NCBI GenBank assembly: GCA_017848855.1
Contig: JAFIHF010000019.1
Location: forward strand, 1-46,968
From: Rhodanobacter denitrificans
Lineage (GTDB): Bacteria; Pseudomonadota; Gammaproteobacteria; Xanthomonadales; Rhodanobacteraceae
DNA length: 46,968 nucleotides
Direction of reading: 5' to 3'
Shown: positions 1-46,968 of the stretch, one piece after another
How positions within the stretch are numbered: the stretch's first letter is position 1
How the letters are laid out: the number at the start of each line of letters is the position of its first letter
Notes under the pieces: model-generated
Databases searched by the model: none
Seen by the model: only the letters and a program-made list of their open reading frames with translations
Told to the model about the DNA's origin: nothing
Made by a program: the position numbers and the translations under genes

Positions 1-654
1 GCCCCAGCGAAAGCTGGGGCCCAGCGCCTTTGCTTCGCTTTGCTGGTGCTTCGCTCTGGCCGTTGCTTCTGCGCGCAGGAGCGCGCTGCTTTTCCCGGGG
101 CCCCTCGGCGACGGTGAGGCGGGGACGATCAGGCCGCGCAGCGGGCGTTGCCAGGGAGGGCAACGCCTTTTCGCGCGGGCAGGAGCCCGCTCGACAAGCC
201 CGGCCCCGACTCACGGACTTTCCGTCCATGGAGGGACGGAAAGCGTCGCCGCGGGGTGTCGTTTCCTCTTGGTTACTTCTCCTTGACTCCGGGCCTCCTG
301 CCCTCCGCCCTTCGGGCCGGCTTCGCCGTTCGCACGCGCTCCTGCGCGTGCGTGGACAAGCAAAGGAGAAGTAACTCGGGCGCCGGCAGGCGCGCGAAAC
401 CGCTTTGTCGCTCGCGATACCGCAGAAGCAAGAGCTCCCCAACCCTCTCCCGGAGGGAGAGGGATTCACCAACCAGCACCTTCCCGAATTCGAGTCGCTT
501 GGCTTCGTTGTTCAAGGCGAGAGCCTTGCGGTGCTTGGAGCCTGCGAACTGGAATATCGAATATTCCGGACACCAGTGCGCTTGACCAGCCTTCGGCTGT
601 TGAAAAGCACCTCGCAGGAATGACGAGCAAGAACCCTGGTTGCTCGGGCCTCCC
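1..654. other. Gene-free mosaic of inverted repeats
   Basis: No convincing gene is seen; the open frames here are GC-driven and overlap each other on both strands. The stretch holds a perfect 8-bp hairpin with a GAAA loop (1-20), a long-range inverted repeat with arms at about 273-284 (GTTACTTCTCCT) and 364-375 (AGGAGAAGTAAC), several GC-rich local hairpins between them, and one half-copy of repeat family B (429-463). It lies downstream of the minus-strand gene that ends at 655. The window edge cuts it, so its full extent is unknown. Confidence 0.6.
429..463. repeat. Repeat family B, single hairpin copy
   Basis: The stretch reads CAAGAGCTCCCCAACCCTC and then a CCCTCTCCC/GGGAGAGGG hairpin. 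The CAAGAGCT flank recurs, in the opposite orientation, next to the single-hairpin copies near 45202 and 46431. Confidence 0.75.
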
Positions 655-1986
655 CTAGGGCGACGCCACCTCGATGCGGCTCTCCGACAGCGTGTTGCCG
701 TCGCTGTCGCTGGCGCGCAGCCGGTAGCGGCCGGGGCGCAGGTAGAGCTTGGTGGTTTCGTTGGGGCCCATGAAGGCGTAGCGGTCGGCTGCGATGGCGG
801 CGTTCGGTTCGCCGTCGTAGTAGGCGTCGAGCACGCAGGGGAGGTTGCCCCGGCACAGCGCCGCGCCGATCGGGTAGGGGCGGCGCCGGCCGTCCAGCGT
901 GAGCCAGCTCGCCCGCTGCATTTCGTTGTGGCCCACCACGTGCGGCATGCCGGACGCGTAGGGATTGAGCCGGTAGCCGTATTTGAACTCGCCGAAGGCG
1001 TCGAGGCTGAGGCCGGCCGGCAGGATCACGTCGATGTCGTAGGCGGTCGGCCGCGCGCTCCACGGCTGGCCGGTACTGCGGTTGAGCAGCACCTCGGGTT
1101 GGCTGGACGGAAACGCATGCGCGAGCCGGTGGTAGGCGTCGTCGGCATCCAGGTTGGTCTCGAGGAAATCGGTCTGGTCGACGGACAGCGGCACGAGGCC
1201 GGTCAGCGCCTGCAGTTCCATCGCCATCGGCCGCACGTCGCCGAGGCGCCCGGCGGCCTTGTCGATGTGGGCGTAGCCGGCATGCACGAACAGCCGCGCC
1301 TTGGGATCCTTGGCGAACACTTGCTGGAACAGGGTCCTGGCCTGCGCGCTCTCGCGCGCCTGCCCGGCGAGCGCGTTGTCGTAGGGCACGAGGATGTAGC
1401 CGAGCCGCAGCGCCTCGCGCACGATGTCGCCGTACAAGGGATCGCGCAGGTACTCCGTGCCGCTCCTGCGGGTGGGGTAGCCGCGCTTGGCGAGGCCGGG
1501 ATCGTCGCTGCCCAGCGCCTCGGCGGCGAAATAGCCGTAGCCCAGCGCGCGCAGGCGGGGCAGCAGTTCCAGCGTGAGCTGGCGCGTGTGCGCGTCGTGG
1601 TGCGCCTCGTTGACCATCACGATGCGCCGCTGCGCCGCGAGCGCGGCGATGGTGTCGACGGCATCGGCCGACTTCCAGTCCGCCGGCGTGGGCAACACCA
1701 GCTTGTCCGGCAGGGAGTTCTTCAGCGGGAAACTGAAGACCGCCTGGTCGTAGAGGCCGAGCTCGGCTTGCGAAAAGGAGAGGTATTGCAGTGCCAGCAC
1801 CCGGTCCTCGGGCGTCAGCCTGGGCAGCTCGCGGATGAGGTACTGGTAGCGGGCCAGGGTGTTGGGCGCGCGCCCCATGGTCTGCAGCAGTTTCAGCGCG
1901 GACGGGGCGAACGACTGCGCGGCGGCGCCGGCGCACACCAGCAGCGCGGCGATGAAGCCTGCACGAACGGCATGTCTGGCCAGCAT
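655..1986 (-). CDS. Secreted EreA/ChaN-like protein of unknown substrate
   Basis: A 443-residue protein starting at the ATG at 1986, preceded by GAAGG about 10 bases upstream. A longer in-frame start exists at 2046, but it would place residues before an obvious signal peptide (hydrophobic core FIAALLVCAGAAA, likely cut near AAA-QS). Around residue 125 it has a NEAHHDAH motif, followed by an Ala/Leu helix and FAAEALG. This resembles the His/Glu-rich start of the erythromycin-esterase/ChaN-Tiki fold, in which His and Glu bind metal or act in catalysis. The last 30 residues look like a small beta domain (LRPGRYRLRASDSDG). It is probably periplasmic. The family assignment rests on motif shape only, and resistance or haem functions cannot be claimed. 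It is transcribed divergently from the oxidase at 2079. Confidence 0.7.
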   Translation of the reverse strand: MLARHAVRAGFIAALLVCAGAAAQSFAPSALKLLQTMGRAPNTLARYQYLIRELPRLTPEDRVLALQYLSFSQAELGLYDQAVFSFPLKNSLPDKLVLPTPADWKSADAVDTIAALAAQRRIVMVNEAHHDAHTRQLTLELLPRLRALGYGYFAAEALGSDDPGLAKRGYPTRRSGTEYLRDPLYGDIVREALRLGYILVPYDNALAGQARESAQARTLFQQVFAKDPKARLFVHAGYAHIDKAAGRLGDVRPMAMELQALTGLVPLSVDQTDFLETNLDADDAYHRLAHAFPSSQPEVLLNRSTGQPWSARPTAYDIDVILPAGLSLDAFGEFKYGYRLNPYASGMPHVVGHNEMQRASWLTLDGRRRPYPIGAALCRGNLPCVLDAYYDGEPNAAIAADRYAFMGPNETTKLYLRPGRYRLRASDSDGNTLSESRIEVASP

Positions 1987-2044
1987 GGTGGTTGCCTTCG
2001 GGGAGTAGGCACCGCGGATGGTGCGCGTTGCCCGCGCACCGCGC

Positions 2045-2072
2045 ATGACGCGCCGCAGCAGGCGGCTACAAT
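2045..2072 (+). promoter_or_regulatory. Promoter candidate for a leaderless oxidase mRNA
   Basis: ATGACG (2045-2050) and TACAAT (2067-2072) are separated by 16 bases. Six bases follow the -10 box before the ATG at 2079, so the predicted transcription start coincides with the start codon. No Shine-Dalgarno sequence is visible. Confidence 0.5.
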
Positions 2073-2078
2073 CGCCCC

Positions 2079-3338
2079 ATGGAGACGGCGCGCGCGGATG
2101 TGCTGATACTCGGCGGCGGGGTCATCGGCCTGGCCTGCGCGCTGTTCCTGCTCAGGCAGGGTGCCGCGGTGCGCGTGCTGGAACAGGGCGTGCCCGGCTG
2201 CGGCGCTTCGCACGGCAACTGCGGCACGATCACGCCCAGCCATGCCGCGCCGCTGGCGATGCCGGGCACGCTGGGCGTGGCCTTGCGCTCGATGTTGCGC
2301 GCCGACGCGCCGCTCTACCTCAACCCCCGCTTCGACGGCCCGCGCCTGCGCTGGCTGCTGGGCTTCGCCCGGCACTGCAACTGGCGGGACTTCGAGCGCG
2401 CCACCGCGGCCCGCCTGGCGCTGCTGCAACGCTCGCGCCGGCTGCTGGGCGAACTGGTGCGCGACGAGGGGCTGGATTGCGAGTACGCCGAGGAGGGCGT
2501 GCTCTATGTCTACCGGCAGCCGGCGAAGCTGGCGGCCGACGAACGCGGCCACGCCGCCGTGCTCGACCGCCTCGGCGTCGAGGTGCAGCGCCTGCGCGGC
2601 GAGGCGGTGGAGGCGATGGAGCCGGCATTGAAACCCGGCGTGCTCGGCGGCCTGTTCCATCCCGGCGATGCGCGGCTGCGGCCGGAGCGCTATGTCGACG
2701 AACTGGCGCGGCGCGTGAGCGAGCTGGGCGGTGTGATCGAGAGCGGCGCGCGCATCGAGGGCTTCGCCACCGACGGCCGGCGCATCGCGCACGTGCATAC
2801 CACCCACGGTGCCTTCGCGGGCGAGCGCGTGCTGCTGGCGCTGGGCGCGTGGTCGCCGCTGCTGGCGCGTGCGCTGGGCCTGCGCCTGCCGATGCAGCCG
2901 GGCAAGGGCTATTCGATCACCTGGACGCGCCCCGCCCGCGCGCCGCGCCGTGCGCTGGTGCTGCGCGAGGCGCAGGTCTGCGTCACCACCTGGTCCGGCG
3001 GCTATCGGCTGGGCAGCACGATGGAGTTTTCCGGCTATGCCGAGGGCTTGAACCGCACCCGGCTCGACGCGCTGCGCCGCGGCGCGGCCGCGGGCCTGCA
3101 CGAGCCGGAAGGGCCGCAGCTGCTGGAGGAATGGTGGGGTTGGCGGCCGATGAGCGTGGACGAGCTGCCGATCATCGGCGCGAGCACGCGCTGGTCCAAC
3201 CTGCACCTGGCCACCGCGCACGGCATGCTGGGCGTGAGCATGTCGGCGGCCACCGGCGAACTGGTCGCCGCGCAGCTCGGCGGTGTCGCGCCGGCGTTCG
3301 ATCCGCGGCCCTATGCGCCGGCGCGCTTCGGCCTCTGA
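2079..3338 (+). CDS. FAD-dependent amino-acid oxidase/dehydrogenase (DadA/DAO family)
   Basis: A 419-residue flavoprotein. The N-terminus carries the Rossmann dinucleotide motif ILGGGVIGLACA (about residues 10-21) followed by an acidic strand end (VLEQG), as in D-amino-acid dehydrogenase/glycine oxidase enzymes. The C-terminal part has the family's WWGWRPMSVDELPIIG block and a GMLGVSMSAATG segment that closes the FAD site. Such enzymes oxidise amino acids to oxo acids and ammonia and pass electrons to quinone or oxygen. The substrate cannot be read from the sequence, so no symbol is given. No signal peptide is present. The ATG directly follows a -10-like box, and no Shine-Dalgarno is seen. 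Confidence 0.88.
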   Translation: METARADVLILGGGVIGLACALFLLRQGAAVRVLEQGVPGCGASHGNCGTITPSHAAPLAMPGTLGVALRSMLRADAPLYLNPRFDGPRLRWLLGFARHCNWRDFERATAARLALLQRSRRLLGELVRDEGLDCEYAEEGVLYVYRQPAKLAADERGHAAVLDRLGVEVQRLRGEAVEAMEPALKPGVLGGLFHPGDARLRPERYVDELARRVSELGGVIESGARIEGFATDGRRIAHVHTTHGAFAGERVLLALGAWSPLLARALGLRLPMQPGKGYSITWTRPARAPRRALVLREAQVCVTTWSGGYRLGSTMEFSGYAEGLNRTRLDALRRGAAAGLHEPEGPQLLEEWWGWRPMSVDELPIIGASTRWSNLHLATAHGMLGVSMSAATGELVAAQLGGVAPAFDPRPYAPARFGL

Positions 3339-3585
3339 CGGCATCGTTGCCGGGCATCGTCGATGCCGTTGGCGGAGCGGCGGCGACGAGCGCGCGGGAC
3401 GGTTTGTTATGCGCATCGTCACCAAGCTGAAGCCCGGATATCCGCGGACGGCGCATTCCGAAAAATCCGTGTCTCATTCAGTCCCGGTACGCCTGCGGTG
3501 CTGCTATTGTGGAGCTGTCGCGCCACCCGTGACGCCGGGTTCCGGCCGGGTTCGCGATACAACAATTACATCGAGGCTCACCATC

Positions 3586-3852
3586 ATGATCCGCAAGTTT
3601 GCCATTGCTTCTCTGCTCGTCGCGGGTGTGGCCCTTTCCGGCTCCGTGCTGGCCCAGCAGGCCGCTCCGGCTGCCGCGCCGGCCGCTCCCCAGCAGACTG
3701 CCCCTGCCACTGCGCCGCAGGCCGCGGAACCTGCCGCCGAGCAGGCCAAGCCCGCCGCCGAGCACAAGACCGCCAAGCATCACAAGCATCACAAGCACCA
3801 CAAGAAGGCTTCGAAGACCGAGGCCGCTCCGGCCGCCAGCACCGCCGGCTGA
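3586..3852 (+). CDS. Small exported His/Lys-rich, Ala/Pro-rich protein
   Basis: An 88-residue protein with a clear signal peptide (MIRKF plus the hydrophobic run IASLLVAGVALSGSVLA, cut before QQA). The mature part is low-complexity: an Ala/Pro/Gln segment, then a His/Lys cluster (KHHKHHKHHKK, near residues 64-74), then an Ala/Ser tail. GAGG lies about nine bases before the ATG. His-rich clusters can bind Ni, Cu or Zn and Lys-rich ones can bind acidic polymers; neither is shown here. It stands alone, with a terminator downstream at 3928. Longer in-frame starts upstream lack a signal peptide and are rejected. I know no assigned family. Confidence 0.75.
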   Translation: MIRKFAIASLLVAGVALSGSVLAQQAAPAAAPAAPQQTAPATAPQAAEPAAEQAKPAAEHKTAKHHKHHKHHKKASKTEAAPAASTAG

Positions 3853-3927
3853 TCGCCGGGGCGCGGCCACGGAAAACCCGCCGGTGCGCCGGCGGGGGAT
3901 TCCGTCAGGCCGCGGGTGTCATCCATC

Positions 3928-3959
3928 AAACCGGATTCCGCAGGGAGTCCGGTTTTTTT
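3928..3959 (+). terminator. Rho-independent terminator after the His-rich gene
   Basis: A 12-bp stem (3928-3939 with 3944-3955, one G-U pair), a GCAG tetraloop and a run of seven T. A second perfect 8-bp hairpin (3877-3896, loop TGCG) precedes it. That hairpin has a T-run only when read on the minus strand. Confidence 0.9.
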
Positions 3960-4024
3960 GTCGCCGTTGACGAACTCGGGTATGTCTTGGTGTCGTTTCG
4001 CTTTGTCCCATCGACATCCCGGAC

Positions 4025-4052
4025 TTGACGGATTCCATATTTCGAGAATAAT
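4025..4052 (+). promoter_or_regulatory. arsR promoter (leaderless geometry)
   Basis: TTGACG (4025-4030), a 16-base spacer and AATAAT (4047-4052). Six bases separate the -10 box from the GTG start at 4059, so transcription probably begins at the start codon. Confidence 0.7.
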
Positions 4053-4068
4053 CGAAATGTGGAATCCG
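4029..4068. promoter_or_regulatory. ArsR operator palindrome
   Basis: Inverted repeat with 17-bp arms (4029-4045 and 4052-4068), one mismatch and a 6-base centre. The core arm is ATTCCATATTTCGA. It covers the spacer, the -10 box and the arsR start codon, so a bound ArsR dimer would block RNA polymerase directly. This is the expected autorepression site, to be released by As(III). Confidence 0.8.
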
Positions 4069-4400
4069 CTCTCGCCCTCGACTGCCTCAGCGCGCTGGCC
4101 CATGCGCACCGCCTGACCCTGTTCCGCCTGCTGGTGCGGGCGGGCGACGAAGGCATGGCGGTCGGCGAACTGGCCGAGGCCACCGGCATGGCCGGCGCCA
4201 CGCTGACCAATCACCTGAACATCCTGCGCCGGGCCGGCCTGGTCGCCGACGAACGGCGCGGGCGCGTGATCCAGTGCCGCGCCTGCTATCCGCAGATGAA
4301 CGCGCTGCTCGGTTTCCTCACCGAGAACTGCTGCGCCGGTTCGCCCGGCGCCGCTTGTACGCCTTGCAAACCCAAGCCCGCCCGGAGCACCGCCCGATGA
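4059..4400 (+). CDS. arsR: ArsR/SmtB-family arsenite-responsive repressor
   Basis: A 113-residue winged-helix repressor starting with GTG. The recognition helix region is MAGATLTNHLNILRRAGLV (about residues 44-62). The classic ELCVCDL As(III) site is absent. Instead there is a C-terminal Cys91-Cys92 pair with Cys100 and Cys103, resembling the C95/C96/C102 layout described for the Acidithiobacillus ferrooxidans ArsR type. It probably represses the four-gene operon through the palindrome at 4029-4068, which overlaps its own start. No Shine-Dalgarno is present, in keeping with a leaderless message. An ATG two bases earlier is in another frame and stops quickly. Its stop overlaps arsI (ATGA). Confidence 0.93.
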   Translation: MESALALDCLSALAHAHRLTLFRLLVRAGDEGMAVGELAEATGMAGATLTNHLNILRRAGLVADERRGRVIQCRACYPQMNALLGFLTENCCAGSPGAACTPCKPKPARSTAR

Positions 4401-4873
4401 AGCGTTTCCACGTCCATGTCAACGTCGACCACCTCGACGCCAGCATCCGCTTCTACACCACGCTGTTCGGCGCCGCGCCCAGCGTGGTCAAGCCCGACTA
4501 CGCGAAATGGATGCTGGACGATCCGCGGGTGAACTTCGCCATCTCCCAGCGCGGCCGGCCCGCCGGCCTCGACCATCTGGGCCTGCAGGCCGACGAGGAA
4601 GCGGAACTGGCGGAGATCGGCGGGCGCCTGCTCGCCGCCGATGCGGTCACCCTCGCCGAGCAGGGCACCACCTGCTGCTACGCGCATTCCGACAAGTTCT
4701 GGGCCGAAGATCCGCAGGGCGTGCGCTGGGAAACCTTCCGCACGCTGGGCGAGGCCACCACCTACGCCGGCAGCGAGGCCAAGGGCGCCGCGAACGCCTG
4801 CTGCGGTCCGGCGACTGCTGCGACGACAGCGGCCACCTGTTGCGGTCCCAAGTCCGCCGGAACCTGCTGCTGA
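4397..4873 (+). CDS. arsI: ArsI-type C-As lyase (glyoxalase/VOC fold)
   Basis: A 158-residue vicinal-oxygen-chelate protein. It keeps candidate Fe(II) ligands His5/His7, His60 (GLDHLGL) and Glu112 (VRWETF), plus the Cys93-Cys94 pair in TTCCYAHSDKFW that binds trivalent organoarsenicals in ArsI/CadI proteins. ArsI is a dioxygenase that cleaves the carbon-arsenic bond of methylarsenite to give As(III), which the downstream acr3 pump would expel. The C-terminal tail (about residue 133 on) adds three more CC pairs (ACCGP, TCCGP, TCC), so arsenic or metal buffering is possible. The start overlaps the arsR stop and the stop overlaps the arsC start, which suggests translational coupling. Confidence 0.88.
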   Translation: MKRFHVHVNVDHLDASIRFYTTLFGAAPSVVKPDYAKWMLDDPRVNFAISQRGRPAGLDHLGLQADEEAELAEIGGRLLAADAVTLAEQGTTCCYAHSDKFWAEDPQGVRWETFRTLGEATTYAGSEAKGAANACCGPATAATTAATCCGPKSAGTCC

Positions 4874-5367
4874 TGCGCACCGCGCCCTGGAACGTGCTGT
4901 TCCTCTGCACCGGCAACTCCGCACGCAGCGTGATGGCGGAAGCCCTGCTCAACGTGCTCGGCCAAGGCCGGTTCAGGGGATACAGCGCCGGCAGTTTCCC
5001 CTGCGGTCGGGTGCAGCCGATCGCCGCCGAATTGGCGACCGCGTTCGGCTATCGCGAGCCGCTGCGCAGCAAGAGCTGGGACGAGTTCGCGGCCGATGGC
5101 GCGCCGGCGATGGATTTCATCGTCACCGTCTGCGACAACGCCGCCGGCGAAGCCTGCCCGATCTGGCCGGGCCAGCCGGTGACGGCGCATTGGGGCGTGC
5201 CCGATCCGGCCGCCGTCGCCGGATCGGACGACGCGCGCCGCCGTGCGTTCGACAGCGCCTGGAACATGCTGCGCCAGCGTATCGAACGGCTGCTCGCGCT
5301 GCCTCTCGAAACGCCGGATCGCACGGCGATCGAGCGCGAACTGCGCGCCATCGGCCGGCAGCCATGA
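4873..5367 (+). CDS. arsC: Arsenate reductase, LMW-phosphatase-like ArsC
   Basis: A 164-residue enzyme reducing As(V) to As(III). The phosphatase-like P-loop CTGNSARS gives the CX5R motif (Cys12...Arg18). Cys87 and Cys95 in VCDNAAGEACP match the pair that relays the disulfide in thioredoxin-coupled ArsC. The family's HWGVPDPA block, with its catalytic Asp, is present. The ATG overlaps the arsI stop (TGATG), and the stop overlaps the acr3 start (ATGA). The product As(III) is the substrate of the Acr3 pump encoded next. Confidence 0.93.
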   Translation: MRTAPWNVLFLCTGNSARSVMAEALLNVLGQGRFRGYSAGSFPCGRVQPIAAELATAFGYREPLRSKSWDEFAADGAPAMDFIVTVCDNAAGEACPIWPGQPVTAHWGVPDPAAVAGSDDARRRAFDSAWNMLRQRIERLLALPLETPDRTAIERELRAIGRQP

Positions 5368-6452
5368 GCAGCGTCGAAGCGACGCGCGGCAGTGCGGCCG
5401 CGCCGCCCGCCATGAACCTGTTCGCCCGCTACCTCACGCTGTGGGTGGCGCTGTGCATCGTGGCGGGCATCGGCCTGGGGCATGCCTTTCCCGCCGCATT
5501 CCGGGCCTTGGCCGGGCTGGAAACGCAGCACATCAACCTGCCGGTGGCCGGCCTGGTGTGGCTGATGATCGTGCCGATGCTGCTGAAGGTGGATTTCGCC
5601 CAGCTGCACAGTGTGCGCCGGCAGGCGCGCGGCATCGGCATCACGCTGCTGGTGAACTGGGCGATCAAGCCGTTCTCGATGGCCGCGCTGGGCTGGCTGT
5701 TCGTGCGGCATGTGTTCGCCGCATGGTTGCCGGCCGCGCAGCAGGATGCCTACATCGCCGGCCTGATCCTGCTGGCCGCGGCGCCGTGCACGGCGATGGT
5801 GTTCGTGTGGTCGCGCCTGTGCGGCGGCGAGCCGAACTTCACCCTGGCGCAGGTCGCGCTCAACGACGCGATCATGGTGCTGGCGTTCGCCCCGATCGTG
5901 GCGCTGCTGCTCGGCGTGGCGGCGATCGCGGTGCCGTGGGGCACGCTGCTGCTGTCGGTGCTGCTGTACATCGTGGTGCCGGTACTCGTGGCGCAGGCCT
6001 GGCGCGGCTGGTTGTTGAGCCACGGCGGCGCGGCCGCGCTGCAACGCACGCTGCATCGGCTCGATCCCTGGTCGATGGGCGCGCTGCTCGCCACGCTGGT
6101 GCTGCTGTTCGGCTTCCAGGGCGAGGCCATCGTGGCGCAGCCGCTGGTGATCGCGCTGCTGGCGGTGCCGATCCTGCTGCAGGTGTACCTCAATGCCGGC
6201 ATCGCCTACGGCCTCAGCCGCTGGGCCGGGGTGCCGCACTGCGTGGCCGGCCCGTCGGCGCTGATCGGCGCCAGCAACTTCTTCGAGCTGGCGGTAGCCA
6301 CGGCGATCAGCCTGTTCGGCCTGCGCTCCGGCGCCGCGCTCGCCACCGTGGTCGGCGTGTTGGTGGAAGTGCCGGTGATGCTGTCGGTGGTGCGCATCGT
6401 GCAGCGCACGGCGCTGTGGTTCGGGGCCGCCACGGCGGAGCGGGGCGGCTGA
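5364..6452 (+). CDS. acr3: Acr3-family arsenite efflux permease
   Basis: A 362-residue inner-membrane protein with about ten hydrophobic segments, of the bile/arsenite/riboflavin transporter superfamily. The conserved transport Cys lies in APCTAMVF (about residue 142) and the conserved late Glu in LVEVPVML (about residue 335). Both are needed for As(III) export in characterised Acr3 proteins. It is the last gene of the ars operon. Its stop TGA (6450-6452) forms the first bases of a family C repeat (TGATTGCAAGA). No terminator other than the repeat hairpins is seen before the convergent ridA. Confidence 0.93.
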   Translation: MSSVEATRGSAAAPPAMNLFARYLTLWVALCIVAGIGLGHAFPAAFRALAGLETQHINLPVAGLVWLMIVPMLLKVDFAQLHSVRRQARGIGITLLVNWAIKPFSMAALGWLFVRHVFAAWLPAAQQDAYIAGLILLAAAPCTAMVFVWSRLCGGEPNFTLAQVALNDAIMVLAFAPIVALLLGVAAIAVPWGTLLLSVLLYIVVPVLVAQAWRGWLLSHGGAAALQRTLHRLDPWSMGALLATLVLLFGFQGEAIVAQPLVIALLAVPILLQVYLNAGIAYGLSRWAGVPHCVAGPSALIGASNFFELAVATAISLFGLRSGAALATVVGVLVEVPVMLSVVRIVQRTALWFGAATAERGG

Positions 6453-6597
6453 TTGCAAGAGCTCTTCTGAAGAGTGCGGCCAGGGATGGCCGCCCGTTTG
6501 ACTCTCGCAATCAGGGATGATTGCAAGAACACATTGAAGTGCGGCCAGGGATGGCCGCCCGTTTGATCTTCGCGATCAGGGATGATCGCAAGAATCA
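6450..6597. repeat. Repeat family C, two tandem copies
   Basis: TGATTGCAAGA or TGATCGCAAGA begins at 6450, 6518 and 6583 (periods 68 and 65). Each unit contains GCGGCCAGGGATGGCCGC, a near-palindrome. Copies on the other strand occur at 13214-13388 and 21638-21698. It fills the space between the convergent genes acr3 and ridA and contains both stop codons. Confidence 0.85.
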
Positions 6598-7019
6598 AGC
6601 CCCACTCCCACCACCGCGATGCACTTCAACTCGATCGCGATCGGCGTGGGCAGGGCGGTGATGCCGACCGTGGTGCGGCAGGCGTCCACGCCGGCGAAGT
6701 GCTCGGCGTAGAGCTTGTTGTAGGCGGCGAAGTCGCGCGCCATGTCGGTGAGGAAGACGGTGACGTCGACCAGGTCTTCCCAGCGCGCGCCGCTGGCCTC
6801 CAGCACCGCGCGCACGTTGGCGAACACCTGGCGGCACTGCGCCTCGATGTCGTAGGACACCAGCTTGCCGTCGGCGTCGTGCACGTTGCCGGGGATCGCG
6901 TTCGTGCCCGGCTGGCGCGGGCCCACGCCGGACAGGAACAGGAGATTCCCCACGCGCCGCGCGTGCGGATAGGCGCCCACCGGCGCCGGCGCCGTGTCGG
7001 TGCGCACGATGCCGCTCAT
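6576..7019 (-). CDS. RidA-family protein, probable 2-aminomuconate deaminase
   Basis: A 147-residue YjgF/YER057c/UK114-fold protein, cytosolic and typically trimeric. The N-terminal APVGAYPHARRVGNLLFLSG block, GPRQPGTNAIPGNV and the C-terminal LPTPIAIELKCIAVV fit the AmnD/NbaF type that deaminates 2-aminomuconate, rather than the shorter general enamine deaminase RidA. The neighbouring aldehyde dehydrogenase would make that substrate. It starts at 7019 within the carbonic anhydrase stop (ATGA overlap). The last residues (LDSCDHP) and the stop codon are encoded by a family C repeat, so the natural C-terminus was probably replaced by repeat sequence. The exact substrate is inference. Confidence 0.8.
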   Translation of the reverse strand: MSGIVRTDTAPAPVGAYPHARRVGNLLFLSGVGPRQPGTNAIPGNVHDADGKLVSYDIEAQCRQVFANVRAVLEASGARWEDLVDVTVFLTDMARDFAAYNKLYAEHFAGVDACRTTVGITALPTPIAIELKCIAVVGVGLDSCDHP

Positions 7020-7678
7020 CGCGCGCTCCAGCGTTCGGCGAGGCTGGCCAGCACGTTCTCGTAGGCGGCGGGCAGTTGTTCGTGGCCGCGCACGTCCAGG
7101 CCGAGGTCGGTGATGTGGCCGTTGTCCAGGCCGTAGATCCAGGCGTGCACGGCCAGTTCCTGGCCGCGCTCCCAGGCCTCGCGCACGATGGTGCTGTAGC
7201 ACACGTTCACTGCCTGCTCGATGGCGTTCAATTCGCACAGGCGCGCGTGGCGCACCGTGAACTCGGTGGCCGGGTCGAGCTTGTCGGGATGCTTCAGCGC
7301 CACGTCGCCGATGTGGCGCAGCCAGTTGTCGATCAGGCCGAGGCGGGACTGCTGCAGCACCGCGCCCACGCCGCCGCAGCCGTAGTGGCCGACCACCAGG
7401 ATGTGCTTCACCTTCAGCACGTCCACCGCGAACTGGATGGTGCTGAGCGCGTTCAAGTCGGTGTGCACCACCACGTTCGCCACGTTGCGGTGGACGAAGA
7501 TCTCGCCCGGCGGCAGGTCCACGATCTGGGTGGCCGGCACGCGCGAATCGGAGCAGCCGATCCACAGGTATTTCGGCGCCTGCTGGTGCGCCAGCTTCTC
7601 GAAGAAATCCGGCTCCTTCGTGGTGACGTCGGCGGCCCAGCGCCGGTTGTTGGCCAGCAGGTCCTTCAGCGAGTTCAT
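7016..7678 (-). CDS. can: Beta-class carbonic anhydrase
   Basis: A 220-residue enzyme interconverting CO2 and bicarbonate in the cytosol. The zinc ligands are recognisable: Cys42 and Asp44 in CSDSR, and His98 and Cys101 in GHYGCGG. These match the layout of E. coli Can, as does the length. The start at 7678 follows GAAGG by seven bases; an upstream in-frame ATG at 7708 lies inside the preceding gene and is less likely. It lies 10 bases after the aldehyde dehydrogenase and overlaps ridA by four bases, so the three genes look co-transcribed. Confidence 0.95.
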   Translation of the reverse strand: MNSLKDLLANNRRWAADVTTKEPDFFEKLAHQQAPKYLWIGCSDSRVPATQIVDLPPGEIFVHRNVANVVVHTDLNALSTIQFAVDVLKVKHILVVGHYGCGGVGAVLQQSRLGLIDNWLRHIGDVALKHPDKLDPATEFTVRHARLCELNAIEQAVNVCYSTIVREAWERGQELAVHAWIYGLDNGHITDLGLDVRGHEQLPAAYENVLASLAERWSAR

Positions 7679-7688
7679 CGGGGTACCT

Positions 7689-9140
7689 TCAATAGCGGAT
7701 GCAGACATTCTTGGGCTCGGTGAAGAAGCGCAGCGCCTCGCTGCCGCCTTCGCGGCCGAGGCCGGAGTGCTTCACGCCACCGAACGGCGTGCGCAGGTCG
7801 CGCAGCATCCAGCAGTTGATCCACACGATGCCGAAATCGAGTTGGCCGGCGAGGCGGTGCGCGCGCGACAGGTCGCGCGTCCACAGCGAGGCGGCGAGGC
7901 CGTAGCCGGTGCCGTTGGCGATGGCCAGCGCCTCCGCCTCGTCCTCGAACGGGATCAGCGTCACCACCGGCCCGAAGATTTCCTGCTGGTTGGTGGCGGC
8001 CTCGTTCGGCAGGCCTTCGATCACGGTGGGCGCCACGAACCAGCCGTTCGCGCAGCGGCCGGGCACGCCGACGGCCTCGCCGCCGCAGAGCACGCGGCCG
8101 CCTTCGGCGCGCGCTTGCGCCAAGCAGGCCAGCACCTTGTCGTAGTGCGGCCTGGACACCAGCGCGCCGAGGTCGCAGGCCGCGTCGTTCGGATCGCCCA
8201 CGCGCAGTGAGCGCACGCGCGCGAGGTAGCGCTCGCGGAACGCCTCGTAGATCGAACGCTGCACCAAGAGGCGCGAGCCGCACAGGCAGATCTCGCCCTG
8301 GTTGGCGAAGCCCGAGCGCACGAGGGTGTCGAGGTTCGCGTCGGAAAGCTCGGCGTCGGCGAACACGATCGCCGGGTTCTTGCCGCCCATCTCCAGCGAC
8401 AGCTTCTTGAATTGCGCGGCGGCCGCGGCGGCGATGTGCGCGCCGGTGGCGGTGCTGCCGGTGAAGGAGATCGCCTTCACCGCGGGATGCTCGACGATGG
8501 CCTGGCCCACCGCGGGGCCGCGCCCGTGAACGATGTTCAGCACGCCCGGCGGCAGGCCGGCCTCGATGCTGAGCTCGCCCAGCAGCGCGGCGGTGCAGGG
8601 CGTGACTTCCGAGGGCTTGGCCACCACCGCGTTGCCCGCGGCCAGCGCGGGCGCGATCTTCCAGGTGAACAGGTACAGCGGCAGGTTCCACGGGCTGATG
8701 CAGCCCACCGTGCCCAGCGGCTGGCGCAGCGTGTAGTTGATCGCGCCCGCCTCCATCGCGTGCGACTCGCTGCCCCACGCCGCGACCGCGGCGGCGAAGA
8801 AACGCAGGTTGCTCACCGCGCGCGGGATGTCCACGCTGCGCGCGAGCTTCACCGGCTTGCCGCTGTCGCGCGATTCCAGCGCGGCGAATTCTTCCAGCCG
8901 GGCCTCGATCAGGTCGGCGAGCCGCTGCAGCAGGCGCGCGCGCTGTTCGGCCGGCGTGGCGGCCCAGCCCGGCGCGGCGCGCTGCGCGGCGGCGGCCGCG
9001 GCGGCGACGTCGGCGGCATCGGCATCGGGGCAATGGGCGAAGATTTCGCCGGTGGCCGGCTCGAACACGTCGAGCCAGCGGTCGGCCTGCGGCGGCACGA
9101 GGCGGCCGTCGATCAGGTTGGCGAGGCGCGGGATAGGCAT
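7689..9140 (-). CDS. Aldehyde dehydrogenase, probable 2-aminomuconic semialdehyde dehydrogenase
   Basis: A 483-residue NAD(P)-dependent aldehyde dehydrogenase. The general base is Glu250 (LEMGGKNP) and the catalytic nucleophile is most likely Cys285 (FANQGEICLCGSR). PWNLPLYLFTWK (about residues 150-161) and TGSTATG (227-233) form the cofactor site. Overall it resembles the ALDH8/NbaE-DmpC group that oxidises 2-aminomuconic or 2-hydroxymuconic semialdehyde. Clustering with a RidA protein of the 2-aminomuconate deaminase type favours the kynurenine route. The dioxygenase and decarboxylase of that route are not in this window. The start at 9140 is chosen over an in-frame ATG at 9176, which lacks family residues. 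Confidence 0.85.
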   Translation of the reverse strand: MPIPRLANLIDGRLVPPQADRWLDVFEPATGEIFAHCPDADAADVAAAAAAAQRAAPGWAATPAEQRARLLQRLADLIEARLEEFAALESRDSGKPVKLARSVDIPRAVSNLRFFAAAVAAWGSESHAMEAGAINYTLRQPLGTVGCISPWNLPLYLFTWKIAPALAAGNAVVAKPSEVTPCTAALLGELSIEAGLPPGVLNIVHGRGPAVGQAIVEHPAVKAISFTGSTATGAHIAAAAAAQFKKLSLEMGGKNPAIVFADAELSDANLDTLVRSGFANQGEICLCGSRLLVQRSIYEAFRERYLARVRSLRVGDPNDAACDLGALVSRPHYDKVLACLAQARAEGGRVLCGGEAVGVPGRCANGWFVAPTVIEGLPNEAATNQQEIFGPVVTLIPFEDEAEALAIANGTGYGLAASLWTRDLSRAHRLAGQLDFGIVWINCWMLRDLRTPFGGVKHSGLGREGGSEALRFFTEPKNVCIRY

Positions 9141-9200
9141 CCGCGCAAGCTTACGCTGCGCGGCCGGCGATTGCACCGGACGCGGAGGTACGTTGGGCAG

Positions 9201-9284
9201 GGATTGGGGATTCGGGATTCGGTAGAGCTGGGCACGGCGAGCTTGCGGCTGTTCCGAATCCCGAGTCCCGAGTCCCGAGTCCCG
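9201..9284. repeat. Repeat family A, diverged heptamer hairpin
   Basis: The left arm has GGGATTC-type units (about 9201-9222). The right arm has one GAATCCC and three GAGTCCC units (9256-9283). It lies between the SDR and aldehyde dehydrogenase genes. The ATT-type units are a sub-variant of the GGGACTC heptamer seen elsewhere. Confidence 0.85.
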
Positions 9285-9287
9285 TGG

Positions 9288-10076
9288 CTACAGCGAACGC
9301 AGCCGCCCGCCATCCACCGGCAGGCTGACGCCGGTGATGTAGCCGGCGGCGGGCGAGGCGAGGAAGGCCACGGCGGCGGCGATTTCCGCGGGCTCGGCGA
9401 AGCGGCGCATCGGCACCTCGGCCTCCATCGCCTGCTGCACTTCGGCCGGCGGCTTGCCGCTCTGCTGCGCGCGCGCGGCGACGATCTGCTCGATGCGCGG
9501 CGTGCGGGTGGCGCCGGGCAGCACGTTGTTGACGGTGATGCCGTGCGGCGCGAGTTCGCCGGCCAGGGTCTTGGCCCAGCTCGCCACCGCGCCGCGGGTG
9601 GTGTTGGAGACGCCGATGCCGGGAATCGGCTCGCGCACCGAGGTGGAGATCACGTTGACGATGCGGCCCCAGCCCGCCGCGCGCATGCCGGGCACCACGG
9701 CCTGCGCCAGCGTGTGGTTGGCCAGCAGATGCTGCTGCCACGCGGCGAGGAACTCCTCCGGCGTGGCGTCGAGCACGCTGCCGGGCGGCGGGCCGCCGCT
9801 GTTGTTGACGAGGATGTGCACCGGCGTGGCGGCGACCAACGCCGCGGCCTGCGCGCGCAGCGCGGCGGTGTCGCTGGCGTCGACGGCGATGAAGCCGTGG
9901 CGCTGCGCCGCGTGCGTGCGCGGCAGCTCGGCAACCAGCGCCTGCAGCGCCTCGGCGCGGCGCGCCAGCACGGTGACATCGGCGCCCAGCAGCGCCAGCT
10001 CGATCGCGCTGGCGCGGCCGATACCTTGCGAGGCGCCGCAGACGAGCGCATGGCGGCCGTCGAGTTGCAGTTGCAT
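9288..10076 (-). CDS. Short-chain dehydrogenase/reductase (SDR)
   Basis: A 262-residue classical-type SDR. The cofactor motif is GASQGIG (about residues 14-20), the NNSGG variant of NNAG is present, and the substrate-binding end is typical (ITGVSLPVDGG). The expected catalytic YxxxK is replaced by SNTTRGAVASWAKTLAGE. Here a Ser or Thr stands where Tyr is usual and the Lys position reads Arg, so the catalytic tetrad appears altered as in several atypical SDRs found with muconate-type pathway genes. The function is uncertain. It is followed by a heptamer-repeat hairpin and the aldehyde dehydrogenase on the same strand. Confidence 0.85.
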   Translation of the reverse strand: MQLQLDGRHALVCGASQGIGRASAIELALLGADVTVLARRAEALQALVAELPRTHAAQRHGFIAVDASDTAALRAQAAALVAATPVHILVNNSGGPPPGSVLDATPEEFLAAWQQHLLANHTLAQAVVPGMRAAGWGRIVNVISTSVREPIPGIGVSNTTRGAVASWAKTLAGELAPHGITVNNVLPGATRTPRIEQIVAARAQQSGKPPAEVQQAMEAEVPMRRFAEPAEIAAAVAFLASPAAGYITGVSLPVDGGRLRSL

Positions 10077-10112
10077 GGTGTCGTGCTCCCTGATGTTTTC
10101 GTATGAGGCGGA

Positions 10113-10427
10113 TCAGCCCCAGCGCAGGCGCATCGCCAGCGCGGCGAGCCAGCACAGCCAGCCCAGCCATTGGCTGTAGCGCCAGACGCCGCGCCAGCGG
10201 TTGATGTTGCGGTCGTCCAGCAGGGGCAGGGCGGGCGAGCGCAGCACGTACTGCATGCGCATCCACACGTGCAGCGGGCCGATCCGGCCCTTGGCCGACT
10301 CGACCACCACTTGCCAGTGCTGCGGATGGCGCTCGCGCATCAGCGCGGCCACCCGGAACGGCGCCACGTAGGAGAGCACGAACAAGGCGACGCCGGCGGC
10401 CAGCAGGCCGAGATAGATGGCCAGCAC
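10113..10427 (-). CDS. Small membrane protein of unknown function
   Basis: A 104-residue protein with one long hydrophobic segment at the N-terminus (LAIYLGLLAAGVALFVLSY) and a second near the C-terminus (WLGWLCWLAALAM). A Trp/Arg-rich loop lies between them. I chose the GTG at 10427, which follows the upstream stop by one base and has AAGGG about nine bases upstream. A further in-frame GTG at 10466 would add 13 residues inside the preceding lipoprotein gene and lacks a ribosome site. It is probably coupled to that gene. No family is recognised. Confidence 0.6.
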   Translation of the reverse strand: MLAIYLGLLAAGVALFVLSYVAPFRVAALMRERHPQHWQVVVESAKGRIGPLHVWMRMQYVLRSPALPLLDDRNINRWRGVWRYSQWLGWLCWLAALAMRLRWG

Positions 10428-10428
10428 G

Positions 10429-11289
10429 TCAGCTGCCCTTGGCTTTGGCGGGGCCGTTGCCGGCACCCGCGCCGGTGCTGCTGGTGCTGTTGCTCCACGG
10501 CAGCGGCAGGGCGCTGCGCAAGGTGTTCAGCACGCCGTCGCCTTCCTGCGGCTTCTTGCAGATCGCGTTGTCCACGGCCTTGGCGTAGGTGGTGTTCATC
10601 ATGCCCACCCAGAGCGTGCCGTCCGGCCCGTGCGGCACGCTGAAGCTGCCGCTGGTGTCCATGTCCAGCGTGGCCTTGCTGTTGAACGTGGCGGGCGACT
10701 GCTCCCAGTAGGTCTTGCCCTGCTGTTGCGCGGCCGAGCTGTAGACCAGCAGGTAGCGCGCGTCCTTGTCGTCGACGGTGAAGCTGCCGAAGGCGCCGGA
10801 GCTCTCGTTGCTCCAGCCCATGTGCTCGCACAGGCCGATGTCCTTGGCGGCCACCGGCTGGAAGCCGCTGTCCAGCAGCACCACGGTGGGCGCGAACAGG
10901 TAGCTGGACTTCAGCCAGCGGCCGTTCAATTCGGACTTGAACGCCACGCGGTAGGGCAGCTTCAACCCCGCGGGTAGGCGGAAGGCGAGGAAGTAGCTGT
11001 GCGTGCCGGCGATGTTGGCCACGCTGCTGCCGCTGCCCAGGGTGAACGGCTGCGGCTGCCAGGGCAGCAGGTCCTGGTAGGAGAAGTCGGCGAAGCTGGT
11101 GCAGCACGGCGTGGCATCGAGCAGGCGCTGTTGGGCCTGCTTGAGCGGGTCGTCGCTGTTCTCCGGCGGGCGCAGGTTCGGCGGCACCATGTCTTTCACC
11201 GGCGGCACCAGCTTCTGCATGGTGTGGCAGCCGGCCAGCAGTGCGCCGGCGGCGAGGACGATGGGCAGGAGAGGGAACCGGCGATTCAT
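10429..11289 (-). CDS. Lipoprotein, MalM-like
   Basis: A 286-residue protein with a lipoprotein signal: hydrophobic core LPIVLAAGALL and lipobox LAGC with Cys21. The mature part begins with a proline-rich linker. CCTSFADFSYQDL (about residues 62-74) and the following beta-rich region recall the maltose-operon periplasmic protein MalM. The C-terminus is a low-complexity Ser/Gly/Ala/Lys tail. No maltose genes are nearby, so a role in sugar uptake is not implied. It lies just downstream of asnS on the same strand and 1 base before the small membrane protein. Confidence 0.72.
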   Translation of the reverse strand: MNRRFPLLPIVLAAGALLAGCHTMQKLVPPVKDMVPPNLRPPENSDDPLKQAQQRLLDATPCCTSFADFSYQDLLPWQPQPFTLGSGSSVANIAGTHSYFLAFRLPAGLKLPYRVAFKSELNGRWLKSSYLFAPTVVLLDSGFQPVAAKDIGLCEHMGWSNESSGAFGSFTVDDKDARYLLVYSSAAQQQGKTYWEQSPATFNSKATLDMDTSGSFSVPHGPDGTLWVGMMNTTYAKAVDNAICKKPQEGDGVLNTLRSALPLPWSNSTSSTGAGAGNGPAKAKGS

Positions 11290-11306
11290 GGGCACTCGCT
11301 GAATGT

Positions 11307-12719
<1,413 letters not shown>

Positions 12720-12876
12720 CGTCGAAAACTCCTGTGGCTGCGCCGCTGCGGGCACATGGATGGCTGGAACGCGCGTGCTGCGGAGCGCGTGGACAAACCG
12801 GCATGATAATCTAGGCCTAGCGCGCATCGCGACCGTTTCGCGCGCGCCATTCCACGTTCCGCACGATCCTGCCGCC

Positions 12877-13203
12877 ATGACCATCACGATCACTCCCGCC
12901 GCCAGCGAACGCATGCGCCAGTTCCTCGCGCAGGCGCCGGACGCGGCCGGCGTGCGCTTCGGCGTGAAGCGCACCGGCTGCTCGGGCTTCGGCTACGTGG
13001 TGGATCTCGCCACCGCGGCCGGCGAGGGTGACCGCGTGCTCGAGGTCGACGGCGTGCCGCTGGTGGTGGACGACAAGAGCCTGCCGCTGGTGGACGGTAC
13101 CGTGATCGACTTCCGCCGCCAGGGGCTCAACGCCAGCTTCGTGTTCCACAACCCCAACGCCACCGGCGAGTGCGGCTGCGGCGAGAGCTTCACCGTCGGT
13201 TGA
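12877..13203 (+). CDS. A-type iron-sulfur cluster carrier (IscA/HesB family)
   Basis: A 108-residue protein with the three invariant ligands Cys35 (GCSGF), Cys99 and Cys101 (ECGCG), in the same numbering as IscA. It carries Fe-S clusters to apo-enzymes in the cytosol. Other isc or suf genes are absent around it, so this is a stand-alone A-type carrier; I cannot tell IscA, SufA and ErpA apart from the sequence alone. It is divergent from asnS. A GATAAT box at 12805-12810 may belong to its promoter, but no good -35 was found. Confidence 0.92.
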
Positions 13204-13213
13204 GGAGTGTGCT

Positions 13214-13388
13214 TGTGCGCTCGTCCCTGGGCGCGAAAGTCAAATAGGCGGCCATGCGTTATTTGTGCGCTCATCCTTGATCGCCAGGATCAAGCGGGCA
13301 GCCATCGATGGCTGCACTCTTCAACTTTGTGCGCTCGTCCCTGAGCGCGAAAGTCAAATGGGCGGCCATCCGTGGCCGCACTCTTCAA
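13214..13388. repeat. Repeat family C, three copies
   Basis: Units start near 13215 (cut short after GGCGGCCATGCG), 13264 and 13326. The full ones contain GCAGCCATCGATGGCTGC or GCGGCCATCCGTGGCCGC palindromes followed by ACTCTTCAA. They lie between the IscA-type gene and the rpsF promoter. The middle copy has compensating changes in both palindrome arms, so the fold is kept. Confidence 0.85.
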
Positions 13389-13398
13389 ATTCAATTAC

Positions 13399-13428
13399 TT
13401 GCGCGGCATCGCTGATCTCGCGTACACT
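13399..13428 (+). promoter_or_regulatory. Likely rpsF operon promoter
   Basis: TTGCGC (13399-13404), an 18-base spacer and TACACT (13423-13428). A leader of roughly 100 bases follows. It holds a perfect CACCCC-GCAA-GGGGTG hairpin (13441-13456) and a GCCTC/GAGGC stem (13469-13492) with CCG in its loop. That second hairpin could be the S6:S18 autoregulatory site known upstream of rpsF in many bacteria, but this was not checked against the motif model. Confidence 0.55.
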
Positions 13429-13535
13429 TCCGCTTCTGTCCACCCCGCAAGGGGTGTGACGGGCACTTGCCTCACCGCATCCGGCGGGAGGCTGCGAGGC
13501 CAATCCCGGCCGCATCCACAAGGAGTCGAACCACG

Positions 13536-13940
13536 ATGTCCCTGCGACATTACGAAGTCGTGTTTCTGGTCCACCCTGACCAGAGCGAACAGGTCCCGGC
13601 GATGATCGAGCGCTACAAGGCGCTGATCGAGGCCGACGGCGGCAAGATCCACCGCCTGGAAGACTGGGGCCGCCGCCAGCTGGCCTACCCGATCGTCAAC
13701 CTGGCCAAGGCGCACTACGTGCTGCTGAACATCGAAGTCGGCCAGAACGCGCTGAACGAGCTGGAGTCGGGCTTCCGCTTCAACGACGCCGTGCTGCGCC
13801 ACCTCGTGATCAAGCGCGACGCCGCCGACACCGAGCCGTCCTTCATCCTGAAGAGCAAGGAAAAGGACGACGCCCGTTCGTCGCGCCGCCGCGACGACGA
13901 GGGTGACAGCCGCGACAACGACAGCGACAGCGACGACTGA
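13536..13940 (+). CDS. rpsF: 30S ribosomal protein S6
   Basis: A 134-residue protein beginning [19 protein letters not shown], the usual S6 start, preceded by AAGGAG. It binds 16S rRNA with S18 in the platform of the small subunit. The globular domain ends near residue 105. After it comes an unusually charged tail with an Arg-rich stretch (SSRRR) and a run of Asp/Ser (DNDSDSDD) ending the chain. E. coli S6 also has an acidic tail, which RimK extends with glutamate. It is first in the operon with rpsR and rplI. Confidence 0.97.
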
Positions 13941-13954
13941 GAGGAGCCCAGACC

Positions 13955-14185
13955 ATGTCCAAGTTTTTCCGCCGCCGCAAGTTCTGCCGCTTCACCGCGG
14001 AGAAGGTGAAGGAGATCGACTACAAGGATCTCAACACCCTGCGCCAGTACATCACCGAGAACGGCAAGATCGTGCCGAGCCGCATCACCGGCACCAAGGC
14101 GCGCTACCAGCGCCAGCTGGCGACCGCGATCAAGCGCGCGCGCTTCCTCTCGCTGCTGCCGTACACCGACAACCACGACGTTTGA
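13955..14185 (+). CDS. rpsR: 30S ribosomal protein S18
   Basis: A 76-residue basic protein starting [17 protein letters not shown], typical of S18 and full length. It partners S6 on the 30S platform. It sits 14 bases after rpsF with GAGGAG before the ATG. The priB gene found between rpsF and rpsR in E. coli is absent. Confidence 0.97.
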
Positions 14186-14190
14186 TCGCG

Positions 14191-14339
14191 TGCTCCCTTC
14201 TTCCCGATGGGGAGAAGGAGCCCGCAGGGCGGATGAGGGGCGGGTGCTCGCGATGATGGTGATCGAAGCCGCTTCGATGACCGCCAAGGCAACCCCGTCC
14301 CCTCACCCCGGCCCTCTCCCCGAAGGGGAGAGGGAGCAA
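14191..14339. repeat. Repeat family B, paired-hairpin element between rpsR and rplI
   Basis: The left hairpin (CCCTTCTTCCCGATGGGGAGAAGG) is followed by GATGAGGGGCGGGTGCTCGCG, a 50-base spacer, CCCCTCACCCC and the right hairpin CCCTCTCCCC-GAA-GGGGAGAGGG. The two halves are inverted copies of each other, so the whole unit can also fold into one long stem. It interrupts a ribosomal protein operon. Confidence 0.85.
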
Positions 14340-14399
14340 ACATTCGGACACCCGTCCACGGCTGCGCCGGCCCTCCGGCGCTAACGAAAAGGAACACCC

Positions 14400-14852
14400 A
14401 TGGAACTCATCCTTCTGCAGAAAGTCCGCAACCTCGGCGACCTCGGCGACAAGGTCAGCGTGAAGCCGGGTTACGGCCGCAACTTCCTGATCCCGCAGGG
14501 CAAGGCCGTGCGCGTGAACGCCGCCAACCTGGCCGCGTTCGAGCAGCGCCGCGCCGAGTACGAGGCCCGCGCCAAGAACGCGCTGAGCGAGGCCGAGGCC
14601 CGCCAGGCGAAGCTGGCCGACGTGTCGGTGACGATCGAGGCGCACGCCAGCCCCGAAGGCAAGCTGTACGGCTCGGTGGGCCCGCGCGACATCGCCGAGG
14701 CGCTGCAGGCGATCGGCCACGATGTCCACAAGGGCGAAGTGATCCTGGGCGAAGGCCCGCTGCGCAACACCGGCGAGTTCGAGGTGGCGATCCACCTGCA
14801 CGCCGACGTGCAGACCAGCATCAAGGTGATCGTGGTCGGCGAGAAGAAGTAA
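14400..14852 (+). CDS. rplI: 50S ribosomal protein L9
   Basis: A 150-residue protein with the N-terminal L9 signature [19 protein letters not shown] and [14 protein letters not shown], the long central helix (about residues 41-75) and the C-terminal rRNA-binding domain. It binds the base of the L1 stalk and limits frameshifting. AAAAGGAACACCC precedes the ATG. The repeat element at 14191-14339 separates it from rpsR; a strong terminator follows at 14876. Confidence 0.97.
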
Positions 14853-14875
14853 GCCTGTTTTCGCAGGGTGATGAG

Positions 14876-14906
14876 CGGGCGCCTTCGGGCGCCCGTTTGT
14901 TTTTTT
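14876..14906 (+). terminator. Terminator of the rpsF-rpsR-rplI operon
   Basis: A perfect 8-bp stem CGGGCGCC with TTCG tetraloop, followed by TTTGTTTTTTT. Confidence 0.93.
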
Positions 14907-14910
14907 GGGC

Positions 14911-15090
14911 GGGACTCGGGACTCGGGACTCGGCAAAAGCCGGGTAAGCCCCCGAAGGGTTTGCTTTTCGGAAAGCGCCGACTGCGGCCGCTGTGCTCCT
15001 CGCTCCGAGTCCCGAGTCCCGAGTCCCGAGTCCCGAGTCCCGAGTCCCGAGTCCCGAGTCCCGAGTCCCGAGTCCCGAGTCCCGAGTCCC
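14911..15090. repeat. Repeat family A, largest heptamer element (3 + 12 units)
   Basis: Three GGGACTC units (14911-14931), a 75-base centre beginning GGCAAAAGC, then twelve uninterrupted GAGTCCC units (15007-15090). The two sides are complementary, so a long hairpin can form. It lies in the 380-base space between rplI and dnaB. The heptamer has no stop codon in any of the six frames, which produces spurious ORFs here. Confidence 0.95.
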
Positions 15091-15094
15091 GGCT

Positions 15095-15124
15095 TTATCC
15101 CCAACTTTCCCCAGCTTGTCCACA
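15095..15124 (+). promoter_or_regulatory. Two DnaA-box-like sites upstream of dnaB
   Basis: TTATCCCCA (15095-15103) and TTGTCCACA (15116-15124) each differ by one base from the consensus TTATCCACA. They point the same way and start 21 bp apart, two helical turns. They lie about 110-140 bases before the dnaB ATG. Confidence 0.5.
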
Positions 15125-15233
15125 GACTTGTTGTCTCGACGCCTGAGACGGCGCCGCGCATCATGTGGGCTTGTCCGTCGCCGTGCGTCGGCGCCTGCCG
15201 CGGCGGCCGGTCCGTCTTTTCCGAGGTAACCCG

Positions 15234-16628
15234 ATGTCCTTCGTGCCCGAACGCAAGCCTTCGTCGCCGGCCGTCGAGGCGTTGCGCGTGCCGCCGCACT
15301 CCATCGACGCCGAGCAGGCGGTGCTGGGCGGCCTGATGCTGGCGCCCGACGCGCTGGACAAGGTGGCCGATCGCCTCGGCGAGGAGGATTTCTACCGCCG
15401 CGACCACCGCCTGATCTGGCGCGCGATCAACGAGCTGGCGAACAAGGGCATGCCGTGCGACGCGGTGACCCTGGGCGACTGGTTCGAGGCGAACGGCCTG
15501 GCCGAGATGGTCGGCGGCGCGAGTTACCTGATCGAGCTGGCCAACAGCACGCCCAGCGCGGCGAACATCGCCGCCTACGCGGAGATCGTGCGCGAGAAAT
15601 CGGTGCTGCGCCAGCTGATCGACGCCGGCACCTCGATCACCGAGGACGGCTACCGTCCCGAGGGCAAGAGCGTGCACGAGGTGCTGGAGAGCGCCGAGCA
15701 GCGCGTGTTCCACATCGCCGAGTCCGGCGCGCGCGGCAAGAAGGATTCCGTCTCGATGCGCGAGGCGGTGAAGGACGCGTTCCGCCTGCTCACCGAGCGC
15801 TACAACAACCGCGGCCAGCTCACCGGCATCACCAGCGGCTTCAACGACCTCGACAACCTCACCTCGGGCCTGCAGCCCTCCGACCTCATCATCGTCGCCG
15901 CGCGCCCCTCGATGGGCAAGACTGCGTTCGCGCTGAACATCGCCGAGAGCGCCGCGCTGCGCGCGAAGAAGGCGGTGGCGGTGTTCTCGATGGAAATGTC
16001 CGCCTCGCAGCTCGCGTTCCGCCTGATCTCCTCGGTGGGCCGCGTGCACCAGCAGCACCTGCGCAACGGCGACCTCGCCGAGGAGGACTGGCCGCGCGTC
16101 TCCAACGCCATCGCCATCCTGAACGAGGCGAAGATCTTCATCGACGACACGCCCGGCCTGTCGCCGGTGGAGCTGCGCTCGCGCGCGCGCCGCCTGCACC
16201 GCGAGCACGGCGGCCTGGGCCTGATCGTGATCGACTACCTGCAGCTGATGCAGGTGCCCGGCAACAAGGAGAACCGCGCCACCGAGATCTCCGAGATCTC
16301 GCGCTCGCTGAAGGGCCTGGCCAAGGAACTCAACGTGCCGGTGATCGCGCTCTCCCAGCTCAATCGCTCGCTGGAACAGCGCGCCGACAAGCGCCCGATG
16401 ATGAGCGACCTGCGCGAATCGGGCGCCATCGAGCAGGACGCCGACGTGATCATGTTCATCTACCGCGACGAGTACTACAACAAGGAATCGCCGGACAAGG
16501 GCCTGGCCGAGATCATCATCGGCAAGCAGCGCAACGGCCCCACCGATACCGTCAAGCTCACCTTCCTCGGCCACTACACCAAGTTCGAGAACTACGCGGC
16601 CGACTCGTTCGTGGGTGGGTTCGAGTGA
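15234..16628 (+). CDS. dnaB: Replicative DNA helicase
   Basis: A 464-residue hexameric helicase that unwinds DNA at the fork. The N-terminal DnaB domain begins PHSIDAEQAVLGGLML (about residues 22-37). The RecA-like core has a Walker A loop (RPSMGKTA, about residues 224-231), Walker B at LIVIDYLQLM and the LSQLNRSLEQR block. GAGGTAA precedes the ATG; an upstream in-frame start at 15165 has no family residues. The 380-base spacer upstream holds the heptamer element and two DnaA-box-like sites. No intein or insertion is seen. Confidence 0.97.
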   Translation: MSFVPERKPSSPAVEALRVPPHSIDAEQAVLGGLMLAPDALDKVADRLGEEDFYRRDHRLIWRAINELANKGMPCDAVTLGDWFEANGLAEMVGGASYLIELANSTPSAANIAAYAEIVREKSVLRQLIDAGTSITEDGYRPEGKSVHEVLESAEQRVFHIAESGARGKKDSVSMREAVKDAFRLLTERYNNRGQLTGITSGFNDLDNLTSGLQPSDLIIVAARPSMGKTAFALNIAESAALRAKKAVAVFSMEMSASQLAFRLISSVGRVHQQHLRNGDLAEEDWPRVSNAIAILNEAKIFIDDTPGLSPVELRSRARRLHREHGGLGLIVIDYLQLMQVPGNKENRATEISEISRSLKGLAKELNVPVIALSQLNRSLEQRADKRPMMSDLRESGAIEQDADVIMFIYRDEYYNKESPDKGLAEIIIGKQRNGPTDTVKLTFLGHYTKFENYAADSFVGGFE

Positions 16629-16633
16629 ATACC

Positions 16634-16750
16634 GGGACTCGGGACTCGGGACTCGGGACTCGGCAAAGCGGAGCGTGGCAAGACTCGCCCCAGTGGCCGG
16701 TACGTGGCGACCGTTTCTTCGGGTCCCGAGTCCCGAGTCCCGAGTCCCGG
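16634..16750. repeat. Repeat family A, heptamer hairpin filling dnaB-alr spacer
   Basis: Four GGGACTC units (16634-16661), a centre starting GGCAAAGC, then GGGTCCC and three GAGTCCC units (16721-16748). It begins 5 bases after the dnaB stop and ends 5 bases before the alr ATG, so almost the whole spacer is repeat. Confidence 0.95.
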
Positions 16751-16755
16751 CAAAC

Positions 16756-17844
16756 ATGAGCCGCACCACCGTCGCCACCATCCATCTCGGCGCCTTGCGC
16801 TACAACCTCGCGCGCATCAAGGCCATGGCCGCGCCGGCGAAGGTGATGGCGGTGGTCAAGGCCGATGCCTACGGCCACGGCCTGGAGCGGGTGGCGCGCG
16901 CGCTGGATGCGGAGGCCGAATGCTTCGCCGTGGCCGCGCTGGGCGATGGCCTGCGCCTGCGTGCGGCGGGGCATCGCCAGCGCATCGTGGTGCTGTCCGG
17001 CCCCGACCAGGCCGGCGACATCGCCGAGATGCAGCGGCTGGAGTTGGACGCCGCGATCCATCACGAGTCGCAACTGGCCTGGCTGGCCGAGGCCAGCGCA
17101 CGGCGCGGCCGCCTGCGCGTGTGGCTGAAGATCGATAGCGGCATGCACCGGCTGGGCTTCGCGCCCGAACGCGTGGCCGAAGTGCATGCGCGGCTGGCCG
17201 CGCTGCCCGGCGTCGATCCGGAGATCGGCCTGCTCACGCACTTCGCCGAATCGGAGGTGTTCGACGGCGAGGTCACGCGCGCGCAGATCGCGCGTTTCAA
17301 CGAAGCGACCCGTGGCCTGCACGGACCGCGTTCGCTGTCCAATTCCGCCGCCGTGCTGGGTTGGCCGGAGGCGCGCGCCGACTGGGTGCGCACGGGCGGC
17401 CTGCTGTACGGCTTGTCGGTGGTGGCGGGCAAGCGCGGCGCCGACTTCGGTTTCCGCCCCGCGATGACGCTGGCCACGCGGCTGATCGCGATCAACCGCA
17501 TCGGCAAGGGCGAACGCATCGGCTACAACGGCACCTGGATCTGCCCCGAGGACATGCCGGTGGGCGTGGCCGCCGTGGGCTACGGCGACGGCTACCCGCG
17601 CAGCGCGGCCAGCGGCACGCCGGTGCAGGTGGGCGACGCGCTCGTGCCGCTGATCGGCCGCGTCTCGATGGACCTGATCACGCTCGACCTGCGCGAAGCG
17701 CCGCAGGCGAAGGTGGGCGACCGCGTCACCCTGTGGGGCGAGGGCCTGCCGGTGGAAACCGTGGCGGCCCACGCCGGCACCATCGGCTACGACCTCACCT
17801 GCGGCATCACGCGTCGCGTGCTGTTCGTCGAGGACGAAGGCTGA
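16756..17844 (+). CDS. alr: Alanine racemase
   Basis: A 362-residue PLP enzyme making D-alanine for peptidoglycan. The PLP lysine is Lys35 in VVKADAYGHG. The second catalytic residue, Tyr, lies in ERIGYNGTW near residue 258, and the RVSMDLITLDL block is present. The ATG at 16756 directly follows the heptamer hairpin and has no visible Shine-Dalgarno. A longer frame through the repeat exists from 16615 (N-terminus made only of repeat-encoded residues), and I reject it. Translation may depend on coupling with dnaB or on the repeat's fold. Confidence 0.95.
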   Translation: MSRTTVATIHLGALRYNLARIKAMAAPAKVMAVVKADAYGHGLERVARALDAEAECFAVAALGDGLRLRAAGHRQRIVVLSGPDQAGDIAEMQRLELDAAIHHESQLAWLAEASARRGRLRVWLKIDSGMHRLGFAPERVAEVHARLAALPGVDPEIGLLTHFAESEVFDGEVTRAQIARFNEATRGLHGPRSLSNSAAVLGWPEARADWVRTGGLLYGLSVVAGKRGADFGFRPAMTLATRLIAINRIGKGERIGYNGTWICPEDMPVGVAAVGYGDGYPRSAASGTPVQVGDALVPLIGRVSMDLITLDLREAPQAKVGDRVTLWGEGLPVETVAAHAGTIGYDLTCGITRRVLFVEDEG

Positions 17845-17928
17845 CACTCTGCACCGGCGGTGCCGTCTCGCCGCCTGCGATGGGGGCCGGTTACTCTCTT
17901 GGTATTTCCGGATAGGAGTGTGCCCCGC

Positions 17929-19305
<1,377 letters not shown>

Positions 19306-19340
19306 CGTTTTCGCGTCTGGAAATACGGCGACATCCGTGG

Positions 19341-19395
19341 GTCGGGATTCATCCCGACTCGCGGGGAGCGTGCGGATGTCGGGCTGAAGCCCGAC
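19341..19395. repeat. Repeat family D hairpins
   Basis: GTCGGGATTCATCCCGAC (19341-19358) and GTCGGGCTGAAGCCCGAC (19378-19395), each a 6-7 bp stem with a short loop. The same unit recurs twice at 21580-21625 after murJ. This resembles REP-type sequences placed after genes. Confidence 0.8.
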
Positions 19396-19446
19396 CTACA
19401 GTCCGACCTACAGCCCGATCTGCAGCAGGGACGGGGCGGTGGGCGC

Positions 19447-19473
19447 AAAAAAGCCGGCCAAGGCCGGCTTTTT
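19447..19473. terminator. Bidirectional terminator between radA and rpsT
   Basis: A-run, GCCGGCC, AA, GGCCGGC, T-run: a symmetrical stem flanked by six A and five T, able to end transcription from both sides. Confidence 0.9.
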
Positions 19474-19495
19474 CGTGACGCGCGACGCGAGCGGC

Positions 19496-19759
19496 TTACG
19501 CCAGTTCGCGGATCTTCGCGTTCAGGCGGCTCTTGTGGCGGGCGGCCTTGTTCTTGTGGATCAGGCCGCGCGAGGCGTAGCGGTCCATCACCGGCTGGGC
19601 GGCGGCGAAAGCCTCGACGGCGGCAGCCTTGTCCTTGGCCTCGATGGCCTTGACGACCTTCTTCAGCGCGGTGCGCACCATGGAACGGGCGCTGATGTTG
19701 CGCAGGCGGCGCTGCTCGGACTGGCGCGCACGCTTCTTCGCGGACTTGATGTTGGCCAA
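19496..19759 (-). CDS. rpsT: 30S ribosomal protein S20 (TTG start)
   Basis: An 87-residue helical protein of the 30S subunit. The mature start [17 protein letters not shown] fixes the start at the TTG codon 19759-19757, with GGGAG about eight bases upstream. A UUG start is also found in E. coli rpsT, where it takes part in autoregulation, so this looks conserved rather than accidental. It is a single-gene unit with its own promoter (19805-19833) and a shared terminator downstream, divergent from murJ. Confidence 0.96.
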
Positions 19760-19804
19760 GGTAGAACTCCCGAATCGCGGGTTGCAGGTTGGAGAAAGAG
19801 GCGA

Positions 19805-19833
19805 ATTATGCGGTCGATTCGCCCATGCGTCAA
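19805..19833 (-). promoter_or_regulatory. rpsT promoter
   Basis: On the minus strand TTGACG (19833-19828), a 17-base spacer and CATAAT (19810-19805): a strong sigma-70 match, with transcription starting near 19798 and a leader of about 40 bases. Confidence 0.8.
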
Positions 19834-19955
19834 GCATTTAGGCGGCCGTAGATGGAGCAGTGCCCGCATCCGGCCATGATCCGGCGGTGATCTTGCCCGC
19901 GCCGGCTGGCAGACTGTGCGCCCATTGCCGTCCCAGGCCCAGGATTCCCCACCGG

Positions 19956-21563
19956 ATGAAGTCCCCCAGCATGTTCCGCGGGCTGCTCTCGTTCAGCAGC
20001 ATGACGATGGTATCGCGCGTACTCGGCCTGGTCCGGGACATGTCGCTGAACGCGGTGTTCGGCGCCAATGCGGTCACCGACGCGTTCTGGGTGGCGTTCC
20101 GCATCCCGAACTTCATGCGCCGGCTGTTCGCCGAGGGCTCGTTCTCCACCGCCTTCGTGCCGGTGTTCACCGAGGTGAAGGAGAAGGGCACACACGAGGA
20201 TTTGCGGCAGTTGATGGCGCGCGTATCCGGCACGCTGGGCGCGGTGCTGCTGGTGATCACCGCGCTGGGGCTGATCTTCGCGCCGCAGCTGGCCACGGTG
20301 TTCGAGCCGGGCGCGATCGACCAGCCGCACAAGTTCGACCTCACCATCGACCTGCTGCGGCTGACCTTTCCGTTCCTGCTGTGCGTGTCGCTGACCGCGC
20401 TGGCGGGGGGCGCGCTGAACAGCTTCCACCGTTTCGCGCTGCCGGCGCTGGCGCCGGTGATCCTCAACATCTGCATGATCGCGGGCGCGCTGTGGCTGTC
20501 GAAGCGCCTGGCCGTGCCGATCATGGCAATGGGCTGGGCGGTGCTGGTGGCCGGCGTGCTGCAGGTGCTGTTCCTGCTGCCGGCGCTGGCCAAGCTGGAC
20601 CTGCTGGTGTGGCCGCGCTGGGGCTGGCACTACCCCGAGGTGCGGCGCATCCTGAAGCTGATGGTGCCGACCCTGTTCGGCTCCTCGGTGGCGCAGATCA
20701 ACCTGTTGCTGGACACGGTGATCGCCTCGCTGCTGGTCACCGGCTCGCAGAGCTGGCTGTCGCTGTCCACTCGTTTCCTCGAACTGCCGCTGGGCGTGTT
20801 CGGCGTGGCGCTGGGCGCGGTGGTGCTGCCCTCGCTGTCGCGCCATCACGTGAACACGGATCGCGCGGGTTTCTCGCGGGCGCTGGACTGGGGGCTGCGG
20901 CTCACCTTGCTGATCGCGGTACCGGCGATGTGCGCGTTGCTCGTCCTCGCCGGGCCGATCGTGGCCACGCTGTTCCAGCACGGGCGCTTCAACGCGTTCG
21001 ACACGCACATGTCCACGCTGTCGATCCTTGCGTTGAGCTGCGGCCTGCCGGCGTTCGCGCTGGTGAAGGTGCTGTTGCCCGCGTTCTATGCACGGCAGGA
21101 CACCCGGACCCCGGTGCGCGCTGGCGTGGCGGCGCTGGTGGTGAACATGCTGGGCAACTTCCTGTTCATCGCGCTCTTGTTCGAGCTGTGGGCGCCAGCG
21201 GCGGTGCGCCAGCAGAGCTGGCTGGCCGGCATCGCGCAGGTGCCGGGCCTGCACCTGGCGCTGGGCATCGCCAGCACGCTGTCCAGCTACCTCAACTTCG
21301 TGCTGCTGTGGCACTGGCTGAAGCGCGCCGGCGTGTACCAGCGCCAGCCGGGCTGGCTGCGCCACTGGTCGCGGCTGGCCGTGGCCTGCGCGGCGATGAC
21401 CGTGGTGCTGCTGGCCGGCCGCTGGCTGTGGCCGGACTGGGACCACGTCGCCACCATCGCCCGCGTCTGGCGCCTCGCCGTGCTGGTGGTCGCGGGCGGC
21501 GCGGCGTATGTCGCGACGCTGTTCGCGGCGGGCCTGCGGTTGCGCGACCTGCGGGCGGTGTGA
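19956..21563 (+). CDS. murJ: Lipid II flippase MurJ
   Basis: A 535-residue polytopic inner-membrane protein of the MOP superfamily with about 14 hydrophobic segments. The N-terminal SMTMVSRVLGLVRD and AFWVAFRIPNFMRRLFAEGSF blocks are the MurJ signatures, carrying the Arg residues of the central cavity. It flips lipid II for cell-wall synthesis. The chosen ATG at 19956 follows AGGA; an internal ATG five codons later is equally possible. It heads the conserved block murJ-ribF-ileS-lspA-ispH. Confidence 0.95.
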   Translation: MKSPSMFRGLLSFSSMTMVSRVLGLVRDMSLNAVFGANAVTDAFWVAFRIPNFMRRLFAEGSFSTAFVPVFTEVKEKGTHEDLRQLMARVSGTLGAVLLVITALGLIFAPQLATVFEPGAIDQPHKFDLTIDLLRLTFPFLLCVSLTALAGGALNSFHRFALPALAPVILNICMIAGALWLSKRLAVPIMAMGWAVLVAGVLQVLFLLPALAKLDLLVWPRWGWHYPEVRRILKLMVPTLFGSSVAQINLLLDTVIASLLVTGSQSWLSLSTRFLELPLGVFGVALGAVVLPSLSRHHVNTDRAGFSRALDWGLRLTLLIAVPAMCALLVLAGPIVATLFQHGRFNAFDTHMSTLSILALSCGLPAFALVKVLLPAFYARQDTRTPVRAGVAALVVNMLGNFLFIALLFELWAPAAVRQQSWLAGIAQVPGLHLALGIASTLSSYLNFVLLWHWLKRAGVYQRQPGWLRHWSRLAVACAAMTVVLLAGRWLWPDWDHVATIARVWRLAVLVVAGGAAYVATLFAAGLRLRDLRAV

Positions 21564-21579
21564 ACAACCGAGCCTGTAG

Positions 21580-21625
21580 GTCGGGCTTCAGCCCGACTGG
21601 GCGGAGTGTCGGGCTGAAGCCCGAC
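21580..21625. repeat. Repeat family D, two hairpins after murJ
   Basis: GTCGGGCTTCAGCCCGAC (21580-21597) and GTCGGGCTGAAGCCCGAC (21608-21625) stand in inverted orientation to each other 10 bases apart. They can fold singly or as one longer stem, as in paired REP units. Confidence 0.85.
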
Positions 21626-21637
21626 CCACGGCCTGCA

Positions 21638-21698
21638 TGATTGCGATCCTCCCTGATCGCGAAGATCAAGAAGCGGCCATCCATGGCCGCACTTTTCA
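21638..21698. repeat. Repeat family C, single copy before ribF
   Basis: A single full unit: TGATTGCGATCCTCCCTGAT, then GAAGATCAAG, GCGGCCATCCATGGCCGC and ACTTTTCA. It ends about 30 bases before the ribF ATG. Confidence 0.85.
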
Positions 21699-21728
21699 TG
21701 AAAGCCAGTTTCACCACATACTTTCGCG

Positions 21729-22682
21729 ATGACGAAACTTTCCCGCGATATCGCAGGCCCATGCCTGGCGCCCAACGGCAGCGTGGTGGCGATCGGCGCG
21801 TTCGATGGCCTGCATCGAGGGCACCAGGCCTTGTTTGCGCAAGTGCAGCGTCGCGCGCGGTCCCTGGGCTGCGCACCGGCGGTGGTGACGTTCGAGCCGC
21901 TGCCGCGAACCTATTTCTCACCCGAGCCGCTGCCCCGTCTTTCCAGCGTGCGCGAGAAGCTGCTCGGTTTTGCGGCGGCGGGTTTCGAGCAGGTGCACAT
22001 GTTGCGCTTCAACGCCGAGCTGGCGGCGATGTCGGCCGAGGACTTCGTGCAGCGCATCGTGGTCGAGCGCCTGGCTGCAAAGGAAGTATGGGTAGGCGCG
22101 GACTTCCACTTCGGACACCAGCGCCGTGGTGATGTGACCCTGCTGCGCGAAATGGGTGCGAAGGCCGGTTTCGCTGGCTGCGTGATGCCGTCGATCCTGC
22201 TGAATGGCGCACGCGTCTCTGCCAGCCGCGTGCGCCAGTTGCTGAGGGCCGGCGAGTTTGCCGGCGCCGCCGCGCTGCTCGGCCGCCCGTTCGTGATCGA
22301 GGGCAAGGTGGAATACGGCAACCAGCTCGGCCGCACGCTGGGCTATCCCACCGCCAACATCCACCTGCGCGAGCGGGTGAGTCCGGTGCAGGGCATCTTC
22401 GCGGTGCGCGTGGGCCTGGGCGAGGGCGAGTGCAGCTGGCCGGGCGTGGCCAGCCTCGGCGTGCGGCCCACGGTGAACCAGGTCAGCCAGCCGCTGCTGG
22501 AGGCGCACCTGTTCGATTTCGAGGGCGACCTCTACGGCCGGCGCATGGCGGTGGAGTTCGTCGCCAAGCTGCGCGACGAGCAGAAATTCCACGATCTGGA
22601 TGCACTCAAGGCGCAGATGGATCATGATGCGCGCTCGGCCCGGGAGATCCTGGGCATGAACCTCGTACTGGCCCGCGCATGA
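21729..22682 (+). CDS. ribF: Bifunctional riboflavin kinase/FAD synthetase
   Basis: A 317-residue enzyme making FMN and FAD. The N-terminal nucleotidyltransferase domain has GAFDGLHRGHQ (about residues 23-33) and the later SASRVRQLL motif. The C-terminal riboflavin kinase domain shows GRTLGYPTAN (about residues 202-211) and the GVRPTVN block. The length is standard. It lies in the usual place between murJ and ileS. The start region follows a family C repeat, and a clear Shine-Dalgarno is not evident. Confidence 0.95.
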   Translation: MTKLSRDIAGPCLAPNGSVVAIGAFDGLHRGHQALFAQVQRRARSLGCAPAVVTFEPLPRTYFSPEPLPRLSSVREKLLGFAAAGFEQVHMLRFNAELAAMSAEDFVQRIVVERLAAKEVWVGADFHFGHQRRGDVTLLREMGAKAGFAGCVMPSILLNGARVSASRVRQLLRAGEFAGAAALLGRPFVIEGKVEYGNQLGRTLGYPTANIHLRERVSPVQGIFAVRVGLGEGECSWPGVASLGVRPTVNQVSQPLLEAHLFDFEGDLYGRRMAVEFVAKLRDEQKFHDLDALKAQMDHDARSAREILGMNLVLARA

Positions 22683-22865
22683 CGTACCGCGAAAAGCCCC
22701 AGCCGATTCCCTGCCGCGCGCGCGTTCCCGCGCCTGCGGCCATCGTCATTATTATTTGAAGGCATCCGCCCGCAGCGCGTGCGCCTGCCGCCGCGCGCGG
22801 TGGACGGCATCACAGCGCTTCGGGCCGGGCGGCTTCGGGGCGAGACAGCAGAGGCACCCGAAGCG

Positions 22866-25832
<2,967 letters not shown>

Positions 25833-25856
25833 CTGATGGGCTGAGAGGAACGAGCT

Positions 25857-26000
25857 TTTCCTCCTCTCCCCTTTGGGGAGAGGATCGAGGTGAGGGGCGG
25901 GTGCTCGCGAAAGCCTTTCCTCGTATGTGCTTCGATTCGGCCTCACCGCAAGATTGCCCCCTCACCCCAACCCTCTCCCCGCAGGGGAGAGGGAGCCTCT
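25857..26000. repeat. Repeat family B element between ileS and lspA
   Basis: The left hairpin (CCTCTCCCC/GGGGAGAGG), GAGGTGAGGGGCGGGTGCTC, a spacer of about 70 bases, CCCCCTCACCCCAACCC and the right hairpin CTCTCCCC-GCA-GGGGAGAG. The GGGTGCTCGCGA piece also occurs in the rpsR-rplI copy. It fills nearly the entire spacer. Confidence 0.9.
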
Positions 26001-26018
26001 TTCTCCGTTGATGACCTC

Positions 26019-26522
26019 ATGACCACCAAACCCAACGCACTCCCCTGGCTGCTGCTCTCCCTCGTCGTCATCGCCCTCGACCAGCTCAGCAAGTGGTGGG
26101 CGCTGGCCGCGCTGCAGCCGGCGGGTCTGCCGCACCCGGTGATCCCGGGCTTCCTCAACTGGACGCTGGCCTACAACCCCGGCGCCGCCTTCAGCTTCCT
26201 CGCCTGGGGCGACGGCTGGCAGCGCTGGTTCTTCGTGGCGTTGGCACTGGTCATCGGCGCGGTGCTGGTCGTCTGGCTGGCGCGCACCGAGCGGCGCGAC
26301 TGGCGCACCGCGCTGCCGCTGGCGCTCGTCATCGGCGGCGCAATCGGCAACCTGATCGACCGCCTGCACGCGGCCCAGGTCACCGACTTCATCGATGTGC
26401 AGTTCGGCCAATGGCACTACCCCGTGTTCAACCTCGCCGACTGCGGCATCACCGTGGGCGCCGTGCTGCTGGTGGCGTTCGGGCTGTTCGGGGGCAAGGG
26501 GCAGGGCGGCGACGTGCGATAA
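26019..26522 (+). CDS. lspA: Lipoprotein signal peptidase
   Basis: A 167-residue inner-membrane aspartyl protease that removes signal peptides from prolipoproteins. It has four membrane segments. The catalytic Asp pair is in GGAIGNLIDR and FNLADCGI, and the conserved NPGAAFSF stretch is present. The ATG at 26019 starts MTTKPNALPWLLL; an in-frame start further up (25890) would be repeat-encoded and is rejected. Its clients here would include the lipoproteins at 10429, 36928 and 37876. Confidence 0.96.
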   Translation: MTTKPNALPWLLLSLVVIALDQLSKWWALAALQPAGLPHPVIPGFLNWTLAYNPGAAFSFLAWGDGWQRWFFVALALVIGAVLVVWLARTERRDWRTALPLALVIGGAIGNLIDRLHAAQVTDFIDVQFGQWHYPVFNLADCGITVGAVLLVAFGLFGGKGQGGDVR

Positions 26523-26535
26523 TCCTCACCTGCCT

Positions 26536-26602
26536 GTAGGAGCGCACCCTGTGCGCGAATGGCTTTGCGACAAGCTCCATCGCGCACAGGGTGCGCTCCT
26601 AC
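26536..26602. repeat. Repeat family E, perfect 23-bp inverted repeat
   Basis: The left arm starts GTAGGAGCGCACCCTGTGCG (26536-26558) and the right arm (26580-26602) is its exact reverse complement, with a 21-base loop. It occupies the lspA-ispH spacer, ending 27 bases before the ispH ATG. GTAGGAGCGC-type hairpins are common REP sequences in gammaproteobacteria. Confidence 0.9.
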
Positions 26603-26629
26603 CTCGGTTCCCGTCTCGCTGGTGCATTC

Positions 26630-27589
26630 ATGGACATCCTGCTCGCCAATCCCCGCGGTTTCTGCGCCGGCGTCGACCGCGCCATCGCCATCGTCGAACG
26701 GGCGCTGGAGTCCTACGGCGCGCCGATCTACGTGCGCCACGAGGTGGTGCACAACCGCTACGTGGTGGACAAGCTGCGCCACGACGGCGCGGTGTTCGTG
26801 GAGGAACTGCACGAAGTGCCCGACGGCGCCACGGTGATCTTCAGCGCCCACGGCGTTTCCAAGGGCGTGCGCGAGGAGGCGGAGCGGCGCGGGCTCAAGG
26901 TGTTCGACGCCACCTGCCCCCTGGTCACCAAGGTGCACATGGAAGTGGCGCGGCTGGGTCGGCTGGGCCGCAGCGTGGTGCTGATCGGCCATGCGCGCCA
27001 TCCCGAGGTGGAGGGCACGATGGGCCAGTGGAACCCCGCCTACACCGGCGAGATCGTGCTGGTGGAGTCGGTGGAGGATGTGGCCCGCCTCGCGCCGAAG
27101 CGGCCCGACGCGCTGTCCTACGTCACCCAGACCACGCTGTCGGTGGACGACACCAAGGCGGTGATCGCCGCGCTGCGCGAGCGCTTCCCGCAGATCGAAG
27201 GCCCGCGCAAGGACGACATCTGCTACGCCACCCAGAACCGCCAGGACGCCGTGCGTCGGCTCGCCGACGCGGTGGACCTGATGCTGGTGGTGGGCTCGGT
27301 CAACAGCTCCAACTCCAACCGCCTGCGCGAGTTGGCCGAGAAGCAGGGCGTGCGCGCCCACCTGATCGACGGCGCCGAACACATCGAGCGCGCGTGGCTC
27401 GACGGCGTGAACCGCATCGGCCTCACCGCTGGCGCCTCCGCGCCCGAGAAGCTGGTGCGCGACGTGATCGCCCGCCTGCAGGCCTGGGGCGCCGGCGCGG
27501 TGCGCGAACTGGACGGCGAGCCGGAAACCATCACCTTCGCCCTGCCCAAGGAGCTGCGCGTGGTCGCCAACGGCCCGCCGGCCGGCTGA
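26630..27589 (+). CDS. ispH: 4-hydroxy-3-methylbut-2-enyl diphosphate reductase
   Basis: A 319-residue [4Fe-4S] enzyme, the last step of the MEP isoprenoid pathway, producing IPP and DMAPP. Cluster ligands are Cys12 (NPRGFCAGV), the Cys in [11 protein letters not shown] near residue 96 and the Cys in [10 protein letters not shown]. The catalytic Glu lies in the [10 protein letters not shown] block, and [10 protein letters not shown] is typical. The family E hairpin lies just upstream. The fkpB gene that often separates lspA and ispH is missing. The in-frame start at 26591 lies within the hairpin and is rejected. Confidence 0.96.
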
Positions 27590-27595
27590 TCCGGC

Positions 27596-27624
27596 TTGCG
27601 CCACCCCCGGCCGCCCCGTAAACT
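27596..27624 (+). promoter_or_regulatory. tRNA-Thr promoter
   Basis: TTGCGC (27596-27601), a 17-base spacer and TAAACT (27619-27624). The start is predicted a few bases before the tRNA. The -35 TTGCGC is the same as in the rpsF promoter candidate. Confidence 0.55.
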
Positions 27625-27639
27625 TCGCGGCTCACCATC

Positions 27640-27715
27640 GCCGGAATAGCTCAGTTGGTAGAGCGGCGCATTCGTAATGCGTAGGTCGCAGGTTCGACTC
27701 CTGTTTCCGGCACCA
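27640..27715 (+). tRNA. tRNA-Thr (anticodon CGT)
   Basis: A 76-base cloverleaf: acceptor GCCGGAA/TTCCGGC, D arm GCTCAGTTGGTAGAGC, anticodon stem GCGCA/TGCGT with loop TTCGTAA (anticodon CGT, reading ACG), T arm GCAGG-TTCGACT-CCTGT, discriminator A and encoded CCA (27713-27715). Confidence 0.97.
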
Positions 27716-27740
27716 TCAAGCCGTCCGACGGCATCCAAAG

Positions 27741-27782
27741 AAGGCCGGCAAGCCCAGCAGAATCAAGGCTTCCGGCCTTTTT
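27741..27782 (+). terminator. Terminator after tRNA-Thr
   Basis: Stem AAGGCCGG/CCGGCCTT with a bulged C and an inner AAGCC/GGCTT helix, then TTTTT. An outer GACGGCATC/GATGCCGTC pair (27726-27734 and 27789-27797) encloses it. Confidence 0.85.
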
Positions 27783-27784
27783 CT

Positions 27785-27905
27785 TGTCCGATGCCGTCCG
27801 AGGGCGTCCGCCACAAACCGGCTCCTGCCGGGGGCATTCTTGGGGGCATTCGTGCCGGTGCGGTGCCTCCCTCTGCACGGCACGTTGCGTCCCGCGCTTC
27901 CATCA
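27785..27905. other. Spacer after tRNA-Thr with a tandem 10-mer
   Basis: No gene is seen. GGGGGCATTC occurs twice (27830-27839 and 27842-27851) with a 12-bp period. Such repeats next to the 3' end of a tRNA gene can be arm sites left by a tyrosine-recombinase element, but no integrase remains. recD ends at 27906 from the other side. Confidence 0.35.
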
Positions 27906-29722
27906 TCATCCCAGCAACCGCTCGCGCAGGCCGCCCTGTCGCCGGATCGGGCGGGCCAGCGCGGCGCGCAGCGAGTCGTCGGTGCTCCAGATTTCGGCGT
28001 GTTCCTTCGCGCGCGAGATGGCGGTGTAGACCAGTTCGCGGGTGAGGATGCGGTTGTCGGCGTCCGGCGGCAGCAGCACGGCCACGTCGCGGTATTCGGA
28101 GCCCTGGCTGCGGTGGATGGTGATCGCCCAGGCACTGTCGTGGGCGGGCAGGGCGCGCGGGGAATGGCTGCGCAGGCCGGCGTTGCCGTCGCGGTCGCTT
28201 TGTTCGAACCACACACGCAGGCCGTCCGCGCCTTCCAGCGCGATGCCGACGTCGCCGTTGAACAGGCCGCGGGCGTAGTCGTTGCGGGTGACGATGACCG
28301 GGCGGCCGTGGTACCAGGGGCGTTCGCTGGCCACGTCGAGGCGGGCGGCGAGCCGGCGCGCGAACAGCTCGTTCACTCCTTGCGCGCCGTACGGGCCGTC
28401 GCGCAGCGCGCACAGGATCTGCAGCCGGCGCAGCCGCTGCAGGGCCTCGCCGGCGTCCATGGGCGCGCTCAGCAGCGACTGCAGCAATTCGGCATGGCGT
28501 TCGATCCAGCCGTCGACGCAGGTGCGCAGTGCGGCCACATCGGCGCAACGGCGCAGGTGCAGGTCGCCATCCGCACGCGCGGCCAGCAGTTGCGCCAGCC
28601 AGGCCGGGTCGGGCGCGTCGCGCAGCGCGTCCACGCCGCGCTGCAAGCCGCTGCCGGCACGCCAGCTGTGGGTCAGCGTGAGCACCTGGCCGGCCAGCGG
28701 GGCGTCGTCGCCGGTGGTCTCGGGGGGCGTTTGCAACAGCGGCGCGAGCAGGTCGGCGAGCGCCGGCGGCAGTTGCCGGCGCGGTGCGGCGGCCACGATG
28801 TCGGCGAGCACCGAGCCGGCATCGACCGAGGCCAGCTGGCCCGGGTCGCCGAGCAGGATCAGCACCGCCTCGGGGCGCAGCGCCTCCAGCAGCTGGCGCA
28901 TCATCGCCAGGTCCACCATCGAGGCTTCGTCCACCAGCACGATGTCCTCGGCCAGCGGCTGGCGCGGGCCGCGGCCGAAGGTGTTGTCGCGCGGTTGGTA
29001 GCCGAGCAGGCGATGCAGCGTGCGCGCATCGGCATGGGGGATGTGCGGCACGAGCGCGTGGAACGCGCTGCCGGGCAGGCTGGCCTGCAATTCGGCCTTG
29101 CCCTTGGCGATGGCTTGGGCGAGGCGCTGGGCGGCCTTGCCGGTGGGCGCGGCCAGCGCGATCGACGGCTGCGCCGGCAGGCCGCAGGCACGGGCGTGGC
29201 GCAGCAGCATCAGCAGCATGCGCACCGCGGTGGTGGTCTTGCCGGTGCCGGGACCGCCGGTGAGCACGAACAGGCGCGCGCCGGGCGCCGCGGCGACCGC
29301 GGCGCGCTGGCCGTCGGCAGGGCCGGGTGGCATGCCGGCGAACAGCGCATCCAGGTCGGCGGCGAGCGTGGCGGCGTCCAGCGGCAGCGTGCGCTGCGCG
29401 CAGCGCTGCCGGATCGCCGCGGCCAGCCGCGTTTCGTGCTGCCAGTTGCGCCACAGGTAGAAGCGCTGCGCGGCGTCGAGCACGAACGGGGTGAACGCGT
29501 GGCCGTCGCCGACCCAGGGATGGGCGCGCAAACTTGCCAGCGTGCCGGCGTCGAAGCCGCCCTGTGCATCGTCCAGCACGGCGCAGGCATGGCCGCGGCC
29601 CTCGGCGCTGCTGGCCGCGCACGCGGCGTCGGCGAGCGCAGCGGAGCCGGTGCGTGCGAGCACCCAGTGCGCGAGGCCCTGGTCGATCGCGCGTACTTCG
29701 GCGTCGCTGACGGAGGGCGGAT

Positions 29723-29726
<4 letters not shown>
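27906..29726 (-). CDS. recD: Exodeoxyribonuclease V subunit alpha (RecD)
   Basis: A 606-residue superfamily-1B 5'-3' helicase of the RecBCD complex, close to the 608 residues of E. coli RecD. Walker A is GGPGTGKTTT (about residues 158-167), Walker B is VLVDEASMVD, and the late motif VI region reads VYTAISRAKEHAEIW. The N-terminal RecD-specific domain (residues 1-130) is present. The ATG at 29726 overlaps the recB stop (ATGA), so it is translated as the third gene of a recC-recB-recD operon. It sets the strand preference and speed of the complex and is needed for Chi control. Confidence 0.95.
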
Positions 29727-33312
<3,586 letters not shown>

Positions 33313-33316
<4 letters not shown>

Positions 33317-36300
33317 GGGCGGATGTCCTGCGCAAGGAGCGTCGTGCGTTCCGGGTCGAGCACGTCGCAGACCAGCTCGGTCGCGGCGACGAAGGCGCGA
33401 TGGGCGGGGCCGGTGGCGTCGAACAGGTCCAGGCCGCGGCCGAGCAGGGCCGCGTAGCCGGGCGCGTGGTCGCGCTCGCCGGGGTTGAAATCGTCGCCTT
33501 CCCACGCGGCCATCGCCCTGGCGAGGCGATCCTCCGCTTCGCTGGTGGCCCAGGCTTGCGCGGTGCGCGGGAAGAACAGCAGCGGTTGCCGTGCGGCGCA
33601 GAGGCACGCCTCGATCAGGCGGCGCAGGCCGTGGCGCAGTTGCGCGCGGTCCTGCGCCCGCAGGAGGTCCAGCATGCCGACGGCTTGCGCCACCAGCACG
33701 TCGCGGCCTCCCTGTTTTCGCCGCACCTGCTCCAGCAGCATGGCCTGCAGCGGTGGGCCGTCGTCGGCATGGGCCAGTCGCAGGCAGGCCCAGTCGATGT
33801 AGCAGGCCAGCAGGTCTTTCAGGCTGGCCGTGCGTCCGGGGCGGGCGTCGAACCACAGCAGGCCACCGTCGGCGCCGCGGAACACGCGGTCGACCACGCC
33901 GGTCAGGCGCAGGCCGTCGCCGAGGTCCAGGTCGATCGCCTGGGCCTGCGCCTGCGCGACGCCGCCGGCGAACAGCGGCCGCGCCTGCGCGAGCAGCGGC
34001 TGCAGCGCGTCGCGCAGCTGCGCCCAGGTTTGCGCGCCGATCGCGCCGCCGGCGAGCAGGCCCGATTGCGCCAGCCATGCCGGCGGCTCGTCGGGCCATG
34101 CGTCGCGGCCGGCCGCGAGCGCCTCGGTCAGCAGGCGGTGGTCAACCCGCTCGATCTTCTCCAGCTGCGTTTCCAGCGGCTCGCGGTCCGGCCAGCCGCG
34201 CTCGTCCAGCGCCTGCAGGCTGATGCCCTGGCCGCGCAGCAGGGCATCGCGCGCGGGGTCGCGCCAGAAGCGCTGGAGCGCGCCGAGGGGGATTTCGCCG
34301 GCCGCCGCGGTTTCCGCTGCGGCGTCCGGCGTGGCGAGGAAGGGCGGCGTGCCGGCGCCGGCCGTCGCGGCGACGAGGAACGCGGGTTCGTAGGAGAACA
34401 GCCGCGGATCGTGGCGCGGCCGGCCGTCGGCGCCGCGCTCGTAGTAGCGCGCGTCGAACGGCTGCAGCGGATGGCGCACGCACCACGGCCGTTCGCGTTT
34501 TTCGTCGCCGGCGAGGCCGTGCTGCTCGTCGAGGAACTGCAGCAGCTCGGCCAGCGGCGCGGCCGGGTTGCGCGGCTTGCCGTCGCGCACGCCTTCGCCG
34601 AGGTAGCTGATGTGCAGCGTGTCGCGCGCCGCCATCAGCGCTTCCAGGAACAGGTAGCGATCCTCGTTGCGGGTGTCGCGATCGCCGCGGCGCGGCTGGC
34701 TGAGCAGGCGGTTGAGCCCGGCGTCGTGGCCGGGGCGCGGGAACTCGCCCTCGTTCATGCCGAGCAGGCAGACCACGCGGAACGGGATCGAGCGCTGCGG
34801 CACCAGTCCGCAGAAGGTCGCCCCGCCGAGCAGGAAGGCCTGCCGCTCGGGCACGGCGTCGAGCGCGCCGCGCAATGCCTCGCGCACCACGCTCCACGGC
34901 AGCGGCGCGTGCATGCCGGCTTCGGCGGCCTGGCCGGCAAGGCCGGCGGCGAGCCGGCGCAGCGCGTCGAGCGCGTTGCCCTCGGCGTCGTCGCGCGGGT
35001 CGGCGAGGAACAGCGCGTCGAGGCGCTCCAGCAGCCATTCGCTCCACGCGGCCAGCGGCCGCGGCTGGGCGAAGCCGTCGCGGGTGCGACGCAGTTCGCC
35101 GAGCAGGCGGTCGAGCTGGCCGATGGCCTCGGTGGCGCCGCCGGAAACGCCGTCCAGCGGCAGGATGCCGTCCACCAGTTCCACGCCGGCGTTCTGGCCC
35201 GCGATCAGGCCGGCATAGAGGCGGTCGAGCCCGAACTGCCACGAGTTGGCGTCGACGGCGGCGGCGCCGGATGCCGCCTTCATGTCGGCGTCCAGCCCCC
35301 ATGCCACGCGGGCGCGGCGCAGCCATTGCTCCAGCGCGTCGCGGCCGGCGGGGTCGATCGCGCAGCGGCGCGCCACCGCCGGCACGTCGAGGAAATCCAG
35401 CACCTCGCTGACGGTGAAGCGGCTCTCGGCCAGGTCGAGCAGCTGCGCGAACGCGCTCATCAGGGGATGTGCGCGCAGCAGCCCCACGTCGGCCAGGTGC
35501 CACGGAATGTGCAGCGGATCGCTGCGGTACTGCGCCGGCTCGCCGAACACCGCCGCCAGGCAGGGCGCGTAGGCGCCGATGTCCGGCGCCATCACCACGA
35601 TGTCGCGGTGCTGCAGCGTGGGGTCGTCGGCGAGGCAGCGCAGCAGGGTGTTCTTCAGCACCTCCAGCTCGCGCAGCCGGGTGTGGCAGGCGTGCACGCG
35701 CAGGCTGGCGTCGTCGCGCAGCGCGGGCAGCAGCTCGTCGAGCGCGGCGCCGGCCTGCAGCCGTTCGCGCAGCGCTGCGCCGACCAGTTCCGGCTGCAGG
35801 CAGCGGATGCTCGATTGCAGGCGGGCCAGCAAGGAGTCCGTGCCGGGCAGCGGTTCGGCCTCGTCGAGTTCGTCGCGCTCCTCGATCGCGTCGCAGTCGT
35901 CCAGGGTGAGGCAGAAATCCTGCGCGATGCGGCCCAGCGCCACCAGCAGCGGGTGGCCGATCTCGTAGTACAGCGCCTCGGGGTCGTCGGCCTGGCGGAG
36001 CTGGAAGCGGCGGCTGCGCAGGTCCGACCAGTACTCGCGGCAAGGATCGGGAAAGTACAGGTGCACCGGCACGTGCCGCGCGCTGGCGTGCAGCGCCTGC
36101 AGCACGTCGGGCGGCAGGTGGCTGACGCCGAACACGTGCAGCGGCGCGTCGTCGCCGCTGCCGTGCGCGGCCAGCGCATCGAGCAGGGCCGCGCTGCGGC
36201 GGGCGCGGTGCGGACGGTCGATGCCGGCCTGCAACCGGCGCCACAGCGCGGCCTGCCAGTCGCGCGGGGGCGGGCCGGGCTGTTCCCAGGCGAGGATCCA

Positions 36301-36747
36301 GTCGGGGCGGTAGATCAGGTATTGCGTGTACAGCCCGGCCAGGTGCTCGGCGAGCTGGAAGCCGCGACGCGCGGCATCGTCGCCGGCGAGGTAGGCGGCC
36401 ACTTCCGGTGCCTCGAGCGCGGGCAGGGCCTGCAGCAGTCGCCAGCGCAACAGCTCCTGCCGGTATGCGCCGCCGACCAGCGCCTCGTCGCCCAGCACGC
36501 GATGGGCGGTGCGCTCGAACCACTGCCAGGGCAGGATCGTCTCGATGTTGGCGGCAATGCCGCGGGCGCCGCGCCGCGCAAAACGGTCCAGCAACCAGCG
36601 CTGCAGGCCCGGGTGCGCCACCACCACGGTTTGCGCCGCCAGCGGATTGGCCGGGCGCCGGGCTTCCAGTTGCCGTGCCAGCGAGTCGGCCAACCGCTCG
36701 GTGCGGCTGGCGCGGTGGACGATCAATCCGCCCGGTGTTTCCGTCAT
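33313..36747 (-). CDS. recC: Exodeoxyribonuclease V subunit gamma (RecC)
   Basis: A 1144-residue Chi-recognition subunit, near the 1122 of E. coli. It keeps inactive-helicase folds: LQRWLLDRFARR near residue 50, ILPWQWFERTA, VFGVSHLPPDVLQAL, the CLLGMNEGEFPR block and NEDRYLFLEALMAARD. It binds RecB and splits the two DNA strands. The ATG at 36747 begins MTETPGGLIVHRASRTERLA. It is first in the recCBD operon, with a terminator for the upstream gene at 36857. Codon usage is as in its neighbours, with no sign of transfer. Confidence 0.95.
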
Positions 36748-36856
36748 GTGCTGCTGTCCCGATACGCCATCCGCACAGCATACCGAGCGCCGGCTCAGGG
36801 TTTGAGACAGCCGGTGGTGCGGCGGGTCCGCCGGCATCGCGAACAGGGATGCTGGA

Positions 36857-36891
36857 AAAGCAACGGCCCGGTGTCACCGGGCCGTTGCTTT
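36857..36891 (-). terminator. Terminator of the WXXGXW lipoprotein gene
   Basis: A near-perfect palindrome (GCAACGGCCCGGTG, one T, its complement) flanked by AAA and TTT. Read on the minus strand, it ends in TTTT. It separates the gene at 36928 from recC. Confidence 0.85.
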
Positions 36892-36927
36892 GAACAGGCG
36901 CTCAAGGGCGATCGCAAAGGCCATCCA

Positions 36928-37305
36928 TCAGTCGCTCACCCACACCCCCACATGGAAATGCCAGCCGTCGTTGCGCTGTTCCCAGTGCGGATGCACGTAG
37001 TGGTAGCCGGGGCGCGCCTCGCGCCAGTGGCCGGCCACGGCGACATAGCGGTGGCCGTCCCAGCGCCAGTAGCCGTGCACCCAGACGTAGCCGGGGCGCG
37101 GCGGCGGCACTTCTTCCACGATGCGCGGCGGTGGCGGCTGCGGGGCGATCACTTCCACCACGGTGGGCGGCGGCGGTGCCGGGCGCTCCACGATCACTTC
37201 GCGCTGCACCGGGCGCGGACGGTAGACCGGGCGCTCCTCGACGCAACCCGACGCCACTGCAGCGACGGCGGCGACGATCAGCAGACCTGCAAGACGTGAC
37301 GACAT
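36928..37305 (-). CDS. Lipoprotein with WXXGXW-type repeats
   Basis: A 125-residue protein with a lipoprotein signal (VASGC, Cys21), a Pro/Val/Glu-rich linker (residues 25-65), then imperfect repeats of aromatic motifs: PGYVWVHGYWRWDG, VAVAGHWREARPGYHYVHPHW. These are YXWGXW/WXXGXW-type units common in small envelope proteins of unknown function in beta- and gammaproteobacteria. It is probably anchored in the outer membrane facing the periplasm. A second, non-lipidated relative lies directly upstream (37389). Confidence 0.82.
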   Translation of the reverse strand: MSSRLAGLLIVAAVAAVASGCVEERPVYRPRPVQREVIVERPAPPPPTVVEVIAPQPPPPRIVEEVPPPRPGYVWVHGYWRWDGHRYVAVAGHWREARPGYHYVHPHWEQRNDGWHFHVGVWVSD

Positions 37306-37388
37306 GGGTTCCCCTCGTTGGATGTGGTGGAGCGTGGACGGCGTTGCCGCGCGGTGAAAACGGAAGATGGGTCCTGGGGCGTGCGCAT

Positions 37389-37733
37389 TCAGCGCGCCCA
37401 GTAGCCGGCGCTGAAATGCCAGTGCCCGCGCGGCCCCTGCCACCAGCGCGCCGGCACGTAGCGGTAGCCCGGACGCACGCGCATCCAGCGGCCGTCCACC
37501 CACACATGGCGATGCAGGCGCGGGCTCCATCCCCAGTAGCCGGGCGCCCAGACGTAGCCGCGGCGGGGCGGCGGCATGCGCTCGAAGCGCGGCGGCGGCG
37601 GTGCCATGCCGAAGCCCACGCCCACGCCGACCGAAACCTGCGGCGCGGCCTGCGCCGCGGGCGTGGCGGCGAAACCGGCGCAGGCCAGCGCCAGCGCGGC
37701 GGACAGGATCAGGGCGGAAGACGGGCGGCGCAT
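37389..37733 (-). CDS. Secreted WXXGXW-type repeat protein
   Basis: A 114-residue protein with a type I signal peptide ([21 protein letters not shown], cut before APQ). The mature region has a Gly/Val-rich start ([10 protein letters not shown]), PPPPR linkers and the repeats [34 protein letters not shown] and [11 protein letters not shown]. It is a paralogue of the lipoprotein at 36928 with the same aromatic pattern but no lipobox. It is likely periplasmic or surface-associated. The function is unknown; some relatives respond to envelope stress, which cannot be inferred here. Confidence 0.82.
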
Positions 37734-37875
37734 CGTGCTCTCCGTGATCGCCGCGCAAGGCGGCGTGCGGAACGGAGAACGCCGCTGCGCGCAGGCGTGT
37801 TGACGCGGCGCCGGCGCCGCGTTCAGGTGCGGGTCGGCTCGGGCTGCATCCGGGCCCGGTTGCAGCTGGACTCGG

Positions 37876-38673
37876 CTACATCCGGCAGTTCGGCGCGTGG
37901 CCGCTGGCGCGCGCCTGCTCGTAGGTCGGCATCAGCGTCTGCGCCTCGGCCGCCAGCGTCTGCGCGCGATGGCCGGGCGAGGGATGGGTGGAGAGGAAGG
38001 CCGGCACTTTCGCGCCGCCCTGCTGCTCCATCTTCGTCCACAGCGTGGCGGCGGCGCGCGGATCGAAGCCGGCGCGCGCCATGGTGCGCAGGCCCAGTTC
38101 GTCGGCCTCGCTTTCCTGCGTGCGCGAGAACGGCAGCAGGATGCCCAGCTCGGCGCCCGCGCCCAGCGCGGCGGCGGCGTAGCCGGCATTGGTGCCGCGG
38201 CTGGCGGCGTAGGCGGTGCCGGCCAGCACCGCGGCCTGCGCCGCGTAGTTGTCCGACACGCGTTCGGCGCCGTGCCGTGCCACCACGTGCGAGAGCTCGT
38301 GGCCCAGCACCACGGCAAGCTGGTCCTGGTCGGTGGCGGTCTTGAACATGCCGCGGTTCACGCCGATGCGCCCGCCGGGCAGGGCGAACGCGTTCGCGCT
38401 GTCGTCGCCCACGATCTGCACCTCCCACGACTGCGTGTTCCACGGCGCCGGCAGCACCGCGATCAGCGCGTTCGCCACGCAACTGGCGTAGGCGCGCTCG
38501 CGCGGCGCATCCACGAACTTGCCCTGTTTTCGCATGCCGTCGAACGCGGTGAGGCCCATCTGGCTCATCTGCGCATCGGACACCATCATCAGCTGCGGCC
38601 GGCCGGTGGGCGAGGTGGCGCAGGCGGCGAGCAGGGCGGCGGCAAGCAGGGCGGGCAGGGGGTGCAGGCGCAT
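37876..38673 (-). CDS. M48-family metalloprotease lipoprotein (LoiP/YggG-like)
   Basis: A 265-residue zinc protease. The signal ends in a lipobox (LLAACATS, Cys18). The catalytic HExxH is in [12 protein letters not shown] (about residues 125-129) and the third ligand Glu is in QESEADELG near residue 187, giving the M48 gluzincin layout. [15 protein letters not shown] is the usual C-terminal block. Related proteins degrade or check outer-membrane proteins. The ATG at 38673 is preferred over one at 38727 because it gives a proper signal. It is divergent from the tetR at 38777. Confidence 0.92.
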
Positions 38674-38750
38674 GGATTCCTTCCTCACGGTCGAGGGTTG
38701 CGAGCATAACCGCGCGGCGCATCCCATGGCTCGCGAGGGCTGGAAATAAA

Positions 38751-38762
38751 ACGAACGGTCGT
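38751..38762. promoter_or_regulatory. TetR operator candidate in its own promoter
   Basis: ACGAACGGTCGT, an interrupted palindrome (ACGA...TCGT), lies between a weak -35 (TGGAAA, 38741-38746) and the -10 TATTTT (38765-38770). Six bases later the tetR ATG begins, so this mRNA would be leaderless and blocked by bound repressor. Confidence 0.5.
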
Positions 38763-38776
38763 GCTATTTTGGCGCC

Positions 38777-39382
38777 ATGAGCCCCGTCACTTCCTCCGCC
38801 GGCAAGCGCGCCGCCACCCGCGACACCATCCTCGACCACGCCTACGGCCTGGCCCGCTGCGACGGGCTGGAAGGCCTGTCCATCGGCACGCTGGCGGCCG
38901 ACGTGGGCATGTCCAAGAGCGGCGTGTTCGCGCACTTCGGCTCGCGCGAGGACTTGCAGCTGGCGGTGCTCGAATTGGGCGCGCGGCGCTTCATGGCCAA
39001 CGTGCTGCTGCCCGCGCTGAAGCAGCCGCGCGGCCTGCCGCGCCTGCGCGCGATCGTGGCGAACTGGTTCACCTGGGCGCGCAAGAACCAGAGCGGTTGC
39101 GTGCTGCTCTCCGCCGCCAGCGAGTACGACGGCCGCGACGGCGCGCTGCATGACGCCGTGGTGGCGCAGCAGGCCGGCTGGCGCGGCGAGCTGCAGAAGG
39201 CGATCGCGCAGGCGATAGCTGAGGGCCATCTGCGCGCCGACACCGACACCGCCCAGCTCGCCTTCGAGATCTACGCGCTGCTGCTCGGCCTGCATCACGA
39301 CGGCGGCCTGTTCGGCTACGACGAGGCCGAACGCCACACCACCGCCGCATTCGAGCGCCTGTGGCGCAGCTGGCAACCCTGA
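38777..39382 (+). CDS. TetR-family transcriptional regulator
   Basis: A 201-residue regulator. The N-terminal helix-turn-helix reads IGTLAADVGMSKSGVFAHFGSREDLQ (about residues 36-61), followed by a ligand-binding domain with a helical YALLLGLHHD stretch. Sequence type resembles TetR proteins that control fatty-acid or lipid-modifying hydrolases. The next gene (39409, 26 bases on, same strand) encodes a hydrolase and is the likely target. The ATG has no Shine-Dalgarno and sits at leaderless distance from TATTTT. Confidence 0.9.
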   Translation: MSPVTSSAGKRAATRDTILDHAYGLARCDGLEGLSIGTLAADVGMSKSGVFAHFGSREDLQLAVLELGARRFMANVLLPALKQPRGLPRLRAIVANWFTWARKNQSGCVLLSAASEYDGRDGALHDAVVAQQAGWRGELQKAIAQAIAEGHLRADTDTAQLAFEIYALLLGLHHDGGLFGYDEAERHTTAAFERLWRSWQP

Positions 39383-39408
39383 TTCTTTACCTGCACGAGG
39401 CGCACCCC

Positions 39409-40326
39409 ATGTCCCCGCATGCCGCTTCCGTTTCCACCCGCCTTCGCATGAGTGCGCTGCGTGCCGGCTTCGTGCTGGGCGGCCGGCTGGCGCCGAAACG
39501 CACCGCCAACCGCGCTGCGCGCCTGTTCGCCACCCCGTTCGCCAGCAGCCGCAGCCGCGCGCTGGCGGCGCCGGAAGATGCCGCGATGCGCCGCGGCGAA
39601 TTGCAGATCGGCGGCGAGCGCATCGCTACCTATGTCTGGGGCGATCCCGCCAGCCAGCCCTATGCGCTGCTGGCGCACGGCTGGTCCAGCTTCGGCCTGC
39701 GCTTCCAGCCATGGGTGGAAGGTCTGCGCGCGCTGGGCTACGCCGTGGTGACGTTCGACCAGCCCGGCCACGGCCGCAGCAGCGGCCAGCTGTGCACGCT
39801 GCCCGAATTCACCGCCACCCTCCGCGCCGTGGGCCGCCATTACGGCGAGGCCGCGCTGGCGGTGGGGCATTCGCTGGGCGGCGCCGCGCTGGCGCTGGCG
39901 CAGGACGAGGACTGGCGCGCGCAGCGCCTCGTGCTGGTGGCGCCCGCCGCCGACATGGCCGACGCGGCCAGCCGCTACTTCCGCCTCGTGCGCCTCGGCG
40001 AGCATCTGCGCCAGGCCTTCTACGATTGGCTGCTGCGCCGCACCGGCATCAGCGTGGAACAGCTGGAAGTGCATCGCCGCCTGCCTGCGCTGGGCCAGCC
40101 CGCGCTGATCGTGCACGACCTCGAAGACACCGACGTGCCGTGGAGCGAAGGCGAGCGCTACGCGCGCTACTGGCCCGGCGCGCGCCTGCTCAGCACGCAG
40201 GGGCTGGGGCATCGCCGGGTGCTGGACGCGCCTGCGGTGATCGCCGCCGCGCTGGCCTTCGTGAGCGGCGAGGCGGTGGGTGAACGCGTGATCGGCACGA
40301 CCAACCTGCCGCTCGGCGTGGCTTGA
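39409..40326 (+). CDS. Alpha/beta hydrolase
   Basis: A 305-residue serine hydrolase. The oxyanion region is LLAHGWSSFG, the nucleophile elbow is GHSLGG (Ser near residue 153), the acid is probably the Asp of LEDTDVPW and the His is in QGLGHRRVL near residue 266. Its N-terminus is a basic, Ala/Arg-rich stretch without a clear signal peptide. GAGG lies nine bases before the ATG. The substrate is unknown; control by the adjacent TetR is an inference from spacing. Confidence 0.88.
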   Translation: MSPHAASVSTRLRMSALRAGFVLGGRLAPKRTANRAARLFATPFASSRSRALAAPEDAAMRRGELQIGGERIATYVWGDPASQPYALLAHGWSSFGLRFQPWVEGLRALGYAVVTFDQPGHGRSSGQLCTLPEFTATLRAVGRHYGEAALAVGHSLGGAALALAQDEDWRAQRLVLVAPAADMADAASRYFRLVRLGEHLRQAFYDWLLRRTGISVEQLEVHRRLPALGQPALIVHDLEDTDVPWSEGERYARYWPGARLLSTQGLGHRRVLDAPAVIAAALAFVSGEAVGERVIGTTNLPLGVA

Positions 40327-40386
40327 AGCGCGAGTGCGATCGCGTCCTGCGCGGATGAACTGCCTCCGCGCGGGTGTCGCGGCGTG

Positions 40387-41235
40387 TCAGCCGTGGCTGA
40401 GCGGGCTGAGCAGGGTCGGACCCGCACCATCGGTCTGCACGCTGTCGTCGGCGAGGGCATCGGCCGCGTTTGCGTCGGGCTTGTCGACCCAGGGTGCCGG
40501 CGTGTAGGGGCCGGGGACGTAGGTCTTCCACACCGGCTCGTGGCGCGGCGTGCCCAGTCTGTAGGTGACCGGGACGCGTGCGCTCCAGCTCTCCTCCGCG
40601 GCCAGTTTGCCGGTGGTGGGGGGCTTGTAGATCCAGCGCTTGGCCGCCTTGATCGCTGAGCCGGCCAAGGCGTCGCGATAACGCCGCAGATCGTGTTTCT
40701 CGCCAAAACCGGTGAGATTCACCTGTTCCGCCGCAGCGTCGATCACCTTCCCGCTGCGGTCCACGCGCACCGAAAGGTAGACCGTGCCTTGCACGCGGTT
40801 CTGCACCGCGAAATCGGGGTACTCCGGCATGATGCGCTTGTTGTGCGAGGTGTTGCGCAAGTTATCGGTGCTGTGTGCGCCATCGTCGCCGAAGGTGGCG
40901 CCCTTGACGCTCGCAGCGAATTGGCCGTCGGGCAGTTTTTTGAGCACGACGCGGGCATGCATGCTGCATTTGGCTGTCACGGGTGTGCCATCGAGCAGGA
41001 TAGGCTCGAAGCGCCAGCGCAGCGCGGTCTTGCGCACCAGTTCCACGATGGGTGCGCCGTACCTGGCCGGGTTGTCGACCAGCACGTCCTGCACCGTGCC
41101 GTCCTTGGCGACCACGATGCTGCCCTCGACCAAGGCGGATGATTCGAGCACCAATACGGAGGTGTCGGCCATGACTGCCGTCGCCGCCATGGCGAGCAGC
41201 AGGCCGGGCATGACGTGCTTGATGAGCGTCTTCAT
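40387..41235 (-). CDS. Secreted protein with two TonB-C-like domains
   Basis: A 282-residue protein with an N-terminal signal (MPGLLLAMAATAVMA). It seems to hold two copies of a TonB C-terminal-like fold. The first is around GSIVVAKDGTVQDVLVDNP and ALRWRFEPILLDG (about residues 38-85). The second, near residues 145-225, has VQGTVYLSVRVDRSGKVIDA and AIKAAKRWIYKPP. No membrane anchor or Pro-rich linker as in true TonB is present, so it is likely a free periplasmic relative. The C-terminus is disordered. No partner genes are adjacent. Confidence 0.75.
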   Translation of the reverse strand: MKTLIKHVMPGLLLAMAATAVMADTSVLVLESSALVEGSIVVAKDGTVQDVLVDNPARYGAPIVELVRKTALRWRFEPILLDGTPVTAKCSMHARVVLKKLPDGQFAASVKGATFGDDGAHSTDNLRNTSHNKRIMPEYPDFAVQNRVQGTVYLSVRVDRSGKVIDAAAEQVNLTGFGEKHDLRRYRDALAGSAIKAAKRWIYKPPTTGKLAAEESWSARVPVTYRLGTPRHEPVWKTYVPGPYTPAPWVDKPDANAADALADDSVQTDGAGPTLLSPLSHG

Positions 41236-41515
41236 GCGTGCTTTCCCTGGTTTGCGTTGAAGTCGATCTGGTCCACGCGGCGGCGGGCGGCCGGAGCGGA
41301 TTCCCGGTGCTCGTGCGTGGTGGGTCCCCTTGACGAGCGCTCGACGGCACCGCGCCCGTGGCGCCGAGTATGCAGGAAATTGCGAGCCCTGCAGCAGCCC
41401 GTTCAAGGGCTCCGCGGCGCGGCTCCCTGCGGTCCGCTGCGCGCGCTGCAGCAAGCTCTTGACGCCGATCCCCATTAGAATCGCTCGGTTAACCGCACAC
41501 GATGTCGGAGTCGCC

Positions 41516-44500
41516 ATGAGTTCCCCCGCCAAGCACGTCCCCGCCGGCGCCACCCACCCCGAGACCACGCCGCTGCGCTTCGTCACCGCGGCCAGCCTGT
41601 TCGACGGCCACGATGCGGCGATCAACATCATGCGCCGCATCATCCAGAGCCAAGGCGCGGAGGTGATCCATCTGGGCCACAACCGCTCGGTGGAGGACGT
41701 GGTGCGCGCCGCGCTGCAGGAGGACGCCGACGCGATCGCGCTGTCGAGCTACCAGGGCGGCCACGTCGAGTACTTCAAGTACATGGTGGACATGCTGAAG
41801 GAGAAGGGCGCCGCCCACATCCGCGTGTTCGGCGGCGGCGGCGGCACCATCACGCCGGAAGAGATCCGCGAGCTGCAGGCCTACGGCGTGGAGCGCATCT
41901 ACCACCCCAACGACGGGATGAAGCTCGGCCTCACCGAGATGATCGAGGACGTGATGGGCCGCGCATGCGCGGCCCGGGACTCGGGACTCGGGACTCGGGA
42001 CTCGGCAAAGCTGGCGGCGACGCAGGCCAACATCGACGACGAGATCAGCGTGGGGCGCATGCTGAGCGCGCTTGAGGATGGCGCATTCAGCGAGGCGGAG
42101 TTGGCCATGCTGCGCAAGCAGTGGGCGGGCTCTGCCGGGTCCCGCAAAACACCGGTGCTCGGCCTCACCGGCACCGGCGGCGCGGGCAAGTCCTCGGTGG
42201 TGGACGAACTGCTGCTGCGCTTCCTGCACGCGTTCCCGCAGATGCGCATCGCGGTGCTCGCCATCGATCCCACCCGCCGCCGCTCGGGCGGCGCGCTGCT
42301 GGGCGACCGCATCCGCATGAATGCGCTGCGCAGCCATCGCGTCTACATGCGCTCCATGGCCACGCGCCGCCAGCACGCGGCCACCAACACCGTGCTGCAC
42401 GACTGTATCGACTTCCTCAAGGCGCAGCCCTACGACCTGGTGATCGTGGAAACCGCCGGCATCGGCCAGAGCGATTCGGAGATCGTCGACCTCGTCGATT
42501 TCCCGGTCTACGTGATGACCAGCGACTACGGGGCGGCCAGCCAGCTGGAGAAGATCGACATGATCGACTTCGCCGACCTGGTGGTGCTGAACAAGTTCGA
42601 CCGCCGCGGCGCCGAGGACGCGCTGCGCGACGTGCGCAAGCAGTGGAAGCGCAACCACACCGCGTTCGCCGTGAAGGACGAGGACGTGCCGGTGTATCCC
42701 ACCATCGCCAGCCAGTTCAACGACCCCGGCGTGACCTGGATGTTCGCCAACCTGTGCCGGCTGATGCGGCAGAAGCTGGGACTCGGGACTCGGGACTCGG
42801 GACTCGGCAAGGCGCGCTGCGACTTCCTGCCGTCGGTCGATACTTCGCTCAAGGAACCGCGCGCCACCGTGCTGATCCCCGGCAGCCGCGTGCGCTACCT
42901 CGCGGAGATCGCCGAGCAGGGCCGCGGCATCAACGCCGCCGTCGCCCGCCAGGCCGAGGCGGCGAGCAAGGCGCAGCATTACTACGAATCGCTGAAGGAA
43001 CTCGGCGACGAAGCTCTGCCGCGCCCGCTGGAGTTGTACGACAGCGCCGCTTTGCATCCCTCTCCCTCCGGGAGAGGGACCGAGGGTGAGGGTTCGGCCC
43101 TTGCCACAAACCCCACGCAAGCCCCGAACCCTCACCCCCAGCCCCTCTCCCGAGGGGAGAGGGGAGAAGTCGTCGACCGCACCCTGCTCCTCCTCCGCCA
43201 GCGCTACAACGCCGCGCTGAAGGAACTCAGCCACGAATCCATCCACCTGCTGCGCGACTGGCCCAAGCTGCGCGAGTCGGTGACCAAGGACGTCAACGAG
43301 TACAAGGTGCGCGACAAGACGATCCGCGTGGAGAACTACCGCGAGTCGCTCAGCCACCAGAAGATCCCCAAGGTGGCGCCGCCCAAGACCGAAAGCTGGG
43401 GCGACCAGCTGCTGTTCCTCGGCAAGGAAAACCTGCCCGGCCACTACCCCTACACCGGCGGCGTGTACCCGTACCGCCGCAGCGGCGAGGACCCCACCCG
43501 CATGTTCGCGGGCGAGGGCACGCCCGAGCGCACCAATCGCCGCTTCCATTACTTGAGCCAGGGCGGCGCAGCCACGCGTCTGTCCACCGCGTTCGACTCG
43601 GTGACGCTGTACGGCGAAGACCCGGCGCCGCGCCCGGACATCTACGGCAAGATCGGCAACTCCGGCGTCAACATCGCCACGCTGGACGACATGAAGAAGC
43701 TGTACTCCGGCTTCGACCTCAGCGCGCCCACCAGCTCGGTGTCCATGACCATCAACGGCCCCGCGCCGATCATCCTCGCGATGTTCATGAACACCGCGAT
43801 CGACCAGAACGTGGAGAAGTACCTCAAGCAGGATTCCGCGCGCTGGGCCGAGGCGGAAAAGAAGATCGCCGCGATGTATCCCAACGGCCGCCCGCAGTAC
43901 GCCGGCGAGCTGCCCAAGGGCAACGAAGGCCTCGGCCTCGGCCTGCTCGGCGTCACCGGCGACCAGCTGGTGGACGCGGAGACCTACGCGAAGATCAAGG
44001 CGGAGACGCTATCCAGCGTGCGCGGCACCGTGCAGGCCGACATCCTCAAGGAAGACCAGGCGCAGAACACCTGCATCTTCTCCACCGAATTCGCCCTGCG
44101 CATGATGGGCGACATCCAGCAGTACTTCGTGGAGCACAAGGTTCGCAACTTCTACTCGGTGTCCATCTCCGGCTACCACATCGCCGAAGCCGGCGCGAAC
44201 CCGATCAGCCAGCTCGCCTTCACGCTGTCGAACGGCTTCACCATCGTGGAGTACTACCTCGCGCGCGGCATGCACATCGACGACTTCGCGCCGAACCTGT
44301 CGTTCTTCTTCTCCAACGGCATGGACCCGGAATACACCGTGATCGGCCGCGTCGCCCGCCGCATCTGGGCCCGCGCCATGCGCGAGCGCTACGGCGCCAG
44401 CCCGCGCAGCCAGATGATGAAGTACCACATCCAGACCAGCGGCCGCAGCCTGCACGCGCAGGAAATCCAGTTCAACGACATCCGCACCACGCTGCAGGCG

Positions 44501-45193
44501 CTGTACGCCCTGTTCGACAACTGCAACAGCCTGCACACCAACGCCTACGACGAAGCCATCACCACGCCCACCGAAGAAAGCGTGCGCCGCGCCGTGGCGA
44601 TCCAGATGATCATCAACAAGGAGCTGGGCCTCAACTTCAACGAGAACCCCTGGCAAGGCAGCTACGTGGTCGAGGAACTGACGGATCTCGTGGAAGAAGC
44701 CGTGTACAAGGAGTTCGAGGCGATCAGCGAACGCGGCGGCGTGCTCGGCGCCATGGATACCATGTACCAGCGCGGCAAGATCCAGGAAGAGAGCCTGTAC
44801 TACGAACACAAGAAGCACGACGGCTCGCTGCCGCTGATCGGTGTCAACACCTTCCTGCCCAAGGACCACGGCGGCGAGATCGCCACCGAGATCGAGCTGA
44901 TCCGCTCCACCGAGGAAGAGAAGGCCCAGCAGATCGCGAACGTGCAGGCGTTCCAGAAGGCTCGCAACCCGCTGGCGCCGGTGGGCGAAACCTCGTACGC
45001 GCACGGCACCGACTCCACCGATGCGCCGGTGCCGCAGGTCCACGACAACCACGGCCTGGCCTACCTGCAGCACGCCGCCCGCGACCGCAAGAACGTCTTC
45101 GCCGCGCTGATGGAAGCAGTGAAGACCCACTCGCTCGGCCAGATCAGCCACGCGCTGTACGACGTGGGCGGCGAGTACCGCCGCAACATGTAA
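41516..45193 (+). CDS. icmF: Fused acyl-CoA mutase IcmF with three repeat-derived insertions
   Basis: A 1225-residue B12-dependent mutase, against about 1090 for known IcmF proteins. The order is B12-binding domain (DGHDAA near residues 30-35), G-protein chaperone domain (Walker [10 protein letters not shown] near residue 221, VLNKFD), helical linker, then the TIM-barrel mutase domain ([35 protein letters not shown]). It isomerises isobutyryl-CoA/butyryl-CoA, and the G domain guards cofactor loading. Three stretches are repeat-encoded: residues about 154-165, 421-432 and 515-550 (41976, 42778 and 43058). All lie at domain borders or in the linker. GGAG precedes the ATG. Whether the substrate is isobutyryl- or methylmalonyl-CoA is not settled by sequence. 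Confidence 0.94.
41976..42010 (+). repeat. Heptamer array inside icmF, first site
   Basis: Four GGGACTC units (41976-42003) followed by GGCAAAG, read in frame as [12 protein letters not shown] between the B12-binding and G domains. This is the left half of a family A element. Confidence 0.95.
42778..42811 (+). repeat. Heptamer array inside icmF, second site
   Basis: Four GGGACTC units (42778-42805) followed by GGCAAGG, read in frame as [11 protein letters not shown] after the G domain. Confidence 0.95.
43058..43164. repeat. Family B paired-hairpin element inside icmF
   Basis: CCCTCTCCC/GGGAGAGGG, GAGGGTGAGGGTTCGG, a spacer, CCGAACCCTCACCCCCAG and CCCCTCTCCC-GA-GGGGAGAGGGG. It is read in frame as a Pro/Ser/Gly/Arg-rich segment. 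The right half is identical to that of the ileS copy. Confidence 0.95.
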
Positions 45194-45201
45194 TGCCAAT
45201 G

Positions 45202-45257
45202 CTCCCTCTCCCCCGGCTGCGCCGGGGGAGAGGGTTGGGGTGAGGGGGAAGCTCTTG
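45202..45257. repeat. Repeat family B, single-hairpin copy after icmF
   Basis: CTCCCTCTCCCCCGGC/GCCGGGGGAGAGGG followed by TTGGGGTGAGGGGGAAGCTCTTG. It lies in the 123-base spacer and may end icmF transcription. Nearly the same as the copy at 46431-46490. Confidence 0.85.
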
Positions 45258-45316
45258 CTTGCTATCGTGTACCCGAAGGCGACTGAGTCTGTCGCCCCTG
45301 TCCCCGGAACACGTCC

Positions 45317-45856
45317 ATGCCCCGCCTCGTCGAGCAGATCAAGCAAGCCCTCGCCGCTTTCGTCGGATGCAAGACCCGACCAGCTCTGATCGGCGGACTC
45401 GCGCTGGCCGCGCACCAAGTAGTGCGCGCCACCCGCGACGTGGATTTCCTCGTGGACGCGGACGACGCGGATCGCCTGCACAGCATACTGCTCGACTTGG
45501 GCTATCGCTGCGTTCATCGCAGCGAGGATGCCGCCAACTACCTGCGCGACGACGAAGGCCTGGATTTGCTCTATGCCCACCGCCCCATCGCGCGGCGCCT
45601 GTTGGGCGAGGCCAGCGAGCGATCGACAACACTCGGCAGCCTGCGGGTGATCAGCGCCGAAGGCTTGATCGGCTTCAAGCTGCAGGCGTTAATCAACAAT
45701 CCTTCGCGCGGCCACGATCTCGACGACATCCGTGCGCTGTTGCGAGCCCAACGCGGAAAGCTCAACATGGCCGAGGTACGCGACTACTTCACCTTGTTCA
45801 ATCGCACGGAGCTGCTCGATGAACTCCTCGCCCAAATCGACGACGAAGCATCCTGA
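45317..45856 (+). CDS. Nucleotidyltransferase-fold protein (AbiEii/MNT-like)
   Basis: A 179-residue protein with the minimal nucleotidyltransferase pattern: IGGLALAAH (Gly26-Gly27) and then RDVDFLV with Asp41 and Asp43. A third acidic position may lie in GLDLLYAH. The C-terminal half (AEGLIGFKLQALINNPSRGHDLDDI) matches the helical part of AbiEii-type or related nucleotidyltransferases. Some members are toxins that modify tRNA, others antitoxins or housekeeping enzymes; the sequence does not decide. A small ORF overlaps its end. Confidence 0.8.
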   Translation: MPRLVEQIKQALAAFVGCKTRPALIGGLALAAHQVVRATRDVDFLVDADDADRLHSILLDLGYRCVHRSEDAANYLRDDEGLDLLYAHRPIARRLLGEASERSTTLGSLRVISAEGLIGFKLQALINNPSRGHDLDDIRALLRAQRGKLNMAEVRDYFTLFNRTELLDELLAQIDDEAS

Positions 45857-46019
45857 CCGGGTGGCCGAGCCACTGGCCGGGGGCTATGTCGTGTCGACTT
45901 CGCTACAGGGGAAGGACGATCTGTCTGATTGGGTGGAGTTGATGGAAGTGGTGGAGGCGTTGTGTCCAGTGTGGCCGGAGAGGGATGTCCCACATGACTC
46001 GTCGAAAAATCTACTCTGA
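45819..46019 (+). CDS. Small hypothetical protein overlapping the nucleotidyltransferase gene
   Basis: A 66-residue reading frame starting inside the end of the nucleotidyltransferase gene, with GGAG nine bases before the ATG (45819). The C-terminal half (LSDWVELMEVVEALCPVWPER) has a regular hydrophobic/acidic pattern that looks like real protein rather than a GC shadow. It also overlaps the start of the antitoxin gene. The overlap on both sides suggests a coupled trio, but I recognise no family, and a chance ORF remains possible. Confidence 0.45.
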   Translation: MNSSPKSTTKHPDRVAEPLAGGYVVSTSLQGKDDLSDWVELMEVVEALCPVWPERDVPHDSSKNLL

Positions 46020-46332
46020 CCTTTGTTTTGCCGAGTCGATCGTGAAAGCCCCAGTCAACATCCATCCCGGTGAAGTGTTGCTCGAGGAGTTCCTCACTCC
46101 CATGGGCATCAGCCAGAACGCGCTGGCGCGCGCCGCCGGCGTACCGCCACGCCGTATCAACGAGATCGTGCTCGGCAAGCGCGGCGTCACGGCGGATACG
46201 GCCGTGCGCCTGGCCGCCGCCCTGGGCACCAGCGAGCGATTCTGGCTCGGCCTGCAGGCAGACTACGATCTGGAAGAGGCGCATCGTGCGTTGGGTAAGG
46301 CGATTGGAAAAATCGAGCGGCTTGCCGCGTAG
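45994..46332 (+). CDS. higA: HigA/VapI-type antitoxin (XRE family)
   Basis: A 112-residue DNA-binding antitoxin. The signature NIHPGEVLLEEFLTPMGISQ leads into a helix-turn-helix (ALARAAGVPPRRINEIVLGKRG, about residues 45-66) and ends TADTAVRLAAALGTSERFWLGLQ. I prefer the ATG at 45994, since GAGAGGG lies nine bases before it; the ATG at 45985 is too close to that site, and a GTG at 46042 is also possible. The HigB toxin that normally lies just upstream is missing, so it appears to be an orphan or to have another partner. Confidence 0.85.
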   Translation: MTRRKIYSDLCFAESIVKAPVNIHPGEVLLEEFLTPMGISQNALARAAGVPPRRINEIVLGKRGVTADTAVRLAAALGTSERFWLGLQADYDLEEAHRALGKAIGKIERLAA

Positions 46333-46430
46333 GCCGTAGCTCGGCATGGCGTACAGCTCGCTAGAGCAGAGTTCGTGCTGTACGACGCGGGCGACGAGTG
46401 CCTCCGCAACATGCAAGACCGCGTCGACCA

Positions 46431-46490
46431 AACTCCCTCTCCCCCGGCTGAGCCGGGGGAGAGGGTTGGGGGTGAGGGGGAAAGCTCTTG
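46431..46490. repeat. Repeat family B, single-hairpin copy before the DUF2442 gene
   Basis: ACTCCCTCTCCCCCGGC/GCCGGGGGAGAGGG then TTGGGGGTGAGGGGGAAAGC, ending in CTCTTG. The GAGGGGG piece sits where a Shine-Dalgarno would serve a TTG start at 46488. Confidence 0.85.
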
Positions 46491-46499
46491 GCCGAACAG

Positions 46500-46769
46500 A
46501 TGACGAAGCTGATTGGCGTCGAACCGAAAGGCGGCTACCAACTCGCCCTGCGCTTCTCCGATGGCGCCACGGGGGTGTTCGACGTCGCTCCTCTCGTCGA
46601 GGCGGGTACACCCATGACCGAGCCGTTGCGCGATCCAGAGTTCTTCGCGCGGCACACCATCGAGCTCGGTGCGCTGGCTTGGCCCAATGGACTCGATTTC
46701 AGTGCGGGGTCGTTGTATCGGCGCTTGCAGGATGCGGGAAGGCTGACAGGTGGCAAAAAGGTAGCTTGA
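46500..46769 (+). CDS. DUF2442-domain protein
   Basis: An 89-residue protein with the DUF2442 pattern: YQLALRFSDGATGVFDVAPL near the N-terminus and LGALAWPNGLDFSAGSLYRRL near the end. DUF2442 proteins are often encoded beside DUF4160 proteins in pairs resembling toxin-antitoxin modules; no DUF4160 gene is visible here. The ATG at 46500 has no ribosome site of its own. A TTG four codons earlier (46488) has GAGGGGG from the repeat eight bases upstream and may be the real start. Confidence 0.85.
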   Translation: MTKLIGVEPKGGYQLALRFSDGATGVFDVAPLVEAGTPMTEPLRDPEFFARHTIELGALAWPNGLDFSAGSLYRRLQDAGRLTGGKKVA

Positions 46770-46968
46770 ATGCTGTCGTCATCGGCGCGCACGCTCGCTG
46801 TTTCGAGTCGGGCACGGAAAGCTCAACCTAGGGATCGCCTGATCAATCGCCGCCCAGCAGCCTCTGCACGCGACTGAGTCCGGCCCACCTCAAAACGCAC
46901 GCTTTTCTTCGTCAAACACGTCGCTTTTCGCGCCGCAGTGGCCCCGCCGGGCCGCTGCGGACGCAGCA
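46770..46968. other. Right-edge spacer, no gene seen
   Basis: No supported gene, terminator or complete repeat is visible in these 199 bases. AT-richer patches (AAAACGCACGCTTTTCTTCG) occur. The window ends before any downstream gene. Confidence 0.5.

Follow-up and report, generated by a model that had tools for sequence, protein, structure and literature searches.

The window analyzed here, the whole 46,968-nt stretch of Rhodanobacter denitrificans DNA (GCA_017848855.1, contig JAFIHF010000019.1), contains the query gene, icmF, whose product scores 1657 bits against the NCBIfam equivalog for fused isobutyryl-CoA mutase IcmF (cut-off, 1500) and harbors the Pfam domains B12-binding (residues 21–124), MeaB (211–378) and MM_CoA_mutase (Table 1). 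The best solved relative is the Cupriavidus IcmF, 4XC6 (1113 aa), and the query is 112 residues longer, not the approximately 130 by which an initial annotation had taken it to exceed known IcmF. Part of this excess is a mutase-region segment that measures 52–62 residues in all 158 sequences of our orthologue set; relative to an insert-free IcmF of the same genus (L146, 1177 aa), the excess falls to 48 residues, which are confined to four linkers, with +5 at L1, +2 at L6, +9 at L2 and +32 at L3. The host genome comprises 3.49 Mb in 73 contigs, and the closest named relatives are Rhodanobacter and Dyella. Throughout, L1, L6, L2, L3 and L5 denote IcmF linkers, L024–L192 orthologue loci, and G024, G041 and G069 genomes; the repeat family letters (H, for the heptamers, and B, C, D, E, F, G and I) are our own.

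Table 1. Genes, linkers and repeat elements located in the window.
Feature	Position	Strand	Basis
icmF, fused isobutyryl-CoA mutase / MeaB-type GTPase, 1225 aa	41516..45193	+	NCBIfam NF045497 and Pfam
Heptamer array (GGGACTC)4.4, linker L1, residues 154-164, between B12-binding and G domains	41975..42005	+	TRF, 100% matches
Linker L6, residues 199-212, directly ahead of the P-loop	42110..42151	+	Orthologue comparison
Heptamer array (GGGACTC)4.3, linker L2, residues 421-431, directly past the G domain, reads LGTRDSGLG	42778..42807	+	TRF
Paired hairpin, family B, CCCTCTCCC..GGGAGAGGG twice, inverted, linker L3, residues 515-550	43058..43163	+	Inverted-repeat arms
Linker L5 near the C terminus, residues 1147-1185, 39-residue non-repeat form in the query	44954..45070	+	Orthologue comparison
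IleRS gene, in-frame family B at about residues 323-366, BLAST core 23817-23857	22779..25829	+	Pfam, BLAST

We find that the three repeat elements first proposed for this gene are indeed present at their sites, open and in frame, as two heptamer arrays recovered by TRF, both with perfect GGGACTC units, and a hairpin at L3 with 47-nt arms that are 85% complementary. At L6, the query shows only a degenerate GGGTCCC trace, at a site where 18 orthologues have an inverted heptamer array. The L2 array aligns to approximately residues 433–446 of 4XC6, and the structure paper, in its available text, divides that protein into a Cbl and G domain portion (22–442) and a linker and substrate domain portion (443–1093; PMC10481361). 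An AlphaFold model, weak overall (mean pLDDT 67, pTM 0.46), assigns pLDDT values below 50 to model residues 501–533, corresponding to protein residues 518–550 of L3. The ends of the family B element at 43058–43163 (CCCTCTCCC..GGGAGAGGG) carry no GTAG or CGTC tag, nor do families B and H in general; the element is, as is characteristic of the Rickettsia palindromic elements (RPEs), a palindrome inserted in frame in a conserved gene.

A search of 147 genomes of the family recovered IcmF in 142, and a further 80 named IcmF loci were taken from a genome collection, representing Rhodanobacter, Dyella, Luteimonas, Pseudoxanthomonas, Xanthomonas, Lysobacter, Arenimonas, Dokdonella and some other Gammaproteobacteria. 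Removal of three partial and nine duplicate sequences from a set of 169 loci (L024–L192) left 158 sequences including the query, a subset of the genomes with IcmF. The reading frame is open across the aligned stretch in all 158 retained sequences, and length varies mainly at L1, L6, L2, L3 and L5 (query residues 151–173, 204–211, 421–435, 511–556 and 1152–1179, respectively), with further variation at the N terminus and at a small number of minor sites; linker lengths range from 16 to 51 residues at L1, from 24 to 111 at L2 and from 27 to 131 at L3.

About seven repeat families, separated by DNA signature, occupy these linkers. In addition to the heptamers and family B, we distinguish family C, with ATTCCCGC..GCGGGAAT pairs that read VIPAKAGIQ..LDSGLRRND; family D, CTGAGCGTAGC..GAAGTCGAAG, which reads AERSPQGEVEA; family E, with GGGGTCAGAGTCATTTT pairs; family F, the GTAG/GTGG-tagged REPINs; family G, with CCCTCCCCTTC pairs and possibly related to family B; and family I, of the CATCCTGAGCGCAGCGAAGG type, in a single copy. 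A classifier built from hand-made DNA signatures recognizes at least one insert in 80 of the 158 proteins and misses some, since the L3 inserts of L034 and L065 resemble family C by eye; the number of filled sites per protein is zero in 78, one in 38, two in 23, three in 13, four in 3 and five in 3. Long linkers left unclassified number 7 at L1, 10 at L6, 17 at L2 and 34 at L3, and L5 is repeat-filled in 13 of 158 sequences. The query is among the 13 proteins with three filled sites, and its presumed special status is not supported, as 18 of the 157 others also have at least three and other enzymes of the host carry such inserts (see below). Perfect inverted repeats of at least 9 nt occur in 92 of 169 long linkers vs. 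36 of 507 length-matched random windows, the latter drawn from one part of the same genes.

By BLAST, the DNA that fills a given linker has matches in different linkers of other genomes. Family B, for example, is present at L3 in many sequences and also occupies L2 of L186 and L190 and, on the opposite strand, L5 of L110; the occurrence of one family at different linkers in different genomes indicates that these repeats are mobile and that the filling is not homologous. Several families are stacked within linkers of 125–131 residues in L162 and L190.

The heptamers adopt a fixed strand at each linker. They lie on the plus strand at L1 in 22 sequences (23 pattern matches less L084, which is family E; the single minus-strand match, in L082, overlaps its own plus-strand array), on the minus strand at L6 in 18 of 18, and on the plus strand at L2 in 15, with one true minus-strand copy in L162; one minus-strand copy is found at L3 (L182), and the remaining pattern matches are family B. 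This regularity is unpredicted by random insertion and counts against simple insertion. In the 16 proteins with both arrays, the letters of the L1(+) and L6(−) heptamers agree, with a mean distance of 0.31 vs. 0.63 when permuted (0 of 10,000 permutations), a comparison uncorrected for relatedness. The inner gaps between the L1 and L6 arrays in icmF are 125–153 bp (16 gaps), and neighboring heptamer arrays within 250 bp in the fetched stretches of the host genome are convergent in 16 cases (gaps of 34–101 bp), divergent in none and in the same direction in three. The coding DNA inside the L1/L6 pair is a conserved segment, and thus the pair was not delivered as a single block; either the two arrays arrived successively or one array seeded the other. 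The initial annotation counted three independent insertions in the query, and for the two heptamer arrays this is likely rather than certain, as heptamers are also found at these sites in other genera.

Some of the families are dispersed in the genomes that carry them. In the host genome, the triple GGGACTC heptamer gives 207 matches (108 + 99) vs. none for the reversed control, and the family B hairpin gives 83 BLAST matches with both palindrome strands counted; these counts rule out a chance occurrence and bear out the proposal that different intergenic repeat families reside in linkers of one protein. Among the 51 host GGGACTC arrays listed, four-unit arrays are commonest, with a conserved GGG tract and a 7-nt unit. 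The L2 insert of L027 contains GTAGGAGCGCACC and, further on, its imperfect inverse GGTGGGCTCCTAC, which places family F, and this family only, among the GTAG REP/REPINs; this REPIN has 66 matches in its own genome. The insert of L190 has 61 matches in its own genome, nearly all to the B-type part; the D part has three, one of which is L5 of the same gene, and the C part has no match among those listed. A second copy of the family E element of L156 was not found in its own genome, and the evidence that family E is a repeat is confined to further occurrences of it at L1 and L2 in other orthologues. A loosely defined G-tract pattern is matched in 16 of 16 carrier genomes queried, although in G041, which holds a GGGAACG array at L2, the counts (5 + 14) are hardly above those of the backward control (4 + 10). 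Dispersal in the carriers tested is therefore observed for families H, B and F.

Family placement hardly tracks the gene tree at L2, L3 and L5. On a FastTree phylogeny of 999 core columns, with Fitch changes compared to 200 shuffles of the labels, family B at L3 requires 25 changes for 26 carriers (shuffled mean, 24.4), family C at L3 10 for 10, family D at L3 11 for 12, family F at L2 8 for 8, and family E at L2 10 for 11 (shuffled, 10.8). The heptamers at L1 and L6 retain tree signal, with 17 changes for 22 carriers (shuffled minimum, 18) and 14 for 18 (shuffled minimum, 15), respectively. Near-identical genes differ in their contents: L028 (B) and L032 (F), with cores 99.4% identical, differ at L3, L043 (C) differs from L049 (B) at 98.4% core identity, and L027 (F, C and D) from L146 (none) at 98.6%. 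Other near pairs, L154/L156 and L063/L188, share inserts. In the genus of the query, the linkers of L146 and L147 are short and empty, and those of L024, L026 and L030 are filled; linkers as long as those of the query are common elsewhere in the set, but they are filled by other families, a twist on the outcome that was to have refuted the initial reading, equally long linkers in homologues that lack the repeat DNA.

Six close pairs permit a comparison of divergence beside L3, which is clearly raised in three. It is not raised in L028/L032 (3.0% and 3.1% on the two sides, within a gene range of 1.0–5.6%); in L027/L146 (6.8% and 6.7%), it exceeds that of every other part of the gene; and it is raised on one side in L043/L049 (9.7%) and L044/L180 (8.3%) and intermediate in L035/L045 and L145/L161. 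Local recombination or weak constraint may contribute beside L3. Core dN/dS, estimated by a simple counting method, is 0.06–0.12 in seven pairs, indicating that the enzyme is maintained.

IcmF is not the only host enzyme with such inserts; they are also found in IleRS, PurL, PurM, Lpd and an Lhr-like helicase, and in three of these five the insert falls between Pfam domains. Of 47 places surveyed for family B, comprising the fetched stretches and the window and including some short partial matches, four pass a test for coding sequence on both flanks: IcmF, IleRS, the Lhr-like helicase, with the element at residues 410–444 between WH_Lhr (ending at 377) and DEAD_assoc (starting at 481), and Lpd, a lipoyl-domain dihydrolipoyl dehydrogenase, with the element at residues 105–139 between the lipoyl domain (ending at 96) and Pyr_redox (starting at 158). 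Pfam, run on 10 candidate ORFs of the heptamer stretches, places at least four of the 51 listed host arrays, themselves part of the genome total, in recognized genes, two in icmF, one in PurL at approximately residue 599 between domains ending at 588 and starting at 664, and one in PurM inside AIRS_C. Six of these eight inserts of families B and H lie between domains. One more heptamer array occupies the N-terminal end of a PTS enzyme I frame, before the first domain, and may precede the true start.

Length at these sites varies among relatives as well. At IleRS residues 323–366, 14 of 30 sequences are at least eight residues above the minimum, several of them with family B in another frame (PLPLGEG), and five same-genus sequences are short; in PurL, an insert at residues 586–601 is present in 4 of 30 sequences, including the query. 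Both proteins were selected because the host copy holds a repeat, and the comparison includes no negative-control protein. RecC, for which 29 sequences were usable and one variable site was viewed, was tried as an unbiased control and set aside, since the same-genus matches are only 37–40% identical, with most genus-g19 matches at 71–81%; by this pattern of identity, the host recC is probably foreign.

We consider it likely that the linkers of IcmF are refuges for short dispersed repeats across the Lysobacterales, with tolerated insertion followed by turnover. In this mechanism, G-tract heptamer arrays, REPIN-like paired hairpins and other palindromes would reach icmF repeatedly; selection would purge copies that insert into folded regions or break the frame, and in-frame copies in a few joints would persist, translated as disordered spacers, to be lost later or swapped for another family. 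Heptamer arrays are suited to coding DNA, since with a 7-nt period each frame of a strand reads as a single open heptapeptide; the heptamer arrays of the query are open in all six frames and its family B element in four of six, making survival in coding DNA easier. The inserts are presumably translated and neutral. GTAG REPs are hypothesized to be moved by RAYT transposases (PMC3733652, available text), which would account for the GTAG REPINs, and the other families may move by slippage and template switching. A search of the host for Y1_Tnp gives two matches, one with an internal stop, and finds no mobilizer for families B, C, D and H. The other match, an intact RAYT-like gene (L284), has GTCGGGCTTCAGCCCGAC-type repeats around it, and a GTAGGAGCGCACC REPIN lies at a distance of over 1 kb (L284 3193–3268); neither family B nor heptamers flank this gene.

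A different possibility, which we regard as doubtful, is that the linkers are recombination or insertion hot spots at the DNA level, in which a resident palindrome draws its replacement to the same nucleotides by template switching or hairpin-directed integration. At L3, the B, C and D inserts begin after the same Leu-His in five of six filled sequences compared (the query, L024, L025, L026 and L030; not L034), although a common start point may simply mark the end of the folded part. The L025 insert joins a left half of family B to a right half of family D, the linkers of L162 and L190 are composites of several families, and divergence beside L3 is raised in some of the six pairs, all of which speak for exchange; the presence of empty and filled sites in the same genus (L146 and L147 being empty) reflects gain or loss, not exchange alone. 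Within a genome, the L1(+) and L6(−) heptamers resemble each other in letters and converge as intergenic pairs do, but this resemblance takes no account of relatedness, and the inner gaps in icmF are longer than those between host arrays. The half-B, half-D insert, the start after Leu-His and the concerted L1/L6 pair hint at DNA-level exchange, and in a broader form, which we judge unlikely, all five linkers would be docking sites where repeats replace one another through a common host mechanism, template switching driven by hairpins or G4, instead of through transposases of their own, with the L1/L6 pair behaving as one unit in concert. If true, one enzyme family would record a general, transposase-free exchange of repeats.

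Whether the inserts are instead useful can be weighed from the same distribution. IcmF works through large domain motions (PMC10481361, available text), and longer or more flexible joints could tune these movements, including cofactor loading by the G domain, so that spacers of any sequence would be favored, consistent with a fixed position and a free spacer sequence; that 78 of 158 proteins, same-genus ones included, have no recognized insert, that length varies widely inside a genus, and that other enzymes hold the same elements in single linkers make this improbable. We assign still less weight to inheritance of one ancestral set that decayed differently in each lineage. The L1/L6 heptamers do extend across genera with tree signal, yet most L2, L3 and L5 inserts scatter like shuffled labels, families H, B and F have dispersed counterparts in the genomes that carry them, and different families fill one site in near-identical genes, on which ground we reject a single ancestral insertion. 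Repeats are a known cause of misassembly and the host assembly is in 73 contigs, but filled linkers are also found in single-contig genomes (e.g., L148 in G024 and L026 in G069), and a pseudogene is at odds with the open frames and low dN/dS; either explanation is scarcely credible, and both are rejected. Tolerated insertion and turnover thus remains our preferred reading, and the sites are tolerated ones, as was originally suggested.

These observations suggest that IcmF is a natural replicated experiment in the extension of conserved proteins by selfish repeats: more than 100 genomes are sampled, their sites are either empty or filled at fixed positions, and the repeats belong to mixed families. 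How fast inserts are gained, lost and replaced, how much the reading frame matters and what a random disordered spacer costs could be measured from existing genomes and simple enzymology. Annotators should note that repeat-coded peptides of this kind, when encountered in proteins of these bacteria, probably represent translated repeats and not domains.

Several known systems resemble parts of this picture, as far as the available portions of the sources describe them. RPEs (Ogata 2000, 2002, via PMC10969869) are in-frame palindromes of metabolic genes whose presence is predicted to be compatible with the fold, and the likeness drawn to them in the initial annotation is apt, since the IcmF inserts include short palindromic repeats in frame in a metabolic gene; the hosts differ, as does the recurrence of about seven families, including tandem heptamers, at the same linkers across an order with near relatives differing, and by analogy we call the palindromic inserts of IcmF RPE-like in behavior, but not RPEs. 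Di Nocera 2013 (PMC3733652) describes intragenic GTAG/CGTC REPs as singles and dimers, sometimes twice per ORF, proposed to be neutral in flexible linkers or loops, and mentions X. oryzae tRNA synthetases; the available text names no mutase and presents no orthologue-by-orthologue turnover at fixed sites. The enterobacterial RU/ERIC elements (Delihas 2007, PMC2759123) are likewise small mobile repeats with open frames inside genes, there encoding a putative exported and a putative membrane protein, whereas IcmF is a conserved enzyme in which the same joints are occupied repeatedly. Inverted repeats are also embedded in protein-coding genes of Nematomorpha (PMC6649704), although these are mitochondrial.

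The closest precedent for the heptamers is the Xanthomonas GGGNATC G-quadruplex repeat (Rehm 2015, PMC4692102), with four units preferred, convergent pairs (70 and 75 in two strains) and a mostly intergenic location, intragenic copies amounting to 7–11%. The host arrays share the 7-nt G-tract unit, the preference for four units and the convergent, mostly intergenic pairing; the differences are the unit, GGGACTC, the presence of arrays in frame inside conserved enzymes, and an L1/L6 pair that straddles a coding segment. In-frame palindromic inserts, and the heptamer type in Xanthomonas, are thus already known. In the literature searched, with most subscription journals and supplements outside its scope, we recognized no prior report of repeat turnover in IcmF linkers, and what is new is that linkers of a single enzyme have been refilled rapidly and repeatedly, at the same places and by several families, across an order.

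Family B, the paired inverted hairpin repeat, lies in frame within three further enzymes of this genome, and heptamer arrays (tandem GGGACTC-type units) lie within two purine genes. The IleRS of relatives varies in length at two sites, where several carry family B in various frames, and is short in five same-genus sequences.

Coordinates of the features in the window and in other stretches of the same genome
Feature	Sequence	Positions	Strand	Location of repeat
IleRS gene with in-frame family B insert	window	22779-25829	+	residues 323-366
Lhr-like helicase, in-frame family B	L285	1230-1333		between domains
Lipoyl-domain dihydrolipoyl dehydrogenase, in-frame family B	L289	1164-1267		between domains
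purL, heptamer array	L015	1958-1985		between domains
purM, heptamer array	L018	1994-2021		
recC	window	33313-36837	-	

Within the window, the heptamer array at 15005-15091 is unusually long, with 12.4 units, and faces one of 3 units (14910-14931). Near-tandem duplicates of 64-65 bp are found at 6473-6594 and 13262-13388; the two places seem to hold oppositely oriented members of a single additional repeat family.

Linker L3 of the IcmF orthologues is variable; that of L025 is a hybrid in which the left half of a family B element precedes the right half of one from family D, another of the repeat families. An extension of 73-82 residues with similar GERR..RRK-like motifs, apparently non-repeat, is common to the L3 of Arenimonas, Dokdonella and relatives (loci L052, L071, L072, L073, L077 and L091).

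RecC of this genome is 71-81% identical to that of eight genus-g19 genomes among the matches listed, but only 37-40% identical to that of its own genus, a sequence pattern pointing to horizontal replacement of recC.
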